DNA of 64,000 nt from Emticicia sp. C21. Its GTDB lineage: Bacteria > Bacteroidota > Bacteroidia > Cytophagales > Spirosomataceae. Below are positions 1-64,000 of this stretch, in pieces. Under the pieces are notes generated by a model. The model had not been told where the DNA came from. It did no database searches and saw only the letters and a program-made list of their open reading frames with translations. A program made the position numbers and the translations under genes. The DNA is taken from assembly GCF_003418935.1 (NCBI RefSeq), contig NZ_QVMT01000001.1, forward strand, positions 1 through 64,000. Direction: 5' to 3'. Position 1 is the stretch's first letter; every line of letters begins with the position of its first letter.

Positions 1-250
1 AAATCGCTAGATTTCATCGTCGCACTACCAAGTTTTCAAAGAAGCTAACTATTCAATGGTTTTTGATGAAAATATTCATTTTCTATTTCAACCAAATGCC
101 ATCATACATTTAAGAACATAACCCGATTTAAAATCCTCTATAACGCCTTTCAATAAAAAAAATTTCATTTAAAATCAAAAACTTATTCTACGGTAAAAAG
201 TTTTATTTAAATTAGTAGTATCCCTTTCATTATTCTTCCTGAAACTGCAC

Positions 251-1924
251 ATGATAAACTTTGACTCAGAACCCAAATTGTATTGGGCAGTTTGTAATAT
301 ACTGCTTGTTACATCTGCGCTTTTAAGCTTTTATCCTTTGCTAAAAAATCCCTCAGAAAAGCTTAAATTGTATGCATATGTCCTTTTATCTGTTTTTCTG
401 GTAACTTTCGTTGTTTTTCGTCTGCCTGTTGTAGTGTATAACATTCCGCTTAATCCTGATGAAAGTGTATTTATTGTTGGTGCTATGACTCTCGCGGAAA
501 ATCCCGTTTATTGGGAGTCGGTAGATGGCTGTACCAGTGGCCCATTTAGTTTTTATGCCATCACCGCTTTTTGTGAAATTTTCAGACAACCTTACGACTA
601 TGTTTCCGCTCGAATCGTAGGATTATTGCTGATGTTAGGTAGTCTGATTCTGAATTTCTTCACACTCCGTAAGTTTTTCTCCACGACCAGCGCAGCTATC
701 AGCAGTTTTTGTGTGGTAGCATTTCTTAGCACAACCCGACACCATGATTTTGTTCATTTTGGCAGTGAGCATCTCCCTATATTCCTGCTAAGTATCATAG
801 GGCTTTTGTATGCCCTTATGGCAAAAAATACAGAGCTAAAAAAAGAGCATCTTTTCTGGTTTGGTTTTGTTGCAGGCATGGTTCCGTTTGCTAAATTACA
901 GGCGGCCCCTATTTCTATGATGATAGGAATTACAACCTATTGGCTGATTTATCAAAAAAAGAAGCAACAATTTAGTCCTTATTTCGGTGTGCTTACTGCA
1001 GGCGGTCTATGTGTACCTCTACTTCTTGTTGCTTCTGGTATCTCTTTGGGTTTCCTTGATGATTTCTGGCTGTTTTATATAAAAAACAACCTCGGCTATG
1101 GCAGTAATGTATCGATACTTGAGGGTGTTATTCGTTCTTTTAGCGACCCACTTAACATCTTCACAAAAATTATATTGGTTTTAAGCATATTTATTATAGC
1201 TCATAAAGTGCTGTACAAAAAAGAAGTCAAGCTTACTCCGATTTCGTTATTTATTCTGGTATTTGTGGCAAGTAGTCTTTTTTCTGTTTTCAAGCCAGGC
1301 TTTATGTTTCATCATTATTTGTTACTGCTGGTTTTTCCAACCAGTCTTTTATTCGGTTATTTTATCAAAGAGCTATTAGGTTTGCCTAATCTTCATCTAA
1401 GAAAATTGAGCATTGGTGCTATATTAACAGTAATCTTATCTTTTACCTTGTCGGTTAACGCCAAAAATGAGTTTGTCACTGTTAACCCAACTAAAAGGTC
1501 AATGGCTATTTCACCGATAAGCCAGGAAATCCTTAAATATTCATTACCTAATGAACCGCTGGTTATCTGGGGAGAATCTGGCAGGTATTATCTGGAAAGC
1601 AAACGGACTCAGGGCATCCGATGGAGTCATACTTATTGGGGGATGTATAGTGCCAAGCAACGAAAGCTTTTCAGACAAGAATATGTTAAACAATTTCAGA
1701 TGATTCTTGCTCCTGTATTTATAGACACTCATGCCAAAGAAGGCTCATTTATCGTTCGTAAAGATTGTGGTTATGAAACTATTCCAGAACTAAAAAGAGT
1801 GATTGACGAAAAATATCATTTTCTGGCTGAGATTGATCAGCAAAGGATATATGTGAGAAACGATCGAATAGCAGAAATCAATAATAGAAAAGATTTTACT
1901 GAAATAAATTATAAAGAAGAATAG
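251..1924 (+). CDS. GT-C type membrane glycosyltransferase (PMT/ArnT-like)
   Basis: A 557-residue polytopic membrane protein with roughly ten to twelve hydrophobic segments over residues 10-420 and a soluble C-terminal tail of about 140 residues. The first long extracytoplasmic loop carries an Asp-Glu pair (D70-E71, in NPDESVF), the expected catalytic signature of GT-C enzymes that use lipid-phosphate sugars. Such enzymes move a sugar from a polyprenyl carrier to a protein, lipid or glycan on the periplasmic side. The donor and acceptor cannot be read from the sequence. It stands alone, followed by a clear terminator, with no polysaccharide locus visible in the window. The family assignment is fairly good and the substrate is unknown. 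Confidence 0.68.
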   Translation: MINFDSEPKLYWAVCNILLVTSALLSFYPLLKNPSEKLKLYAYVLLSVFLVTFVVFRLPVVVYNIPLNPDESVFIVGAMTLAENPVYWESVDGCTSGPFSFYAITAFCEIFRQPYDYVSARIVGLLLMLGSLILNFFTLRKFFSTTSAAISSFCVVAFLSTTRHHDFVHFGSEHLPIFLLSIIGLLYALMAKNTELKKEHLFWFGFVAGMVPFAKLQAAPISMMIGITTYWLIYQKKKQQFSPYFGVLTAGGLCVPLLLVASGISLGFLDDFWLFYIKNNLGYGSNVSILEGVIRSFSDPLNIFTKIILVLSIFIIAHKVLYKKEVKLTPISLFILVFVASSLFSVFKPGFMFHHYLLLLVFPTSLLFGYFIKELLGLPNLHLRKLSIGAILTVILSFTLSVNAKNEFVTVNPTKRSMAISPISQEILKYSLPNEPLVIWGESGRYYLESKRTQGIRWSHTYWGMYSAKQRKLFRQEYVKQFQMILAPVFIDTHAKEGSFIVRKDCGYETIPELKRVIDEKYHFLAEIDQQRIYVRNDRIAEINNRKDFTEINYKEE

Positions 1925-1936
1925 ACATTATAAACT

Positions 1937-1962
1937 AAAAGGGCTTATTCAGCCCTTTTTTT
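1937..1962 (+). terminator. intrinsic terminator of the glycosyltransferase gene
   Basis: The arms AAAAGGGCT and AGCCCTTTT enclose a five-base loop and run straight into eight T residues, 13 bp after the stop codon. It is a textbook Rho-independent terminator for the upstream gene. Confidence 0.9.
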
Positions 1963-1980
1963 ATCAAAATTCAATGATGC

Positions 1981-2256
1981 TTATGTTAGAAACTGAGCAA
2001 TAGTACTTTCTATTTTTTTCATGGGAACCAGAAAAGGCTTATCGGTAATAGTTACCTCTATATGGGTTTCTGGGCTATCCTGGGTTGAAAGCACCAGATA
2101 ACTGCCTTTTATATCACCAATAGGTGTATCAAGACTGAAAGTACCCTTATTATTATCTCCGTTGAAAATACCACCTTTTTCAGTGATGGCACTATTGGCT
2201 GTAACGACAAACTGACTGGACGTGCCGGGGAAATCAATATTGAAAGATGATGCCAT
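1981..2256 (-). CDS. small beta-rich conserved-type protein, function unknown
   Basis: A 91-residue cytoplasmic protein with no signal peptide, starting MASSFNIDFPG. Alternating polar and hydrophobic stretches (FNIDF, QFVVTANS, GSYLVLST, HIEVTITDK) suggest a small beta sandwich or barrel, with a short helix at the C terminus (residues 75-91). It lies convergent to the glycosyltransferase, about 20 bp from its terminator. I do not recognise a named family. Its composition and clean ATG argue that it is a real gene. Confidence 0.55.
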   Translation of the reverse strand: MASSFNIDFPGTSSQFVVTANSAITEKGGIFNGDNNKGTFSLDTPIGDIKGSYLVLSTQDSPETHIEVTITDKPFLVPMKKIESTIAQFLT

Positions 2257-2578
2257 AGTTAGTTAGAGTTTAAAATGTAAAATAATCCGCCACTGCAGAT
2301 TTTAAAAGATTTTGTGGATATATAAAATTTTACTATTTATATAAAACCCTAAAATTCCGTTTAGTGTTCCGGATTTAGGTTTTTATAATTTTTTCTTAAT
2401 ATGAAGGAAAGCAGTTTTTAAGAACAGGACAGATAAATTGTCATACCTTTTTTTAAGGCTGAATTTAATAAATCTATCCTGTGTATATTTTATTCTGGAG
2501 ATCAATTTACATAAAACAAACGATTGCAAAGCGGATGGCTAGTCGCGGACGGCTAGTCGCGGACAGCCAGTCATCATT
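2257..2578. other. intergenic spacer between mutS end and the 91-residue gene
   Basis: A 322-bp AT-rich spacer. It holds the upstream region of the minus-strand 91-residue gene and, just after the mutS stop, a GC-richer triple repeat listed separately. No other gene or clear terminator is visible. A plus-strand reading frame here runs into mutS antisense and looks spurious. Confidence 0.6.
2531..2572. repeat. three tandem 14-bp repeats just downstream of mutS
   Basis: Three contiguous units: gcggatggctagtc, gcggacggctagtc and gcggacagccagtc. Unit two differs from unit one by one base; unit three differs from unit two by three bases. The GC content is far above the surrounding spacer. The array ends 6 bp from the mutS stop codon, so it would lie in the mutS 3-prime untranslated RNA. 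Confidence 0.85.
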
Positions 2579-5206
2579 TTACAACAATTTCACCAATTCA
2601 TTCAATTTTAATAAAGCCTCAATTGGCGATAAAGTATTTACATCTATCGCTTTCAGCTTATTCTTCAACTCTTCCAGTTTAGGATCTTGTGGCTCAAAAA
2701 AGCTCAATTGAATGTTATTTTTAGGCGCTTGCTGTATTTTCTCTTTATTATCTTCCTTGATATGGTCTTGCTCTAAGTGATGAAGTATCTCATTGGCTCT
2801 TAATACTACCGATTGTGGCATTCCGGCCATTTGTGCAACGTGTATACCAAAGCTATGCTCACTTCCTCCCTCTTGCAATTTGCGCAAAAACACTACTTTA
2901 TTATCTACCTCTTTTACTGCTACATTGAAATTTTTAATTCGGGCAAAATCTTCAGTTAACTGATTCAGTTCATGGTAATGGGTGGCAAACAATGTCCAGG
3001 GCTTACTTTTAGGATGATTGTGCAGGTACTCCGCAATACTCCAGGCAATACTTACCCCATCATACGTACTAGTCCCACGCCCAATTTCATCCATAATTAT
3101 TAAGCTTCTATCGCTTAGGTTATTAAGGATACTTGCGGTTTCGGTCATTTCTACCATAAACGTTGATTCCCCTCTGGATAAATTATCGCTTGCCCCTACA
3201 CGAGTAAAAATTTTATCAACCAGGCCTAATTCCGCGCTTTGGGCAGGCACAAAACTACCTACCTGCGCCATGAGTACAATAATGGCAGTCTGACGCAACA
3301 GAGCCGATTTCCCGGCCATATTCGGGCCTGTAATGATAATAATCTGTTGAGTTTCATCATCCAGAAACAAATCATTAGGCACATAGCTTTCTCCCAAAGG
3401 TAATTGTTGTTCAATTACAGCATGACGGCCATCCTTTATATCAATAACTTTATTCTCTGTAACCTTTGGCTTGCAATAGTTGTTTTTGCGGGCAACTTTG
3501 GCAAAAGAAGACAGTGCATCAAGAATCGAAACAATACGGGCATTCTGTTGTATCTGTGCTACAAACTCTCCTGCGGTAGCTACCAGATCGTTGAATAATC
3601 TTTGCTCAATCTCAAAAATCTTGGTCTCCGCAGTCAGGATTTTCTCTTCATATACTTTGAGTTCTTCTGTGATGTACCGTTCTGCATTTACCAGCGTTTG
3701 CTTGCGTATCCATTCTGTTGGCACTTTACTTTTATGTGCATTTGATACTTCGAGATAATAACCAAATACTTTGTTATAAGAGATTTTCAATGATGGAATA
3801 CCCGTACGCTGCGCTTCACGATTCTGAATTTCAATCAGAAAATCTTTGCCTGAAAAAGCGATTTTATGTAATTCGTCTAATTCTACATCAACCCCCGATT
3901 CAATCATATTGCCCTGATTGGTAACCACAGGTGCTTCGTCACGTACTTCTCGTTCAATCTTATCAACTAAATACTGGCAATCAGTTAATTGAGTAATATA
4001 TTTCTGCAAAATGCCAAACTCTTTACTACCCACCTCCAATAACTTTTTGATAGGCAGCATTTGTGACAAGGCGCGTTTGAGTTGTACCATTTCACGAGGA
4101 TTAATCCTACGTACAGCAACCTTAGAAATCAATCTTTCTAAATCACCGATTGGTTTCAACAATTGCGAAAGATTCTCAGCCATCTCGTCATTCTGCACAA
4201 AAAACTCTACAGTGTCTAATCGTTCCTGTATCAGGCTCTTCTCTTTTAATGGTAATACCAGCCATTTACGCAACAGCCTCGCCCCCATCGGTGTGATAGT
4301 ATGGTCTAATACCTGAATCAACGGCACACCTCCATCATGCTGAGGAAAAACCAATTCCAGGTTACGAATAGTGAATCTATCCAGCCAAACATATTTATCT
4401 TCGTCCAGACGCGTCAGGCGAGAGATATGGGCCATTTCTTTATGCTCTGTATCTGATAGATAGCGCAGAATTACACCTGCGGCAATAATCCCCTCTGTCA
4501 GGTTTTCAACCCCGAAACCTTTCAGCGATGAAGTTTTGAAATGAGTAGTAAGAAGATTATAAGCAAAATCATATTTATAAGCCCAGTCTTCAAAACAAAA
4601 TTCATTGAATTTATCACCAAAAGTGCCTTGAAAATCGTGACGGTGCTTTTTGCAGTACAAGACTTCAGACGGAGCAAAACTTTGCAATAATTTATCAATG
4701 TAGGCTGTGTTCCCCTCGGTAGTCAAAAACTCTCCGGTTGATACATCTAAAAATGATACTCCAAAATAATCAGGTCTGGTAAAGTGGATAGATGCCAGAT
4801 AGTTATTCTGCTTGGTATTCAGTACGTTATCGTTGAATGATACTCCCGGAGTAACCAACTCGGTAACACCTCTCCTAACGATACCTTTAGCAGTGCTCGG
4901 GTCTTCCAGTTGGTCGCAGATGGCTACACGCTGGCCAGCCCTTACCAGCTTGGGTAAATAAGTATCTAGTGAGTGGTGTGGGAATCCCGCCAATTCTTCC
5001 TGCGCACCGCCATTATTACGGCGGGTTAGTACAATACCTAGTATTTTTGAAGCCTTAATGGCGTCTTCTCCGAATGTTTCATAGAAGTCACCCACTCGAA
5101 ACAATAGCATTGCTCCGGGGTACTTAGACTTGATTTGATTGTATTGTCGGTTGAGAGGGGTCTCTTTCGCTTGCTTAATTAATTCTTCTTTAGACGGACG
5201 TGCCAC
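2579..5206 (-). CDS. mutS: DNA mismatch repair protein MutS
   Basis: Recognises base mismatches and small loops and starts mismatch repair with MutL in the cytoplasm. At 875 residues it has the usual length of the MutS1 type. The mismatch-reading motif is F41-Y-E43 near the N terminus. The ATPase domain has the Walker A motif TGPNMAGKS (about 626-634) and Walker B LIIMDE (about 702-707) followed by IGRGTSTYDG, then the FATHYHEL block. The start is GTG at 5206, with a purine-rich AAGGAG somewhat far upstream; no better in-frame ATG is seen. It is transcribed alone and ends in a spacer with a 14-bp triple repeat. The identification is secure. Confidence 0.98.
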   Translation of the reverse strand: MARPSKEELIKQAKETPLNRQYNQIKSKYPGAMLLFRVGDFYETFGEDAIKASKILGIVLTRRNNGGAQEELAGFPHHSLDTYLPKLVRAGQRVAICDQLEDPSTAKGIVRRGVTELVTPGVSFNDNVLNTKQNNYLASIHFTRPDYFGVSFLDVSTGEFLTTEGNTAYIDKLLQSFAPSEVLYCKKHRHDFQGTFGDKFNEFCFEDWAYKYDFAYNLLTTHFKTSSLKGFGVENLTEGIIAAGVILRYLSDTEHKEMAHISRLTRLDEDKYVWLDRFTIRNLELVFPQHDGGVPLIQVLDHTITPMGARLLRKWLVLPLKEKSLIQERLDTVEFFVQNDEMAENLSQLLKPIGDLERLISKVAVRRINPREMVQLKRALSQMLPIKKLLEVGSKEFGILQKYITQLTDCQYLVDKIEREVRDEAPVVTNQGNMIESGVDVELDELHKIAFSGKDFLIEIQNREAQRTGIPSLKISYNKVFGYYLEVSNAHKSKVPTEWIRKQTLVNAERYITEELKVYEEKILTAETKIFEIEQRLFNDLVATAGEFVAQIQQNARIVSILDALSSFAKVARKNNYCKPKVTENKVIDIKDGRHAVIEQQLPLGESYVPNDLFLDDETQQIIIITGPNMAGKSALLRQTAIIVLMAQVGSFVPAQSAELGLVDKIFTRVGASDNLSRGESTFMVEMTETASILNNLSDRSLIIMDEIGRGTSTYDGVSIAWSIAEYLHNHPKSKPWTLFATHYHELNQLTEDFARIKNFNVAVKEVDNKVVFLRKLQEGGSEHSFGIHVAQMAGMPQSVVLRANEILHHLEQDHIKEDNKEKIQQAPKNNIQLSFFEPQDPKLEELKNKLKAIDVNTLSPIEALLKLNELVKLL

Positions 5207-5314
5207 TTGATACGAATTTTATCTCCTTAAACTACAAATTTACGGATTTCTGACGAGGAAAGCTAGATTGAATCGGGAAAATGGTTTTCGATGTACAGTA
5301 CACTTTTAAAACAA

Positions 5315-5348
5315 AAAAGCCTCAATTCTGCAAGAGAATGAGGCTTTT
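5315..5348 (-). terminator. intrinsic terminator after the hybrid histidine kinase gene
   Basis: Arms AAAAGCCTCA and TGAGGCTTTT flank an inner region with a weaker ATTCT/AGAAT-like pairing. Read on the minus strand the hairpin is followed by a T-rich run, about 55 bp after the kinase stop codon, so it separates the kinase from mutS. Confidence 0.85.
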
Positions 5349-5403
5349 GATAGGGTAAAATTTCTTCTATACTAAGGGGGTTAAAACTGTAACTGAACCT
5401 TTA

Positions 5404-6945
5404 TCAGGCTCTTAAAGCGTACTTGTTGATTTTTTGAAACAATTCTTTGGGATTGAAAGGCTTGGTTACAAAACCATTCATTCCTACTTCATAAACCCTG
5501 TCCTGTGTGTTTAAAACCGATGCAGTAAGGGCAATAATTGGGGTTTTCTTGTCGAATTTTCTGATATTTTCGGTAGCTGTATAACCATCCATCTCTGGCA
5601 TTAAAAGATCCATTAATACAATCTGGTAATCATTTTTGGCCAGCTTCTCAACGGCAATACGTCCGTTGGCGGCTGTGTCGTAATGCATTCCCCATTTCTC
5701 TAAAAACCGGGTCGCGATTTTTATATTAATCGGGTAATCTTCTACTAAGAGTACCTTGGTGCCTTTTAATGTATGCTGGTCAAAAACCTCTTCTTTTCTC
5801 ACAATCGTATTTGGCTGAACAGCCGTTTTCAAATGAATAGTAAAGAAGAAAGTAGAACCATTGCCTACCTGACTTTCCACCTGGATTTTACTACCATGAA
5901 GTTCAAGCAACTTTTTAGTAATACCTAAACCTAAACCAGTTCCTCCAAAACGACGAGTGATCTGTTTGTCGGCCTGTGCAAATTTTTCGAAAATTCTTGG
6001 CAGATTCTCTTCAGCGATTCCTATACCTGTATCTTTAACCGAGACATCAATAGCTGCCGAATCATTGGAAAGATGATTCAACTGAACCTTGATTGTGATA
6101 CGCCCACGATCAGTGAATTTCACCGCATTATTCACCAGATTGTTCATGATCTGGCTCAGGCGCAGTGGGTCTCCGATTAAATGTTCCGGAATACTCTCGT
6201 CATACTCTAAATCAATTTCTACTTCTTTAGAAGCCGCATGTACTTCAATCGATTTCTTGATGTTTGTAACCAGGTCTTTGATATTAAAATCAATACTTTC
6301 CAGCTCAACCTTACCTGCTTCAATCTTGTTGAAATCAAGAATATCATTGATAAGCACATTAAGATTTTCGGTAGAAAACTGCAGAATTTTAATATTCTCA
6401 AGCATTTCGGCACTATGATTTTCCTGCTGCATCAGGTAGGTCATCGCAACAATGCCGTTGAGAGGTGTTCTGAGCTCGTGGCTCATCATTGATAAAAATT
6501 CAGTCTTGGCATTAGATGCTTTAATGGCATCCTCTTTCGCTTTTCTCAGCTGAATTTCAATTCCTTGTTGATAAATCAACAGCTTTTTGATGAATACTGC
6601 CAGTTCAAAAAGGTTATCTCCATCAAAATCAGGCAATTTGTAATCTTTGGGCAAATCAAGCTTGCTAATGCCCTCTGAAAGTTTCTGAACAGACTCTTGT
6701 CTGTGCTCAATCTCTTCCTTGAGTTTACGATTGATTTCGGCATACTTTCTTTCACTGGGGCGTACTAAAGCTTTCAACTGTTCTTTTTCATGTTCGAACC
6801 TGAAGCACAGGTCGTTTACCGACTTCAAAAACCCATCCATGAATTTATATCTTGAATGATTCTTGGGCAAATGATCGTTAATCAGTTCAGCGAGCAATTG
6901 ATGGTAATTTTCGGCATCCATAACGTTTTTCATACTCTTTAACAA
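5404..6945 (-). CDS. soluble hybrid sensor histidine kinase / response regulator
   Basis: A 513-residue kinase without a signal peptide or membrane segment. Residues 1-140 are helical with a probable coiled coil (55-95) and no recognisable PAS domain. HisKA holds the phosphoacceptor in SMMSHELRTPLNG (H156). HATPase_c follows, with the N box NLVNNAVKF, G1 DTGIGI and G2 GGTGLGLGI. A receiver domain starts near residue 390 (LLVEDYPIN), with phosphoacceptor D446 in VLMDLLMPEMDG and K495 in VTKPF. The signal must be cytosolic or come from a partner. An internal ATG (M5) is an alternative start. It is an orphan with no output regulator beside it. Confidence 0.9.
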   Translation of the reverse strand: MLKSMKNVMDAENYHQLLAELINDHLPKNHSRYKFMDGFLKSVNDLCFRFEHEKEQLKALVRPSERKYAEINRKLKEEIEHRQESVQKLSEGISKLDLPKDYKLPDFDGDNLFELAVFIKKLLIYQQGIEIQLRKAKEDAIKASNAKTEFLSMMSHELRTPLNGIVAMTYLMQQENHSAEMLENIKILQFSTENLNVLINDILDFNKIEAGKVELESIDFNIKDLVTNIKKSIEVHAASKEVEIDLEYDESIPEHLIGDPLRLSQIMNNLVNNAVKFTDRGRITIKVQLNHLSNDSAAIDVSVKDTGIGIAEENLPRIFEKFAQADKQITRRFGGTGLGLGITKKLLELHGSKIQVESQVGNGSTFFFTIHLKTAVQPNTIVRKEEVFDQHTLKGTKVLLVEDYPINIKIATRFLEKWGMHYDTAANGRIAVEKLAKNDYQIVLMDLLMPEMDGYTATENIRKFDKKTPIIALTASVLNTQDRVYEVGMNGFVTKPFNPKELFQKINKYALRA

Positions 6946-7062
6946 TAAAGATTTTGAGGGTAATTATGATTCAAATAGAATAGTAGCGCACACACGCTAA
7001 TATTACAGGGACAAAAGCACTTTTTTAGTGAATGGATTGTTTTTTACCTTAGTTCTTAATGG

Positions 7063-7182
7063 ATGGCCGTTTTCTATAAAAATTCAAAATGGAGTGATGG
7101 TGATAAGCCTGTTATGGAACTTAATACCGTATCTAATGAAATAAAAATCAGTAACACGCATCTAAGTTTTCTTAAACGCTGA
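7063..7182 (+). CDS. possible 39-residue small protein
   Basis: An ATG frame of 39 codons beginning MAVFYKNSKWSDGD, ending with TGA. Residue use is polar and coding-like, but there is no clear ribosome-binding site and nothing to compare with. It could equally be chance in a long spacer. Low confidence. Confidence 0.2.
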   Translation: MAVFYKNSKWSDGDKPVMELNTVSNEIKISNTHLSFLKR

Positions 7183-7269
7183 CTTATTTTTTTAGTAAGA
7201 ATAGATAGTTACAAACAATTTCTTATAGATAATCACTCTTTATGAAAAGCTGTGGGTACCTTGTGTGAT

Positions 7270-7284
7270 TGGCACGGTCTTTGT
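7270..7284 (+). promoter_or_regulatory. sigma-54-like -24/-12 element
   Basis: TGGCAC, five bases, then TTGT. It matches the sigma-54 consensus TGGCAC-N5-TTGC except the last base. It lies about 350 bp before the TPR gene, which would leave a long leader, so the link to that gene is uncertain. Confidence 0.3.
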
Positions 7285-7601
7285 CAATATTATTTCTGAC
7301 ATAGAGCCTGATTGTCAATCGGGTTAATTCATCGTGTATTAGTTCTACTTTCTTCATGAACGCGGAATAAGCGCTTCTTTTCCGTATTTCTGCGTAATTG
7401 TATGCTATTAATAAGACAAATACTATACCGCTTTTCGTGATTAAACGGCATAAATTTTTTCTTTAGTGCAATTTCTTGCGCATACCCTTTTTTCGTTGAA
7501 ATTTACTGCGTATTTTTATTTGTAATAAACAGGTAAAATTACTTGGTTTATCAGAGAGTCAGCTTTGCTCATTATCAATTAAAAAAAGATTAATTTTTTC
7601 T

Positions 7602-7615
7602 TAGGTATTTACCTA
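7602..7615. promoter_or_regulatory. perfect short palindrome before the TPR operon
   Basis: TAGGT-ATTT-ACCTA, a perfect 5-bp inverted repeat ending 19 bp before the ATG at 7635. Its place suggests an operator or a short leader hairpin. The regulator is unknown. Confidence 0.35.
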
Positions 7616-7634
7616 TAATAATACTTCCGCCTAA

Positions 7635-8273
7635 ATGAGCCAAAATCTGTTTTTTCTTATTTTCTTTCTTTTTTCTTTTACTTCTTTAAATGCTCAAACG
7701 GCTGAAGAATATTATAAAGCCGGAGAACAGAAACAGGTTAAAGGAGATTATGAAGGGGCAATAATATACTTTAGTAAAGCAATTGAGATGATTCCTAATT
7801 CAGCAAAGGCTTATTACCAAAGAGGTATCAGCATGGACGCTTTAGGCCATTACAATGAAGCTATTAGTGATTTTAGTAAGATTATAGAAATTGAAAAAGA
7901 TAAAGCGGTGGAAGCCTATCATAGCAGGGGGATAAGTTACAAGAATTTCACAAAATATACGGAAGCCATCAGAGATTTCGATAAAGCCATTGCTTTAAAT
8001 ATTAATAACTCTTTGGCCTATTATTACAGAGGTGTCTGTTTAGACAATATTGGTCGTTATGACGAAGCTCTGCAAGATTTTAACAAAGCCATAGAAATGA
8101 CGCCAAGGCAAGCCCACTATTACTATAATCGGGGAAATACATTGAATCATTTGAGAAACTACAAAGAAGCCATTAATGATTATAAAACGGCCCTTATTAT
8201 TGACCCGAATTTAGATGAAGCCAAAAGCGGACTAAAGGAAGCTCAACAGAAACTGAATAAAAAAAGTAATTAG
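7635..8273 (+). CDS. exported TPR-repeat protein
   Basis: A 212-residue protein with an N-terminal signal peptide (hydrophobic to about residue 20, cut after LNAQ) and about five tetratricopeptide repeats from residue 23 onward, with the usual A-Y-Y-x-R-G and E-A-I-x-D-F/Y signatures. TPRs are helical protein-protein scaffolds, so a periplasmic or surface-exposed adaptor is the likely role. Its start after cleavage (AQTAEEYYKAGEQK) closely matches the next gene (AQTAENYYKAGEKK), showing the two are paralogues. It is first of three genes in a tight same-strand run, with 24 bp to the next. Confidence 0.8.
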   Translation: MSQNLFFLIFFLFSFTSLNAQTAEEYYKAGEQKQVKGDYEGAIIYFSKAIEMIPNSAKAYYQRGISMDALGHYNEAISDFSKIIEIEKDKAVEAYHSRGISYKNFTKYTEAIRDFDKAIALNINNSLAYYYRGVCLDNIGRYDEALQDFNKAIEMTPRQAHYYYNRGNTLNHLRNYKEAINDYKTALIIDPNLDEAKSGLKEAQQKLNKKSN

Positions 8274-8297
8274 ATTTGTATTTTACCTATACACTAT

Positions 8298-9260
8298 ATG
8301 ACACGCTGTGCTATTTTAATCCTTATTGCACTATTCATCTCAACTACTGCATCAGCCCAAACTGCCGAGAACTATTATAAGGCTGGTGAAAAGAAATATG
8401 ATGCTAAATCTTATGCCGAAGCCATTGAAGATTTTACTCAGGCAATTCTTTTGAATCCTAATCAGGCACATGTGTATGTATTCAGAGGCGTTTGTTTCAA
8501 TGCTTTAAATAAGAATGAAGAAGCGATTAAAGACTATGACAAGGCTATCGGGCTGAATCCAAAAACCAAGGAAGCTCACTATTTTAAAGGGATAAGTCTA
8601 TTCGAAATTAGCCAATACAAAGAAGCCATAAATGAGTTTAGTGAGGTTATAATGCTTGACCCTACTGAAGCAAAGGCATATAATAATAGGGGTATGTGCT
8701 ATAAGAATAAAGGCAAACTTTACTTTGCGTTAATCGATTTTTATGATGCTATCAGAATTGATTCAAAATATGCTGAGGCATACTATAATATTGGCACTAC
8801 CCGACTTTTAATGGACGGCTGTAAATGTGCGATAGACGATTTTACCCAAGCCATTGCTATTGACTCAACCTTTATTAATGCTTACAATAATAGAGGCAAC
8901 TGTTTTAAGAAACAAGGACTACCTGTAGCCGCCATCAGCGACTATAGTAAGGCAATCGGGCTTAGCAAATCTTTTCCGGGTCATGATCTGGTATTGTTCT
9001 ACAATAATAGAGGAAGCAGCTACAATGCAATTGAACGTTTTGAGGATGCTATCCGGGATTTTGATGCAGCCATTCAGATTGAGCCTGACTTTGCTGATGC
9101 CTATAATAATCGAGGACTTGTCTGGCTAAGTCTTAATAAATTTGATGAAGCCATTAAGGATTTCAATCAAACACTTGCACTCAATCCTAAACACCCTGAT
9201 GCCAAACGAAATATAAAGAAGGTATATACTAAGAAGAAGAAAAGATTGTTTACAATATAA
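8298..9260 (+). CDS. exported TPR-repeat protein, paralogue of the preceding gene
   Basis: A 320-residue protein with a signal peptide (cleaved after TASAQ) and about eight TPR units of 34 residues filling the rest, each with the G-x-x-x-x-x-x-x-x-Y-x-x-A-I-x-D-F pattern. It ends in a basic tail (KKKKRLF). Residues 21-34 are nearly identical to the upstream TPR protein, so this is a tandem duplication followed by a change in repeat number. A segment with two Cys near residues 175-177 (DGCKCAIDDF) interrupts one repeat. The partner is unknown. Confidence 0.8.
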   Translation: MTRCAILILIALFISTTASAQTAENYYKAGEKKYDAKSYAEAIEDFTQAILLNPNQAHVYVFRGVCFNALNKNEEAIKDYDKAIGLNPKTKEAHYFKGISLFEISQYKEAINEFSEVIMLDPTEAKAYNNRGMCYKNKGKLYFALIDFYDAIRIDSKYAEAYYNIGTTRLLMDGCKCAIDDFTQAIAIDSTFINAYNNRGNCFKKQGLPVAAISDYSKAIGLSKSFPGHDLVLFYNNRGSSYNAIERFEDAIRDFDAAIQIEPDFADAYNNRGLVWLSLNKFDEAIKDFNQTLALNPKHPDAKRNIKKVYTKKKKRLFTI

Positions 9261-9278
9261 AGAAACGAGTGAAGCCCA

Positions 9279-9674
9279 ATGAAGCCAGTTTTAGGAATTA
9301 TTTTATATATGTCTTTTGCTTATTGTGAAATTGTTGCCTGGGGATTTGTTGCTTTGTTACTTAATACTGCCTTTATTTCTGCAGACACATTGCTATCGCC
9401 GGATGCCATGTTTGAGCTATATACTGGTGCTCCAGAAAATTATATCCTGAGCCGACTAAGCATCAATATTGTTATCAGCCTGGCTTTTGGCTTATTTCTG
9501 AGTTTTCAATACTGGCTAATCAGAAGATTTTATATGCTCCCAGAAACCATTATAGAGCAAATAGATGCCAGAAGTTTCTTCAAATGGCAAACCATTGCCT
9601 TATTCTGCTTCGGACTTGGTGCTATTGTCTGGGGAATTTATAAGATTTATCACCCCTATCCGGAAGTGTGGTAG
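9279..9674 (+). CDS. small membrane protein with three predicted membrane segments
   Basis: A 131-residue hydrophobic protein with membrane segments at about residues 3-32, 62-82 and 104-122 and a charged loop (RRFYMLPETIIEQIDAR) between the last two. It starts 18 bp after the second TPR gene, so it is probably cotranscribed and may anchor or serve the TPR proteins. That link is inferred from position only. I do not recognise its family. Confidence 0.55.
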   Translation: MKPVLGIILYMSFAYCEIVAWGFVALLLNTAFISADTLLSPDAMFELYTGAPENYILSRLSINIVISLAFGLFLSFQYWLIRRFYMLPETIIEQIDARSFFKWQTIALFCFGLGAIVWGIYKIYHPYPEVW

Positions 9675-9780
9675 TAATTTAGGTTTCAAATGATTGAGAA
9701 ATCCTAAAGATAGCGTCAATCGTCCTAACTCATCGGTCAATAAATTTGAACCTTTGCCTTTGTATTAAAAACATTAAAAA

Positions 9781-10194
9781 ATGGCAAAGGAATTTACTTT
9801 GATGACCGCTATAGGAGCAGTAATTATTGCAGGTCTGTACATCACAATTTTCTCGTTAGTCAAAGAGCCTAACAGGCAGATTATTAATGCCCTGATTATT
9901 GCAGGAGCTGGTGCTACCTATTGGAGTGGCGGACTCGGCTACTACGAATTTCCTTTAGGTGTAATTATGATTTATTTAGCTTTTAAAGGGCTTAAAGATT
10001 ATAAATTCCTGGCACTTGGCTGGTTAGTTCATACACTTTATGATGTCCTTCACCATTTGTATGGTAATCCGATTGTACCTATGTCGCCTTCTTCTTCTGC
10101 CGGATGTGCTATTTGTGATCCTATTTTGGCTTTGTGGCTATTTATGGGGGCTCCAAGTGCTTTTGAGTGGTTCAGGCAAAAGACAATGCTCTAA
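9781..10194 (+). CDS. small integral membrane protein (possibly DUF6010-like)
   Basis: A 137-residue protein with four hydrophobic segments. Motifs visible are YWSGGLGYYEFPLG, a GWLVHTLYDVLHHLYGNP block with several His residues that could bind a metal, and a CAICDP pair of cysteines. The layout recalls DUF6010 membrane proteins from memory, not from a search. It is separate from the upstream operon by 106 bp, and TAAATTTG at 9741-9748 fits a Bacteroidota -7 box. The function is unknown. Confidence 0.5.
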   Translation: MAKEFTLMTAIGAVIIAGLYITIFSLVKEPNRQIINALIIAGAGATYWSGGLGYYEFPLGVIMIYLAFKGLKDYKFLALGWLVHTLYDVLHHLYGNPIVPMSPSSSAGCAICDPILALWLFMGAPSAFEWFRQKTML

Positions 10195-10232
10195 GATAAG
10201 CATACAATTTTAAGTCTTTAAAATACTTTAAC

Positions 10233-10607
10233 TTAGATGGGATTTTTCCGGTATTCTCTTACGAGAAAAGTAATATTAAATAAATATTCTTGCTGCTTAT
10301 GATGCCAAAGAGCCCAATAATTCAAAATATTGCTATAAATTTCACGATTTTCTTCTAAGATATTAATAATGTTTAACCATATCCTATTGTCTTTATCAAT
10401 CTCCCATCTCAAATAGTCATCATAAGAACCGAGAATTAAACCCATAACTGCATATTTTTCAGAGCTATTAAAATCATTAGTATGCATAGCATTGATAAAC
10501 TCTTCTACCCTATCTTTATCTGCCAGTTCAATATCCCAATCTTGTTCATCTCCTTTAGCCGGGAGATTAAAAAGCGTATTTATGACTTGTAATGCATCGT
10601 TATTCAT
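10233..10607 (-). CDS. hypothetical acidic helical protein
   Basis: A 124-residue acidic protein starting MNNDALQVINTLFNLP. It is rich in Trp, Tyr, Asp and Glu, has no signal peptide or membrane segment, and is predicted to be mostly helical. Such small acidic stand-alone proteins in Bacteroidota are sometimes immunity proteins of polymorphic toxins, but no toxin gene is nearby, so this is only a possibility. It lies convergent to the membrane protein gene. Confidence 0.45.
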   Translation of the reverse strand: MNNDALQVINTLFNLPAKGDEQDWDIELADKDRVEEFINAMHTNDFNSSEKYAVMGLILGSYDDYLRWEIDKDNRIWLNIINILEENREIYSNILNYWALWHHKQQEYLFNITFLVREYRKNPI

Positions 10608-10726
10608 TAAAATTAGAAAGTTATAGTTTAAATAACATCAAATTGCGGCAAATTATTCATTTGCCTCTCAGCTTTTTTCTTTACCAAAATAATCCCTAAT
10701 TTGTCACAAATAAAAAACCAATTTCT

Positions 10727-11134
10727 ATGCTAACTAACGTTGAACACATCGGCATTGCCGTGAAAGATATAGTGGCTTCCAACACCTTGTTTTCAAAACT
10801 ATTAAATGTACCTCCCTATAAATCTGAATCGGTAGAAAGTGAAGGTGTTCTGACATCTTTCTTTAAGGTCAATGAAACAAAAATTGAACTATTAGAGGCC
10901 AGTAACGCTGATAGTGCTATTGCCAAATTTATAGAAAAGAAAGGTGAAGGTATTCATCACATTGCCTTTGAAGTTGATGATATTCGTGCAGAAATGAAGC
11001 GTCTGGAGGGTGAAGGTTTTATTTTGTTGAATGCAGAACCAAAACTGGGAGCCGATAATAAACTGGTTTGTTTTCTACATCCGAAGAGTAGTAATGGGGT
11101 ATTGGTTGAATTGTGTCAGGAGCGTAGAGACTAA
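10727..11134 (+). CDS. mce: methylmalonyl-CoA epimerase
   Basis: Interconverts (2R)- and (2S)-methylmalonyl-CoA in propionate metabolism. It has 135 residues, the usual length, with two VOC half-domains. Likely metal ligands include H7 (VEHIGIAV), a His of the HH pair at 77-78 (GIHHIAFEVDDI) and E128 (VLVELC). The glycine-rich GEGIHHIAFEV block is typical of this enzyme and less so of other VOC proteins. The mutase genes are not in the window. It faces pheT, sharing an inverted repeat between the two 3-prime ends. Confidence 0.88.
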   Translation: MLTNVEHIGIAVKDIVASNTLFSKLLNVPPYKSESVESEGVLTSFFKVNETKIELLEASNADSAIAKFIEKKGEGIHHIAFEVDDIRAEMKRLEGEGFILLNAEPKLGADNKLVCFLHPKSSNGVLVELCQERRD

Positions 11135-11140
11135 ATAAAA

Positions 11141-11172
11141 AACCACAGAGTGCCTAAAACATCTCTGTGGTT
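11141..11172 (-). terminator. terminator between mce and pheT
   Basis: Perfect 10-bp arms AACCACAGAG and CTCTGTGGTT with a 12-base loop. Read on the minus strand it is followed by a T run (TTTTTTATTT), so it mainly ends pheT. The plus-strand side has only a weak T tract for mce. Confidence 0.85.
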
Positions 11173-11190
11173 CATATAACTAGATCATTC

Positions 11191-13623
11191 TTATTTTCTA
11201 ATAATCGCTCCCAATTCTTTCTCATAAGCCGCTATCAGGCGTTGCATGGTTTTATCAATGCTTTCGTCGGTCAGTGTTTTTTCTTTGTCTAAAAGAGTAT
11301 AACTAACTGAGTAAGATTTTTTGCCTTCACCTAATTTCTCTCCTTCATAAATATCAAATACATTCACGGCTTTCAACAAGTTTCTTTCAACTTTATAAGC
11401 AATAGCCGATACTTGGTCAAAGCTTGTAGTACTGTCTAATACCAAAGACAAATCTCTACGCACTTCCGGGAATTTTGGTATCTCTACGTATTCAACTTTA
11501 TCAGAATATTGTTTCAATAAGAAATCCCAGTCGAAATCGGCATAGAAAACGGCTTGCTTTACCTCTGCCAGTTTAGCCACCGATGGTTTTACCAAACCTA
11601 AACTTACTACCGGCTTTTTGTTAACAATATAGGTAAGCCCATATTGATAAATCGGAGAGCTTAGTTCTTGCGTATCAAACTTAGTTACCTTCATGGCTTT
11701 TAGTACCTTTTGCACAGCTAAAGCCAGATCATGGAAAGTAACAGGTGTATTTGCGGCCAACCAACTTTCATTCTGTTGATTACCCGTAAGCCATAACCCC
11801 AAATGTTTACTCTCTTTATATTTTTTATCTTGTCCTTCTTCTTGTTTAGTGAAATATGAGCGACCAAATTCAAACAATTTCAGATCTTTCTGGCGACGGT
11901 TGATATTATAAGCCACCGATTCCATACCTGTCAACAACAAACTTTGGCGCATCACTGAAAGTTCTTCACTTAATGGATTCAATAAAGTTACCTGTCCACC
12001 TTTGGCAATGCTTTGCACTGCCTCGTTGTAAGCAGGCTTTGTGATTGAGAGCGTCTGAATCTCATTGAAGCCATTAGCTGCTAATAACTCAATTACACGC
12101 ATCTGCAATTTATCCGCATCTTTATCAGGGAAGCCCGACAGATAATCAGCCTGCAAGTTTTCTGAAAGCTCAATATTATCGAAACCATAGATACGTAATA
12201 TCTCTTCAATTACATCAGCCTCTCTCGTTACATCTACACGGTATGGCGGCACGCTTACAGTCATTTCATACGCATCATCACTCAAGACTTTTATGTCAAG
12301 ACTCTCCAATATTTTATGAATCAATTCGTCTTCCAGATTTTTACCAATCAGACGGTTGATGTTTTTGTGCTTAACGGTAATAGTCAGGTTTTCAATGGGT
12401 GCGGGATAGTTGTCAATTACACCATTGAGAATCGTTCCTCCGGCCAATTCTTGTATCAATAAAGCAGCTAATCTGATAGCGAAAGGAGGCATGTTCGGAT
12501 CAGTGCCACGTTCATATCTGAATGAGGCATCTGTTTTTAGTCCATGAAAAGTAGCAGTACGACGTACCCATACCGGGCTGAAATAAGCAACCTCTAGAAA
12601 TACACTGGCAGTACCTAATTTGATACCCGATTTTTGTCCGCCAAATACCCCTGCTATCGCCATAGGCTCTTCGGCATTACAAACCATCAGGTCGTGCCCT
12701 GAAAGCGTTCTTTCTGTCCCATCAAGCGTGACGAACTTCGTTCCTTTCTCCGGTACTCGCACTACAATCTTTTTGCCTTTTACTTCGTCAGCATCAAATG
12801 CGTGCATGGGCTGGCCTAAAGTATGGCATACATAGTTAGTAATATCAACTATATTATTAATCGGATTCAATCCAATTGATTGTAAAGCTTTTTTCAACCA
12901 CTCAGGTGATTCGTTCACTGTGATACCCTGAATCTCTAAACCACAGAAATGAGGACAAGCCTCTGTATTTTCAACAATTACATGGAATTCTGTTTTCTGT
13001 TCGGCTGGAGTGAATTTCTCAATCGATGGTAACTTGATTTCTCTACCTAATACCGCTTTCAAATCACGGGCTACACCAAAATGTGAAGCCGCATCGGCGC
13101 GGTTAGGTGTCAAACCTATTTCAATCTGGAAATCTGGCTCTAATGAGAAATACTTTGCCGCAGGCGTGCCATTAGGTAAATCAGTATCTAAAACCAGAAT
13201 GCCTTCATGGGATGTACCAATACCGATTTCATCTTCAGCACAAATCATTCCTTCTGATGCGTGACCATAAACTTTCCGTTTATCAATTGTAAACGATTTC
13301 CCATCAGCAAAGTAAATGGTAGTACCGAGAGTAGCTACAATTACTTTTTGTCCTGCGCGTACATTGGAAGCTCCGCAAACAATCGTTGAAGGTGTTTCGG
13401 CACCAATATCGACAGTAGTCAGGCTCAATTGTTTATCTTTTACCATAAAGGTTTCACAGGTAAGCACTTCCCCTACTACAAAGCCTTTTAATCCGCCTTT
13501 TACCGATTCTATTTCTTCAATCCCTTCTACCTCTAAGCCTGTGCCCGTCAATAATTTTCCGATTTCCTCCGGTGATTCGTTAATCTCTATCAGACTCTTT
13601 AACCAATTATACGAAATTTTCAT
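11191..13623 (-). CDS. pheT: phenylalanine-tRNA ligase beta subunit
   Basis: The beta subunit of the cytoplasmic alpha2-beta2 enzyme that charges tRNA-Phe. The 810-residue length is normal. It begins MKISYNWLKSLIEI, followed by the EMAP-like tRNA-binding domain (about 40-150), the B3/B4 editing domain (about 210-400, with MHAFDADEVKG and AIAGVFGG), B5 (about 405-475), the inactive catalytic-like core, and the C-terminal ferredoxin-fold anticodon-binding domain (PEVRRDLSLV, about 715-808). pheS is not adjacent, so the two subunits are encoded apart, as in many Bacteroidota. Confidence 0.97.
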   Translation of the reverse strand: MKISYNWLKSLIEINESPEEIGKLLTGTGLEVEGIEEIESVKGGLKGFVVGEVLTCETFMVKDKQLSLTTVDIGAETPSTIVCGASNVRAGQKVIVATLGTTIYFADGKSFTIDKRKVYGHASEGMICAEDEIGIGTSHEGILVLDTDLPNGTPAAKYFSLEPDFQIEIGLTPNRADAASHFGVARDLKAVLGREIKLPSIEKFTPAEQKTEFHVIVENTEACPHFCGLEIQGITVNESPEWLKKALQSIGLNPINNIVDITNYVCHTLGQPMHAFDADEVKGKKIVVRVPEKGTKFVTLDGTERTLSGHDLMVCNAEEPMAIAGVFGGQKSGIKLGTASVFLEVAYFSPVWVRRTATFHGLKTDASFRYERGTDPNMPPFAIRLAALLIQELAGGTILNGVIDNYPAPIENLTITVKHKNINRLIGKNLEDELIHKILESLDIKVLSDDAYEMTVSVPPYRVDVTREADVIEEILRIYGFDNIELSENLQADYLSGFPDKDADKLQMRVIELLAANGFNEIQTLSITKPAYNEAVQSIAKGGQVTLLNPLSEELSVMRQSLLLTGMESVAYNINRRQKDLKLFEFGRSYFTKQEEGQDKKYKESKHLGLWLTGNQQNESWLAANTPVTFHDLALAVQKVLKAMKVTKFDTQELSSPIYQYGLTYIVNKKPVVSLGLVKPSVAKLAEVKQAVFYADFDWDFLLKQYSDKVEYVEIPKFPEVRRDLSLVLDSTTSFDQVSAIAYKVERNLLKAVNVFDIYEGEKLGEGKKSYSVSYTLLDKEKTLTDESIDKTMQRLIAAYEKELGAIIRK

Positions 13624-13649
13624 GCAAACAATAATTGTAGTGAAATGGA

Positions 13650-13692
13650 GGAGTTAATGAGTGAATTAGTGATTGAGTGAGTTAGTGATTTA
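13650..13692. repeat. degenerate GAGTGA/TAGTGA simple repeat
   Basis: Words of the form gagttagtga, gagtgaatta and gattgagtga follow one another. A related stretch, agtgaatgagcgattgagtg, lies at about 15433-15452 downstream of the WG gene, so similar low-complexity DNA flanks that gene on both sides. Confidence 0.5.
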
Positions 13693-14126
13693 TTTATTAA
13701 ACAACTTTTTAAAGTCTCTACCAATTTCACCTGATTAATTCCGCCACAAATTTTCGCAAAGATAGGAATTTAGGATTAAAATAGTGTGTAAAGAAGTATA
13801 AAAAAGGCTTCCGTATAGGTATAATGCTTACTTCTCAAAAAATCTACCTGAACAAGAATTCAAATGACCAAATTCCAGGCTTTTAACTAAAGAAGACCCT
13901 TTTAGCCTTACATGTTACTCCCGTGCCACAAATACACAAACCTTAAAAAAATTATTTTGTATCCACTCAATAATATTATACGTAAGAACGAAATATTGGC
14001 ATTTCGTTTGTACGCAACCATACTGTATACTATGCTTTTGTATTTCCTTTCTTGATTTCTATTATTTCATCAGGAAAACAGAAAAAATGTATCCGTTTAC
14101 TAACATTACAGCTTATTTATACTTAT

Positions 14127-14141
14127 TGGCATGCGTTTGGC
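14127..14141 (+). promoter_or_regulatory. sigma-54-like element upstream of the WG-repeat gene
   Basis: TGGCAT, five bases, then TGGC. The GG and GC dinucleotides are spaced as in sigma-54 promoters, with one mismatch in the -12 box. The predicted start would be about 40 bp before the ATG at 14196. A second, similar element (TGGCAT-N5-TTGT at 13997-14011) overlaps a hairpin and is weaker evidence. Confidence 0.35.
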
Positions 14142-14195
14142 ATTAGTATAAAAACAAGATATTAAGTGAATAGCGCTTTAACTCTATAAAAATCA

Positions 14196-15368
14196 ATGGC
14201 TTTGAGAACGAACATAACAAAAGGTAAAGGTCTGATCTTAGGCTTATCCCTATTAGCTGTGCAAACTGCTTTCGCCCAAACGACTCCAAAAACCCAGCTT
14301 CCCGCAGATGTAAATTTTACTGATTATCAATCTGGCGTAGTCCGCGTTGAAAAAGGTGAGAAAGTTGGTTTTCTTGACAAACAAGGCAAACCGGTAGCCG
14401 ATATTAAATATGAAAGTGCGTATGATATGACCGAAGATATGGCTGCGATTCGTAAAGATGGTAAGTGGGGATTCATGAATAAAACAGGTAAAGAAGTAAT
14501 ACCTTTTGAATACGAAGAAGTACAAAATTTCTCTCAATCGTTGGCCGCAGTTAAACTAGGCGACAAATGGGGATTTGTTGATAAAAAAGGAAAAGTGAAA
14601 GTTCCTTTTGATTATGATAAAGTATTGAATTTCAAAGAAAACCTTGCTTTTGTAAAACAAGAAGGCAAATGGGGAGTAATTGACACTAAAAATCATACTA
14701 TTGTAAAACCTCAGTTTGATAAAGTAGAAAGTTTCTCTGAAGGCTTGGCTATGGTAGCAGTTGCTGGAAAATACGGTTTTATTGATGCTAAAGGTAACCA
14801 GGTGATTCCGATGGTGCACAAGGGTGCTAAGAGTTTTATGGAAGGTAGAGCAGCAGTGAAAAACGATGCTAAAAAATGGGGTTTTATAGATGCCAACAAC
14901 AATCAGGTAATTCCGGCTTTATATGATGAAGTTGATAATTATGCAGAAGGATTGGCAGTTGTTCGTAACAAAGATAAATGGAAAGTAATTGACAAAACCG
15001 GTAGCGATTTAGTAGCCAGCACCTATGATTTTATTCAGGGAGTTTCTGAGGGAATGATTATTGTGTTTGCCAACAAGAAATTCGGTGTGATTGACAAAAC
15101 CGGAAAAGAAATTGTGCCTCTAAAGTATGATAATCTTTGGGGCTATTCAGATGGATATGCAAGAGCTATTAATAATGGAAAATACGGATATATTGACAAA
15201 AACGGACAAGAAGTTATTCCGTTGATTTATGACGATGCTTATAACTTTTCAGAAGGATTGGCAAGAATCAGTCTTTTCGGCAAAAGTGGCTTCATTAACA
15301 AAAATGGACGTGAAGTCTTTCCTGATAATCAATTGTCAAAAAGTGTGTTATCTAGTGTAACAGATTAA
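14196..15368 (+). CDS. exported WG-repeat protein with ten repeats
   Basis: A 390-residue protein with a signal peptide (cut after TAFAQ, about residue 28) and ten consecutive WG repeats of about 33 residues, each with a W-G-F/V-I/V-D-K-x-G-K core followed by a P-x-x-Y/F-D segment. The seventh has K in place of G (KWKVIDKTG). WG repeats form a beta-strand scaffold. Exported forms are common in Bacteroidota and their roles are mostly unknown. It is monocistronic, with a downstream hairpin. Confidence 0.85.
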   Translation: MALRTNITKGKGLILGLSLLAVQTAFAQTTPKTQLPADVNFTDYQSGVVRVEKGEKVGFLDKQGKPVADIKYESAYDMTEDMAAIRKDGKWGFMNKTGKEVIPFEYEEVQNFSQSLAAVKLGDKWGFVDKKGKVKVPFDYDKVLNFKENLAFVKQEGKWGVIDTKNHTIVKPQFDKVESFSEGLAMVAVAGKYGFIDAKGNQVIPMVHKGAKSFMEGRAAVKNDAKKWGFIDANNNQVIPALYDEVDNYAEGLAVVRNKDKWKVIDKTGSDLVASTYDFIQGVSEGMIIVFANKKFGVIDKTGKEIVPLKYDNLWGYSDGYARAINNGKYGYIDKNGQEVIPLIYDDAYNFSEGLARISLFGKSGFINKNGREVFPDNQLSKSVLSSVTD

Positions 15369-15399
15369 ATTGAGTTCGTAGGTTTTGTTTAAATGAATG

Positions 15400-15430
15400 A
15401 GCGAGGTATCGAGAGGTGCTTCGCTTTTTT
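15400..15430 (+). terminator. probable terminator of the WG-repeat gene
   Basis: AGCGA pairs with TCGCT across an inner loop, and is followed by TTTTTTATTT about 50 bp after the stop. The stem is short, so the strength is uncertain. Confidence 0.5.
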
Positions 15431-15660
15431 ATTTAGTGAATGAGCGATTGAGTGATTAACTCTATAGTGGTTGTTATTTCTTTACTTTTTTGGTTTTAAA
15501 TTTATCATTTATTCTTCAAAACTTCTTCTCTCTTCACTATCTCCCCCACCCGACCTTTTTCGGTTTTTCTGTCCCATTTCCTCCTTCTTTCTCTTTAATC
15601 TTTTTCTTTTACTCTCAGCTTTGTTGTTTTGTTTTCTTGTTCCGTTCTCCAAATTCTCGA

Positions 15661-15864
15661 TTAGCAAACAAGATTTTTTTCTTTAAACATCTTAGCCATT
15701 TTCTTTCTTTCTTTCTTGATCAACTTCATTGTCTCTTTTGTAATTACCACTTTAGAAGATTCTTTAGTAGAATCAGAAGTAGTTGATTTGTTAGTGTCAT
15801 CGTTAGCAAAAGCGGCACTTGAAGTTAAAATTGTTACAATAGCAATTGTCAGAATCTTTTTCAT
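15661..15864 (-). CDS. small exported protein
   Basis: A 67-residue protein with a clear signal peptide (MKKILTIAIVTILTSSAAFA, cut near residue 20). The mature part is an acidic Ser/Thr/Asp-rich stretch (21-38), then a strongly basic helix (KLIKKERKKMAKMFKEK) and a single Cys near the end. The function is unknown. A small periplasmic protein that binds something acidic is conceivable. Overlapping plus-strand frames (15471-15786) are rich in F, S and L and look like its antisense shadow. Confidence 0.55.
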   Translation of the reverse strand: MKKILTIAIVTILTSSAAFANDDTNKSTTSDSTKESSKVVITKETMKLIKKERKKMAKMFKEKNLVC

Positions 15865-16381
15865 TTTTACTCAATAGTTATCGGGTTATTTTTTCCCTCT
15901 TGGTTTGATGATTCAAAATTACATCAATCTCAGACGGATTTGGGACCTTTTCGATGAATTGACAAATTTAAAGTATTTTTGGAGACATTTGCAAGATAAT
16001 TGGTATTAAACGGCGACGAATGACAGCATTAAGGGGATAACTGGCAGATTATATCGACAAGTGGCAGGAAATATCGGAAAACTGGCGGAAAGTTTCGGTG
16101 AATGGTAGGAAATGACGGTTAATTGGCAGCACTAAACGGTAAGTGGCAGTTAATTCTCGACAAGTGGCAGTCCATACCGATAAGTGGCAAGCAAGCTTTG
16201 GTAAATGGTAGAAAAATCTGGTAATTGGTAATTGCCATTTTTCTATAGTATAATGGTGGACCAGCCAGAATTATACCGAAAAACGAATAAATTGATTTAC
16301 ACGAAGCATGTCGAAATATAATTTCACTTTACGTCTGTTTTTATTAAATTCAAGCCTATTTTAACAGCTACCATATTTACT
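15865..16381. other. 517-bp divergent spacer holding a phased repeat array
   Basis: It separates the minus-strand small exported protein from the plus-strand Tat-exported protein. About 230 bp of it is the array listed next. After the array comes an imperfect dyad around TGGTGGACCA (16254-16263), then AT-rich DNA up to the ATG at 16382. No reading frame spans the array. Confidence 0.7.
16001..16231. repeat. degenerate tandem array, about 12 units, mean period 20.5 bp
   Basis: TGG-type hexamers (mostly TGGCAG, also TGGTAG, TGGCGG, TGGCAA, one TGACAG) start at 16001, 16021, 16042, 16062, 16083, 16103, 16124, 16144, 16165, 16185, 16206 and 16226. The spacing alternates exactly 20, 21, 20, 21 throughout. 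A second conserved word, CGR or TGG, lies 7-8 bases before most of them. Typical unit: cgacaagtggcaggaaatat. The rest of each unit is variable and A-rich. The period is not a multiple of three, so it is not a coding repeat. It equals two helical turns, placing all the motifs on one face of the DNA. Confidence 0.85.
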
Positions 16382-17305
16382 ATGAACCGTAGAGATTTTT
16401 TAGGCGCAAGCTCCGGAGGAGGAATCATGCTAAATGCTATTCAAACCGCTGCCCAACAAAGCCCTTATCAAGCCATACCTAATGCAGACCTGAAATTAAA
16501 AGTGCTGGCTACTAACTGGGGCTTCTCTGGGAACACCGATGCTTTTTGTGAAGCTGCCAGAAAAGAAAATTATGATGGCATAGAAGTATGGTGGCCGAAC
16601 GAAAAGAAAGACCAACAGGAATTATTTGCTGCCTTAGACAAACACCAGTTAGAAGTTGGGTTTCTTTGTGGTGGCTATCAGAAAGACCCAAAAGATCATC
16701 TGGAGACTTTCAGGAAAGCTATCAATGCAGCTACCCAATCTGTCAAGAAACCTCTGTACATTAATTGTCATAGCGGGCGCGATTATTTTACTTACGAGCA
16801 AAACAAATTATTCATAGACCATACTACCGAAGCAAGCCAAAAGAGCGGTATCAAAATTCTGCATGAAACTCACCGTGGGCGAATGCTTTTTGCAGCGCAT
16901 ATTGCGCATAATTTTATAGAGAAGAACCCTGCCCTGCGTCTTACTTTAGATATATCCCATTGGTGTAATGTGCATGAATCTTTGTTGGAAGACCAAACCG
17001 AAGCTGTGCAAGCCGCTTTGGCAAGGGTTGATCATATTCATTCAAGAATTGGCCATCAGGAAGGGCCTCAGGTAAATGACCCACGAGCGCCTGAGTGGGA
17101 AAGTGTGGTAAAAGCACATCTGGCCTGGTGGGATAAAGTAGTAGAATATAAACTAAAGTCTGGTGATACGTTGACGATTCTTACAGAATTTGGTCCACCT
17201 AACTATTTGCCTACTCTTCCTTATACTAAACAGCCTTTGGCTGATCAATGGGGTATTAATGTGTATATGAAGGATTTATTGAGGAAGCGATATCTGAAAG
17301 GTTAA
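16382..17305 (+). CDS. Tat-exported sugar phosphate isomerase/epimerase-like TIM-barrel protein
   Basis: A 307-residue protein starting MNRRDFLGASSGGG, a twin-arginine signal with the RRDFL motif, then an AP_endonuc_2-type TIM barrel (about 33-300). Likely metal and active-site residues are in EVWWPNE, the NCHSGRDYF block, ILHETHRGR, LTLDISHWC, HIHSRIGHQEG and LTEFGPP. Periplasmic members of this family in Bacteroidota are often placed with sugar catabolism, but no sugar operon is adjacent. The true substrate is unknown. The gene follows the phased array and precedes the WYL regulator by 47 bp. Confidence 0.8.
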   Translation: MNRRDFLGASSGGGIMLNAIQTAAQQSPYQAIPNADLKLKVLATNWGFSGNTDAFCEAARKENYDGIEVWWPNEKKDQQELFAALDKHQLEVGFLCGGYQKDPKDHLETFRKAINAATQSVKKPLYINCHSGRDYFTYEQNKLFIDHTTEASQKSGIKILHETHRGRMLFAAHIAHNFIEKNPALRLTLDISHWCNVHESLLEDQTEAVQAALARVDHIHSRIGHQEGPQVNDPRAPEWESVVKAHLAWWDKVVEYKLKSGDTLTILTEFGPPNYLPTLPYTKQPLADQWGINVYMKDLLRKRYLKG

Positions 17306-17352
17306 AAGGATAAATCTAATTTCAAAAAGACACCTCACAAAGATTCTAAAAA

Positions 17353-18045
17353 ATGAGCCGCCAGGATACCAAACGTCTTTCAAGGTTAACTGCAACTCTC
17401 ATACAGTTGCAGACGAAGCGGCTTTTGACTGCTGCAGAACTAGCTCATAAATTCGATGTAAGCACCCGTACAATTTACAGGGATATTAAAGCACTAGAGC
17501 AAGCGGGTGTTCCGATTGTGACTGAAGATGGCAGAGGTTATTCATTAATGGAAGATTATCGGGTGCCACCCATAATGTTTACAGAAAATCAGGCTAATGC
17601 TTTGATATTGGCAGAACAATTGGTTCTGAAAAATCCTGATGCTGCATTTATAATAGATTATATAGAGGCAGTAGATAAGATAAAAGCAGTGCTTAAACAT
17701 AGTGATAAAGACAAGGCCAATTTATTATCTGAGCGAACCAGGTTCGACTTAAATCTGAATAGGCAAAGAAATAGTCATGTTTTATCAGATTTGCAATCTG
17801 CCCTCACCAATTTCAGCCTTACCAGAATTGAATATTCCAATGAAGCTAACGAAGCTTCCTCGCGATTAATAGAACCATTTGCCTTAGTTAGTACCACAGA
17901 TAACTGGCTATTGATAGCCTGGTGCAGACTCCGAAAAGACTTTAGATATTTCCGCCTTGATAGAATAAAGCATTTAGAAGTACTTCCTGAAAAATTCTCA
18001 CCTCATAAAATGACCTTACAGGAATTTTTTGATAAAAATTATTAG
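17353..18045 (+). CDS. YafY-type transcriptional regulator (HTH plus WYL domain)
   Basis: A 230-residue DNA-binding protein with an N-terminal winged helix (LLTAAELAHKFDVSTRTIYRDIKALEQAGVPI split over about 23-53) and a C-terminal WYL domain (about 140-215). WYL domains are thought to sense small ligands. Members of this type often control a neighbouring gene. Here the next gene downstream is a small membrane protein, with a TGACA-N6-TGTC dyad between them. Confidence 0.88.
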   Translation: MSRQDTKRLSRLTATLIQLQTKRLLTAAELAHKFDVSTRTIYRDIKALEQAGVPIVTEDGRGYSLMEDYRVPPIMFTENQANALILAEQLVLKNPDAAFIIDYIEAVDKIKAVLKHSDKDKANLLSERTRFDLNLNRQRNSHVLSDLQSALTNFSLTRIEYSNEANEASSRLIEPFALVSTTDNWLLIAWCRLRKDFRYFRLDRIKHLEVLPEKFSPHKMTLQEFFDKNY

Positions 18046-18060
18046 TACCCAAAATACCTT

Positions 18061-18075
18061 TGACATATGGTTGTC
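18061..18075. promoter_or_regulatory. candidate operator between the WYL regulator and the membrane protein gene
   Basis: TGACA, six bases, then TGTC, an inverted repeat of four to five bases per arm, followed directly by the GC run CGCGCGCGCC. It lies 47 bp before the downstream ATG. Control by the upstream WYL protein is an inference from position. Confidence 0.35.
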
Positions 18076-18121
18076 GCGCGCGCCATTTAAGTTTGCATCA
18101 TAAACTTAAAAACATAATTTT

Positions 18122-18535
18122 ATGATTAATCAAGTAGCAAACTTAAATTGGATTAGCGTTGCCATCGCCTTTGTCGTATATTTTGTATTAGGAGCCCTAT
18201 GGTTTACTTTACTCTTTCCTAAGCCCTACAAAATTTCTTTGGGCAAAGAAAACGAAACATTGCCAAATAAACCGATTTTTATAGTTGGTCCTGCAATCTG
18301 TACACTTGTTATTACAGTTGTAACTACTGTCTTAATATATGCGCTTAATATTCAATCCATTAATGATGCACTAGTATTTTCTTTAATGATTGGTTTCGGC
18401 TATCTGGTTGCGAATACAACCAATATTGCCATAAATCCAAATATTCCAAGACCTATCTTATATAGTGTTATTAGTGGGGCTTATCATTTGGTGGGGATAA
18501 TACTTGTAGGGGTTATTTTAGTAGTGATGAGATAA
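18122..18535 (+). CDS. DUF1761-like small membrane protein
   Basis: A 137-residue protein with four membrane segments. The N-terminal NWISVAIAFVVYFVLGALWFTLLFPKPY matches the layout of DUF1761 proteins, in which a Trp-Tyr/Phe pair closes the first helix. Function unknown. It follows the WYL regulator by 76 bp and may be its target. A GAGACAAGG dyad lies just after the stop. Confidence 0.65.
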   Translation: MINQVANLNWISVAIAFVVYFVLGALWFTLLFPKPYKISLGKENETLPNKPIFIVGPAICTLVITVVTTVLIYALNIQSINDALVFSLMIGFGYLVANTTNIAINPNIPRPILYSVISGAYHLVGIILVGVILVVMR

Positions 18536-18556
18536 AGTAGCTGAAAAGAGTTTAGC

Positions 18557-18596
18557 TAGAGACAAGGATTTAACTCGCGATAATACCTTGTCTCTA
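18557..18596. repeat. GTAGAGACAA-family palindrome, copy 1
   Basis: Arms TAGAGACAAGG and CCTTGTCTCTA (11 bp, perfect) surround an 18-base loop between two convergent genes. Related words occur at 19764-19784 and 22161-22187. There is no T tract, so termination is not its obvious role. Confidence 0.7.
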
Positions 18597-18613
18597 ATAT
18601 AGATTAAGCAGAA

Positions 18614-19129
18614 TTATTTCATTCTCTCAATGATCTGTTTCTCTAAAAACCCGGTAGATCTGACCTCTTTTAAACATAATCCCCTCACATGAGTATAGGC
18701 CGCTTTTTCAGTAATATAAGCCACCATATTAGCTAGCATTACAGTCATCGAGGTTCTGTTTTCTTCTTCCTTTACTTGAAAAATAATATCAGTCAAGACA
18801 AGTTCAGGTTCATAGGAATAATTCTTTAATTTTTCCCGGCCAACAATTACACGAGAACTACTATCCTCCGGAATTCCATTAGCGCTTTCAAACGTGAAAG
18901 TATTGATTCTATAAGGTTCGGACATGATTAGCCCATTTTTTCTATCTATTACCTTTAAGGAGATGTTATTTTTTAGACAATACTCAATAATATTTGTCAT
19001 TACCTGGTCAGCAGATTTATCGAAAACTACTGTATAATCGCTCGGATAATTGCCTTTTAAAGGAATATAGTCTATTCGACAGGCCGACGTCAAAAATACT
19101 ATTGTTAGAAATATTAATGTCTGCTTCAT
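18614..19129 (-). CDS. lipoprotein, member of a tandem pair
   Basis: A 171-residue protein with a lipoprotein signal (LIFLTIVFLTSAC, lipid-bearing Cys at about 17). The mature domain begins with PLKGNYPSDYTVVFDKSADQV, continues IIEYCLKNNISLKVIDRKNGLIMSEPYRI, and ends with VRSTGFLEKQIIERMK. The neighbour at 19147 has the same length and the same three landmarks, so the two are tandem paralogues. The internal alternation suggests an alpha-beta domain. Family and function unknown. Confidence 0.7.
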   Translation of the reverse strand: MKQTLIFLTIVFLTSACRIDYIPLKGNYPSDYTVVFDKSADQVMTNIIEYCLKNNISLKVIDRKNGLIMSEPYRINTFTFESANGIPEDSSSRVIVGREKLKNYSYEPELVLTDIIFQVKEEENRTSMTVMLANMVAYITEKAAYTHVRGLCLKEVRSTGFLEKQIIERMK

Positions 19130-19146
19130 TACTGCGAGTAGTTTGG

Positions 19147-19662
19147 TTAATTATGGGCATTAAATATTTTGTCAATAATCTGCTTCTCTAAAAAACCAGT
19201 AGATTTGACTTGCTTTAGATATTCCCATTCAGAATACCATGCCTTTAGATCAGATAATCTAACAGTCAATGAGATTTTATTGTTTTTTTCATTTAATTTA
19301 AAATTTATAAAAGTCCAGATAATGGTAGGTGGCTGGCAATCTGCTATAAATTTTCCTGGCGTTTCACAGCCCAGAACCACATTAGCACCGTTTTCCCGAA
19401 GTGTTCCGTCTTGATTCTCAAATGTATAAGTTCCAAGTTTATACCATTGAGAAACTATTAATCCACTTTTTCTATCAATTATTTTTAATTTTATTCCACT
19501 TTCTGAGCAATATGCAATTATATCATTCCATAGCTCGTCAGAAGATTTTTCCGAAATTATAGTATAATCGGTTGGATAATTACCTTTTAAAGGACGGGTA
19601 AGCTTTTGTTGACAGCTTGAAAAAACAGATAGGATAAGCAGCAAACTTAATACTTTCTTCAT
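19147..19662 (-). CDS. lipoprotein, tandem paralogue of the gene at 18614
   Basis: A 171-residue lipoprotein (signal MKKVLSLLLILSVFSSC, Cys17). It shares PLKGNYPTDYTIISEKSSDE, LKIIDRKSGLIVSQWY and KSTGFLEKQIIDKI with the next gene, which follows after 17 bp, so they form a two-gene operon. The centre differs: it has the segment VVLGCETPGKFIADC with two Cys, which could form a disulfide. Function unknown. Confidence 0.7.
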   Translation of the reverse strand: MKKVLSLLLILSVFSSCQQKLTRPLKGNYPTDYTIISEKSSDELWNDIIAYCSESGIKLKIIDRKSGLIVSQWYKLGTYTFENQDGTLRENGANVVLGCETPGKFIADCQPPTIIWTFINFKLNEKNNKISLTVRLSDLKAWYSEWEYLKQVKSTGFLEKQIIDKIFNAHN

Positions 19663-19763
19663 CTCAGCAATTTAATTTGGATTTGATTCTATAGAATATA
19701 TGTAAAGAAAATCCTTTTTCTCTTATTTCTTAAAGGTTTATCCTTAATCTTAATAAAAAAGTC

Positions 19764-19784
19764 AACGCAGTGCGTTGTCTCTAC
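19764..19784. repeat. GTAGAGACAA-family half element, copy 2
   Basis: The inner palindrome AACGCA-G-TGCGTT is followed by GTCTCTAC, the right end shared with the other copies. The matching left end is not present, so this looks truncated or diverged. Confidence 0.5.
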
Positions 19785-19838
19785 CAATATATGATTAAGT
19801 ATTGATTAACAGGACTTAATCAAAGGCTAATTCCACCA

Positions 19839-20459
19839 TTACCCATCATATTTAAAAAGACAAAAAGTAAACTTTTGCACAGTTCCATCAGATGTTGTGT
19901 GATTTACTTTGTTAGACTTTTTCTGCGTCAGACAACGGGCAAATACTTCGCTTAAATCATCGGCTGAATATTGGGTAATCTCCAGTCCACTACATTTTTT
20001 AGGACCACCTTCTGCAAATGTTCCAATCAGAAAATGTGCGCCAGCATTAAGCGACCGACAAATATTTTGGGTATAATGCTCAATTTCTGTAATCTCGGTC
20101 AGGAAATGAAATGTAGCTCTGTCATGCCAGAAATCATATTTTTCAATAGCTTTAAATGTCCCGGCATCTGCTATGATATACTTCACAGACTTACCTTTCT
20201 CTCCTAATCTAGCTTTAGTTTTACTCAATGCTTCTTCTGAAATATCTACCAAAGTAATATGCTCGTACCCTTTATCAAGCAGATAATCAACAAAACGGCT
20301 TTCACCTGATCCCATATCAATAATACTGTCAGTTTTAGGCAAATTCAATTTCTCAAAAAATTGTATAGAAGTTTCAGGTTTTTCCTGAAACCAGCTTAAT
20401 TCTTCAAAACTTTTAGTTTGATATACTTTCTCCCAATGTGCTTTTAAGTCTTTGTTCAT
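19839..20459 (-). CDS. class I SAM-dependent methyltransferase
   Basis: A 206-residue enzyme starting MNKDLKAHWEKVYQTKSFEELSWFQ. Motif I is DSIIDMGSGESRFVDYLLDKG (about 41-60), followed by an acidic loop at the end of beta 2 (ITLVDISEEAL) and the DFWHDRATFHFL motif of this subgroup. The class often methylates small thiols or metalloids, but the acceptor cannot be told here. It is 24 bp downstream of the GMC oxidoreductase gene on the same strand and probably cotranscribed. Confidence 0.85.
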   Translation of the reverse strand: MNKDLKAHWEKVYQTKSFEELSWFQEKPETSIQFFEKLNLPKTDSIIDMGSGESRFVDYLLDKGYEHITLVDISEEALSKTKARLGEKGKSVKYIIADAGTFKAIEKYDFWHDRATFHFLTEITEIEHYTQNICRSLNAGAHFLIGTFAEGGPKKCSGLEITQYSADDLSEVFARCLTQKKSNKVNHTTSDGTVQKFTFCLFKYDG

Positions 20460-20483
20460 TGTTTTTAATCAAAAATTAGAAAT

Positions 20484-22085
20484 CTATTTGAGCACCAAAT
20501 CAGCTCCTTTCTCAGCAATCATATATACAGGAGCATTCGTATTACCTGATACAATAGTCGGCATAATACTGGAATCAATTACCCTTAAGCCTTCTATACC
20601 TTTTACCCGAAGTTGATTATCCACTACCGCCATTTCATCATTCCCCATTTTACAGGTACCTACCGGATGATAAACCGTTTCCAGTTGCTTTTGAATATGA
20701 AGCAGAATAGCCTCATCTGAGCTACAATCAGGTGGGGTAATGAGTCTATCTCTATATGGCTCAAATGCTTTGGAGTTGATTACATCAATAGCTTTTCTGG
20801 TAGCTTTTATAAGCGTAGTACTATCTTGCTCGTCAGATAAAAAATTAGGTTGAATAACAGGAGCATCCAGTGGATTATTACTTCTTAACCCCACATATCC
20901 TCTACTTCTAGGTCTTAATAAAGTAGGCAGGATTGTAAAACCATCATTTTGCGGAAACGTATTAATATCATACATATCAACCGAATAATCATCCCCAATT
21001 TGCAGAGAAGCATAATGAAACTGATAATCTACTCTATCTGGGCTATCATCTGTCATGCCAAACGCTGCAGCCTCTAGTGGACCAATTGTCAGGATACCTT
21101 TTTTTGTAAAAAGATATTGCATTAATGCCTTAGCCTGATTCCATTTAGATAAATAATGGTTTTGCCCGAATTGCTGACGAGACAATGCCGTAACACCCAT
21201 AAACAAATGGTCTTGCAGATTTTTACCAACGCCGGGTAATTCCTTCTTGCAACTTATTCCTGCTTTTTTGAGTTCATCTTTATCGCCTATACCTGAAAGC
21301 ATTAATAACTGTGGAGAATTAAAAGACCCAGCGGAGAGAATTACCTCTTTATTGGCTAAGATTTTTTCAGTAGTGTTTTTTCCTCTGATTACTTCTACCC
21401 CAATAGCCTTTTCATTCTCAATCAGCACCTGTTTTACTATCGTGCGGGTATATACGGTCAGGTTCGGTCGGCTCATGACGGGTTTCAGGAAAGCAGTGGC
21501 GGCACTATGTCGCTTAGCATCCTTTATAGTAAATTGCAGAAGTCCAACTCCTTCTTGCTTATCACCGTTATAATCTTTATTTTCTTTAAAACCATTCTCA
21601 ATGCAACCTTGCACAAAGGCATCAGTAAAAGGCGTTTTATAATGTTTGGCATAGGTCACATTCAACAAGCCATCTTTGCCATGAAAAACATTATTGATTT
21701 GCTCGTTATGTTCCGATTTTTTGAAATAGGGCAATATTTCTTCATAATTCCAGCCTTCATTACCCAAATCAGCCCAATCATTATAATCTTCTTTATTCCC
21801 ACGCACATAAGCCATGGCATTGGTTGAGCTGCAACCTCCCAAAGTTTTTCCTCTCGGCTGATATAACCTCCGATTCAGTACATGGGCTTGTGGCTCTGTC
21901 CAATAACCCCAATCAACCTCACTCCGATGCAGTTTTGCATAGCCGGCCGGAATATGAATTTCCATTTTCTTATCCGGCCCTCCGGCTTCAATCAACAAAA
22001 CTTTATGATTTGGATTTCCTGAAAGACGATTAGCCAGCACACAGCCTGCAGAACCGGCACCAATAATAATGTAGTCGAAGGTCAT
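20484..22085 (-). CDS. GMC-family FAD oxidoreductase (choline/alcohol dehydrogenase-like)
   Basis: A 533-residue flavoprotein. FAD binding: DYIIIGAGSAGCVLANRLS (4-22) and the GMC signature around GGCSSTNAMAYVRGNKEDYNDW (about 82-104). A second signature, GSFNSPQLLMLSGIG, lies near 252-266, and the catalytic His in YHPVGTCKMG near 486. It oxidises an alcohol to an aldehyde. The betaine-aldehyde dehydrogenase partner seen beside true choline dehydrogenases is missing, so the substrate is open. First gene of a likely two-gene operon with the methyltransferase. Confidence 0.9.
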   Translation of the reverse strand: MTFDYIIIGAGSAGCVLANRLSGNPNHKVLLIEAGGPDKKMEIHIPAGYAKLHRSEVDWGYWTEPQAHVLNRRLYQPRGKTLGGCSSTNAMAYVRGNKEDYNDWADLGNEGWNYEEILPYFKKSEHNEQINNVFHGKDGLLNVTYAKHYKTPFTDAFVQGCIENGFKENKDYNGDKQEGVGLLQFTIKDAKRHSAATAFLKPVMSRPNLTVYTRTIVKQVLIENEKAIGVEVIRGKNTTEKILANKEVILSAGSFNSPQLLMLSGIGDKDELKKAGISCKKELPGVGKNLQDHLFMGVTALSRQQFGQNHYLSKWNQAKALMQYLFTKKGILTIGPLEAAAFGMTDDSPDRVDYQFHYASLQIGDDYSVDMYDINTFPQNDGFTILPTLLRPRSRGYVGLRSNNPLDAPVIQPNFLSDEQDSTTLIKATRKAIDVINSKAFEPYRDRLITPPDCSSDEAILLHIQKQLETVYHPVGTCKMGNDEMAVVDNQLRVKGIEGLRVIDSSIMPTIVSGNTNAPVYMIAEKGADLVLK

Positions 22086-22160
22086 ATAAGTGAATAAGTT
22101 TTAGGTTAGTCAAAGGTCAATTACAACTAAGTAAATTATCGAATATATCTTAATTAAATA

Positions 22161-22187
22161 GTAGAGACAATGGCACCGCCTTGTCTC
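22161..22187. repeat. GTAGAGACAA-family palindrome, copy 3
   Basis: GTAGAGACAA, a ten-base loop tggcaccgcc, then TTGTCTC. The left half is intact and the right half lacks the final TAC. It lies between GMC and pdxH, 27 bp before the other palindrome. Confidence 0.65.
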
Positions 22188-22213
22188 CAAAGGCTATGAA
22201 ACTCCAAGGGCAA

Positions 22214-22247
22214 TTAGTAGGGGTTCAAAATTTTGAACCCCTACTAA
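22214..22247. repeat. 34-bp perfect palindrome with a GGGTTCAAAA core
   Basis: The left half TTAGTAGGGGTTCAAAA is followed at once by its exact reverse complement. The inner 20 bp, GGGTTCAAAATTTTGAACCC, recur at 61141-61160 inside a second perfect palindrome with different outer bases. It lies between two same-strand genes and has no T tract. Confidence 0.9.
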
Positions 22248-22312
22248 TAAATGTGTATCTTAAAACTGATTCTTAAAACTCTTTATCAAAACATTTCTAC
22301 CTCTCTATAAAA

Positions 22313-22954
22313 TCAAGGGCTCAAACGCTCCATTCTCCAATCTCCATTAGTATCTGTAAATAGGATTCTGTCATGCAAACGACTTGGACGGCCTTGCCAG
22401 AATTCTATTCTTTCAGGTATTACCCGATAGCCACCCCAATAAGGTGGACGGGGAATAAAACCATCTCCATACTTTGCTTCCAGTTCCTTTTGTCTGTTTT
22501 CTAATTCTTCTCTCGTCACTACTTTTGATTGATGAGAAACCCATGCTCCAATCTGGCTGCCACGTGGCCTCACCTGAAAATATTCGTCTGATTCAATGGG
22601 AGTTGTCTTTACAATTTCACCCTCAATACGTACTTGCCTTTCCATTGCTCCCCAGAAAAAAGTCAATGAAGCAAAAGGCACTTCGGCTATCTCTTTTCCT
22701 TTATTACTTTCATAATTCGTAAAAAAAGTAAATCCACTCTCATCAAATCCTTTCAGCAATACAATTCGTCCATGCGGCTTGCCGTTAGATATGGTAGCCA
22801 GGTGCATAGCATTGGGCTCTAGTACCTTGGCATCTACGGCCTCATTAAACCATTTTTCGAATTGTTTAATAGGGTTTTCTAAAACATTTTCTTCAACTAA
22901 TTCGTTGAGTACATAATTGAGTCGAAGCGCGGCTACGTCTGTTTTTTTATTCAT
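22313..22954 (-). CDS. pdxH: pyridoxamine 5-phosphate oxidase
   Basis: Cytoplasmic FMN enzyme making pyridoxal 5-phosphate, the last step of vitamin B6 salvage and synthesis. At 213 residues it is full length. Visible landmarks are the FMN-binding RIVLLKGFDESGFTFFTNYESNKG (about 64-87), VRPRGSQIGAWVSHQS, WGGYRVIPERIEFWQGRPSRLHDR and the canonical C-terminal W-x-x-x-R-L-S-P. It is transcribed alone. The PLP-dependent MocR-type protein at the window end would use its product, but no linkage is visible. Confidence 0.97.
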   Translation of the reverse strand: MNKKTDVAALRLNYVLNELVEENVLENPIKQFEKWFNEAVDAKVLEPNAMHLATISNGKPHGRIVLLKGFDESGFTFFTNYESNKGKEIAEVPFASLTFFWGAMERQVRIEGEIVKTTPIESDEYFQVRPRGSQIGAWVSHQSKVVTREELENRQKELEAKYGDGFIPRPPYWGGYRVIPERIEFWQGRPSRLHDRILFTDTNGDWRMERLSP

Positions 22955-23129
22955 TTTTGCAACGTTTTAGGCTTTTTTTACGTATATAAATATAAGCGGA
23001 TTTATTTTTAAGCATAACAGAGTCAGGATAAATATTGTCTTTTCGGGTGAAAAAGCACCTTTTTTTCCGAATAATAATTTTTAGACCTACTCTGCGTGGA
23101 TTGTTAGGCAAAAGTATTTGTATATTTAT

Positions 23130-23137
23130 TACATTTG
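23130..23137 (+). promoter_or_regulatory. Bacteroidota -7 box for the DUF349 gene
   Basis: TACATTTG matches TAnnTTTG, 49 bp before the start at 23187. A convincing -33 TTTG at the usual distance is not seen, so this is a moderate call. Confidence 0.45.
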
Positions 23138-23186
23138 CAAATCTAATGAAAACATTCCACGTTACTACGAATCGTAACAATTACAA

Positions 23187-25490
23187 ATGACGCATAAAGA
23201 ATTGGATTTAGCAGAACCCGTTACTGATGCTGCTGAAGTGAAAGATTCGTCTTTAACAGAGGCAGAGGCTTCGGCCAATACTCAAGACTCTAAAGAAATT
23301 ATGAACGAACCGAAAGATTCCATCGACACTTCGACTGATGAAACTGTTGAAGACAGCACAAAAGAGGTGAAAGATGAAGCGCCCGTTGCTGAAAGCACAC
23401 AAGAAAATCCAGTATCCACAACAACTGAACCTTCTGCGGTAGATACTTCTACTGACGAGCCTGAGACAGCTGCTTTGGATATTGTGGATACTCCTATTGA
23501 AAATGTTGCCATCACAACCAATCCTGATGAAGCAACTGATGAAACCTCAAAACCTATTTTAGGCGAAGACGAAAGCCCGATGGAGGAAATTGTTGTAAGT
23601 AACGACCCAACCGTAATGGTAGAAGTATCGCCAAAACCTGTTGAGCCGGAAGAAGCTGCGATTGAAGAGCTTCCTCAAACTGTAGATTTAATTGAAGAAG
23701 AGGCTACTGGACATCATGGTGAAGAGGCTGATTACAGTACTTTTTCTAAAAAGGATTTCGTAGACCTTGGTGAGAAACTATTGGCTTCTATTAAGGCTGA
23801 CGGCGTAAATATTTCAGATGTAAAAAATGCCGACAACGTAATGAAGGAAATCAAACCGATATTTGATGACCTGAAAGCACGTGATAAATCGGAGGCATTG
23901 AAAAAATATATTGCAGATAACGGTAATAACGAGGGCTTTGAATTCAAGAATGACAATTATGTCGTTCGTTTTGAATCATTGAGCGCGCAAATCCGTGATG
24001 CAAAAAACAATTTCTTCCAGAAAATAGAACGTCAGAAAGAAGATTATTTCGAACGCAAAACCAATTTATTGCAACGTTTGCGTGAAATAGTAGAGCAGGA
24101 AGAACAAGGTGGTTCTAAAAGCAACTGGCAGGAATTCAAAAAATTACAGGAAGACTGGAAAGCGGCAGGGAACGTTAATTCTCCGCATAATACCTCTTTA
24201 TGGTCGGCTTATAACGCTTTGGTTGACAGGTATTTCAGTATCCGTCATATCCAGAACGAATTGAAAGATCTTGACCGTAAGAAGAACCTGACTGCTAAAA
24301 CCGAAATAGTAGAGCGTATTGAAGCGATTGCCAAGACTCTGGAAGAAAGCGGACTGAGCAATACTACTTTGCGTCAGGCAAATGATTTGCTGGAAGAGTA
24401 TAAACACATTGGCCCGGCACAACGTGAAGCACAAGACGAACTATGGAAGCGTCTGAAAGCTGCTTTCGATATTATTCATAACAAACGTCGTGAGCAATCG
24501 TCTCAGGCAGGGGCTTTGCAGGAAGAAATATTCCAGGCAAAATCTCGTCTGGTAGAAAATCTGAAACCATATATCTCTTTCAATACTGATAGTATTAACG
24601 AATGGAATGCCAAAACCAAAGAGATATTGGCGATTCAAGACCAATGGAACGGCATTAAAGGTGCCATGCCTAAAGAAAAAGGTAAAGATATCAGCCGCGA
24701 ATTCTGGTCGTCTTTAAAGACTTTCTTCCGTAATAAAGGCGAGTTCTTTAACAAACTGGAAGCGGAAAGAGAAAGCAACCTGAAAGCCAAAACTTCATTG
24801 TGCGAGCAAGTGGAAGTTTTATTGGAATCGGGCGACTTCTCTCCTGCCAATACAGACAGAGTTGTGGAATTACAAAAAACCTGGAAAACGATTGGGCATG
24901 TACCTGAGAAATTCAAGGATAAAATTTACGACCGTTTTAAAAAAGCTTGTGATGCCTTCTTTAATGGCAAACGTGCCAAAGGAAACGAGGTAGAAAAAGA
25001 ATACGAAGCGAATCTGCAACAGAAAGCAGCCCTTTGCGATGAGATTGAAGCAGCAGCTAAAGCAGGTGAGGCAGATTTGAGCAAGCTGGGTGGCTTTAAG
25101 TCTCGTTATAACGAGATAGGTTTTGTGCCGCGTAAAGAAATGCAGAACATTCAACGCCGATTTGTAGATGCCATTAATGCTTATGTTAAAGCAAGCTCAG
25201 GTGTAAGTGGCTCTGAAAAAGAGAAGATGCTGTTACAAAACGAGGTAGACGTAACCTTGAAAGGCGACAAAGGCAACTCGAAAGAACTGGACAAGAAAGA
25301 AAACGATATCCGCCGCAAGATGAAGAAAGTGGAAGACGATATCAACTTATGGCAAAACAATATCGAGTTCTTTGCACGTTCTAAAAACGCTGCTGCTGTT
25401 CGTACTGAGTACGAAGAGAAGATTAAAGGCGCTGAAAAAGAATTGGCTGAGTTGAAGCAGAAGTTGAAAATCATTGTAGCAGCTAATTAA
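23187..25490 (+). CDS. DUF349 repeat protein with acidic disordered N terminus
   Basis: A 767-residue cytoplasmic protein. Residues 1-190 are acidic low-complexity sequence (many D, E, T, S, P). From about 200 on it is helical, with about six DUF349 units of 70-75 residues, each with a W-x-x-I/A-G-x-V/A-P or N motif (WKAAGNVN, HIGPAQ, WNGIKGAMP, WKTIGHVPEKF, YNEIGFVPRKE). The C terminus is a coiled coil. DUF349 proteins of Bacteroidota are widespread and unassigned. A 15-bp hairpin follows the stop. Confidence 0.85.
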   Translation: MTHKELDLAEPVTDAAEVKDSSLTEAEASANTQDSKEIMNEPKDSIDTSTDETVEDSTKEVKDEAPVAESTQENPVSTTTEPSAVDTSTDEPETAALDIVDTPIENVAITTNPDEATDETSKPILGEDESPMEEIVVSNDPTVMVEVSPKPVEPEEAAIEELPQTVDLIEEEATGHHGEEADYSTFSKKDFVDLGEKLLASIKADGVNISDVKNADNVMKEIKPIFDDLKARDKSEALKKYIADNGNNEGFEFKNDNYVVRFESLSAQIRDAKNNFFQKIERQKEDYFERKTNLLQRLREIVEQEEQGGSKSNWQEFKKLQEDWKAAGNVNSPHNTSLWSAYNALVDRYFSIRHIQNELKDLDRKKNLTAKTEIVERIEAIAKTLEESGLSNTTLRQANDLLEEYKHIGPAQREAQDELWKRLKAAFDIIHNKRREQSSQAGALQEEIFQAKSRLVENLKPYISFNTDSINEWNAKTKEILAIQDQWNGIKGAMPKEKGKDISREFWSSLKTFFRNKGEFFNKLEAERESNLKAKTSLCEQVEVLLESGDFSPANTDRVVELQKTWKTIGHVPEKFKDKIYDRFKKACDAFFNGKRAKGNEVEKEYEANLQQKAALCDEIEAAAKAGEADLSKLGGFKSRYNEIGFVPRKEMQNIQRRFVDAINAYVKASSGVSGSEKEKMLLQNEVDVTLKGDKGNSKELDKKENDIRRKMKKVEDDINLWQNNIEFFARSKNAAAVRTEYEEKIKGAEKELAELKQKLKIIVAAN

Positions 25491-25500
25491 AAAAATATTA

Positions 25501-25535
25501 TTTCTTAACTCGTTGGTCGTCAACGAGTTAAGAAA
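25501..25535 (+). terminator. hairpin after the DUF349 gene
   Basis: Perfect 15-bp arms starting TTTCTTAACTCGTTG, with a five-base loop gtcgt, 10 bp after the stop. Only a weak T tract follows, so it may act as a 3-prime stabiliser as much as a terminator. Confidence 0.7.
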
Positions 25536-25562
25536 TTGTTAAAAAATATTTCAAAAAAACGC

Positions 25563-25593
25563 TTGCGTAGTATAGCTGAAAGCCGTAATTTTG
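25563..25593 (+). promoter_or_regulatory. Bacteroidota housekeeping promoter of tRNA-Thr
   Basis: TTG (25563-25565), 20 bases, then TAATTTTG (25586-25593): an exact fit to the -33/-7 pattern TTG-N20-TAnnTTTG, about 50 bp before the tRNA. Confidence 0.75.
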
Positions 25594-25645
25594 CATCACG
25601 AAATCAGAACAACGGTAACACGAAGCGCTGAAATCAGAAATAAAT

Positions 25646-25718
25646 GCCTCCATAGCTCAGCTGATAGAGCAACTGACTTGTAATCAGTAGGTCGCTGGTT
25701 TGATCCCGGCTGGGGGCT
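25646..25718 (+). tRNA. tRNA-Thr (anticodon TGT)
   Basis: A 73-nt cloverleaf. The acceptor GCCTCCA pairs with TGGGGGC, the D arm is GCTC...GAGC, the anticodon stem ACTGA/TCAGT encloses loop CTTGTAA (anticodon TGT), and the T arm holds GGTTTGATCCC. CCA is not encoded. It has its own promoter and terminator. Confidence 0.96.
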
Positions 25719-25728
25719 CAGAAAATTA

Positions 25729-25758
25729 AAAAGCCAAGAGAAATCTTGGCTTTTTTTT
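25729..25758 (+). terminator. terminator after tRNA-Thr
   Basis: Arms AAAAGCCAAGA and TCTTGGCTTTT with a four-base loop and a run of eight T residues. It ends the tRNA transcript. Confidence 0.9.
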
Positions 25759-25778
25759 GTTGCTCAATAACCAACACC

Positions 25779-26213
25779 TCAATCAAGTGGATGATTATCT
25801 TTAGTCATAATTCTGTTATTATTCTTGATATAATCTAGTTGGTAATAAACTTCTGTATTTACAATCTCTTTACCCGAGGTCTCTCCTGGTATCCACTTGA
25901 ATGGATTGGCTTTTATTAATTTATATGCATATTCATCATACCCCTGTCCAATACCTCGCCAGATTTTAGGGTCTATCACGTTACCGTCTTTGGCAACTAC
26001 AAATACTAAAGTCACTTTGGAATCTTTTTTTGAACTTGCCGGAGCAGCTTTGCCCAATTTCTCATTATTAGCAGCTATCCATTCCGTGAATTCTTTAGTC
26101 GGAGAAGGCTTAATTTTAAGTACACTCCCCTGATATGAATAAATTGCATCATTTTGAGCAAATATTTTAATAGTACTTAATAGTAAGAAGATAATAATAG
26201 TCAGATTTTTCAT
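25779..26213 (-). CDS. exported protein with TonB C-terminal-like domain
   Basis: A 144-residue protein with a signal peptide (cut near FAQ, residue 20). Residues 60-130 resemble the TonB C-terminal fold used by many Bacteroidota energy-transducer-like proteins: VTLVFVVAKDGNVIDPKIWRG, then the helix YDEYAYKLIKANPFKWIPG, then VNTEVYYQLDY. The proline-rich linker and membrane anchor of a true TonB are missing, so it probably acts as a stand-alone periplasmic domain. No TonB-dependent receptor is near. Confidence 0.7.
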   Translation of the reverse strand: MKNLTIIIFLLLSTIKIFAQNDAIYSYQGSVLKIKPSPTKEFTEWIAANNEKLGKAAPASSKKDSKVTLVFVVAKDGNVIDPKIWRGIGQGYDEYAYKLIKANPFKWIPGETSGKEIVNTEVYYQLDYIKNNNRIMTKDNHPLD

Positions 26214-26512
26214 ACTTTTTGTTGACTAATAATTTTTCAGGTTTTACAAGATAACTCCCGAAATATAAACCAATATTATTTAACTTTCAAAAAATATTGG
26301 TTTACATTTTCAGATTGAGACTATTTTTAATTTGGTTGATTAATAACTGATACAATACTTATATATGATAAAAATAAAATCTCACAAATCCCCGAAAACA
26401 ATTAGAGAATAAATTTGGATAAAGAGGCATTTTAGAATAAAGGAATTCTCAATAAATTTATATCAGCAACATTATCTGAAAACAAATCAGTCACCAACTC
26501 ATCCAATCACCC

Positions 26513-26890
26513 ATGAAACTCATCCCCCTATTCAAAGTCCGTAATATGCAGGAAGCTATCGACTTCTATACTAAGGTATTAGATTTCAAACAGAAATATC
26601 CGGAAGAAACGGCTGATGATCCGGTAGTAGATTTAATCAATGATGGCGCTGAATTACAATTAACCGAACATGAAAGTGAAACTCTCTACGGTAGTGTGGT
26701 GAATATTCCTGTTACTGATATTGACGAAAGGTTTCAATGTTATCTTGATCGAGGTTTGAATATTTCTGGTAAGCCAAACTCACCGGTTCACCAAGGCCCG
26801 GTAGACCAAACCTGGGGTGCAAGAGAGTTTTATGTAACAGACCCTAGCGGAAATACCTTGAGATTCAGACAATGGATTTCTAGTGAATGA
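26513..26890 (+). CDS. VOC-family (glyoxalase/bleomycin-resistance-like) protein
   Basis: A 125-residue protein with two VOC half-domains. It starts MKLIPLFKVRNMQEAIDFYTKVLDF and ends with the typical REFYVTDPSGNTLRFRQW. The metal-ligand positions are only partly His or Glu, so it could be a ligand-binding or resistance-type protein rather than an enzyme. It is transcribed alone and followed by a hairpin-rich spacer. Confidence 0.8.
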   Translation: MKLIPLFKVRNMQEAIDFYTKVLDFKQKYPEETADDPVVDLINDGAELQLTEHESETLYGSVVNIPVTDIDERFQCYLDRGLNISGKPNSPVHQGPVDQTWGAREFYVTDPSGNTLRFRQWISSE

Positions 26891-27403
26891 CAAGATTTAT
26901 TATGGCAGAGGAGTTTATTTTAAATAAAAATACCTCCGCCATGAGCAGAGGTATTTCCTTAATCAAACAATTAACAATTTAACTGTCCTATGGAACGAAC
27001 AGGCTTAATAAGCGTACGTTTATTAAGTTTTTTTCAATCTTTTCAGACTATATCTTCAATGCCACCTTATTTTTAAAAGAATATGGCAAACAAATCTTCC
27101 GGTAATGATTTTATCTTCTAAACTTTTTCAAACTTATCGAATCAAGCCGAGACTACCAATTAAAAAAACATTAAGAGGGTGAAAGTCAATTATTTATCCC
27201 TAAAATTAAATTCTATCAGAAGCTCAAAATCTGTTAGTTAATCGTCTTTATATCAAATAGGCAACCTGTATCATAAATTTAATATTCTTCTCACCTTATC
27301 ACATTTGCAGTTATTTTTCGTTAGAAATGCAAAGACCAACCAATAGAAATACTTAATTTGCAAGACTTTTACGTGCTTATACTAAATAAAACCTATTTTC
27401 ACC
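26891..27403. other. 513-bp spacer with two hairpins
   Basis: It holds an inverted repeat (arms AAATACCTC/GAGGTATTT, 26928-26956) and, about 50 bp on, a terminator-like hairpin (27004-27034). The DNA between them is free of long frames and could be a short untranslated transcript. The rest, up to the VWA gene at 27404, is AT-rich without recognisable features. Confidence 0.5.
27004..27034 (+). terminator. intrinsic terminator in the spacer before the VWA gene
   Basis: CTTAATAA and TTATTAAG pair around loop gcgtacgt and are followed by seven T residues. It lies 114 bp after the VOC gene, which is far for that gene, so it may end a separate small RNA. Confidence 0.65.
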
Positions 27404-28450
27404 ATGACAAAGAAGATTTTCCTTGGCGGATTACTAATCATTTGTGCCTTCCTTTTTAATTCATGCGAACAAGATCCCAACCGCAATTGTCCTGATATTT
27501 TCTACGAAGACCTGGTTATCACGGCTATTTCAGCGCCTAAAATTGTACCCGGCAGTAGCAAATTAAGTATGATTTTGAAGGTAAACGAGAATTCAAGCAA
27601 GTTTCTACCAGTTTCAGGTTTAACAACAGGAAATTTTAAAGTATATGAGCAAGGCTCTAATGACGAATGTGCGAATGCCATTTCTGAAAGTGAGGCCAAT
27701 AAGCAATTTTCACCAAGCCCGCAGAAATTCAGACATAATACGCTGATTGTGCTTGATTTAAGTGCCAGCGTTACCTCTACCGCCCTGACTCAGCTTAAAA
27801 GCTCAACTATTAGTTTTATCAATAATATCATTACTACCTCAGGCGATGATTCATATCTGGTGAGTATCGCCTGGTTTGATGGAGAAGATAAATTGAATAC
27901 ATTGGTTGATTTTACCTCTAATAAAAGTCAGTTAACCAATGCAGTGCAAAACCTGAGTGCGAGTATCTCGAAAGACCCATCGACTGATTTATATGGTGCG
28001 GTTATCAAATCGGTTGATCGAGCTGAGCAGCGCTTAAAAGATTTACAGAAAGAGAGTTATATCTCAGCGTTTTCTATAGTTGTATTCACTGACGGAACTG
28101 ATCAGGCGGCGCGCTATTCTAAACAAGTAGCATTAGACAAAGTAAGCAAAGCTAACGCTAAAATATCATTATTTACCATCGGCTTAGGTACTGAAATTGA
28201 TAAACCCGTATTGACTTCTATTGGTAAAAATGGGGCAGTTTTCCCTCAAAATAAAAACGAACTGGAAGCTAAATTCATTGAATTAGCCAGAGTAGTAAAA
28301 GGAGAAGCTAACAGTTATTATCTGTTTGAATATTGCTCTCCTAAAAGAGCCGGAAAGGTGGGTTTAATTTTGGTGGTATCATATGATGCTAAAAAAGGCA
28401 CTTATACAACAACCTTTGATGCCAATGGGCTGACTAGTAATTGTTTTTAA
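27404..28450 (+). CDS. lipoprotein with von Willebrand factor type A domain
   Basis: A 348-residue lipoprotein (signal GLLIICAFLFNSC, Cys at about 21). Residues 110-300 form a VWA domain with the MIDAS start NTLIVLDLSASVTSTAL (D-x-S-x-S), the Thr-containing loop STDLYGAVIKSVD and FTDGTDQAARYS. An N-terminal beta-rich segment (32-95) precedes it. VWA domains bind protein ligands through a divalent metal. A surface adhesion or scaffolding role is likely. A strong terminator follows. Confidence 0.87.
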   Translation: MTKKIFLGGLLIICAFLFNSCEQDPNRNCPDIFYEDLVITAISAPKIVPGSSKLSMILKVNENSSKFLPVSGLTTGNFKVYEQGSNDECANAISESEANKQFSPSPQKFRHNTLIVLDLSASVTSTALTQLKSSTISFINNIITTSGDDSYLVSIAWFDGEDKLNTLVDFTSNKSQLTNAVQNLSASISKDPSTDLYGAVIKSVDRAEQRLKDLQKESYISAFSIVVFTDGTDQAARYSKQVALDKVSKANAKISLFTIGLGTEIDKPVLTSIGKNGAVFPQNKNELEAKFIELARVVKGEANSYYLFEYCSPKRAGKVGLILVVSYDAKKGTYTTTFDANGLTSNCF

Positions 28451-28470
28451 GAGACTTCTGATAGATTACA

Positions 28471-28498
28471 GCCTCAACCTTACAGTTGAGGCTATTTT
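28471..28498 (+). terminator. terminator of the VWA gene
   Basis: Arms GCCTCAAC and GTTGAGGC with a six-base loop, then ATTTTG, 20 bp after the stop. Confidence 0.75.
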
Positions 28499-28617
28499 GT
28501 TTATACACAGAGTTCTAAGTAGGTGAAATTCAATATTAAGAATTTCCAAATCTCCTCAAACAAATCTTAGGCTTAATAGTTATTACTAAGTATTCATTCA
28601 CACAAAACTTTACATTT

Positions 28618-28803
28618 ATGAATCCCACAATTGCAATCAGAAAAGACCAGAATGGAAAAGAAATGGTTGTTATTACATTTGAAGACGGTAAAGAAGTAAT
28701 TACAGCCGTTACCCCTGACGGAGATATAAAAGTAATGGTTTTTAATACTACTATTGAGATGAAACACACAGGCACAGAAAGCCTCTTAATAAAATTGAAA
28801 TAA
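28618..28803 (+). CDS. small hypothetical protein
   Basis: A 61-residue frame from ATG, MNPTIAIRKDQNGKEMVVI. Three repeating strand-like segments (EMVVITFEDGKEVITAV, DIKVMVFNTTIEM, ESLLIKLK) suggest a small beta sheet. The opposite strand also has a frame, but its residue use (many V, T, I, S, F) looks like an antisense shadow. No signal peptide. Function unknown. Confidence 0.45.
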   Translation: MNPTIAIRKDQNGKEMVVITFEDGKEVITAVTPDGDIKVMVFNTTIEMKHTGTESLLIKLK

Positions 28804-29002
28804 GAGTCAAACTTTTATTTCAACCTTATCAATATATTCATTTAAACTATCGATTTTTAATATCTTTCTATCTATTCTTATTGAAGAACCACTATTGGCA
28901 AACGATAAGGGTTTAAGTAGTAAGTACGATACCGGCATAATAGATAATTGATCGGTTTTGGTCATTATTTTTTCAAGCAGCTTGTCGAATGAGCTGAATT
29001 AA

Positions 29003-29605
29003 TCAAGTTACCGATGAAAGTTCTATTATGGCACCGCTTTCATTATTAAAATCTCTCATGGCTGATATAAAAGGTAAATTAATCTCTGCTCCCAACAATT
29101 TGCGTAGAATATCTTGCTGACGCTTATATTCTCTTTTCACAAAAACATTCTGTGCAATTTTATTTTCTAAATCTTCGTCCGTAATATCCAAGTCTTCTGA
29201 TTCTTGTACAAACATATCGATTGTCTCCTGAGCTATGGATACAATATTTATGAGATAACTCTGGTCTTCGCTTAATAGAAACTCTACAGCATCTGATACA
29301 GCAGAGCAAGCGTCTAACGCATAAGAAGCCAGATCTCCTTTAAATTGCTCTACATTTGGAGTAATTTCTGTAATTTTCTCATAAATACCATCCAATTCTG
29401 TATCATTTAGCTCAATATCCTGCAGATATTGGTATATCATCACAATGGCTTCTTCCAGTACTTCTATATCTCCCCATTTTTCAATATTGCTGAACTGTCT
29501 GTAATTAGGTAAGAGTTTTTCACAGGTTAGCACGGCAAATAAAACCTGCTGTTTAAAAGATAACTTAACTATTTTCTTCTCTATACTTTTCAGGAAATCA
29601 TCCAT
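29003..29605 (-). CDS. DUF416 (YjaG-like) protein
   Basis: A 200-residue all-helical cytoplasmic protein. The N-terminal LSFKQQVLFAVLTCEKLLPNYRQFS and the length match DUF416 proteins such as E. coli YjaG (about 196 residues), whose role is not established. It is acidic, with no membrane segment. It is transcribed on the minus strand about 190 bp downstream of the first small-family gene and could share its transcript, though no direct evidence is seen. Confidence 0.7.
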   Translation of the reverse strand: MDDFLKSIEKKIVKLSFKQQVLFAVLTCEKLLPNYRQFSNIEKWGDIEVLEEAIVMIYQYLQDIELNDTELDGIYEKITEITPNVEQFKGDLASYALDACSAVSDAVEFLLSEDQSYLINIVSIAQETIDMFVQESEDLDITDEDLENKIAQNVFVKREYKRQQDILRKLLGAEINLPFISAMRDFNNESGAIIELSSVT

Positions 29606-29791
29606 TTTATTGGTGCTGTTAATTCTATTATTTCATAGCTCCTATCCGTTCACAACTCGCGCAAGATAATGATATTTTAAATTTATTTGCTATTGCTAAA
29701 GCTTGAAATCTAAAGGATAGTAGTTCTACGATAATAAATACCCAGGACCTCATGAAAATTACGAGTAGAAAAGATAATAAATGAGATTAGT

Positions 29792-30040
29792 CTATTCCAG
29801 GAATATATTCACTTTAATGCGTTTCACAATGGGGCAGAAATATGCATAGTAATCTATATTTTCTGTATTCAGGTAATGAATAAAGTATTGAAACTTGCGT
29901 GAATCATTTTTGCGCGTGAGAGTGATAGTTACCCCATCTTTTGTAGTACTGGGGGTAATTTCTTCATGAAGTAAATCGTATTTCTCTAACATAAACGTTA
30001 CTTCACCTCTTAAACCATTTATCGTTCTTTTCATAGCCAA
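29792..30040 (-). CDS. small alpha-beta protein, family member A
   Basis: An 82-residue protein, one of five similar ones in this window (30563, 31010, 46252, 59702). Shared pattern: N-terminal helix with L-[KR]-x-x-V-x-x-[AMT]-L, then [IL]-x-x-E-E-[IF], a first strand (GVTITLTRKN), a second helix (FQYFIHYLNTENIDY), and a closing strand near the C terminus (IKVNIFLE). Compare HEEITPSTTKDGVTITL here with PEEIVEHDAGITVSM in member B. No signal peptide. It has a well-formed promoter about 120 bp upstream on the minus strand. I cannot assign it to a known family. Confidence 0.65.
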   Translation of the reverse strand: MAMKRTINGLRGEVTFMLEKYDLLHEEITPSTTKDGVTITLTRKNDSRKFQYFIHYLNTENIDYYAYFCPIVKRIKVNIFLE

Positions 30041-30160
30041 TATTATTTAGCGGTCTCTAATTAAAAAACCATTCATTGGACGTGTCATATCGAGAAAAGC
30101 ACTTATAAGATGGGATAGATAATAGAGGTAAAGAAAACAAAGCATTACAATAGCTTTAAA

Positions 30161-30192
30161 CAAAATTAGAATATTCCTGATAATATATCAAA
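30161..30192 (-). promoter_or_regulatory. Bacteroidota promoter for small-family member A
   Basis: On the minus strand, TTTG (30192-30189), 20 bases, then TAATTTTG (30168-30161), an exact fit to the -33/-7 pattern. The start would be near 30155, giving a leader of about 115 nt. It overlaps the first codons of the plus-strand 21-codon frame. Confidence 0.65.
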
Positions 30193-30271
30193 ATGAAAAC
30201 ACCAAAATTATTAAGACACCAACCGTCGGGAACTACAAAAGAAATTGATTTAGCTTAAGATATAATATATC
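30178..30271. repeat. twin near-palindromes TGATAATATATCA / GATATAATATATC
   Basis: The first copy is at 30178-30190 and the second at 30259-30271. They share AATATATC and are each followed by CAAAA or AAAA. They bracket the 21-codon frame and the first overlaps the promoter of member A, so they may be paired operator sites. Confidence 0.5.
30193..30258 (+). CDS. possible 21-residue peptide gene between twin palindromes
   Basis: ATG to TAA, 21 codons, beginning MKTPKLLRHQPSGTT. The frame sits between two similar palindromes (30178-30190 and 30259-30271) and is followed by a strong terminator 26 bp downstream, so a short transcript could end there. There is no visible Shine-Dalgarno site, which is normal in this group. 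It could be a peptide, a leader, or chance. A divergent promoter overlaps it. Confidence 0.35.
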   Translation: MKTPKLLRHQPSGTTKEIDLA

Positions 30272-30284
30272 AAAAAAGTTACGG

Positions 30285-30315
30285 AATGCGCCAAATGATA
30301 TTTGGAGCATTTTTA
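30285..30315 (+). terminator. strong intrinsic terminator after the 21-codon frame
   Basis: Arms AATGC-g-CCAAAT and ATTTGG-a-GCATT with a three-base loop, followed by a T-rich tract. It has no annotated long gene upstream on this strand, which supports a short transcript from 30190-30285. Confidence 0.8.
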
Positions 30316-30562
30316 TCTCAGGTTTTAAAATCCTGATAATATGTTTAAACAGCCATTTAAAGTAGAGCCAAAGTCAATTTCGCTTTTTGTTGATATTTTT
30401 AACATTTTTTTCTAGGAAAAGTCTAAACAATAGTTTACATTTGTAAAAGACTAATGGCCCCCTCCTAATAATCCTGTTGATTATAATCCTTTAAAATTCT
30501 CTTTCCCGATACCTATAAATCACTTTAGTGATATAATTTCCCTTTACTTAAATTATACTGCC
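30316..30562. other. spacer upstream of small-family member B
   Basis: AT-rich, with TACATTTG at 30436-30443 as a probable -7 box, giving a leader of about 115 nt before the ATG at 30563. The leader holds a perfect dyad ATCACT-TT-AGTGAT (30519-30532). Together with the peptide frame and terminator, this completes the 522-bp space between members A and B. Confidence 0.5.
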
Positions 30563-30805
30563 ATGAAATCATATGAAGAGTTTAAAAGCACTGTCTATCA
30601 TGCCTTAGAAAGCAGTCATATCATTCCTGAAGAAATTGTTGAACATGATGCGGGTATCACGGTTTCTATGTCTAATGACGAAGAAATGCCTGAATACTTA
30701 AGAAATTTAAGTAATATACTAGTAGCGCAGCATCTTCGGTTCAAATCGTCGGTTTCAATTCCTTCCCATATTCAAACGATTAGTATTTCGATATTCAACC
30801 GTTAA
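30563..30805 (+). CDS. small alpha-beta protein, family member B
   Basis: An 80-residue protein, MKSYEEFKSTVYHALESSH. It is the clearest member of the five-gene family: helix 1 (FKSTVYHALESSHIIPEE), strand 1 (AGITVSMSND), helix 2 (PEYLRNLSNILVAQHLR), then FKSSVSIP and strand 2 (QTISISIFNR). The segment TVYHALESSHIIPEE lines up without gaps with TVEEALHKSNIHSEE in member E. No signal or membrane segment. The order alpha-beta-alpha-beta with about 80 residues suggests a compact domain, perhaps dimeric. Function unknown. Confidence 0.7.
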   Translation: MKSYEEFKSTVYHALESSHIIPEEIVEHDAGITVSMSNDEEMPEYLRNLSNILVAQHLRFKSSVSIPSHIQTISISIFNR

Positions 30806-30807
30806 TT

Positions 30808-30821
30808 TCCTTAATTAAGGA
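30808..30821. repeat. 14-bp perfect palindrome after member B
   Basis: TCCTTAATTAAGGA, three bases after the stop codon of member B. It could fold as a loopless hairpin in the transcript or be a protein site. A short T-rich stretch follows. Confidence 0.5.
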
Positions 30822-31009
30822 GATTGTGTTTTGAAGCACGATTTCTTGTGAATGCCTCCGTTTAATAAGTTTAGTCTCTTCTGCTTGATAACCTCTTTTC
30901 AATCTTCTATTTTTGGTTGAGTTTACACCTTATTACCTACACTTGCCTCAGGCAAACCTTAGAACTTTTGCTAAATAAGCAACCCATGCCGCTTTTTAAA
31001 TATGTACGC

Positions 31010-31246
31010 ATGAAATCAATCACACATCTTAAAAAGAATGTTATACATACGTTGCATGAATATGAAATTATCTATGTACAAATGACAGACAATACTATTG
31101 GCAATAGCCTGACTGTTATTTTCGACCATAAAACGCATTCATCAAAACTCAAAAAACTGATTCATTCACTAAAAGCGAAACAGCTTAACTGTCTTTGCTC
31201 GTTTAATCCCGAAACCTGGGAGTTAGCTGTTACTATTTCTAAATAA
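31010..31246 (+). CDS. small alpha-beta protein, family member C
   Basis: A 78-residue protein if it starts at the ATG at 31010 (MKSITHLKKNVIHTLHEYE). That start is preferred over a TTG at 30917 because it lines up with the MKSYEEFK start of member B. It then follows the family pattern: LKKNVIHTLHEYEII, a strand (SLTVIFDHK), helix SSKLKKLIHSLKAKQLN, and a closing strand (LAVTISK). Two Cys in LNCLCSF are not conserved in the others. Unknown function. It lies 204 bp after member B and 288 bp before the response regulator. Confidence 0.6.
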   Translation: MKSITHLKKNVIHTLHEYEIIYVQMTDNTIGNSLTVIFDHKTHSSKLKKLIHSLKAKQLNCLCSFNPETWELAVTISK

Positions 31247-31363
31247 GTTAAAACAGCATAGGTTATACACATAAATATACTGAAAACACAATAGTTTATA
31301 CTTATTAGAAATTCCTTAGAAATTAATAAATCGGTATGTATACTCTTGATTTTAGCCTAAAGC

Positions 31364-31378
31364 TGGCATTGATTTTGC
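31364..31378 (+). promoter_or_regulatory. consensus sigma-54 promoter upstream of the response regulator
   Basis: TGGCAT, five bases, TTGC, then TA: a full match to the sigma-54 -24/-12 consensus. It lies about 155 bp before the ATG at 31534, which would give a leader of about 145 nt. A second, housekeeping-type box, TAACTTTG (31395-31402), follows at once, with the TTTG of the -12 region as a possible -33. The two could give dual control. Confidence 0.5.
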
Positions 31379-31533
31379 TATTTTAACATTAAAATAACTT
31401 TGTTGTAATCTTCTGTCTTATTCGTAAAAACCATGCGCTATTGGTATTTTTAAAGTTTTATAAATAATTAGTCCGCAATAAAAGAGTTATTACAAAGTAA
31501 TTGTGACTTAGCCCATACCTTACTTATATACTT

Positions 31534-31926
31534 ATGATAAAAAAACTTCTTTGTGTTGACGATGATAAAATTACTTTAACCTTGATTAAATTAATAGTGA
31601 GTAAAGCATCTTTTGCTGAAGAGATTATTACAAAAATGAACGGCAAAGAGGCCCTGGAGTACTATGGTGATTTATCAGAGAGCACAGCCAAAGAAGATTA
31701 TCCTGAACTGATTTTTTTAGACCTGAATATGCCGATTATGGGTGGATGGGATTTTTTAGATGAATTTGTTAAAACATTTTATAAAAAATTCAATCAAACC
31801 AAGATAATCATTCTTTCGTCATCGACAGACCCGGAAGAAAAAGCCAAAATGCATAAGTACCCAATGATTATTGACTATTTATCAAAACCGCTAACAATAA
31901 ACGCTTTAAAAAATATAACCATATAA
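31534..31926 (+). CDS. single-domain response regulator (CheY-like)
   Basis: A 130-residue receiver domain with no output domain. The acidic triad is D9-D10-D11 (CVDDDKIT), the phosphoacceptor D63 in LIFLDLNMPIMGG, Ser95-97 in the ILSSSTD strand, and K118 in YLSKPL. It presumably shuttles phosphate or controls a partner by binding. The downstream multi-PAS kinase, 153 bp away on the same strand, is the obvious partner. The promoter region holds a sigma-54-type site. Confidence 0.92.
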   Translation: MIKKLLCVDDDKITLTLIKLIVSKASFAEEIITKMNGKEALEYYGDLSESTAKEDYPELIFLDLNMPIMGGWDFLDEFVKTFYKKFNQTKIIILSSSTDPEEKAKMHKYPMIIDYLSKPLTINALKNITI

Positions 31927-32079
31927 TACATCAGTCTTATTATTCCTGCTACTTTTTCACCTCCTTTATTACTAATTGCTAGATACTTAACCTTTTCTAT
32001 AACTTAGATACTTATTATATATCCACATTTCAGGGTAGGTTATAATGGTATTTAAAAGATGAAACAACTTTGAGCTATT

Positions 32080-35000
32080 ATGAGTAACAAGGAATTAATA
32101 TTAGAGAATCGATTTTCTAAAAAGCAGCAAGCTAAAAATTTACATTGGCAAGAAAAGCCTCTGGATAGTAAGGACTTATTACTGCATTATACCGAAGAGA
32201 GCTTTGTAGTAGTAGATGCTGACTTAAAAATTGTCAACTTTAATAATAAATTTAAAGAAAAATATACCTACTATTTAGGCAAAGAAATCATCAAAGGGCA
32301 GAATATTCTTAACTATGCCCCTCCTAAAAGAATTGAAATTGCCAGGAATATCTACCAGCAGGTATTAAAAGGCGAAACACTTGAAGTAGAAGTGGCAATT
32401 CCTGCCCCTGATAATACCTTTTATTCAACACTTAATAAATATAAACCTGTCTATGATAACCATAAGCATATTATAGGTGTTTTTGTCTCATGTTTTGATG
32501 TAACTCCAACCCGCAAAGCTCAATTAGAAACACGTCAGAGCGAAGATAAATACCGTGCGATTGTTGAAAACTCAATAGATGCTTTTTTCTTTAGTAATTA
32601 TGATGGCTCTGTTATTGATGTCAATGGTGCCGCTGTTGAAATATTTGGCTATAGTTTAGAAGAATTTAAGCAGCTCAACCGCACACATATAATAGACCAT
32701 TCAGATAATCGATTTATTAATCATCTGGCAGAAAGAGAAAAAACAGGCAAAATGAAAGGGGAAGCCATCGGTATTCGTAAAAATGGCGAGCATTTTCCAA
32801 TTGAGTTCTCTTCGATTTTCTATACAGATATTAATAATGCAATAAAGGTAGGTACATTTATCAGTGATATTTCGGCTCGTAAAAATGCTGAGAAGAAAGT
32901 TGAATTAAATGAAAGACGATTCAGGGCATTGGTTGAGAATGCTACTGATATTATTATCTTATCAGATATAGAAGGCATTATTCAGTACGTTAGCCCGGCT
33001 TTTGAGCGCATTACAGGGTTTTCTTTAGATGAAGTATTAAGTGACCAAAACCTTGTAAAGTCTCGCATACATCCTGAATACCTGGCTGAAGTAAAAAAAA
33101 CACTCACGGAAAGTCTGAACAGACCTAACGTACCGCTTTCTATTCTGATGCAGTTTCAGCACAAAAATGGCAATTATATTTGGTTAGAGGGGGTAATTAC
33201 AAACCAATTGAATGATGAGAACGTATCTGCTATTGTGTCTAATTACCGGGATGTAAGCCGCAGGAAAACTGCCGAAGCAAAAGCAGTAAAAAGTGAAAAA
33301 AGGTTTCAGGCATTGGTTGAAAACTTAGCTGATATTATTGTCTTATCAAATAGTGAAGGGTATATACAATATGTAAGTCCGGCTTTTGAGAAACTCACAG
33401 GCTATCATCCATCAGAAGTGATTGGCAAGCGCAATATGATATTTATGCACCCACAACAGGCTGAAGAAACCGTAGAAATAACCAAAAGGTTATTGGAAAC
33501 GCCTGGCTTATCAATTCCACGTCTCAATCGGATTGTTCATAAAAATGGATCCTTTATCTGGGTGGAGGGTTGTGTTACCAATTTATTACATGATGAGAAC
33601 GTAAACGCCATTGTGTCTAATTATCACGACATTACTGAGCGCTTACAGGCAGCCGAAGAATTGAAACAATCTGAAACCAATCTGAAAACCATTTTCGAAA
33701 ATACTTCAGAAGCTTTTTTACTAATAGATAGACATGGTAAAGTAAAAGCATTTAACAGCAATGCCAGAGCATTTGCTTTCCTCAATACGGCCAACGAAAT
33801 AGCAATCGGTAAAGATGTACTGAATTTCATAGAAGACGACCGAAAAGAAGCGATTGTCACTCTCTTTGAAAAAGTTTTCTCAGGAGAAAGTATACAATTC
33901 GACCGTTTGTACGAAAAAGAAAATGGCAAAGTATGGATTGACTTTTCAATAAGGCCTGTTGAAGAAGAGGGAAAGGTAACCGGTATTTGTGTAACAGGGC
34001 GCGACGTTACTGCCCGTAAACTAGCCGTAGAGGAATTAAGAAAACGTGAGTTGCGTTTCAGGTCTATTCTTGAAAACAGCCATGACATGCTGTTTCTGTT
34101 TGATATAGAAGGCAAAATAGAGTTCCTGAGCCCGGCCATTGAAAAGGCATTTGGTTATACTAACGGAGAGGACGAGATACATAATATATTAGACAGTATC
34201 CATCCAGACGATCTGGAGCACACGATCACGCAACTGAAACACGTATTTCAAATACCTGAATTACCTGTTTCTATTACATTCCGAAAAAAGAATAAAGATG
34301 GTAAGTATATATGGCTGGAAGGGACGCTTACTAATATGCTGCATGTGCCCGATATAAAAGTAATAGTAGCCAATTTTAAAGATGTAACCGAAAGAAAGCG
34401 TTTTGAAGAAGAGCAAGCCATGTTTGTTTCTATTGTCAACTCTTCAGAAGATGCTATTTTTAGTCAGGCTCTCGACAATAAAATTGTTACCTGGAATAAA
34501 GGTGCTGCCAAATTATTTGGCTATACTTCTGAAGAAGCTATTGGCAACAATTGCAGTATTATTATTCCATCTAATCGTTTACACGAGGAAGAAGAGATTT
34601 TTGACAAAATAAATCAGGGAATATCTGTAGAACATTTCGAAACCCAAAGAAGAAAGAAAACAGGTGAATTAATCTATATTTCATTGACGGTTTCACCTAT
34701 CAGAGACAGTAAAGGAAACATTACAGGAGCCTCTAAAATCGCGCGCGATGTATCAGACAAAAAGAAAGCAGAGGATGCTATCAGAAACAATGAAAAACGT
34801 TTCAGGAGTCTGTTGCAGAATAGTAACGATGGATTAAGCCTGATGTCAATAGATGGCGTAATGCTTGAAATAAGCCCTGCTGGCAAACGAATTACAGGCT
34901 ATGATGACAATGAGATGATTGGTCAGGCACGATATGACCTGATTCATCCCGATGATTTGGAAAATGTATCTCAGGCATTTATTGATGTGATAGAAGACCC

Positions 35001-35880
35001 AAGTAAAACCAAAAATTTTCAATACCGCAGCCTAAGCAAAGACGGTACCTACAAATGGTTAGAAGCCTGTTGCCAGAACCTTTTACACGAACCTACTGTT
35101 GGCGCTATTGTTATCAATTACAGAGACATTACCGAACGGAAGAATCAGGAGATGGAACGCGAACAGTTAATAAAAACGCTCCATCAAAACAATAACGACT
35201 TACGGAATTTCTCGTATATCACCTCTCATAACCTGAAAGCACCATTATCAAACCTGATGGGTTTTATTGATTTATTAGAGGATATGCCCATTAAAGACCC
35301 AACTTTAAAAACGATGATTGATGGTTTTAAGGCATCAACTATTCAGCTGAATAATACAGTTAATGATCTGGTGAAAATTCTGATTATCAGAGACAGTGAT
35401 TCTATTGAGCAAAAAGAGATTTTCTTCGGTCAGATATTTACGCAGGTAAAAGGTCAGTTGAAGAATTTAATTGAAGAGGTAGCACCTGAAATTAAAGTAA
35501 ATTTTTCAGAAGCCCCTACAATAATTTTTAATGAAACCTATCTCGAAAGTATTTTTATGAATCTGTTAACCAATTCTATCAAATATCGGTCGTATGACAG
35601 AAAACTTAAAATCAATATCGAGGCTCATAAGGAAAAAGACGGTATAATCATGACTTTTAGTGATAATGGCATTGGCTTTGATGTAGAAAGGCATAAGTCA
35701 AAAGTATTTGGTTTATACCAACGTTTCCACGACCGCCCAAACAGCAAAGGACTGGGTTTATATCTCATTAAATCACAAATGGAAAGCCTGGGCGGAAGCA
35801 TCGACGTAGATAGTACTGTTGATGTCGGAACAACCTTTACTCTAAGGTTTGCACTAACCTCTAAAAGTGAACACGTATAG
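32080..35880 (+). CDS. sensor histidine kinase with eight PAS domains
   Basis: A 1266-residue soluble kinase. Eight PAS units begin near residues 40, 154, 280, 405, 530, 660, 780 and 910; most carry the V-E-N-x-x-D-x-I and G-x-x-x-x-V/S-P-A-x-x-x-x-x-G-Y signatures, and several end in the PAC-type NYRDVSRRK / ARDVSDKKK form. Units 3 and 4 are closely related and look like a recent internal duplication. The phosphoacceptor box is YITSHNLKAPLSN (H1050), then the HATPase domain with N box NLLTNSIKY and GLGLYLI. No membrane segment. It likely senses cytosolic redox, light or ligand signals and signals to the preceding receiver. Confidence 0.93.
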   Translation: MSNKELILENRFSKKQQAKNLHWQEKPLDSKDLLLHYTEESFVVVDADLKIVNFNNKFKEKYTYYLGKEIIKGQNILNYAPPKRIEIARNIYQQVLKGETLEVEVAIPAPDNTFYSTLNKYKPVYDNHKHIIGVFVSCFDVTPTRKAQLETRQSEDKYRAIVENSIDAFFFSNYDGSVIDVNGAAVEIFGYSLEEFKQLNRTHIIDHSDNRFINHLAEREKTGKMKGEAIGIRKNGEHFPIEFSSIFYTDINNAIKVGTFISDISARKNAEKKVELNERRFRALVENATDIIILSDIEGIIQYVSPAFERITGFSLDEVLSDQNLVKSRIHPEYLAEVKKTLTESLNRPNVPLSILMQFQHKNGNYIWLEGVITNQLNDENVSAIVSNYRDVSRRKTAEAKAVKSEKRFQALVENLADIIVLSNSEGYIQYVSPAFEKLTGYHPSEVIGKRNMIFMHPQQAEETVEITKRLLETPGLSIPRLNRIVHKNGSFIWVEGCVTNLLHDENVNAIVSNYHDITERLQAAEELKQSETNLKTIFENTSEAFLLIDRHGKVKAFNSNARAFAFLNTANEIAIGKDVLNFIEDDRKEAIVTLFEKVFSGESIQFDRLYEKENGKVWIDFSIRPVEEEGKVTGICVTGRDVTARKLAVEELRKRELRFRSILENSHDMLFLFDIEGKIEFLSPAIEKAFGYTNGEDEIHNILDSIHPDDLEHTITQLKHVFQIPELPVSITFRKKNKDGKYIWLEGTLTNMLHVPDIKVIVANFKDVTERKRFEEEQAMFVSIVNSSEDAIFSQALDNKIVTWNKGAAKLFGYTSEEAIGNNCSIIIPSNRLHEEEEIFDKINQGISVEHFETQRRKKTGELIYISLTVSPIRDSKGNITGASKIARDVSDKKKAEDAIRNNEKRFRSLLQNSNDGLSLMSIDGVMLEISPAGKRITGYDDNEMIGQARYDLIHPDDLENVSQAFIDVIEDPSKTKNFQYRSLSKDGTYKWLEACCQNLLHEPTVGAIVINYRDITERKNQEMEREQLIKTLHQNNNDLRNFSYITSHNLKAPLSNLMGFIDLLEDMPIKDPTLKTMIDGFKASTIQLNNTVNDLVKILIIRDSDSIEQKEIFFGQIFTQVKGQLKNLIEEVAPEIKVNFSEAPTIIFNETYLESIFMNLLTNSIKYRSYDRKLKINIEAHKEKDGIIMTFSDNGIGFDVERHKSKVFGLYQRFHDRPNSKGLGLYLIKSQMESLGGSIDVDSTVDVGTTFTLRFALTSKSEHV

Positions 35881-35908
35881 AAACCTCACCAAAGATTGGG
35901 GTTTTTTT
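35881..35908 (+). terminator. terminator of the multi-PAS kinase gene
   Basis: AAACC and GGTTT pair around an inner TCA/TTG region, followed by six T residues, directly after the stop codon. Confidence 0.75.
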
Positions 35909-36159
35909 CCGGTGGTATTGGAAAAGTAGAAAGGAGAATGGAACAAGGAAAGTTGATTATCCAAAAAATAAATAAGACCTTCTCTATTCGCCCTGCCTCA
36001 ACCCCTATGCGCTCCTCTTCCTCTACCCTATCCGCTAATTCATCATGCACTAATACATCATTTATCTTCACACGGGTTGCTCCATGAATGCTGCATTCAT
36101 TTTTTTTTCTTATTTTACTCCCTAATCAATTGTGCCTATTATTAATAAAATTATCCCCT

Positions 36160-39100
36160 ATGATGAAAGAAAAACTTTCCTTTACCCTATTCCTGATTTT
36201 GCTGTGTACCACTTTGTCCTTTGGCAAAATCTCTTTAGAAAAACTGCAGGTTGATTACCAGACCAATCCATTAGGCATTGATATCACCACTCCTCATTTC
36301 AGTTGGCAAATGAAAGCCTTAGATGCCAGAAGAGGATATGTACAAATTGCCTATCAAATTGTAGTAACTGATGACAAAAACCAAAAAGTCTGGGATTCAA
36401 AGAAAGTAAGTAGTGACATTTCGCATGGCATTGCTTATGAGGGCATGCCCCTACAAGCTACTACCCATTATACCTGGAAACTTACTGTATGGGATAATTT
36501 CAATGAAGTAGTTTCCAAGACTGCCTGGTTCGAAACCGGGCTCATGAATACTGATATATCGGCATGGAATGGCGCGCAATGGATTGGCGGCAGTTCCGAA
36601 GACTTAGTTTTGAATGCACATGCACTTTCAGTATTTAAGTTTGAATTTGGTATTCAGTTGGATAAAAGCACCAACAGCACCAAAGCTGCCTTTGTATTTG
36701 GTGGTAATGACGCCCGTTTGATGGACAAAGATCTGAATTTAATGGGCGTTGAAACACGGAAAGGCGAAAATTATATTACACTTGAATTAGATATCTCGGG
36801 TGTATCTGACTCCCCAAATGACTTGGCTAAACTCAATATCTATCGGGTTGGATATGATAAAACTGATACTAAGGGCAAGCCATTTAAAAGCCTGGATATT
36901 CCGCAGACTGTTATCAATCAGGCTAATAAATATGATAAACATACTATTGTGGCAGAATGTAACTTTGGCTTATTCGATTTTTACGTTAATGGTAAAAATA
37001 AAATTACAGAAAAGACCACAGAAGCGCCCTCTCCATTCGGAAACAATGGTATTAACCTGAATCCTGTTGGAAAAGGAAACAACTACATCAGTTTCCCGAT
37101 GCTGGCTGATATTGGTTTTCAGACTAATGCTAATCAGACTGCCTATTTTTCGGGTTTAATTATCCGAAATTATCGTTTGCCATCTAACCCTCTCTTCTCC
37201 GAAAATCTTCATGCGCAGCCTTATAAGGGTATTTTTAATAATGAAAAGCTAACTATTGCTAATAATGCCTATAAAGTAAGTGGTAACGCCTTGATATTAG
37301 CTGACCCAAGCCGTAATGCAGCTCCGATGTTGCGGAGTACTTTCGCCACAACAAATAAAACTATTCGTGGTGCAAGGTTATATGTAACCGCCAGAGGTAT
37401 TTATGAAATGTATATCAATGGCAAGCGCATCAGTAACGATTACTTTAATCCGGGGCTTACACAGTATAACAAGCATCAGATGTATCAGACATATGATGTC
37501 ACTAAAGATATACAACAAGGAAAACCTAATGGTATTGGCGCATGGTTGAGTGAAGGTTGGTGGTCGGGCAATATTACTTATTCGGGTGAAAACTGGAATT
37601 ACTTTGGCGACCGTCAATCACTTTTGTGTAAGCTGGTAATCAGCTATACCGATGGTAGCAAACAAACCATAACTTCTAATACCAAAGACTGGAAATTATT
37701 TACTGATGGTCCTATTCGCTATGGTAGTTTTTTTCAGGGAGAGTTTTATGACGCAAACAAAGAACAGGCTGTTAGAGGCTGGTCAACTGCCATTTATAAT
37801 GATAAGAACTGGAATAAGGTTACAGAAGTACCCTTGGAAGGCACCGCTTATATTGACCAAAAACCAGACCCAAGTGGTAGAAGAACTCAGGTAGAGTACA
37901 GTAATCTGAAAATTGTAGGGCAAATGGGTGAAAACCCAAGTATCGTGATGACACTCACAGCCAAATCGGTTGAAGAAGTACGCCCGAAAGTTTTTGTTTA
38001 TGATATGGGACAGAACATGGTGGGCTTTCCACAAATAAAAATCAAGAATGGTAAAAAAGGGCAGGTAATTACGCTACGCTATGCCGAAGTAAAATATCCC
38101 AAACTACCTGATTATAAGGGCAATGAGGGCATGATTATGATGGAAAATATCAGAGCTGCCTTGACTACAGATACTTATACACTGAAAGGTGGCGATGAAA
38201 CAATACAGCCACGCTTTACTTTTCATGGTTACCGTTATATTGAAATCACTGGTATTGCCAGCGCTGTTCCAATCTATGAAGTTAGGGGAATGGTAGTGAG
38301 TTCTATTACCGGAATTTCATCATCATACACTACCTCCAATGATTTGGTGAATAAATTATGGCAGAATATCACCTGGTCGTTAAGAAGTAACTTCTTGTCG
38401 ATTCCGACTGATACGCCTGCGCGTAATGAACGTATGGGTTGGTCTGGAGATATTTCGGTGTTTTCTAGAAGTGCAACCTATTTAGCCGATGCAGATTTGT
38501 TTTTAAGAAGACATATGTTAGGAATGAGGGATATTCAACCAGAGATTGGTCGGTTTACTGATGTAGCACCCGTTGGTGGTGGTTTTGGAGGCACGCTTTG
38601 GGGTAGCGCAGGTATTGTAGTTCCGTGGGAAACGTATCAGCAATATGGAGATATTGTAATTCTGGAAGAAAATTATGAAGCTATGAAACGCTATATGGCA
38701 TTCCTGAAAACCAAAGTAAATGAACAAGGCATTCTGAACGAAGGCCCATTAGGTGACTGGTTGAGCCCAGAGGGTAATAAAAACGACAATACACTTTTCT
38801 GGATGGCTTACTATGCGTATGATATAGAGATAATGGCAAAAACAGCCAAACTTTTAGGCAAAATTAGCGATGTTGAAGAATTTATGGTTCAGCATAATAG
38901 AGTTAAGGAAAATTTCAACAATATATACATTGATAAAACAACACATAAAACCATCAAATCAGGCATAAAAACCGGTTTTATGGGGCCACCGAATGAGCGC
39001 AATGCAAATCAACTATCCGATAAAGGACAAGTGATTGATACGCAAGGTTCGTATGCTATTCCTTTGGCATTAGGCGTTTTTAATGAAGCTAATAAAGCTG

Positions 39101-39768
39101 ATGCAATCAAAAATCTGAATGAAAGCATTGCAAGACCAAACAAAGATGATAGTGGCGTGGAACGTCCCTCCTATTCGCTCATGACTGGATTTATTGGTAC
39201 TGCTTCTATCATGCAGGCACTTTCCGACAATGGCCATAATGCAACCGCCTATCGATTGGTTCAACAGCAAAGTTATCCATCGTGGTTATATTCGGTTGTC
39301 AATGGCGCTACTTCTATCTGGGAGCGTTTGAATTCTTATACTGTTGAAAATGGATTTGGAGGTAACAATAGTATGAACTCATTCAACCATTATTCATTTG
39401 GATCAGTAGCAGCCTGGATGTATAATTACTCTTTGGGTATCCAGCGCAGTCCGGAGGTTGCAGGTTTCAAACAGTTTGTATTAAAACCAACTCCTGACCC
39501 TGACAAAAAAATGACCTGGGCTAAGGGCTATTATGACAGTATTTATGGAAGAATCAATAGTGAATGGAAATATGAAATCGGTAAGTGGATTTATAAAACT
39601 ACGATACCTCCAAATACTACAGCTACACTTTATTTACCAGCCAAGGCCTTAGCTCAAATCAGTGAAAGTGGTAAAGCGCTTACACAAAATAATGGAACAA
39701 GTTACGAAAATGGCGAAGCGAGAATTACTCTTAAGAGCGGTAGCTACGTATTTGAGATAAAAGAGTAA
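36160..39768 (+). CDS. secreted alpha-L-rhamnosidase (GH78)
   Basis: Hydrolyses terminal alpha-L-rhamnose from plant or microbial glycans outside the cytoplasm. The start is placed at ATG 36160 (or 36163), since MMKEKLSFTLFLILLCTTLSFG is a proper signal peptide; a longer frame from 36088 is less likely. The N-terminal part holds fibronectin-like and concanavalin-like beta domains. The (alpha/alpha)6 barrel follows, with TDTPARNERMGWSGD as the version here of the family motif containing the catalytic acid, and ending TIPPNTTATLYLPA. Length about 1202 residues fits large GH78 enzymes. No TonB receptor lies beside it, so it is not in a typical PUL. Confidence 0.92.
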   Translation: MMKEKLSFTLFLILLCTTLSFGKISLEKLQVDYQTNPLGIDITTPHFSWQMKALDARRGYVQIAYQIVVTDDKNQKVWDSKKVSSDISHGIAYEGMPLQATTHYTWKLTVWDNFNEVVSKTAWFETGLMNTDISAWNGAQWIGGSSEDLVLNAHALSVFKFEFGIQLDKSTNSTKAAFVFGGNDARLMDKDLNLMGVETRKGENYITLELDISGVSDSPNDLAKLNIYRVGYDKTDTKGKPFKSLDIPQTVINQANKYDKHTIVAECNFGLFDFYVNGKNKITEKTTEAPSPFGNNGINLNPVGKGNNYISFPMLADIGFQTNANQTAYFSGLIIRNYRLPSNPLFSENLHAQPYKGIFNNEKLTIANNAYKVSGNALILADPSRNAAPMLRSTFATTNKTIRGARLYVTARGIYEMYINGKRISNDYFNPGLTQYNKHQMYQTYDVTKDIQQGKPNGIGAWLSEGWWSGNITYSGENWNYFGDRQSLLCKLVISYTDGSKQTITSNTKDWKLFTDGPIRYGSFFQGEFYDANKEQAVRGWSTAIYNDKNWNKVTEVPLEGTAYIDQKPDPSGRRTQVEYSNLKIVGQMGENPSIVMTLTAKSVEEVRPKVFVYDMGQNMVGFPQIKIKNGKKGQVITLRYAEVKYPKLPDYKGNEGMIMMENIRAALTTDTYTLKGGDETIQPRFTFHGYRYIEITGIASAVPIYEVRGMVVSSITGISSSYTTSNDLVNKLWQNITWSLRSNFLSIPTDTPARNERMGWSGDISVFSRSATYLADADLFLRRHMLGMRDIQPEIGRFTDVAPVGGGFGGTLWGSAGIVVPWETYQQYGDIVILEENYEAMKRYMAFLKTKVNEQGILNEGPLGDWLSPEGNKNDNTLFWMAYYAYDIEIMAKTAKLLGKISDVEEFMVQHNRVKENFNNIYIDKTTHKTIKSGIKTGFMGPPNERNANQLSDKGQVIDTQGSYAIPLALGVFNEANKADAIKNLNESIARPNKDDSGVERPSYSLMTGFIGTASIMQALSDNGHNATAYRLVQQQSYPSWLYSVVNGATSIWERLNSYTVENGFGGNNSMNSFNHYSFGSVAAWMYNYSLGIQRSPEVAGFKQFVLKPTPDPDKKMTWAKGYYDSIYGRINSEWKYEIGKWIYKTTIPPNTTATLYLPAKALAQISESGKALTQNNGTSYENGEARITLKSGSYVFEIKE

Positions 39769-39790
39769 AATACATTTTAAATCTTAATAA

Positions 39791-39830
39791 ATCATTCGGG
39801 ATTCTGAAAATCCCGAATGATTTTGTTTTT
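39791..39830 (+). terminator. terminator of the GH78 gene
   Basis: Arms ATCATTCGGGATT and AATCCCGAATGAT around five bases, then TTTGTTTTT. Very stable. Confidence 0.9.
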
Positions 39831-39883
39831 AAAGATATTATAATATAATTGTGCTTGATTTAACATTATAACTGCCTGCTTCG

Positions 39884-40084
39884 ATGAGAATCATACTAAC
39901 AGTTTTACAAGGAATTGCTTTTGTCTTGCTTGCATTGCAATTGCTCTGGTGGTTTATGGCTATTGGAAGTGGCCATCAAATTCCTCAAAAAACCACTAAT
40001 ATCTTTTCTATAAATGTTATAATCTTGATTGTAATAATAATAGGATTATTTTTTTGGAAAAGGAGTAGAAAATCTACTGATTAG
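39884..40084 (+). CDS. two-helix membrane micro-protein, copy 1
   Basis: A 66-residue protein with two membrane helices (about 5-28 and 42-57), a short loop (GSGHQIPQKTTN) and a basic end FFWKRSRKS. The next gene has the same layout and ends IFWKRKIR, so they are tandem paralogues. Function unknown. They lie convergent to the arylamine N-acetyltransferase. Confidence 0.5.
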   Translation: MRIILTVLQGIAFVLLALQLLWWFMAIGSGHQIPQKTTNIFSINVIILIVIIIGLFFWKRSRKSTD

Positions 40085-40123
40085 TGAATTAAGAATAGGC
40101 TTAAATTAGCCGCTAAAATCAAC

Positions 40124-40315
40124 ATGAAAATATTTCTCAATATATTAAAATGGGTAATTATTGTAGCATTGGTCATACAACTGACGCTTACCATCTCATT
40201 ATTTTCAAGTGGTTATGATATTTCTTCAGATAGAACTTTTATCGTAGTCCGAGATATCGTTGTCTTATTGGTACTACTGGGTGGAGTAATTTTCTGGAAA
40301 AGAAAAATCAGATAA
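40124..40315 (+). CDS. two-helix membrane micro-protein, copy 2
   Basis: A 63-residue protein: MKIFLNILKWVIIVALVIQL, a polar loop (SSGYDISSDRT), a second helix, and the end FWKRKIR. It repeats the layout of the preceding gene. Its stop codon TAA (40313-40315) is the first three bases of an inverted repeat, so the gene ends inside that element. Confidence 0.5.
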   Translation: MKIFLNILKWVIIVALVIQLTLTISLFSSGYDISSDRTFIVVRDIVVLLVLLGGVIFWKRKIR

Positions 40316-40399
40316 TTGTCGATTGTAGATCGGTTCGTTGCACGGTGCAGATTGTCGAATGAATGTACTAAACAATCTGCAATTGAAAATCGACAATTA
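40313..40399. repeat. 87-bp nested inverted-repeat element
   Basis: Outer arms TAATTGTCGATT (40313-40324) and AATCGACAATTA (40388-40399) match perfectly. Inner arms GCAGATTGT (40347-40355) and ACAATCTGC (40372-40380) also match perfectly. The element fills the space between two convergent genes and supplies the stop codon of one. It resembles a short palindromic mobile-type unit or a strong bidirectional 3-prime structure. Confidence 0.75.
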
Positions 40400-40401
40400 C
40401 T

Positions 40402-41196
40402 TTATAGGCTAAATTGAAACATATCTGCCAATCTTTCCTGATATTTTTTAATATCAATTCCAAATTCATCTTTCAGGCACTGCACCAAATCAACCTCGCT
40501 TTCGAAAGTAAAAAAATGTCTTCCGGTATGATTTCTTTCTAAAAACTTATTATTAAAAATGGTTTTTCTACCATTTTCTGTCGGCTTAGTACAAATCAGA
40601 TTTTTTACAAAATGAGAGTCCTCCGACGTTTGTTTTAATTCGCATTGTGGTTCAAATTTTTCAATCGGAGCATCAGACAGGTTAAACACATACCTTTCTT
40701 TAAAGTTCGCTCCGGTGCTTGACATAGACAAACTATATGTATCTTCACTTACCTGTTTAATCAAAAAATAATTTGCTCCGTCGAACTGTACTACATCAGG
40801 CTTAATTTCAATTGGATTGATGAATAAATCTCCATACCCCACATCCAGCAGCCAATCAGACTCCAGTCTTACTCTTATAGCCATATGATCATATTGAGGG
40901 CCGGGCTGATTATCATTCACAATCTGCGCAGAAATAATACTGGCCTCATAACCTAATTGATTCAGTAACCAATTGAATAAAGTATTCAGTTCGTAGCAAA
41001 ATCCTCCACGAAAGTAATTGACCACCTTTTTATAAATAGACTCCACATTCAAAGATATAGGCATACCTAAATGAATATCCAGGCACTCAAACGGAACGCT
41101 ATATACGTGCAACTGGTGAAGTTTAAAAAGGTTTGTTAAGCTTAGCTGATGGAAATCAGGATAGCTGATACGAGCTAAATAGCTGTCGATGCGCAT
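40402..41196 (-). CDS. nat: arylamine N-acetyltransferase
   Basis: Transfers acetyl from acetyl-CoA to arylamines or related substrates in the cytoplasm. It has 264 residues, the normal length. The catalytic triad is visible: C67 in YFRGGFCYELN, H104 in YDHMAIRV and D118 in WLLDVGYGD. The R-G-G-F-C-Y-E-L-N block is diagnostic. It stands alone and its 3-prime end abuts the nested inverted repeat. Confidence 0.95.
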   Translation of the reverse strand: MRIDSYLARISYPDFHQLSLTNLFKLHQLHVYSVPFECLDIHLGMPISLNVESIYKKVVNYFRGGFCYELNTLFNWLLNQLGYEASIISAQIVNDNQPGPQYDHMAIRVRLESDWLLDVGYGDLFINPIEIKPDVVQFDGANYFLIKQVSEDTYSLSMSSTGANFKERYVFNLSDAPIEKFEPQCELKQTSEDSHFVKNLICTKPTENGRKTIFNNKFLERNHTGRHFFTFESEVDLVQCLKDEFGIDIKKYQERLADMFQFSL

Positions 41197-41427
41197 AAAG
41201 TGTGAATTTATGGTAATAAGTTAAGTTTGTTGTTAAAGTGCGACTGCCACAGCACTATTGACTAAGCATTGATGGATTAAATAACCATTATTTTTAGTAA
41301 ATAGTTTATAGCAAGTACATTAATAAAGACGAAATTATGCCTAATAACGCTGTTGTTAAATTCTGCTGGTATAAAATTTTAGACGAATAGATTAAAAGAA
41401 TATTCTGACTACTAAATAATTGGATTG

Positions 41428-41799
41428 ATGACATTTAAACTCTCTTCGTCTGGAATATTGGCGTGTGTAGTGGGCCTCTTTGTGCTCCTGTTATTAGGAA
41501 CGCTGGTCTACTCGATCAAATTTACAAATAACAAGTACCATGAGTACAAGCTGGGAATGATTATGAATAGCCCATACGAGAGCTCTGCAAAAATTACCGA
41601 CAAATATGCTATGGGAGGCGGTTTTGAAATTGAATATCAGTTTAGAGGCAAATCATATGGCGAAGTTATGAAAGTAAAAAAAGAAGTATATAATCAGTAT
41701 AAAACTGGCGAAAGCATTCCTATTACCCTATCCAGGATTAATCCATCTTTAGTAAGCCTAACCAGTGAGTTTAATGCTTTTAAAAAAGCAAATCCCTGA
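41428..41799 (+). CDS. single-pass membrane protein with small extracytoplasmic domain
   Basis: A 123-residue protein starting at ATG 41428 (a TTG codon just before it is not preferred). One membrane helix (about 10-32), then a beta-rich domain with a GGGFEIEYQFRGKSYGE stretch and SIPITLSRINPSLVSL, the layout of DUF3592-like proteins. Function unknown. It lies divergent from the arylamine N-acetyltransferase. Confidence 0.55.
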   Translation: MTFKLSSSGILACVVGLFVLLLLGTLVYSIKFTNNKYHEYKLGMIMNSPYESSAKITDKYAMGGGFEIEYQFRGKSYGEVMKVKKEVYNQYKTGESIPITLSRINPSLVSLTSEFNAFKKANP

Positions 41800-41963
41800 T
41801 AATGCAACAGACTGTTCTTAAATCAAAATCTTCATATCAATGCACTTGTGAAAAAATTCTCGTTCATATTGCTCTTGACTCCGAATTGAACAAACTTGAT
41901 ATTGCTTTGAACACCTGATATAAACATCATTTTCATTTATTTGCTGCAAAAAATCAAGCAAAT

Positions 41964-43127
41964 ATGAAAAAGTTATTGATTATTCTTCTATGTACTAGCA
42001 ATGTGGTTTTTGCCCAAAAGACCAAAACCAAAACACAAAATCATACTTCGGCTCCGGTTGATTATACTATTAAGCTTATTCCGGAAAAATGGGAGTTTAA
42101 AGAAAATAAAGTTGAGTTTTTCGATAAAAATGGTACGAAAGTCATGCGCATTAAACAAGGCAATCAGGGAGCAGTTTTGCTAAAGGATATGACATTTAAA
42201 AATGGTATTATCGAGTTTGATTTTGAGCCTGCTTCGCCAATGACTTTGGGGTCATCGCCAACAGTATATTTCAGAGGAAATCTACAAAAAAATGATACCG
42301 AGATTTTTTATATAAGAGCCCGGCCAAATAAACCTACTGCTAATGACGGTATTCAATATTGCCCTATTTTAGGTGGGGTAAATATGTGGGATATTTACCC
42401 TGAATATCAGGCTCCGGCATTCTTTGAAGCTGATAAAGTCAATCATTTGAAAATGGTAGTTTCTGGCCAGCAAATGCGTGTGTATGTAAATGACATGAAT
42501 CGTCCGGCATTACAAATTCTAAAGCTAGAGGGTAATTCTACAGAGGGAATGATAGCTTTGGATGGCGGAATGGTAGTATCTAATATGCAGATAAAGCCTA
42601 ATATGACAGATGATTTATCAGGTATTGCAGGTCCTGATTTAACTGACCATGATGCGCAATATCTGCGAAACTGGTCTTTGACAAAACCAACAAACTTACC
42701 AGCAGGTAATGAAGTTACTCCTGCAAATCTACCTAAACCAGAAGCATTTACAGAAACTATTGAAGCCGAGCGAAAAGGAATGATTAACCTTACCAGAAAG
42801 TTCGGCGGTAATAATACCCGAAAAGTAGTATGGTTAAAAGCTAAAATAAAAGCTACTGAAAATCAGAAGAATGTCATGCAATTAGGTTTTAGTGATGATG
42901 TATGGATATTTTTGAATAACCAAATGGTGTATTTAGATAAGAATACTTATTTGCAACCACCTATGCGCAAATATCCGGAGGGCCGCATTTCAATCCAGAA
43001 TGCCAAAGTAAATCTTAATCTAAAGCAAGGAGAAAATGAACTACTGATTGCCGTTGCCAATGATTTTTATGGCTGGGGAATTATTGCAAGATTAGAAACT
43101 ATAGAGGGAATTGAATTTGTGAAGTGA
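41964..43127 (+). CDS. secreted concanavalin/LamG-like protein
   Basis: A 387-residue protein with a signal peptide (cut after VVFAQ). Residues 35-210 resemble the jelly-roll of LamG or DUF1080 3-keto-disaccharide hydrolase-like domains (FKNGIIEFDFEP, VYFRGNLQ, NHLKMVVSGQQMRVYVND). Residues 270-385 are a second beta domain (KVVWLKAKIKATENQKNVMQLGFSDDVWIFLNNQMVY) that looks like a carbohydrate-binding module. A glycan-binding or hydrolase role is likely. It stands alone. Confidence 0.65.
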   Translation: MKKLLIILLCTSNVVFAQKTKTKTQNHTSAPVDYTIKLIPEKWEFKENKVEFFDKNGTKVMRIKQGNQGAVLLKDMTFKNGIIEFDFEPASPMTLGSSPTVYFRGNLQKNDTEIFYIRARPNKPTANDGIQYCPILGGVNMWDIYPEYQAPAFFEADKVNHLKMVVSGQQMRVYVNDMNRPALQILKLEGNSTEGMIALDGGMVVSNMQIKPNMTDDLSGIAGPDLTDHDAQYLRNWSLTKPTNLPAGNEVTPANLPKPEAFTETIEAERKGMINLTRKFGGNNTRKVVWLKAKIKATENQKNVMQLGFSDDVWIFLNNQMVYLDKNTYLQPPMRKYPEGRISIQNAKVNLNLKQGENELLIAVANDFYGWGIIARLETIEGIEFVK

Positions 43128-43221
43128 TTTTACTTAACTCAGCAAATACTAAAAATATAGTGTTTTGTAAAAAGCAAAGCTGCCATGAAACAGCTTTGCT
43201 TTCTCTATATCTTTAAATAAA

Positions 43222-44979
43222 TCAATACCCTACACTCGTATTATCCCCTCTGGGGTCAGAGCCGCCTTCTAATTTACCATCCGGACGAAGCATGATGCAA
43301 TCCATACGACCTAATGAACCCACCATGGGTACAAGATTATAACCTTTAGTCTTCAGGTTATTAATAGTTGCTTCACTGAAAGCATTTTTCTCGAAAGTTG
43401 TATTATCTGGCAACCATTGGTGGTGAAATTTCAGGGCATTAACCGCCTGTTGCATGGTCATACCGTGCTCTAATACATTCAAAATCGTCTGATAAACAGA
43501 AGTAATGATAGTTGAGCCGCCGGGAGTCCCCACTACCATAAATAATTTACCATCTTTCTCCACAATAGTCGGTGTCATTGATGAAAGCATGCGTTTACCC
43601 GGTACAATCTCATTGGCTTTATTGCCAATCAGACCAAACATATTAGGTACACCTGGTTTGATACTGAAATCATCCATTTCGTTGTTCATCAAAAATCCAC
43701 CACCTTGCACAACTACTTTACTGCCAAATCCTCCGTTAAGAGTGGTAGTGATAGATACTGCATTCCCCTCTTTATCTACCACCGAATAATGCGTAGTCTC
43801 ATTGCTTTCATAGCCTGGCACTGCGCCGCTACTAATCGCTTTGCTATCTGTGGCTTTTGCAAATGAGAAATCACTCATACGATTTTTCAGGTATCCTTTA
43901 TCTGTCAACTCTTTTACAGGCACCTTTACGAAATCAGGGTCGCCTAACCATTTTGCACGATCGGCATACACCCGACGTTCGGCTTCAATCATTACCTGCA
44001 CTGTTGAATCTGAGTTCCAACCCCAGCGTTTCAACGGATATGGCTCTACAAATTTCATTAATTGCATCAAGGCTACTCCCCCACTTGAGGTGGGTGGCAT
44101 GGTAATAATCTTAAAGTCTTTGTATTGATCAACAATGGCATGACGCCAGACTGAATGATAGTTTTTCAAGTCTTCATGCGTGATAATTCCTTTGCCACGT
44201 TCCATTTCTTTTACCAATAGGTCGGCACATTCGCCTTCATAAAAACCAGCCCGTTTTTTTGCCTGAATTAAAGTCAATATTCTACCCAAATCTTTTTGAA
44301 CCAACGTATCACCCTGTTTCCACGCCTGTTTATCCGGACGGATATAATAGGGCGAATCAGTGGCGTTTACTTTCATTACATCTGCTTTCACTCTGTTTAA
44401 TCCAACTGCTTCTCTTTCGGTTAACACTATTCCATTTTCAGCTAAGACAATAGACGGAGCCACCACTTTCTTCCATGAGAGCTTACCGAATTTTTCGTGC
44501 ATGCTTACCATCCCATCTACAGAGCCCGGAACACCACTGGCTAAATGCCCTAAGATACTTAAACCAGCAATTGGATTTCCGTTGGCATCGAGGTACATAT
44601 CACGATGAGCTTTCATAGGGGCTTTTTCACGAAAATCGAGTGTATAGGTACCGCCTTTTTTATCACGGTATACCAAAAAACCACCTCCACCCAAATTACC
44701 TGCCCACGGATACACCACTGCCAAAGCAAAGTGAGTAGCCACAGCTGCATCAATGGCATTGCCGCCTGCTTTTAGTATATCAACTCCTACCTGTGAGGCT
44801 ATCGGATGTGCAGAAGCTACCATGCCATTATCGGCTAGTACGCCTTTTTTATCATAAAAAGTCTGAATACCTGGCACATCTACTGCATATTCGCTTAAGC
44901 CTTTGATTTGTTGATCTTGTGTTGGTTTATTTTTGCAGGAAGCAATCAGAACTAGAAGAAAAAGCAGATTTTTTTTCAT
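43222..44979 (-). CDS. ggt: gamma-glutamyltransferase, lipoprotein form
   Basis: Cleaves gamma-glutamyl bonds of glutathione and similar peptides outside the cytoplasm. It has 585 residues with a lipoprotein signal (FLLVLIASC, Cys15), so it is probably anchored in an outer membrane leaflet. The proenzyme cuts itself before the Thr pair of NETTHYSVVD (the expected nucleophile is T395). Substrate loops include GGNAIDAAVATHFALAVVYP, TLDFREKAP and the GTPGGSTIITSVYQTILNV block. It stands alone with a minus-strand start at 44979. Confidence 0.95.
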   Translation of the reverse strand: MKKNLLFLLVLIASCKNKPTQDQQIKGLSEYAVDVPGIQTFYDKKGVLADNGMVASAHPIASQVGVDILKAGGNAIDAAVATHFALAVVYPWAGNLGGGGFLVYRDKKGGTYTLDFREKAPMKAHRDMYLDANGNPIAGLSILGHLASGVPGSVDGMVSMHEKFGKLSWKKVVAPSIVLAENGIVLTEREAVGLNRVKADVMKVNATDSPYYIRPDKQAWKQGDTLVQKDLGRILTLIQAKKRAGFYEGECADLLVKEMERGKGIITHEDLKNYHSVWRHAIVDQYKDFKIITMPPTSSGGVALMQLMKFVEPYPLKRWGWNSDSTVQVMIEAERRVYADRAKWLGDPDFVKVPVKELTDKGYLKNRMSDFSFAKATDSKAISSGAVPGYESNETTHYSVVDKEGNAVSITTTLNGGFGSKVVVQGGGFLMNNEMDDFSIKPGVPNMFGLIGNKANEIVPGKRMLSSMTPTIVEKDGKLFMVVGTPGGSTIITSVYQTILNVLEHGMTMQQAVNALKFHHQWLPDNTTFEKNAFSEATINNLKTKGYNLVPMVGSLGRMDCIMLRPDGKLEGGSDPRGDNTSVGY

Positions 44980-45310
44980 TAAATTGGTTTTTAGGGTAAT
45001 AAGAAACTGTTTGAGTTAGTCTTGTTTTGTTCAAAAAATTTAAATCAAAGAGTTTCTGAGTGTATGCCAAAAACAAATTTAAGTTATTAGTAGAAAATGT
45101 AACTATTAAACTAGATTTTTTTGCAGAAGCTATGCAACTCTTTATTTCTCTCCAACTTCTGATTTATAAAAATATGCCACTAATCTATCTTCTTTTGGCA
45201 TCTATCAGGTTATCAATACTAAATTCATAAATAGTAATCGTACTTGACAAAAAAGAGGCTGCAGCACCTGTCCAGACCGAGTAAGCTAGTTTTCCAATAC
45301 ACTTACATTA
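44980..45310. other. 331-bp spacer between ggt and a receiver gene
   Basis: It contains the 5-prime region of ggt and the 3-prime region of the receiver gene. A GC-richer stretch, gaggctgcagcacctgtcc (about 45255), is followed on the minus strand by a T run and may be the receiver gene terminator, but the stem is not well formed. No gene is visible. Confidence 0.4.
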
Positions 45311-45715
45311 TTAAGACTGCAAGGTGTTCTGATACGCCTGAATAATACTTTTTACATTAGCGGCATATTCATCAAAATTATATGGTTTTGTTTTGAATAT
45401 ATTTGCTCCTTTGCTAATCGTATCTTCTTCTAAATGTTTATTGCTGGCAGTAGTCAGAATTGCACAAAACGTATCTCTGTGTTTTTTGTCAGCACGGATT
45501 TCTACCAGTGCTTCTATACCATTTTTCAGGTGCATATTCACATCTAATACAATCATGTCAAACTTATCTGAAGTTTGCAGTAAATGCATCAATTCTAAAC
45601 CGTTTTTCACGGTTGTCAGCAAAATGGGTATTTGTGTGAGTTGGGTTGCCTCCTGAAAGAAGTCTCTATCGTCTTCATCATCGTCGGCTAATACAATTTT
45701 CAATATTTCCGGCAT
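45311..45715 (-). CDS. single-domain response regulator
   Basis: A 134-residue receiver domain: acidic residues D11-D13 in VLADDDEDDRDF, phosphoacceptor D58 in MIVLDVNMHLKNG, Thr88-89 in AILTTASN, and K110 in FKTKPYNFDEY. This DDDEDDRDFF form is the one found in the Rcp1-like subgroup of single-domain regulators common in Bacteroidota. No kinase is adjacent. An orphan whose partner could be anywhere in the genome. Confidence 0.9.
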   Translation of the reverse strand: MPEILKIVLADDDEDDRDFFQEATQLTQIPILLTTVKNGLELMHLLQTSDKFDMIVLDVNMHLKNGIEALVEIRADKKHRDTFCAILTTASNKHLEEDTISKGANIFKTKPYNFDEYAANVKSIIQAYQNTLQS

Positions 45716-46251
45716 TGGTACTGTTTAAATTGATGGGTAGCTTTTAAAGTGTTTCGCTAAAAGTCAGGTTAATTCTCAAATATACTAACAAAAAATCAAT
45801 TTTTAATGAATAAACTAATAGCCTCTATCATGAAAACAGAAAGGTTTGATTAGTGATAATCAGCCACTGTAGAAAGTATTCTTATAATAGGTTAATACGC
45901 ACTACATATTTAGTGATTTTTTATATAAGTATAAATACTTATTATAGTTTTTTTTAAATACACTACTCCAATTCATTTTTAAGGCTATGAAATACTACAC
46001 TACTGTAGTAAAACCGTTAATTAACGTATAAGCATTCCTAAATATTTTAAGAAAAATTTTGACAATTCGAGGAATATATTGTAACTTTCCTTGCATAATA
46101 AAATAGCCTGGAAAAATTTTCGTTCATCAGTTTAACAGACTGTCTGTTTTCTTAGGTAATAGCCTGTAAACTTAGTGGCTGTATCATTTACAGCTTAATT
46201 ATCTGTACGATAAAAGCATCTCTTCAATTTTAATCTCCTAACTACACACTG
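45716..46251. other. 536-bp regulatory-looking spacer upstream of member D
   Basis: It holds three perfect dyads: ATAAGTAT-AA-ATACTTAT (45925-45942), TACTACA-CTAC-TGTAGTA (45993-46010) and AACAGAC-T-GTCTGTT (46134-46148). It also holds a promoter (46058-46089) and a direct repeat AATAGCCTG (46102 and 46158). No gene is seen. Confidence 0.6.
46058..46089 (+). promoter_or_regulatory. Bacteroidota-type promoter of member D
   Basis: TTTG (46058-46061), 20 bases, then TAACTTTC (46082-46089), one base off TAnnTTTG. It would give a leader of about 155 nt to the ATG at 46252, with one dyad inside the leader. Confidence 0.5.
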
Positions 46252-46491
46252 ATGGCAACTGTTTTTAATCTCAAAAGTAAGGTATCAGAAGCACTCCAAT
46301 TGAGCAAATTGATGGCTCAGAATACCTTTGGTAACGATTTTTTTGTGATGATAAAAATCAAGGTTGATGGTGAACCAACCATGAGTTCACTCAAAAAATT
46401 CAAGGATTTTTTAGAAAAAGAACGTCTACGTTATGTTTCTTCATTTTCCTCAAAAATGGGAATCATGAATATATCTATTTATAGTTATTAG
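46252..46491 (+). CDS. small alpha-beta protein, family member D
   Basis: A 79-residue protein, MATVFNLKSKVSEALQLSK. It matches the family pattern: LKSKVSEALQLSKLM, a strand (FFVMIKIKVDG), helix 2 (MSSLKKFKDFLEKERLR), then YVSSFSSK and a closing strand (IMNISIYSY). Helix 2 has the S-x-L-K-K shared with member C (SSKLKKLI), and LRYVSSF resembles LRFKSSV of member B. No signal peptide. Single gene with a long leader and several upstream dyads. Unknown function. Confidence 0.65.
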   Translation: MATVFNLKSKVSEALQLSKLMAQNTFGNDFFVMIKIKVDGEPTMSSLKKFKDFLEKERLRYVSSFSSKMGIMNISIYSY

Positions 46492-46547
46492 CAGGGGCTT
46501 ATTAATATAGCCATGAGACATTATTAGAAAAATAAGTAGAAAAGAAG

Positions 46548-46584
46548 AGTGCTGTACCCTGGTCTGGATATAGCACTTTTTTGT
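46548..46584 (+). terminator. terminator of member D
   Basis: AGTGCT pairs with AGCACT around an 18-base loop, followed by TTTTTT, 57 bp after the stop. Confidence 0.65.
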
Positions 46585-46671
46585 GCCACGATTTTTAAAA
46601 TCTTATTTTATTTGGAGATTTTGTCATACTATTCAACAGTTGCAGTGAAACAGGTCTTAGTGCTTTCAGCT

Positions 46672-47298
46672 TCATGATTCAGGTTGTTTAGCTTTATATG
46701 GAAAATCTTCTGCTGTTGTGTAATACTCCAAACCTAATACCCATATAATGATAAGCAAATAAGTAGCTTTCTGTGTGATGGGAAGAATTTCAAGCCATGT
46801 ACTCGAATAATATACAAAATCACTAAAATACAGAGTTATCAGGCAAAGAGTGGTGAGTATCTTAAAAAATAATGAACGGGAAGTAAACACAAATACCGAC
46901 AAATAGAAGATGGCCAACATGGCAAATGTACATGAGATAGTTACCATTATATCATGGTAGCGGGTAACTACAAAAAAAGCAAAAAACATGGCAGTCATTC
47001 CCGCATAACGGATTATCATTGCACTACTCAGGTGTTGTATTTTAGCAGAAGTTCTATAAAAAAAGATGCCTAAGCCCAGACATAAGAAAAACATACCTGC
47101 AAAAGCCCAAAGCATACCAGGATTTGAAATCCCATTCATCCCTTTTGCATCAAATAAATTACAGAGGTAGTTATTTGCCCAGTCGTATCCGCTCGATTGT
47201 AAGCTAGCCTGTGAACCTCCGGGGTATAAAAGAGTAGCTATGAATAACAATACAACCGCCAAAGCCAGACAAATAACAATCAAGTGTTTCTGAACCAT
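46672..47298 (-). CDS. six-helix membrane protein (DUF998-like)
   Basis: A 208-residue protein with six hydrophobic helices. The first loop holds LYPGGSQ...SGYDWANNYLCNLFDAKG, a layout reminiscent of DUF998-type proteins (a Y/D-W-x-x-N-Y-L-S-x-L motif), a match made by memory. Function unknown. It lies just upstream of nothing on its strand and 40 bp downstream of the next minus-strand gene, so they may be cotranscribed. Confidence 0.5.
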   Translation of the reverse strand: MVQKHLIVICLALAVVLLFIATLLYPGGSQASLQSSGYDWANNYLCNLFDAKGMNGISNPGMLWAFAGMFFLCLGLGIFFYRTSAKIQHLSSAMIIRYAGMTAMFFAFFVVTRYHDIMVTISCTFAMLAIFYLSVFVFTSRSLFFKILTTLCLITLYFSDFVYYSSTWLEILPITQKATYLLIIIWVLGLEYYTTAEDFPYKAKQPES

Positions 47299-47338
47299 GG
47301 GTGTGTTTTTTTAGACTCTATCGGATTTAGTAATTTCT

Positions 47339-47908
47339 CTATTTGTCTGATATTTTTTCATAATCGCTTCCGCTTAATTCAGTAAGTTCTTCAATACTTT
47401 CAAAAATATTTATTCCTGCAAGCCCTGTCCCCTCCGGAGACGTTAATGTATGTGTAATCAAATAACCGCTGTCTAATAGAAAAAAACCTTTCTCATCTAT
47501 CCTATTATACCAGATAAAATCAACAATTACCCTGTCTTTAAAATGCTTAAAATCATCGTCCGCATCCATATCATAAAATCCGTTCTCTTTCTTGATAGGT
47601 TTATGTCCAAATAATCTACTAAATAATTTATGAAGGAAGTTCTTATTATCTTCTACAATTTCATCGGTTGGTTTACTTTCAGATTTAAAATGATAATCAT
47701 ATTTCTTTCCAAAGAAACTTAAAGCACCGGGTTTTACTTCTAACAATTCTATTTCATAATCTCCTTCGAACCAACCCCTTGGTATATCAATTATCCATTG
47801 CTTATCAAGTTCAATAAAGCATTCGGCTGTATCAAGCCATTCGTCATATTTACCATATAAACAATAGATATTTGTTATTCTCTTCCCAATAATTTCTTTA
47901 AGAAGCAT
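47339..47908 (-). CDS. hypothetical acidic protein
   Basis: A 189-residue cytoplasmic protein, MLLKEIIGKRITNIYCLYG. It is rich in aromatic and acidic residues, with strand-like segments CFIELDKQWIIDIP and DYEIELLEVKPGALSFFG and a charged middle (NKNFLHKLFSRLFGHKPIKK). No membrane segment or signal. The look is that of stand-alone immunity or SMI1-like proteins, but no toxin is near. Function unknown. Confidence 0.45.
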   Translation of the reverse strand: MLLKEIIGKRITNIYCLYGKYDEWLDTAECFIELDKQWIIDIPRGWFEGDYEIELLEVKPGALSFFGKKYDYHFKSESKPTDEIVEDNKNFLHKLFSRLFGHKPIKKENGFYDMDADDDFKHFKDRVIVDFIWYNRIDEKGFFLLDSGYLITHTLTSPEGTGLAGINIFESIEELTELSGSDYEKISDK

Positions 47909-48094
47909 TTATTTACAGTTTGTGTTTTTTTTCTAAAATTCGCTTTTTTTCGGGATTACCATACATGAAATCATGATTTTATTTTATTCATCAGAATATT
48001 TGCAAATAATTTCACTTCTTCTATAACCTTCTGTATCATTTGTGCATCTACTCAATGAAATAGCAATTATTTAATTTTATTAACTACCTGATTT

Positions 48095-49777
48095 ATGAAA
48101 AAGCAAATACTTATTATAATCACCAGTTTATTGGTAAGCAATACCTATGCTCAATCCTTTCTGAATCTTGATTTTGAACATGAAACCTACAAAGCTCAAC
48201 CCCGAAAATGGTCTATCGAAGGTGAAGGCAATTTTAGTGCTGAGGTAGTTAATACCGATAAACACAGCGGCCAGAAAAGTTTGCATATTCACTTAAAAGA
48301 TGCAGAGACTTACACTTTTTTATCATTACCTAAGGAGAAAATAGAAGGAAAAAAAATTCAGATAAGTGGGTATATCAAACTCTCTAATCTTGATTCTTTA
48401 CAAGTTATGTTAGCTTTTAAAGACCCAGCCGGAAAACCTCAGGTATCTCAAACTAAAAGTATGACTCTTGATAATTGGAATCTAATTTCAAATGAAGCTA
48501 CCTATCCCACCGATTATTCTTCGGATAGATTATTAATAGCTCTTATAGTTGTTGGAAGTGGCGATGTGTGGTTTGATGATGTTTCTTTAAAAATCGATGG
48601 AAAAGAATTTGGAAATGGTAAACCGGATTTTGCAGAACCTTCTCAAATTGCGCTCGCTATAATAAATACACACTGTTTTCCCATAAAAAATATCGAAAAT
48701 GACCAGATTATTGATGATTTAAAGCCTTTAAGAAATGTCATTTCAAATGCCCGAATTTTTGCTCTGGGAGAAAACTCTCATGGCTCTGCTTCTTTGTTCA
48801 AACTAAAATTAAAATTCGTAAAGTATCTGGTAGAAAAGGAGGGATTTACTGTTTTTGCGCTTGAATCTCCAGTTGTTGAAGCAGATAAAATCAACGACTA
48901 TGTATTAAAAAATACTGGTACAAAAACAGATGTTATGAAAAATCTGGTATATCCAAGCTGGCAAAACGCAGATATGCTTCACATCATTGAATGGTTAAAG
49001 GCTTATAATATAAAAGCCCGACGTAAGGTTTCATTTAGAGGAATTGATATACAGGATGGACTACCTTCGCTAAACGCTTTGCAACAATTTGCTGCACAAT
49101 ATGATACATTACTGGTTCCAAAATTAAAAGAATTGGCCTTACATTATGACACCGCTTTAAAAAAGAACGATTGGCAATCGGTATTAAACGAAGCTTTTAC
49201 CCTATCCGCTTATTTACAGCAAAAATCAGCGGCAGATTACACAGGTATTAATTTCAGCTATCTACAATCTATTAAAAAATATGCAACTGTATTGGTTCAG
49301 AATATCCACTTGAAATCAGGGGTCAGGGATAGAGATTATTATATGGCCGAGAATATAAAGTGGTTGGTGGAACAAGATAAAGATGTTAAAATTATAGTTT
49401 CTGCAGATAATACCCATGTAACCAAGGCAAGTGGTAAAATGGGTAATTACTTATCTAAAGCACTAGGGAATGATTACCTTGTTGTAGGCACTACTTTTAA
49501 CTCAGGGACATATAGTGCTTATGGAGATAAAGAATTTTATGAGGTTCATCCCTCTTTTGTTGGCACTTATGAATATATTTTTTCTAAAGCTAAGTATAAA
49601 GATTTTATCGTTGATTTAAGAAATAAGGATATACGAAACATATTGCCTACAATATCAGGTTTTCGTTCTATTGGTTCAAGACCTCAGGAAACTACTCAAT
49701 TTGCTGAAATAACTTTAACAGAACATTTTGACTTAATTGCCTATTTAGAAAAATCCGCACATACCAAAAAGAAATAG
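48095..49777 (+). CDS. secreted erythromycin-esterase-family protein with N-terminal beta domain
   Basis: A 560-residue protein with a signal peptide (cut after NTYAQS). Residues 25-175 form a jelly-roll-like carbohydrate-binding-type domain (FLNLDFEHETYKAQPRKWSIEGEG ... VWFDDVSLKIDG, split here by gaps). Residues 190-550 form an erythromycin-esterase-type domain: ALGENSHGSASLFKLKLKFV, FALESPV, and VIVSADNTHVTK-like (KIIVSADNTHVTKASGKMG). Family members hydrolyse esters, but many are not antibiotic esterases, so drug resistance should not be assumed. It stands alone. Confidence 0.85.
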   Translation: MKKQILIIITSLLVSNTYAQSFLNLDFEHETYKAQPRKWSIEGEGNFSAEVVNTDKHSGQKSLHIHLKDAETYTFLSLPKEKIEGKKIQISGYIKLSNLDSLQVMLAFKDPAGKPQVSQTKSMTLDNWNLISNEATYPTDYSSDRLLIALIVVGSGDVWFDDVSLKIDGKEFGNGKPDFAEPSQIALAIINTHCFPIKNIENDQIIDDLKPLRNVISNARIFALGENSHGSASLFKLKLKFVKYLVEKEGFTVFALESPVVEADKINDYVLKNTGTKTDVMKNLVYPSWQNADMLHIIEWLKAYNIKARRKVSFRGIDIQDGLPSLNALQQFAAQYDTLLVPKLKELALHYDTALKKNDWQSVLNEAFTLSAYLQQKSAADYTGINFSYLQSIKKYATVLVQNIHLKSGVRDRDYYMAENIKWLVEQDKDVKIIVSADNTHVTKASGKMGNYLSKALGNDYLVVGTTFNSGTYSAYGDKEFYEVHPSFVGTYEYIFSKAKYKDFIVDLRNKDIRNILPTISGFRSIGSRPQETTQFAEITLTEHFDLIAYLEKSAHTKKK

Positions 49778-49820
49778 AGTGAGGAATTGAGGATTAAACT
49801 AGCTTAAAATCGAGTCATTA

Positions 49821-49865
49821 ATTGAATCTCCTGCTCATTAAAAGCATTTTCGCAGGAGACTCAAT
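49821..49865. terminator. hairpin between the esterase-like gene and the tRNA pair
   Basis: Arms ATTGAATCTCCTGC and GCAGGAGACTCAAT (one mismatch) around a 17-base loop. It could end transcripts from both sides. The T tracts are weak. Confidence 0.55.
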
Positions 49866-49895
49866 TACAGTATTAAGGCGTTTCAATTCCCTAAG

Positions 49896-49966
49896 AGTCC
49901 GGTGTCGGAATCAAACCGACTACATTTGTTTTGCAGACAAATACCCATCCATTGAGCATACCGGAC
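49896..49966 (-). tRNA. tRNA-Cys (anticodon GCA)
   Basis: A 71-nt cloverleaf. Acceptor GTCCGGT pairs with ACCGGAC, discriminator T, as expected for tRNA-Cys. The anticodon stem TTTGT/ACAAA encloses CTGCAAA (anticodon GCA), and the T arm is GTCGG/CCGAC. It follows tRNA-Trp by a few bases. CCA is not encoded. Confidence 0.95.
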
Positions 49967-49970
49967 TTAT

Positions 49971-50044
49971 TGGCACATCGGGTAGGAATCGAACCTACAA
50001 ATTACGTTTTGGAGACGTAGGTTTTACCATTAAACTACCGATGT
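49971..50044 (-). tRNA. tRNA-Trp (anticodon CCA), CCA end encoded
   Basis: Acceptor ACATCGG pairs with CCGATGT, discriminator G, then an encoded CCA (49973-49971). The anticodon stem TACGT/ACGTA encloses CTCCAAA (anticodon CCA), and the T arm is GTAGG/CCTAC. Tandem with tRNA-Cys. The encoded CCA differs from the other two tRNAs in this window. Confidence 0.95.
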
Positions 50045-50083
50045 GTATAAAATGCAGAGTCGATTTGGCAAGATAAGCGGCAA

Positions 50084-50115
50084 TAAAAAAGCCGCTTAGT
50101 GTACACACCAAGCGG
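50084..50115 (-). terminator. terminator of the probable small RNA
   Basis: A near-perfect stem of GCCGCTTGGTGT and ACACTAAGCGGC around GT, followed by TTTTTTATT on the minus strand. It lies about 40 bp before tRNA-Trp. Confidence 0.8.
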
Positions 50116-50211
50116 CTCAGAATATCTTGAGAAATGGATATAACTACCTTGCCTGATGCGGACTTTGCCCGTACCAACAACAATTAGTATTATATGCCAT
50201 TTGATTTTTCA
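50088..50211 (-). ncRNA. probable small RNA upstream of tRNA-Trp
   Basis: On the minus strand a consensus promoter (TTTG, N17, TACCTTTG at 50224-50217) is followed about 115 bases later by a strong terminator: GCCGCTT...AAGCGGC with an inner TGT/ACA pairing, then TTTTTT (to about 50083). Between them are two small hairpins (CGG-gcaaagt-CCG and CTCA-agatattc-TGAG) and no convincing gene; a TTG frame here runs on into the tRNAs. No match to 4.5S, 6S or tmRNA signatures is seen. The unit ends before the tRNAs. Confidence 0.45.
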
Positions 50212-50216
50212 TATCA

Positions 50217-50245
50217 CAAAGGTAAAATATTTTTTATGAACCAAA
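50217..50245 (-). promoter_or_regulatory. Bacteroidota promoter of the probable small RNA
   Basis: On the minus strand TTTG (50245-50242), 17 bases, then TACCTTTG (50224-50217). The -7 box is exact; the spacing is 2-3 bases short of the best case. Confidence 0.6.
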
Positions 50246-50280
50246 CAAGCTTTTTCTTAAAATTTTCTTAAAATCTACAC

Positions 50281-50724
50281 TCAACTTAAATCCCTGCTCA
50301 GCTTGATATTCATATAAGGTGTCCAGACTTTCTCTTTATTTAACTGCTCCCAGACTCCCGAAAACACAGTATCTTCCTCACTGAATCTGCCTTTAAACAA
50401 CAGTGACTCCCCTTTAAATATCCAAAGATCGTCCGCCAGTGTCGCAGTCATAGAGCCCGAATTACCCTTATTGTCGTAATGCTGCATGGTATAGTGATTG
50501 GCGTCTTTATCCAAACCTATTACTTCAAAAGTCTGAACTTTATCGTCTCCTATGCTTACATCTACTTTATGTAGAAGGAAGTATCCACCCGGCAGCCACT
50601 CGTAAGTATCCGATCCTTTTACTTCAATGCCTGCACTGGTATTCGTAGGTAAAACCAATCCCTGGGTATTCCATTTACCTACAAATTTGTCTAAATGGTT
50701 GTGTGCTATTTCTTGAGTTTCCAT
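50281..50724 (-). CDS. DUF1579-like protein
   Basis: A 147-residue cytoplasmic protein, with HLDKFVGKWNTQGLVLP at the N terminus and YEWLPGGYFLLHKVDVSIGD and WIFKGESLLFKGRFSEE further on. This fits the lipocalin-like DUF1579 layout (W-x-x-x-G, then G-x-F-L-x-H). Function unknown. It stands about 80 bp downstream of the nitronate monooxygenase gene on the same strand and may share its transcript. Confidence 0.65.
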   Translation of the reverse strand: METQEIAHNHLDKFVGKWNTQGLVLPTNTSAGIEVKGSDTYEWLPGGYFLLHKVDVSIGDDKVQTFEVIGLDKDANHYTMQHYDNKGNSGSMTATLADDLWIFKGESLLFKGRFSEEDTVFSGVWEQLNKEKVWTPYMNIKLSRDLS

Positions 50725-50806
50725 TGTTGTGTTTAATTGTATGTTCTTGCATTTAACACTTATCTATAGGGCATTGTTTGAAATAAGCACACTTAAAATT
50801 CTTTCT

Positions 50807-51970
50807 TTATACCTTTCCCATTTCATGCACCAAAGACTCCATTAATACTTTAGCATCCTTGTATTTAAGTAGAGATGCTGATTGCCCTGCCCAGAACGAT
50901 TTGAAATCAGGATTACTGCTTGAAGTGGCCGGATAAGCTTTGAGATGGCCCATAAATTTGCCTTGCAGTGGGTACGGTGCCATCAGATTTCCTTTTTCTT
51001 TCAATTCTTCGGTCAATCGGTTTTTTAATCCTCGAGATAATCTGCCTGTGAAGACTTTAGTGAGTATGGTATACTTGGCATCAGGGTCAAATAATCGCTC
51101 TTTATGGTCTGCACTAGCGTTTGATTGTGCAGTTGCCAGAAAAGCCGTGCCCATCTGTACGGCATGAGCTCCCAAAGCTACTGCTGCTTTAATACCTCTG
51201 GCATCAACAATGCCACCTGCAGCAATTATTGGCACTTTTACCGCATCAGCCACCTGTGGAATCAATGAAAACAAACCTGTTAATGAATCTTCTGCTGATT
51301 TCAGAAAAGATACTCTGTGTCCCCCTGCTTCCATCCCAGTGGCTACTATGGCATCTACTCCGGCTTTTTCCAGGGCAATGGCTTCGTCAACAGTTGTAGC
51401 TGTGCCGACAGTCTTTATGCCTAAACTACGCAATTTTTCCATATCATTCTCGTTTGGAATCCCAAACACGAAACTGAAAACAGCAGGTTTTACTTCAAAA
51501 ATTGCCTGCAACTGGTCTTCATACTTTGGACCAAGATTTTGAGGTCTTTCAGGAATAGGCAAACCTAATTCATCAAAATAAGGCTTGAATATTTCTGTAA
51601 GAGTCTGATAATCTTTGTCATCAAAATCTGCCAGACGGGCATCCCGGTCGTTTACCCATAGATTTAGGTTGAATGGCTTATTGGTTTGCTTCCGTATCGC
51701 CAGGCTAGTTTCTACGATTTGCTCCGGTGTAAAAGGTTGCATACCAAACGAGCCTAAAGCTCCTGCATTTGAGACAGTTGTTGTCAATTCAACAGATGAT
51801 AAACCACCTCCGAATGGCCCTTGAACTATGGGATATTGAATGCCTAGTAAGTCGGTGAATTTAGTTTGATTCCACATCTTTTTATCGTTTTTTGTTGTAT
51901 CCTTTAGTGTGCTAATATTAGCCCCTAAAGTTGAGATAGACAAGGTTTTTATGGCATTTCTTCTTTTCAT
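50807..51970 (-). CDS. nitronate monooxygenase-like FMN enzyme, exported or anchored form
   Basis: A 387-residue protein if started at ATG 51970 (MKRRNAIKTLSISTLGANIS), preferred over a TTG at 52042. The first residues look like a twin-arginine-type signal. From about residue 31 it is an NMO TIM barrel: LLGIQYPIVQGPFGGGLSS, GVDAIVATGMEAGGHR, VPIIAAGGIVDARGIKAAVALGAHAVQMGTAFLAT. It oxidises nitronates such as propionate 3-nitronate. An extracytoplasmic form is unusual, so the next ATG (MWNQTKF) may be the true start. The Crp-like regulator lies just upstream. Confidence 0.85.
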   Translation of the reverse strand: MKRRNAIKTLSISTLGANISTLKDTTKNDKKMWNQTKFTDLLGIQYPIVQGPFGGGLSSVELTTTVSNAGALGSFGMQPFTPEQIVETSLAIRKQTNKPFNLNLWVNDRDARLADFDDKDYQTLTEIFKPYFDELGLPIPERPQNLGPKYEDQLQAIFEVKPAVFSFVFGIPNENDMEKLRSLGIKTVGTATTVDEAIALEKAGVDAIVATGMEAGGHRVSFLKSAEDSLTGLFSLIPQVADAVKVPIIAAGGIVDARGIKAAVALGAHAVQMGTAFLATAQSNASADHKERLFDPDAKYTILTKVFTGRLSRGLKNRLTEELKEKGNLMAPYPLQGKFMGHLKAYPATSSSNPDFKSFWAGQSASLLKYKDAKVLMESLVHEMGKV

Positions 51971-52066
51971 AGCAATACTCATTTGATTAAAACTGCTACA
52001 AAGTTCGGTCATGAAAAATCCTTGTGCGAGGACATAGCTCAACGATTTTATGTGATATACCTCACA

Positions 52067-52639
52067 TTATTTATCAGATTGGTTAAAGCGGCTAAGGGTT
52101 TCACGGGTGACACCGAGATAGGAAGCAATGAGGTGCTTAGGTACTTTCTGAAAAAGTTCGGGATATTGTTGCAGCAGTTGGTCGTAGCGCTCTTTGGCGC
52201 TGCTACTCAACAAAGACAAGATTCTTTGTTGCAAAGCTACGTTACGCTTATTAGTTTTCCTTCTGAAAAAATGTTCTATTTTATGATATTCGGAACAGAG
52301 TTTCTCTCGATTGGCATACGATAAACACAACAATTCGCTGGCCTCAATACAGTCGATATTTACTGTAGCCAACAATTGTCCATAATAAGCCTGATAATCG
52401 GTTATCCACCAGTTTTGCATACCAAATTGAATAATATGCTCTTTGCCATTGGCATCGGTACTATAAGATTTCAGGCAGCCATCTAGGATAAAAAAATCAT
52501 AGTCTACTTTTTGCCCCTCCTGCACAACAAACTGATGTTTTTTGAATTTTTTCCTGATAAAATGCGAGAGAATATGTTCAAACTCAACATCAGTCAGCGG
52601 TACAATTTTTTCAATATGTTGCCGGAGGATTTCGCTCAT
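52067..52639 (-). CDS. Crp/Fnr-family transcriptional regulator
   Basis: A 190-residue regulator: cyclic-nucleotide-binding-type beta roll (about 25-110, with FVVQEGQKVDYDFFILDGCLKSY) and a short C-terminal helix-turn-helix (PKHLIASYLGVTRETLSR, about 168-185). It ends soon after the recognition helix, as this Bacteroidota subgroup does. The cyclic-AMP pocket residues are not clearly conserved, so the ligand is unknown. It is immediately upstream of the nitronate monooxygenase on the same strand, about 95 bp, and may control it. Confidence 0.88.
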   Translation of the reverse strand: MSEILRQHIEKIVPLTDVEFEHILSHFIRKKFKKHQFVVQEGQKVDYDFFILDGCLKSYSTDANGKEHIIQFGMQNWWITDYQAYYGQLLATVNIDCIEASELLCLSYANREKLCSEYHKIEHFFRRKTNKRNVALQQRILSLLSSSAKERYDQLLQQYPELFQKVPKHLIASYLGVTRETLSRFNQSDK

Positions 52640-52673
52640 AGAGAAGGTTTTGCCTGTAAATATACAAGAAAAC

Positions 52674-53936
52674 CTATTTCTTCATTAGCTTTTTCAATTC
52701 AGCAATTTCATTTTTCAATAATTCTATTTCTTTTTGCTGTTCCTGAACAGCTTTAATGGCTATAACACCAAGGCGACAGTAATCCATCGTATAAAACTGT
52801 TCGCCTTTATCGTTGGTATTATCATAGACAATTTCAGGGAAATATTTTAGGGCATCCTGCGCCATCAACCCTATTTCGGTTTTAGTAGAGTTTAGCCGTT
52901 GGTACGATTTCACCTCCAATTTCATCACATTAGCCAGCGTAGTAGTGTAATCTTTGATATTGGTTTTGAGACGTTTATCTGATATAGCTGTATAGGCACC
53001 CGTGCTACCATTGAAAGTACCTTTTATTATTCCATCAGCATATAAAATTAAATCACCTGTGCTATTGGCTGTATATAGTGTCCAGTTTGAAAGATTCGGT
53101 CCGTTATTCAGAATCCGTAGTCCAGTCATACCATTTACTTCCTCAATCGGGTGGCGTACTTCAAAATCAACGTGAGCATTTGTTGTGAAAGCAGTTTTAT
53201 AAGCCATAGACTTACCTACAACCAGACCAGACCCCAGGCCATCACTATTCAAATTCTTAAAGGAAGCAGCAGCACCTGTGCCAATAGTAAAAGCCTCTAA
53301 AGCATTATTACTATTGGCTGAATTTATGTTTTCAAATTTACCTGCAATACCCAGACTATTGTCAGTTCCTACCTGGCTAAATATCCCAATACCGCCTTTA
53401 GAATTTGCCCATACTGATGTACCGTTCGTACTTACATATAAACCCGTTGAGTTCATATCACCTAAATGATTGATTGCTATACCCTTGCTTGAACTATTAG
53501 TATTTCCAAGTATCAAATCAATCCCTCCACCTGTGCCACTATTATAAATTTCAAAAATAGTGTAAGGATTAGTCTGAGAAAAGCTCTCAAAGCGCGCTAC
53601 TTTACTATTTGATGAACCTAGTAATGCGATTCCATCCTCGGAATACCCAAATACTCCAATTCCAGCTTTTGACTGCCCCAATACTCCCCAACCATAACCG
53701 TCATGAATACCCCAAACGCCCAGCCCACCACTCGAAGTTCTTTTATTACGCCCGATTATAGCAGCAGAATTATTACCTGGTGCCGCATTATCGAGTACTC
53801 CTCTGATAGAATATCCATATGTATCATTCAACACACTTGAAACATCTATTTGATTTGGCGAAACAGTTGATGATTGGGCAAAAATTTGATTAGATAAACT
53901 TAAAAGAAAGCTAAAGAATATAACATGTATTTTCAT
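52674..53936 (-). CDS. secreted surface protein with Peptidase_S74 chaperone domain, copy 1
   Basis: About 420 residues, with ATG 53936 taken as the start (the preceding TTG gives no better signal). Signal peptide to about IFAQS. The middle is rich in Gly and Asn with repeating G-V/I-G-x-x-G-x-S units, as in trimeric beta-helix fibres. The last 102 residues are an S74 intramolecular chaperone: SDKRLK with the Ser and Lys expected for self-cleavage, then KSYQRLN...IGLMAQD...GVIAIKAVQEQQ and a C-terminal coiled coil. Such domains fold trimeric fibres. First of three tandem paralogues, in gene-end order. Confidence 0.88.
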   Translation of the reverse strand: MKIHVIFFSFLLSLSNQIFAQSSTVSPNQIDVSSVLNDTYGYSIRGVLDNAAPGNNSAAIIGRNKRTSSGGLGVWGIHDGYGWGVLGQSKAGIGVFGYSEDGIALLGSSNSKVARFESFSQTNPYTIFEIYNSGTGGGIDLILGNTNSSSKGIAINHLGDMNSTGLYVSTNGTSVWANSKGGIGIFSQVGTDNSLGIAGKFENINSANSNNALEAFTIGTGAAASFKNLNSDGLGSGLVVGKSMAYKTAFTTNAHVDFEVRHPIEEVNGMTGLRILNNGPNLSNWTLYTANSTGDLILYADGIIKGTFNGSTGAYTAISDKRLKTNIKDYTTTLANVMKLEVKSYQRLNSTKTEIGLMAQDALKYFPEIVYDNTNDKGEQFYTMDYCRLGVIAIKAVQEQQKEIELLKNEIAELKKLMKK

Positions 53937-53976
53937 AGTTTTCGACAATTTAAGGTGGCGGCATTCTTCAATATTG

Positions 53977-55584
53977 CTACTTATTAATGAGTTTATTCAC
54001 TGTATTCGTTAGCAATTCAATAGCTGCTTCCTGTTTTTTTAATTGCTTTTGCAATTCCTTAATCTCTACTTGCTGCTTATCAATCAGAGTTTGCTGCTCC
54101 TGAACAGCTTTGATAGCTATAACGCCAATGCGAGAATAATCCATCGTATAAAACTGTTCGCCTTTATCGTTAGTATTATCATACACAATTTCAGGGAAAT
54201 ATTTCAAGGCATCCTGCGCCATCAAACCTACTTCGTTTTTATTTGAATTAAATCTTTGATAGGATTTTACCTCCATTTTCATAATATTGGCTAGAGTAGT
54301 GTTGTAATCTTTAATGTTTGTTTTCAATCGCTTATCTGAAACAGTGGTATAAGCTCCAGTGTTCCCATTGAAAATACCTTTCGTAACTCCATCAGCATAT
54401 AAAATTAAATCACCATTGTTATTAACTGAATAAAATGTCCAGTTTGATAAATTCGGCCCAGTGTTAAGAATCCTTAACCCACTCATTCCCATTGTATTTT
54501 CCAATGGGTGGCGTACTTCAAAGTCAACCTGAGGGTTAGTAGTAAAAATTTTGGTATATGGCTTCTTTTTCCCAACTACTAATCCAGCACCGTCGCCATC
54601 AGAATTGGATCCTGCCACATTTATACCTGCACCTGTCCCCTGTGTAACTACCTTTAATACATCTTTCTCATTATAAGGCATTAAATTATCAATTTCTAAG
54701 CCATGTCCTTTACCAAGATTATGTATATAAACCACCTCACCTGGATCATCTCCAATATTGACAAAATAGCCAGCACGTCCTGTAGTTGATTCTGCATAAA
54801 ATGCCGTTCCGGTTTCTGAAATAGCTTTCACTCCATAATTTGTTTTTGATTGCCCAAGTATGCCAATCCCGGTTCCGGTATTAAAACCTCTTATTCCTGC
54901 ACCCGAGCTTTCATTCTGACCTACCACAGCAGCAGCACTATAAGTTGTGCTTTTATTACGCCCTATAATACCAATACCCAACTCATTGTCTGCCAATATT
55001 GTTGCACCCAAAGCTGTAGTACTTTTGGCTTTCATGGCATAGTCAAGGCCCTCTACATAAATACCGCTTCCTTTGCCGGAATGAAGAATTTTTAACGCCT
55101 CATTTGAATTAAGCGGATTAGTTATGGCGATATCTAAACCAACCCCCTTGCCATTTGTATTGATTTTTACTGTCTCATTTTTATTAGCGCTATTGGTATT
55201 ATTAAATACTGCTGCGTTACCAGTGGCCGATTCGGTCACCAGTCCCGAACCATTAAGAGAAATGCCATTTAACCCAATGCCATTCATGGATCTTCCTACG
55301 GTGCCCATTCCGGTCTCAGAAGAACCAAATACTCCCCAGCCACCACCGTCGTGTGAACCCCATACGCCGATGCCCTTATCATTTGTTCCTTTATTTTCTC
55401 CTCGTACAGCAGCAGTATATATGCCAGGTGCCAGGCTTGTCAGAATGCCTCTGATTGCATAAGAGTAATCAGCAGAATTATCATTCAGGAAATCAGAGGA
55501 ATTGGGTAAAATAGTGGCTGATTGCGCAAAAGCTAGCCTTGACAGACTTATGAAGAAGCCTATCATCAATAGTGTTTTTTTCAT
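53977..55584 (-). CDS. secreted surface protein with Peptidase_S74 chaperone domain, copy 2
   Basis: A 535-residue paralogue with signal peptide MKKTLLMIGFFISLSRLAFAQ. It has the longest repeat region of the three (many G-I-G-x-x-G units over about 60-300). The shared block VDFEVRHPLENTMGMSGLRIL precedes the S74 domain with S416-D-K-R-L-K421. A longer C-terminal coiled coil (EQQTLIDKQQVEIKELQKQL) follows. About 40 bp from the next paralogue. Likely a trimeric surface fibre. Confidence 0.88.
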   Translation of the reverse strand: MKKTLLMIGFFISLSRLAFAQSATILPNSSDFLNDNSADYSYAIRGILTSLAPGIYTAAVRGENKGTNDKGIGVWGSHDGGGWGVFGSSETGMGTVGRSMNGIGLNGISLNGSGLVTESATGNAAVFNNTNSANKNETVKINTNGKGVGLDIAITNPLNSNEALKILHSGKGSGIYVEGLDYAMKAKSTTALGATILADNELGIGIIGRNKSTTYSAAAVVGQNESSGAGIRGFNTGTGIGILGQSKTNYGVKAISETGTAFYAESTTGRAGYFVNIGDDPGEVVYIHNLGKGHGLEIDNLMPYNEKDVLKVVTQGTGAGINVAGSNSDGDGAGLVVGKKKPYTKIFTTNPQVDFEVRHPLENTMGMSGLRILNTGPNLSNWTFYSVNNNGDLILYADGVTKGIFNGNTGAYTTVSDKRLKTNIKDYNTTLANIMKMEVKSYQRFNSNKNEVGLMAQDALKYFPEIVYDNTNDKGEQFYTMDYSRIGVIAIKAVQEQQTLIDKQQVEIKELQKQLKKQEAAIELLTNTVNKLINK

Positions 55585-55656
55585 GGTTTCAATAAAATTA
55601 TAATCGTGTTATAAAAGCAGAAATGAGTTAATCAACGGCTAAGTCTGATTTAAAGA

Positions 55657-56784
55657 TTATTTTCCTAATGCTTTTTTCAATTCACTTATTTCATTTTTCA
55701 ATATTGCAATAGCTTCCTCATGTTGTTGAAGAGCTTGTTGTTGTTGAGTTATTATACTTTGCTGTTCTTGAATAGCCTTGATAGCGACAACCCCTATACG
55801 TGAGTAATCCATCGTATAAAACTGCTCGCCTTTATCATTCATATTATCATATACTACTTCTGGAAAAAGCTTAAGTGTTTCCTGTGCGACCAGACCAATT
55901 TCGGTTTTATCAGATTTAAACAACTGATATGATTTTACCTGCATTTTCAAAACTCTATCCAGCGTATTGTCATAATCCTTAATGGCGGTTTTCAAACGGA
56001 AGTCGGAAGTAGCGGTATACGCTCCGGTATTCGGATTAAAATTACCTCTCAATGTACCATTGCAATATAAGTTTAAGTAGCCAAGGTTATTTGTGGTATA
56101 AAATGTCCAGTTCTGCTTATTTACTCCTGTATTCATAATTCTTAGTCCGGTCATACCAGTAGAATTTTCTATCGGGTGTCGTACCTCTAAATCAGCGTGA
56201 GCATCCAATGAAAACGCTTGTGTAAAAGGTTTATCCTTCCCTGCTATTAGCCCCGCTCCTTTACCATCTGCATTAGCATTTTTGATTATGGCTCCTGCAC
56301 CTGTACCGACAGTATATGACCATAGCGCCGGGTTGGTACTAAGCGTGTTTTTCACACTAATACTCAGACCTGACCCCAAGCCTTTAGAATCAATTATTAC
56401 TGCATCATTCACATTATCAGAAAGACTTGTGGCAAAATGAGCGGCAGATTCTTTCTGAGATTCAGCATATAAGCCGACACCCTCATAAGAAGAGGTCGAG
56501 ATACCAAGGCCTTGTTCTGAACTGACTCTTATACCCATGCCTGAACCCATATTAATAGCCCAGATAGCCATTGCGCTTGAATTAGTACCAGAATTAAAGG
56601 CACGGATAGCTGCAGAATATTTACCGGGCGTTACATTACTCATGGTTGCCTTAACAGCAAACGCCGATTCGTCTGCACTATCATTGTTAAATTCTGATGC
56701 AGTGGGTAATAAGGTAGCCGATTGGGCAAAAGCAAGCCTCGACAAGGCTATACAAAGCCCTATCATCCACAATGGTCTTTTCAT
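55657..56784 (-). CDS. secreted surface protein with Peptidase_S74 chaperone domain, copy 3
   Basis: A 375-residue protein with start ATG 56784, because MKRPLWMIGLCIALSRLAFAQ is nearly identical to the signal peptide of copy 2; the ATG at 56847 adds a non-signal stretch. It has the shortest repeat region. It ends with ADLEVRHPIENSTGMTGLRIM, then SDFRLK (Ser and Lys intact, residue between changed to Phe), MAQ changed to VAQ, and a Gln-rich coiled coil. First gene in the direction of transcription. Confidence 0.87.
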   Translation of the reverse strand: MKRPLWMIGLCIALSRLAFAQSATLLPTASEFNNDSADESAFAVKATMSNVTPGKYSAAIRAFNSGTNSSAMAIWAINMGSGMGIRVSSEQGLGISTSSYEGVGLYAESQKESAAHFATSLSDNVNDAVIIDSKGLGSGLSISVKNTLSTNPALWSYTVGTGAGAIIKNANADGKGAGLIAGKDKPFTQAFSLDAHADLEVRHPIENSTGMTGLRIMNTGVNKQNWTFYTTNNLGYLNLYCNGTLRGNFNPNTGAYTATSDFRLKTAIKDYDNTLDRVLKMQVKSYQLFKSDKTEIGLVAQETLKLFPEVVYDNMNDKGEQFYTMDYSRIGVVAIKAIQEQQSIITQQQQALQQHEEAIAILKNEISELKKALGK

Positions 56785-57110
56785 GTTTCTGATTATTTCG
56801 ATACAAATGTATTGCAAGAATTTTATCAGGTGGTACATCTCTGCCATTTATTTACCTCTAATTTTACTTAGCGGCAAAAGAGGTTTTTACAATTTGAGCG
56901 AGTGGTAAAAAAGGCCCCAACCCAAAAGGAGAGTTCAGTACATCATCAGGCAAAAAGTTGAATTTGACAACCTGGAACTGTAAATACTAAACATGCCTTG
57001 GCATAGGGTTTTAGCAATGCGCATAGAGTTTCAGGTATTATCGAAATGAATGGAAAGAAGCAAAACAGCTTCCTATAGTAAATAAAAGATTCATTTTAAA
57101 TAACAATTTT

Positions 57111-57545
57111 ATGATACAAACAACCATATTTCAGAAGATTTTCCGGGTATTATTGGGGCTTATACTCATTTATACAGGTACTGGTCACCTTACTTTTTTA
57201 AGAGCTGAATTTCCTGCACAAGTGCCTGATTGGGTGCCTATGAACACAGATCTGGTCGTAGTGCTGTCGGGTATTACAGAAATTTTACTAGGTCTCGCCC
57301 TAATTTTTCTTAAATCTAAGCAAGTACAAGTGGGCTGGATTGTGGCTGCGTTTTTTGTATTGATTTTTCCGGGAAATATTGCCCAGTATGTAAATCATAA
57401 AGATGCGTTTGGATTAGACACTGATACCAAACGTTTGGTACGTTTGTTTTTTCAGCCTTTGCTCATTATGTGGGCTTTGTGGAGCACTGGTGCTTTGAAA
57501 GCATCTCATCAGAAATCACATAAATTAAGACATGTACACTCTTGA
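57111..57545 (+). CDS. DoxX-like membrane protein
   Basis: A 144-residue protein with four membrane helices. IFRVLLGLILIYTGTGHLTF in helix 1, PDWVPMNTDLVVVLSGITEILLGLALIF and PGNIAQYVNHKDAFGLDTDTKRLVRLFFQPLLI in the rest (each split for length) match the DoxX layout. Function unknown; some relatives work in redox or quinone processes. It opens a stretch of small proteins up to 59308. Confidence 0.72.
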   Translation: MIQTTIFQKIFRVLLGLILIYTGTGHLTFLRAEFPAQVPDWVPMNTDLVVVLSGITEILLGLALIFLKSKQVQVGWIVAAFFVLIFPGNIAQYVNHKDAFGLDTDTKRLVRLFFQPLLIMWALWSTGALKASHQKSHKLRHVHS

Positions 57546-57681
57546 CACAAAATGAGGATTCTGCACCACGCCTCTTAAACTATTCGAGTAATCTCTGCCA
57601 TTATTTTTTTTTATAAATGAGAGAGGTTTAACTGGCACATAGTTTTTTCTATTAAAACAAACAATTAAACCATTACAACTT

Positions 57682-58173
57682 ATGAATACTGTAGAAAATA
57701 CACCGAGACGCGAGGACGAGATTCCTGCAACTCAACAACAAGGCAACCAAAATAGTAGTCAACAAGGGCAACAAAACAGCCAGAATCAAGGTCAACAAGG
57801 ACAGGAGAACCGTAACCAGGGACAACAAGGTCAAGGATATAGTGAATCTACTCAGCAAGGCAGCAATCAGAATAGCAGCGACCAGGCTGACCAAAGCAGC
57901 ACCTACAGAGGCCAGGGAGGACAAGAGTATGATGTAGACGCCAGCGATGCAGTAAACCGTCAGGCTGATTACTCAGGTAATAGTGAAAGAGATATTGAAG
58001 ATTCGACACTTGATGACGACACAGAATTTATGGGGGGTCAGGAAGTAGCCATAGAGGAGGATACAGAAGATATAGAGGGAAATGTAGGAGACAGAGATAT
58101 AGAATCTCAACGTGACTCAAATCAGAATATCAATCCCGGTGATAGAGCACCAAATAGTAATTTTAATAGATAA
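57682..58173 (+). CDS. Gln/Asn-rich disordered protein
   Basis: A 163-residue protein without signal or membrane segment. Residues 10-80 are built of Q-Q-G, N-Q-G and N-S-S words (QQGQQNSQNQGQQGQENRN, and so on). Residues 85-150 are acidic (DIEDSTLDDDTEF, EEDTEDIEGNVGD). It should be almost fully disordered, like many desiccation or stress proteins, but no repeat of a known class is seen. A stem terminator follows. Confidence 0.6.
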   Translation: MNTVENTPRREDEIPATQQQGNQNSSQQGQQNSQNQGQQGQENRNQGQQGQGYSESTQQGSNQNSSDQADQSSTYRGQGGQEYDVDASDAVNRQADYSGNSERDIEDSTLDDDTEFMGGQEVAIEEDTEDIEGNVGDRDIESQRDSNQNINPGDRAPNSNFNR

Positions 58174-58205
58174 AAGAGTTTAGCTATTATTCCACACACG
58201 AGAAG

Positions 58206-58243
58206 ATGGTGAAATCCTGAATTTCAGGGTTCACCATTTTTTA
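58206..58243 (+). terminator. terminator after the Gln-rich gene
   Basis: ATGGTGAA pairs with TTCACCAT and TCCTGAA with TTCAGGG inside, then TTTTTT. It lies 33 bp after the stop. Confidence 0.88.
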
Positions 58244-58400
58244 ATAGCCAGAAAATAGGAAAATGGACAAAGTAACAAATGATCGATCAATTTTCCACAA
58301 CTTTCCACACCTGTGTAAAAATGTACTCGCCAGAGATATTAATGTAGCCATCTAATATTTGGTATATATTTTTTCACTGCTTTAAAAAATCCCAATTGTC

Positions 58401-58484
58401 ATGAGAAAAAATACCCTTATTCTACTTACTATCAGCATTTTTTTACTCTTCCTGAGTGCGCTATGTCTTACTAGTCTTGCCTAG
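58401..58484 (+). CDS. possible 27-residue hydrophobic micro-protein
   Basis: ATG to TAG, 27 codons, starting MRKNTLILLTISIFLLFLSA. It has a basic N terminus and a single long membrane-type helix, so it resembles a type of small membrane protein or a bare signal peptide. It lies in the 392-bp spacer after the Gln-rich gene. No other evidence. Confidence 0.35.
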   Translation: MRKNTLILLTISIFLLFLSALCLTSLA

Positions 58485-58592
58485 TAAATATGACATAATT
58501 TTATAAAGCATCGGTTTGGTCAACACACATATGGATAGTAAGTCCTGTTAAATTAATTCTAATATTTGCCGTATTTAAAAAACAGAATTATA

Positions 58593-58823
58593 ATGAAAAG
58601 AGGACACAACATATGGAGTGGAGATACCCAGACACTCAGGCAACTAAAGCTCTGTAGCATCTTGCTTATACTGTATTTTGTGGCTATTATAATTTATATC
58701 CTTGCCATAAAAGATACAAAAAAGCAGAATGTCAGGCAATTTAGTAATAAGGAAACTAAAAGATTCCTTGTTTTTCTACTTGCTTTTTTATCAACTGCTT
58801 CTACAATCAGTATTAACAATTAA
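58593..58823 (+). CDS. small membrane protein
   Basis: A 76-residue protein started at ATG 58593 (MKRGHNIWSGDTQTLRQL); a TTG further upstream is not preferred. Two membrane helices (about 20-40 and 58-72) are joined by a basic loop (KDTKKQNVRQFSNKETKR). It is 14 bp before the next small gene. Function unknown. Confidence 0.45.
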   Translation: MKRGHNIWSGDTQTLRQLKLCSILLILYFVAIIIYILAIKDTKKQNVRQFSNKETKRFLVFLLAFLSTASTISINN

Positions 58824-58837
58824 AAATAAATAGCATT

Positions 58838-58990
58838 ATGGACAAGTCACCCAATACCGAAAATACAATGGCCAGTGAAGCGCCTGAAGATAAGAGAACA
58901 GGACAGTTAAAAGGCTCCTCACATAAAAACGCGAATCATGGTGGCCGTGATTCGGGCAAAAACAATAAGGGTAATAATAATAAGAAATAG
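58838..58990 (+). CDS. 50-residue disordered basic protein
   Basis: ATG to TAG, 50 codons, MDKSPNTENTMASEAPEDKR at the start and GGRDSGKNNKGNNNKK at the end. It is low in hydrophobic residues, rich in N, K, G and S, and should be disordered. It sits 14 bp after the small membrane protein and 6 bp before the next gene, so translation coupling is likely, and this supports it being a gene. Confidence 0.5.
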   Translation: MDKSPNTENTMASEAPEDKRTGQLKGSSHKNANHGGRDSGKNNKGNNNKK

Positions 58991-58996
58991 TACCCT

Positions 58997-59308
58997 ATGT
59001 ATCAGATTGAGATTTTATTGCCTTTAGCCGACAACAAAGATAAACCTTTTAAGTCGGAATATTTTGAACAAGTGCAACAACACCTCACAGAAAAATTCGG
59101 TGGTCTTACTGCCTTTACCAGAACTCCAGCCGAGGGGCTATGGAAGCAAAGTAAAGGCAGTAAGGCAACCCATGATGATATAATTATATTTGAAGTGCTC
59201 ACTCCCACCATTAAAAAAGGCTGGTGGCAAGACTACAAAGAAGAACTCAAGGTCATTTTCAGACAAGAAGATATTATTATTAAAGTAATGAAAATGGAAT
59301 TGGTGTAA
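58997..59308 (+). CDS. conserved-looking small protein
   Basis: A 103-residue protein, MYQIEILLPLADNKDKPF, with helix EYFEQVQQHLTEKFGGLTAF, the loop RTPAEGLWKQSKG and DIIIFEVLTPT. This alpha-beta pattern (two strands, two helices, two strands) is like a ferredoxin-type fold and unlike the 80-residue family. It is the last gene of the small cluster, 6 bp after the 50-residue gene. Function unknown. Confidence 0.6.
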   Translation: MYQIEILLPLADNKDKPFKSEYFEQVQQHLTEKFGGLTAFTRTPAEGLWKQSKGSKATHDDIIIFEVLTPTIKKGWWQDYKEELKVIFRQEDIIIKVMKMELV

Positions 59309-59701
59309 GTGAGCAATTAAAGGCATTGATTTTAATCAACTCCATTGTCTTGTCAATTACTATTCTTTCCTTAAACGCTCCCTGCTTAATCTCTCTGCTC
59401 CGCGCAAAAAATCAACTTATTTGTAACTTTCCCTGCTTTTTAAAGTAAGTACCAAGAGCAGATACTATGATTTTATGTTACCCTACAGTTTAAGACACAA
59501 AAAAGCTAATTTTATACAACTTTTACACTCATTACGTGTGTATATCCCGTTAAACGAAGTCTTTGATAAAAGACTGGAATTTCTCATATACTTTACACCA
59601 TCAGTTTTGAAAATTGTCTAAAACATTTAGAAAATTTTAATCTTAAGTCATCGAAACATTTTGTACCTTTGTCTCACTAACCTATTATTTGGTAGATTAT
59701 T
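59309..59701. other. 393-bp spacer upstream of member E
   Basis: AT-rich, with no gene seen. TACCTTTG at 59664-59671 is an exact -7 box 30 bp before the ATG at 59702; no good -33 box at the normal distance. Confidence 0.5.
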
Positions 59702-59947
59702 ATGAAGATAGCTATACAAAGAAATGATTTAAGACACACTGTTGAAGAAGCGCTGCATAAAAGTAACATCCACTCTGAAGAATTTATAGACAATCAGGAA
59801 GTAAGTAGCCTATCTGTCTTAATCAACGAAACTATTCTGCCTGCGCAATTAAACATGTTTGTCAAACTTATTCAGGAACAGGACTTGAAATGTAATACGA
59901 ATACTTTTCCTGATATGAGTGTGACTTATATTTCGGTTTTCAGGTAG
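59702..59947 (+). CDS. small alpha-beta protein, family member E
   Basis: An 81-residue protein. The N-terminal part (LRHTVEEALHKSNIHSEEF) lines up directly with FKSTVYHALESSHIIPEEI in member B, about 40 percent identical over that stretch. Then a strand (SSLSVLINET), helix 2 (PAQLNMFVKLIQEQDLK), and a closing strand (VTYISVF). No signal peptide. Single gene with its own -7 box. Unknown function, the most distant in position from the others. Confidence 0.68.
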   Translation: MKIAIQRNDLRHTVEEALHKSNIHSEEFIDNQEVSSLSVLINETILPAQLNMFVKLIQEQDLKCNTNTFPDMSVTYISVFR

Positions 59948-60392
59948 TATTTCTGCCTTTATAAGTAAGATAATGAGTCAGTAATTATTTGTTCCACCTG
60001 ATTATATTTCTTAAATAGAAAAAGCACTATTTTCTTCATTAGATTTTTAATATCTCCTTTTTTCTGTCAATTACCTCAATATTTTACATTTTTTGTATAT
60101 ATTTCAAATCAATATTAATGATACCCACTCTGAGCTTCTTTTCTAGAGCGAATTGAAACATTTTGGGAATGATGTCAACAATTAGTTTCTCGTTTCCTCC
60201 AGCAACCAACTTCTCAATCAGGAACCCACAATCATTCAGCAAATTCTTCAAAACCAATACCAATCTTTCGCCATTAGAGTTCAGGGCTTCATTTAATTAA
60301 AGATTTATCGAGAATTCATTTGCATGATTAATAAATTTACATTTACTTTGAAATAAAAAGTACTTTTAAATTATTTATTATTCTTTTGATTT
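59948..60392. other. 445-bp spacer after member E
   Basis: About half is the open minus-strand frame listed separately. The remainder is AT-rich, including the region before the DoxX-like gene at 60393. No RNA gene is seen. Confidence 0.5.
60084..60296 (-). pseudogene. open coding-like frame without a clear start
   Basis: A minus-strand frame of about 70 codons ends TAA at 60084-60086 and is closed upstream by a stop near 60297. Its translation is coding-like: NGERLVLVLKNLLNDCGFL, IEKLVAGGNEKLIVDIIP, KMFQFALEKKLRVGI. No ATG opens it; only TTG, CTG or internal ATG codons are available. It could be the remains of a helical protein gene or a gene with a rare start. I cannot name a family. Confidence 0.3.
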
Positions 60393-61118
60393 ATGGGCTT
60401 TTATGCTACACTCGACCAGATTCATGCAAACCTTAGAAAGAACATCTGGTTACAATACTTTTCTATCTTTTGTCGGTTTGCCCTTGCGGCAGGTTTTATC
60501 CCTTCAGGATTGGTAAAAATTATGGATGAGCGATTTACAGACCTTTCTGTTAATCATCCGATGGGTCATTATTTGGAAGCTATTTATTATACAGAATACT
60601 ATTATACATTTATCGGCATTATGCAGGTAACGGCAGCGGTTTTGCTATTAATTCCTCGCACAGCCACGCTCGGCGCACTTCTTTATTTTCCGATTATCTT
60701 AAATATTACAATCCTATCTCTTGCCGTTCGATTTGTAGGCTCGCATTTAAGCTCTCCTTTAATGGTTCTGGCCTGTCTGTTTCTGATTCTATGGGATTAC
60801 CATAAAATCAAACATATTCTCCCATTTAATGAGCCGCCGGAACACAAAGTTTTAAGAGATAAAAACGAACGCATCAGGGCTTTTCCGGTTAAATTTGCTG
60901 TGGGTTCTTTTGCTGCATTGGTAGGACTTATAGTCTTCCTCCTGAATATGTATAATATCGAACCTTACAATACGCTTAAAGACTGCGAAAGACAGGCAAA
61001 GAAAAGTAAAAATCCTAAAGCTGTTGATGATTTCTGCGATTGTATTCATAACCAGGGCAAACCACTGAATAAATGTCTGGATGTGTATGAGAAAGCTTTA
61101 GAAGAAAATGTGAAATAG
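60393..61118 (+). CDS. DoxX-like membrane protein with C-terminal Cys tail
   Basis: A 241-residue protein with four to five membrane helices, the core AAGFIPSGLVKIMDERF being DoxX-like, and a short cytosolic or periplasmic tail (195-241) with four Cys residues (LKDCERQAKK, DDFCDCIHNQG, NKCLDVYEK). The Cys tail could bind a metal or form disulfides and is unusual for the family. It ends 19 bp before the 28-bp palindrome. Confidence 0.7.
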   Translation: MGFYATLDQIHANLRKNIWLQYFSIFCRFALAAGFIPSGLVKIMDERFTDLSVNHPMGHYLEAIYYTEYYYTFIGIMQVTAAVLLLIPRTATLGALLYFPIILNITILSLAVRFVGSHLSSPLMVLACLFLILWDYHKIKHILPFNEPPEHKVLRDKNERIRAFPVKFAVGSFAALVGLIVFLLNMYNIEPYNTLKDCERQAKKSKNPKAVDDFCDCIHNQGKPLNKCLDVYEKALEENVK

Positions 61119-61136
61119 GTTTACATTGATGCGCCT

Positions 61137-61164
61137 GCAAGGGTTCAAAATTTTGAACCCTTGC
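61137..61164. repeat. 28-bp perfect palindrome, second GGGTTCAAAA-core copy
   Basis: GCAAGGGTTCAAAA is followed by its exact reverse complement. The inner 20 bp are identical to those at 22221-22240. It lies between convergent genes, 4 bp from the 3-prime end of the GGCT-like gene. Confidence 0.88.
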
Positions 61165-61168
61165 TTCT

Positions 61169-61648
61169 CTAATTTCTATCATTAATCGCATAAATATATC
61201 CTACACCTATTTTACCATTTCCCAATTCGTATTTGGCTATAATGCGTTTGTAACCATTGCCTTCAAAATCGTCAAGGTATTGCCAGTTAGCTGGTAACTC
61301 ATCCGAGAAAAGTACATAAGCCTCTATCGTTATCTGTTCTTCTGGAGCTGCATGGGTAAATCCATAATATCCTAGCTCTGCTCCCCAGCCCTCTTTGACA
61401 AGTTTACCTTTTACGATTATCTTTTCCCATTCTCCTTTAATATGTTCAATTTTTGAGTGATTAGGTTTACCCGGTGCAAGTGTTCCGTAAACAATCAATA
61501 CTTTTTCTGGCTGATATGTCTCAATAAAGTACTCTTCTATTTTGCATAAATTAAGGTTTTCTAAATTACTTACCTGAATATCAGCAACAAAAGGTTTGCT
61601 ATTCAGACTATTAATGATTTGGTCTAATGTTATCAGATTAATTTCCAC
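61169..61648 (-). CDS. GGCT/AIG2-like gamma-glutamylcyclotransferase-fold protein
   Basis: A 159-residue protein that starts at GTG 61648; there is no upstream ATG before a stop. Residues 45-155 are a GGCT-like barrel with the hallmark VYGTLAPGKPNHS loop and the acidic YLDDFEGNGYKR segment, whose Glu is the likely catalytic base. The first 40 residues are an extra N-terminal part. It may open gamma-glutamyl amino acids or act on related amines. It stands alone. Confidence 0.8.
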   Translation of the reverse strand: MEINLITLDQIINSLNSKPFVADIQVSNLENLNLCKIEEYFIETYQPEKVLIVYGTLAPGKPNHSKIEHIKGEWEKIIVKGKLVKEGWGAELGYYGFTHAAPEEQITIEAYVLFSDELPANWQYLDDFEGNGYKRIIAKYELGNGKIGVGYIYAINDRN

Positions 61649-61761
61649 TGCGATATATCTTTAAACTTTGTAAAGATAAACTTTATTTCACAAAAATAGG
61701 GATCCATAACTATGAATCCCTTTTCGAAATATACCAATATAAACAACAATAAAACTCATCT

Positions 61762-62652
61762 TTATTTGGCAAATTTCTTTGCTCCGGCTACGCATAGAAT
61801 AACCCCTACTGTAACGCCTAACATACTAGTATTTACTTCTTCATGTGCCAGAGTCGCAGCCATTACTAAGCCAAACAAGGGCTGCAATAATTGTAATTGT
61901 CCCACAACCGTAATGCCTCCTTGCGCCAGTCCCCGATACCAGAATATAAAGCCCACCAGCATGCTGAATACAGAAACATAGCCCAGACTCATCCATGCTT
62001 CAGTCCGAACATGCGCTACAGAGGTTGGAAAAAACCAAAAGGTAAACCCCAGCATAACAGGCAACGACAACACCAGTGCCCACGAAATAACCTGCCACCC
62101 TCCCAGTGTTTTTGAAAGTTTTGCTCCTTCGGCATAGCCTAATCCACAAACAAGTATGGCTAGTAACATGAGAGTATCACTCAAAAAGGAGGCTGATAAT
62201 CCTTGCGATATGGCATAGCCAACTACCAACAAACTACCAATAATTGAAAACAACCAGAAAACCGGACGAGGACGTTCTCCGCCGCGTATTACCCCGAAAA
62301 TTGCTGTTGAAAGCGGCAATAAGCCCAGAAAAACAATTGAATGCGCCGAAGGTACATACTGCAAGGCCAAAGCAGACAATAAAGGGAAACCTAACACTAC
62401 ACCAAATGCCACAATGATAAGCGAAAGGGTCTGTTGGCGGGTAGGTCGTTTCTCCTTACCAATCAGTAAAAGACCCAACGCCAACAAGCCAGCCATGCTT
62501 GCACGAGCTACCGTTACAAAAACAGGTGATAAATCCTGAACGGCTATTCTGGTTGCAGGTAAAGAAACACTGAATACCAATACTCCGATAAGGCCGTTAA
62601 TTAATCCGCTGGTAGTGTTTTCTGTGATTTTGGTAATGCTTATTTCTGCCAT
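61762..62652 (-). CDS. EamA-family (DMT) transporter
   Basis: A 296-residue inner-membrane protein with ten helices in two EamA halves (LINGLIGVLVFSVSLPATRIAV ... ASMAGLLALGLL; WVALVLSLP-like second half with AWMSLGYVSVFSMLVGFIFWYRGLA). Such carriers export amino acids or metabolites. It is divergent from a MocR-type regulator, a pairing that often means the regulator controls the exporter. On its strand TACCTTTG (62685-62678) is an exact -7 box, close to the start. Confidence 0.88.
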   Translation of the reverse strand: MAEISITKITENTTSGLINGLIGVLVFSVSLPATRIAVQDLSPVFVTVARASMAGLLALGLLLIGKEKRPTRQQTLSLIIVAFGVVLGFPLLSALALQYVPSAHSIVFLGLLPLSTAIFGVIRGGERPRPVFWLFSIIGSLLVVGYAISQGLSASFLSDTLMLLAILVCGLGYAEGAKLSKTLGGWQVISWALVLSLPVMLGFTFWFFPTSVAHVRTEAWMSLGYVSVFSMLVGFIFWYRGLAQGGITVVGQLQLLQPLFGLVMAATLAHEEVNTSMLGVTVGVILCVAGAKKFAK

Positions 62653-62677
62653 AATTTTCTTTGTTTTGTTATAATAG

Positions 62678-62685
62678 CAAAGGTA
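62678..62685 (-). promoter_or_regulatory. -7 box of the EamA gene
   Basis: TACCTTTG on the minus strand, 26 bp before the ATG. No clear -33 box. Confidence 0.5.
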
Positions 62686-62716
62686 AAGAGGGCTTTTTGA
62701 TAAACACAGTATCAGT

Positions 62717-62748
62717 TTTGTATATTTCGACGGACACAGTTATATTTG
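62717..62748 (+). promoter_or_regulatory. promoter of the MocR-type gene, leaving almost no leader
   Basis: TTTG (62717-62720), 20 bases, then TATATTTG (62741-62748): an exact match. Transcription should start only a few bases after 62748, at or next to the ATG at 62753. Confidence 0.75.
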
Positions 62749-62752
62749 TGGC

Positions 62753-64000
62753 ATGAACAAAGATTTTATTTACCACCAGATTGCCAGCGGAATTGCCGGA
62801 CAGATTAAAAGCGGTATACTAAAGGCTGGAGACCGATTACCATCGGTAAGGGTGCTATGTCAGGAACATGGCATCAGTATGAATACGGCCAAAAGAGTTT
62901 TTCTCGAACTTGAATATCAATCGCTGGTTGATTCAAAGCCACAGTCGGGCTATTTTGTTAGTCAGTTACCCTATGCAAAATCGCCTTTGCCTGAGGTTAG
63001 TCGCCCCTCGTTAATTGCCAATGACCATGAGCCTGACGAACTCATTAATAAGGTATATGCGAATATGGGCCGCAAAGACCTGGCGCTTTTTTCGATTGGT
63101 GTGCCATCTGGTGATCTATTGCCATTAGCTAAACTAAAAAAAGAGATTGTGCTTGCCACGCGAGAGCTTAAAGAGGGTGGCTCTGAATACGAATCGGTGC
63201 AAGGTAATATAAAGCTCCGACGAATGATTGCTTTTCGCTCATTGGCATGGGGTGGTAACTTGCATGAGAATGATTTGATAACTACCAGCGGCGGAATGAA
63301 TGCTCTCTCATTCTGCCTGATGGCACTCACAAAACCGGGAGATACAGTGGCGATGGAGAGTCCATGTTTTCCGGGTACTTTGCAATTAGCCATTAGTCTT
63401 GGGCTAAGGATACTGGAATTACCTACTCATCCAACGAATGGCATTGAAATTGAAGAATTAAAGAAAGTCATATCCCAGATTAATGTATGCCTGCTCGTTC
63501 CGAATTTCAATACACCTTTAGGGAGTTTTATGTCTGATAAAAACAAAAAAGAAGTGGTGGCTTTGCTAGCAAATCATCGTATTCCGTTGATTGAAGATGA
63601 TATTTATGGCGATCTCTATTTTGGTTCTCAGCGACCTAAATGCTGTAAATCATTCGATACTACCGGAAATGTACTTTGGTGTAGTTCGGCCTCCAAAACT
63701 ATTGCACCCGGGTATCGGGTCGGTTGGGTGGCTCCTGGCAGTTTTAAAGACCAGATAATAAAATTAAAATTGGTTCATTCTATTTCCTCGGCTTCTATTA
63801 CACAAGAAGCCATTGCCAATTTTCTAAAAACAGGCAGATATGAGAATCATCTACGGCAGCTTCGAAAAACGCTACAGGAAAACTATCATCGATATGTGCA
63901 AACCATAGCCCAGTATTTCCCGGAGGGTACTAAAACAAGCAGGCCACAAGGTGGAGTTTCGTTATGGGTAGAATTTGATAAAAGTATTGATACCGTAAAA
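62753..64000 (+). CDS. MocR/PdxR-type regulator (GntR HTH fused to PLP aminotransferase), partial
   Basis: 416 codons are in the window; the gene continues past the end. Residues 1-70 are a GntR-type winged helix (DFIYHQIASGIAGQIKSG, LPSVRVLCQEHGISMNTAKRVFLELEYQ). From about 105 on is a class I aminotransferase fold: the substrate loop TSGGMNALSF, VPNFNTPLG, the IEDDIYGDLYF strand, and the PLP lysine in CSSASKTIAPGYRVGW. MocR proteins sense PLP or amines. The divergent EamA gene is the probable target. The ATG sits right after the promoter. Confidence 0.92.
   Translation, partial: MNKDFIYHQIASGIAGQIKSGILKAGDRLPSVRVLCQEHGISMNTAKRVFLELEYQSLVDSKPQSGYFVSQLPYAKSPLPEVSRPSLIANDHEPDELINKVYANMGRKDLALFSIGVPSGDLLPLAKLKKEIVLATRELKEGGSEYESVQGNIKLRRMIAFRSLAWGGNLHENDLITTSGGMNALSFCLMALTKPGDTVAMESPCFPGTLQLAISLGLRILELPTHPTNGIEIEELKKVISQINVCLLVPNFNTPLGSFMSDKNKKEVVALLANHRIPLIEDDIYGDLYFGSQRPKCCKSFDTTGNVLWCSSASKTIAPGYRVGWVAPGSFKDQIIKLKLVHSISSASITQEAIANFLKTGRYENHLRQLRKTLQENYHRYVQTIAQYFPEGTKTSRPQGGVSLWVEFDKSIDTVK

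Follow-up and report, generated by a model that had tools for sequence, protein, structure and literature searches.

A predicted multi-site LytTR operator of regularly phased direct repeats beside a small exported-protein gene of Emticicia sp. C21

The DNA examined here is a stretch of 64,000 nucleotides from Emticicia sp. C21 (contig NZ_QVMT01000001.1, positions 1 to 64,000; hereafter the window). Two divergent genes in it, one for a predicted exported protein of 67 amino acids (67-aa gene) and one for an enzyme-like protein with a Tat-like signal (Tat-signal gene), are separated by a long row of short direct repeats (Table 1). An Rfam scan of the window returned three tRNAs only, none of them across the row. 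Directly before the ATG of the 67-aa gene, its leader carries AACTATTGAG (15865-15880, minus strand), which is kept in three genomes. Elsewhere in the window, two adjoining minus-strand genes (18614-19662) encode similar 171-aa lipoprotein-like proteins and are, by eye, likely a tandem duplication.

Table 1. Coordinates of the array, its neighbouring genes and related features; positions without a prefix are those of the window.
Feature	Position	Strand	Basis or remark
Predicted exported protein of 67 aa, probable target gene	15661..15864	-	Pfam matches below cut-off only
Predicted -7 box TAATTTTG	15914..15921	-	44 bp after start of last unit
Two degenerate promoter-proximal units, in register; the last is TTGTCAATTCATCG	15952..15985	-	5 and 6 of 13 consensus positions
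Twelve recognisable 14-bp LytTR-type sites CTGCCANTTAYCGA	15993..16231	-	motif, spacing, shuffle statistics
5' ends of the twelve sites	16231, 16211, 16190, 16170, 16149, 16129, 16108, 16088, 16067, 16047, 16026, 16006	-	
Divergent gene, AP_endonuc_2 / xylose-isomerase-like TIM barrel, Tat-like signal (below cut-off)	16382..17305	+	
Other intergenic arrays or pairs, own genome	C1:768630, C1:834168, C23:200016, C23:452205, C32:177490		three-word pattern
Motif pair	C29:454721		separate search
156-aa LytTR protein gene, candidate regulator	G000:C29:454180-454647		best matrix score
Array of four clear sites, then two weak ones in register	C23:200013-200101		before TAAATTTG
Stretch behind the C23 array	L019:2160-2660 (G000:C23:about 200159-200659); also L128, L129, L215		

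On the plus strand, the motifs start at 16001, 16021, 16042, 16062, 16083, 16103, 16124, 16144, 16165, 16185, 16206 and 16226, giving intervals of 20, 21, 20, 21, 20, 21, 20, 21, 20, 21 and 20 bp (mean 20.5 bp). An earlier note on this DNA had described twelve TGG-type hexamers with eleven strictly alternating intervals: the alternation was borne out without exception, and one motif, at 16021, reads TGACAG and is thus not strictly of the TGG type. Read on the minus strand, that is towards the 67-aa gene, the site is CTGCCANTTAYCGA, with a conserved stretch of about 13-14 bp per unit and linkers of 6-7 bp. The CGR word that had been noted 7-8 bp before the hexamers is present; rather than a separate word, it is the other end of this element. 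Autocorrelation of 15952-16231 was highest at lag 41 (0.544; the highest value among 2000 dinucleotide shuffles was 0.41; z ~14), and the shuffle comparison proposed in the earlier note therefore came out in favour of the periodicity. Chains of TGG[CT][AG] words spaced 20/21 bp reached a length of 10 in the array, at most 3 in shuffles and at most 2 in the rest of the window, both strands considered. A tandem-repeat finder (TRF), also proposed there, recovered fragments with periods of 20 and 21 and missed the array as a whole.

The register runs on towards the 67-aa gene through two weak units (minus-strand 5' ends 15985 and 15965), with which the array comprises 14 units and 13 alternating intervals over 15952-16231. 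Matches to the consensus as good as theirs (Table 1) occur at 26% and 11%, respectively, of positions drawn at random from the window; individually the two units are at chance level, and they rest on register, partial conservation and promoter geometry, the register walk having taken the best-scoring step among 18-23 bp, so that they are partly picked. The TTCATCGA core of these degenerate units is kept in two other genomes of the genus (G001 and G008) and at a second locus of the strain (C23, below). Counted from the ATG of the 67-aa gene, the units lie at -101, -121, -142, -162, -183, -203 and -224 and, further up, at -244, -265, -285, -306, -326, -347 and -367. From the start of the unit at -101 to TAATTTTG at -57 in the 67-aa gene promoter is exactly 44 bp, an agreement that depends on the register, as both promoter-proximal units are at chance level singly. 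A perfect TAAATTTG also occurs at -106 of this gene, with no unit 44 bp upstream of it. A -7 box conventionally starts near -11, which would place the last site over about -55 to -42. On the side of the Tat-signal gene, -7-like boxes were listed, the full promoter comparison being confined to the other side. The earlier note had placed the array between divergent promoters; its orientation and register instead indicate the 67-aa gene on the minus strand, and the Tat-signal gene, from which the sites face away, is probably not the target.

Among 11 genomes of the genus, the 67-aa gene is present in three, the same three that have the long array; in the other eight the gene is absent and no long array was found among the model matches. 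In both G008 and G001, the same locus holds an exported gene of 67 or 64 aa with the Tat-signal gene as a conserved neighbour, and motif and spacing are kept there, a comparison with relatives that the earlier note had called for. The clear units in these genomes show the same 20/21 alternation, and the two weak units are spaced 21,21 instead. Over 11 units, sites are 82% identical between genomes and linkers 63%, and the spacing of clear units is equal. Loosely scored pairwise alignments placed 4-10 gaps inside the array, in contrast to the equal spacing obtained from unit positions; we trusted the unit positions above these gap counts, which stand. Linkers within one genome are dissimilar (identity 0.30-0.40), as are non-orthologous linkers between genomes (0.36-0.39), whereas orthologous ones reach 0.65-0.68. 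Recent tandem duplication was rejected on the unlikeness of the non-orthologous linkers, within as well as between genomes. No trace of a duplicated 41-bp dimer was seen: units at odd and even separations are equally similar, and the 20/21 alternation therefore leaves no trace of such an event; it may reflect the tracking of a 20.5-bp pitch. A CRISPR array was rejected as well, in agreement with the earlier note, because the units vary, the linkers are only 6-7 bp long and units match one-to-one between species.

A pattern of three spaced TGGYRG words was searched for in the 6.64-Mb genome, as the earlier note had suggested for its motif, and gave 21 matches, of which the window array accounts for six, compared with 4 for the reversed control. 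Fourteen places were fetched, those within coding sequence or isolated being excluded by eye; six of the 15 places listed outside the window, by eye G-rich or coding-like, were left unfetched. With a motif pair from a separate search, six other intergenic arrays or pairs came to light (Table 1). Where a gene could be assigned, the motif is oriented so as to read CTGCCA in the direction of that gene; no ORF of at least 60 aa starts close to the C32 and C23 arrays. Three of the six lie about 110 bp upstream of genes for stand-alone LytTR proteins (PF04397) of 117 aa (L017), 116 aa (L020) and 156 aa (L027/L052); the window array has no adjoining LytTR gene. The two-turn direct-repeat spacing had led us to presume a LytTR protein before these gene identities were computed.

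The genome encodes 65 LytTR domains, of which 24 belong to proteins no longer than 170 aa; these 24 'stand-alone' genes were set by start-codon choice, and one (L056) was read in the wrong orientation. When the regions upstream of all 65 domains were scored with a matrix built from nine window units, the pair before the 156-aa gene reached 36.4, ahead of runners-up at 18.7, 16.9, 14.2 and 13.2. L017 and L020 account for the scores of 18.7 and 14.2, with related pairs that have CCA cores and similar geometry. A model of a pair plus -7 box (R2) gave few extra targets in the strain's own genome. Of its eight matches inspected outside the training set, C16:19693 and two others were rejected because they lie inside ORFs, C12:506819 (E 4e-4) was dropped because no ORF of at least 50 aa starts in the next 400 bp or so downstream, and C29:404165 (E 0.23) proved to be a promoter too, that of a different stand-alone LytTR gene (L062); we claim none of these matches as a target. 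By eye, the intergenic DNA near three arrays (L020, L021, L212) repeatedly contains G+C-rich stretches like GCTCCCCTTTAGGGG, possibly a dispersed repeat family. A further locus, L111 (G000:C12 near 370718), contains a 137-aa ORF with KTEPEKVTNMVGTFL-like repeats.

In the second array, on C23, the clear sites are spaced 20,21,21 and the weak ones 21,21, and 20.5 bp is therefore no rule for all arrays. The stretch behind it is conserved in G008 and G001 with insertions and deletions, and by eye with no shared ORF; it contains several ACAATTGCTATTGAG copies and a hairpin-like AAAAGTGGAGTTGAAAATCGACTCCACTTTT, and a similar stretch also occurs in G002. Rfam assigned it no family at its cut-off. The arrangement suggests that the stretch may be a LytTR-controlled non-coding RNA. 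CTATTGAG is common to the leader of the 67-aa gene and the repeated element of C23, and occurs four times in the window.

Distance to the promoter links these loci. A -7 consensus for Bacteroidetes is published (PMC7366714), and in all ten 156-aa gene promoters from the genus and its close kin (L141-L149 and that of the strain itself) a TAnnTTGC/TTTG box follows the start of the proximal site at exactly 44 bp. The boxes of seven more distant orthologues (L150-L156) are weaker and CAATATTG-like; five of them lie at +44 and two at +43. Across eight promoters of the strain, two of which (window and C23) are anchored on a degenerate last unit picked by register, the -7 match peaks at +44 in seven and at +43 in the eighth, at C28, with none of 20,000 rotations as good. 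When the window, C23 and C28 were set aside, the five promoters with clear sites, the strain's own 156-aa promoter among them, all peaked at +44 (4, 6, 5, 5 and 5 of 6 positions; 0/20,000 rotations as good); with C28 included, P was 5e-5. The pairs at C28:130890 and G006:C5:2757033 depart from +44.

A similar spacing recurs, independently of the CTGCCA motif, before some other genes of this class. A perfect TAnnTTTG box lies within 160 bp upstream of 7 of the 24 stand-alone LytTR genes, the remaining 17 having no perfect box and falling outside this comparison. In six of the seven (L044, L062, L074, L078, L087 and L017), a 21-bp direct repeat (at least 9/14 identical) starts 38-48 bp before the box, weakly so in L062 and L087 at 9/14; the seventh, L041, has no such repeat at that distance. 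Five of these six repeats have motifs unlike CTGCCA. Among the 41 longer, response-regulator-type LytTR genes, none of 15 boxes reached 9/14 and the register was absent. L074 and L078 encode similar LytTR proteins and have the motif AAGTTCAAAATGAG in common.

In the 156-aa protein, Pfam found a LytTR domain only (residues 39-131) and no receiver domain of a two-component response regulator; its AlphaFold model was poor (mean pLDDT 39.8; ten sequences). Named relatives carrying a near-identical gene are Emticicia. An orthologue (E<=1e-25) was detected in 13 of 58 related genomes, namely 10 of the 11 of the genus plus G031, G032 and G035, that of G009 showing an in-frame TGA in the search. All ten genus genomes with the gene have a motif pair, 20-21 bp apart, in its promoter. 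A model trained on 17 dimers, one of them a 156-aa promoter pair (R1), matched 11 of the 13 orthologue genomes and none of the other 45 at E<=1e-3, a co-occurrence limited by the resemblance through descent of orthologous 156-aa promoters; at E<=0.05, weak single matches appeared in five genomes without an orthologue. G005, the sole genus genome lacking the gene, also lacks an R1 match.

A further model (R3) was built from array dimers only, taken from three genomes and restricted to 21-bp spacing. Its best match was the 156-aa promoter pair in all seven genus genomes that have the gene and no long array. In G005, the best E was 0.046, and outside the genus 3 of 25 genomes were matched at E<=0.1 (best 0.011). 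In the three array genomes the 156-aa promoter pair was not listed at E<=0.1; searched locally, it scores there as two 13-bit pieces. Upstream of the 156-aa gene, at 16 loci inspected by eye, lie what we take to be a kinase/response regulator pair (7/16), a PurA-like gene with a protein of 158-184 aa (8/16) or another enzyme (1/16); no small membrane protein was recognised by eye beside the gene at these loci.

Published LytTR operators, as described in the sources, are made up of repeats 9-11 bp long whose separation is 11-13 bp, placed just upstream of -35 (PMC6193735, PMC4847170). Those of AgrA, ComE, VirR and YpdB, and of HdrR/BrsR of the LytTR Regulatory Systems, share with the array a period of about 21 bp, a place just upstream of the core promoter and, as predicted here for the 156-aa gene, autoregulation; by eye, the YpdB repeat GGCATTTCAT is similar to the TGCCATTTATCG unit of the array. 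They have two repeats, compared with 12-14 here; by eye, neither a sensor nor a membrane inhibitor regularly accompanies the 156-aa gene, and the promoter is of the Bacteroidetes -7 type. Like the array, the operators of CoxC and RcoM1 exceed two LytTR sites and space them two turns apart. They have three sites, and CoxC is described as a repressor whose repeats, at 18-21 bp, overlap -35 (PMC11347149), whereas by Pfam the 156-aa protein has no CO-sensing domain. A likeness in principle exists to BldC, a small stand-alone DNA-binding protein reported to form cooperative head-to-tail multimers on direct repeats of varying number (PMC5859096); BldC has an unrelated MerR-like fold and 9-bp sites, and the array system is not a member of its class. 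The same source mentions a response regulator, printed as 'AcrA', that can bind multiple tandem repeats, their number not given. In the open-access literature searched, the largest LytTR operator with a stated repeat number has three repeats, none approaches 12-14, and no mapped operators of stand-alone LytTR proteins were found for the host's order. LytTR operators of two and three repeats at this period are thus known; what differs is the number of sites.

Together, the motif, its spacing and conservation, the shared promoter geometry and the association with LytTR genes, all read from sequence, lead us to infer that the array is a multi-site LytTR operator, that its likeliest regulator is the 156-aa protein and that it activates the 67-aa gene; we put the probability of this reading at roughly three in four. 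The array agrees with LytTR-type operators in repeat length and period, in promoter distance (in the window, by way of the degenerate last unit) and in linkage to LytTR genes through the pairs upstream of stand-alone members. The cooperative platform on one helix face envisaged in the earlier note is thereby supported and can be given a name, binding and cooperativity being predictions. Each CTGCCANTTAYCGA unit would be one LytTR binding site. With a mean spacing of 20.5 bp, or two helical turns, the proteins on successive units would share one face of the DNA and be arranged head to tail. At its promoter-proximal end the row has a site whose start is 44 bp before the -7 box, as in the two-site promoter of the 156-aa gene; from this position upstream of the core promoter we infer activation, in which the promoter-proximal regulator would contact RNA polymerase and the upstream sites would raise occupancy and cooperativity.

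Another LytTR protein, for example that encoded at C1:768217 or C23:451786 or a LytTR response regulator, or several such proteins, might instead act on an operator of the same kind. The genome offers 65 LytTR domains to choose from, and the L017 and L020 pairs have CCA cores and similar geometry, yet those pairs score far below the 156-aa pair on the array matrix (18.7 and 14.2 vs 36.4) and the motif tracks the 156-aa orthologue across genomes; we consider this alternative unlikely. It is quite improbable that a LytTR array represses or titrates, as a decoy that sequesters the regulator or by silencing the 67-aa gene. The number of sites, a dozen or more, does exceed the apparent need for activation, and CoxC is a LytTR repressor acting on three repeats (PMC11347149). 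Its operator overlaps -35, however, whereas the last site of the array is situated upstream of the core promoter, where the LytTR genes' own promoters also have it, and a decoy would have no need of a register tied to a promoter.

That the array is structural DNA independent of LytTR, through intrinsic curvature or as a platform for nucleoid proteins, seems very improbable: two-turn phasing and linkers that are AT-rich by inspection would suit it, but the sequence-specific sites are better conserved than the linkers and the same motif stands in LytTR promoters at fixed geometry. Scarcely credible is an origin in chance or in the decay of a tandem duplication, which the earlier note had raised as the other reading. 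Varying units, with degenerate ones adjoining the promoter, would suit it; against this, none of 2000 shuffles comes near the observed periodicity, conservation holds unit by unit in three genomes, and there is no excess likeness between linkers or at even separations. Were there an old duplication with all linker traces gone, the inferred function would be unchanged.

Returning to the main reading, we raise as a doubtful extension that the stand-alone LytTR protein polymerises head to tail along DNA as a filament of 20.5-bp pitch, for which the array would be a track of nucleation and growth. Rows of this kind on direct repeats are within reach of a small protein, as BldC demonstrates (PMC5859096). 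If the filament exists, the strict 20/21 alternation would be the best whole-number tracking of its pitch, and the array would be a long-range, switch-like operator that turns on an exported peptide gene and, at C23, a conserved repeat-bearing RNA. More generally, the combination of a 21-bp direct repeat and a proximal site about 44 bp before a -7 box provides an orphan regulator family with operators that can be tested. If 12-14 phased sites do serve as one operator, LytTR proteins are able to work in long rows, beyond pairs and triplets, and their cooperativity becomes directly measurable.
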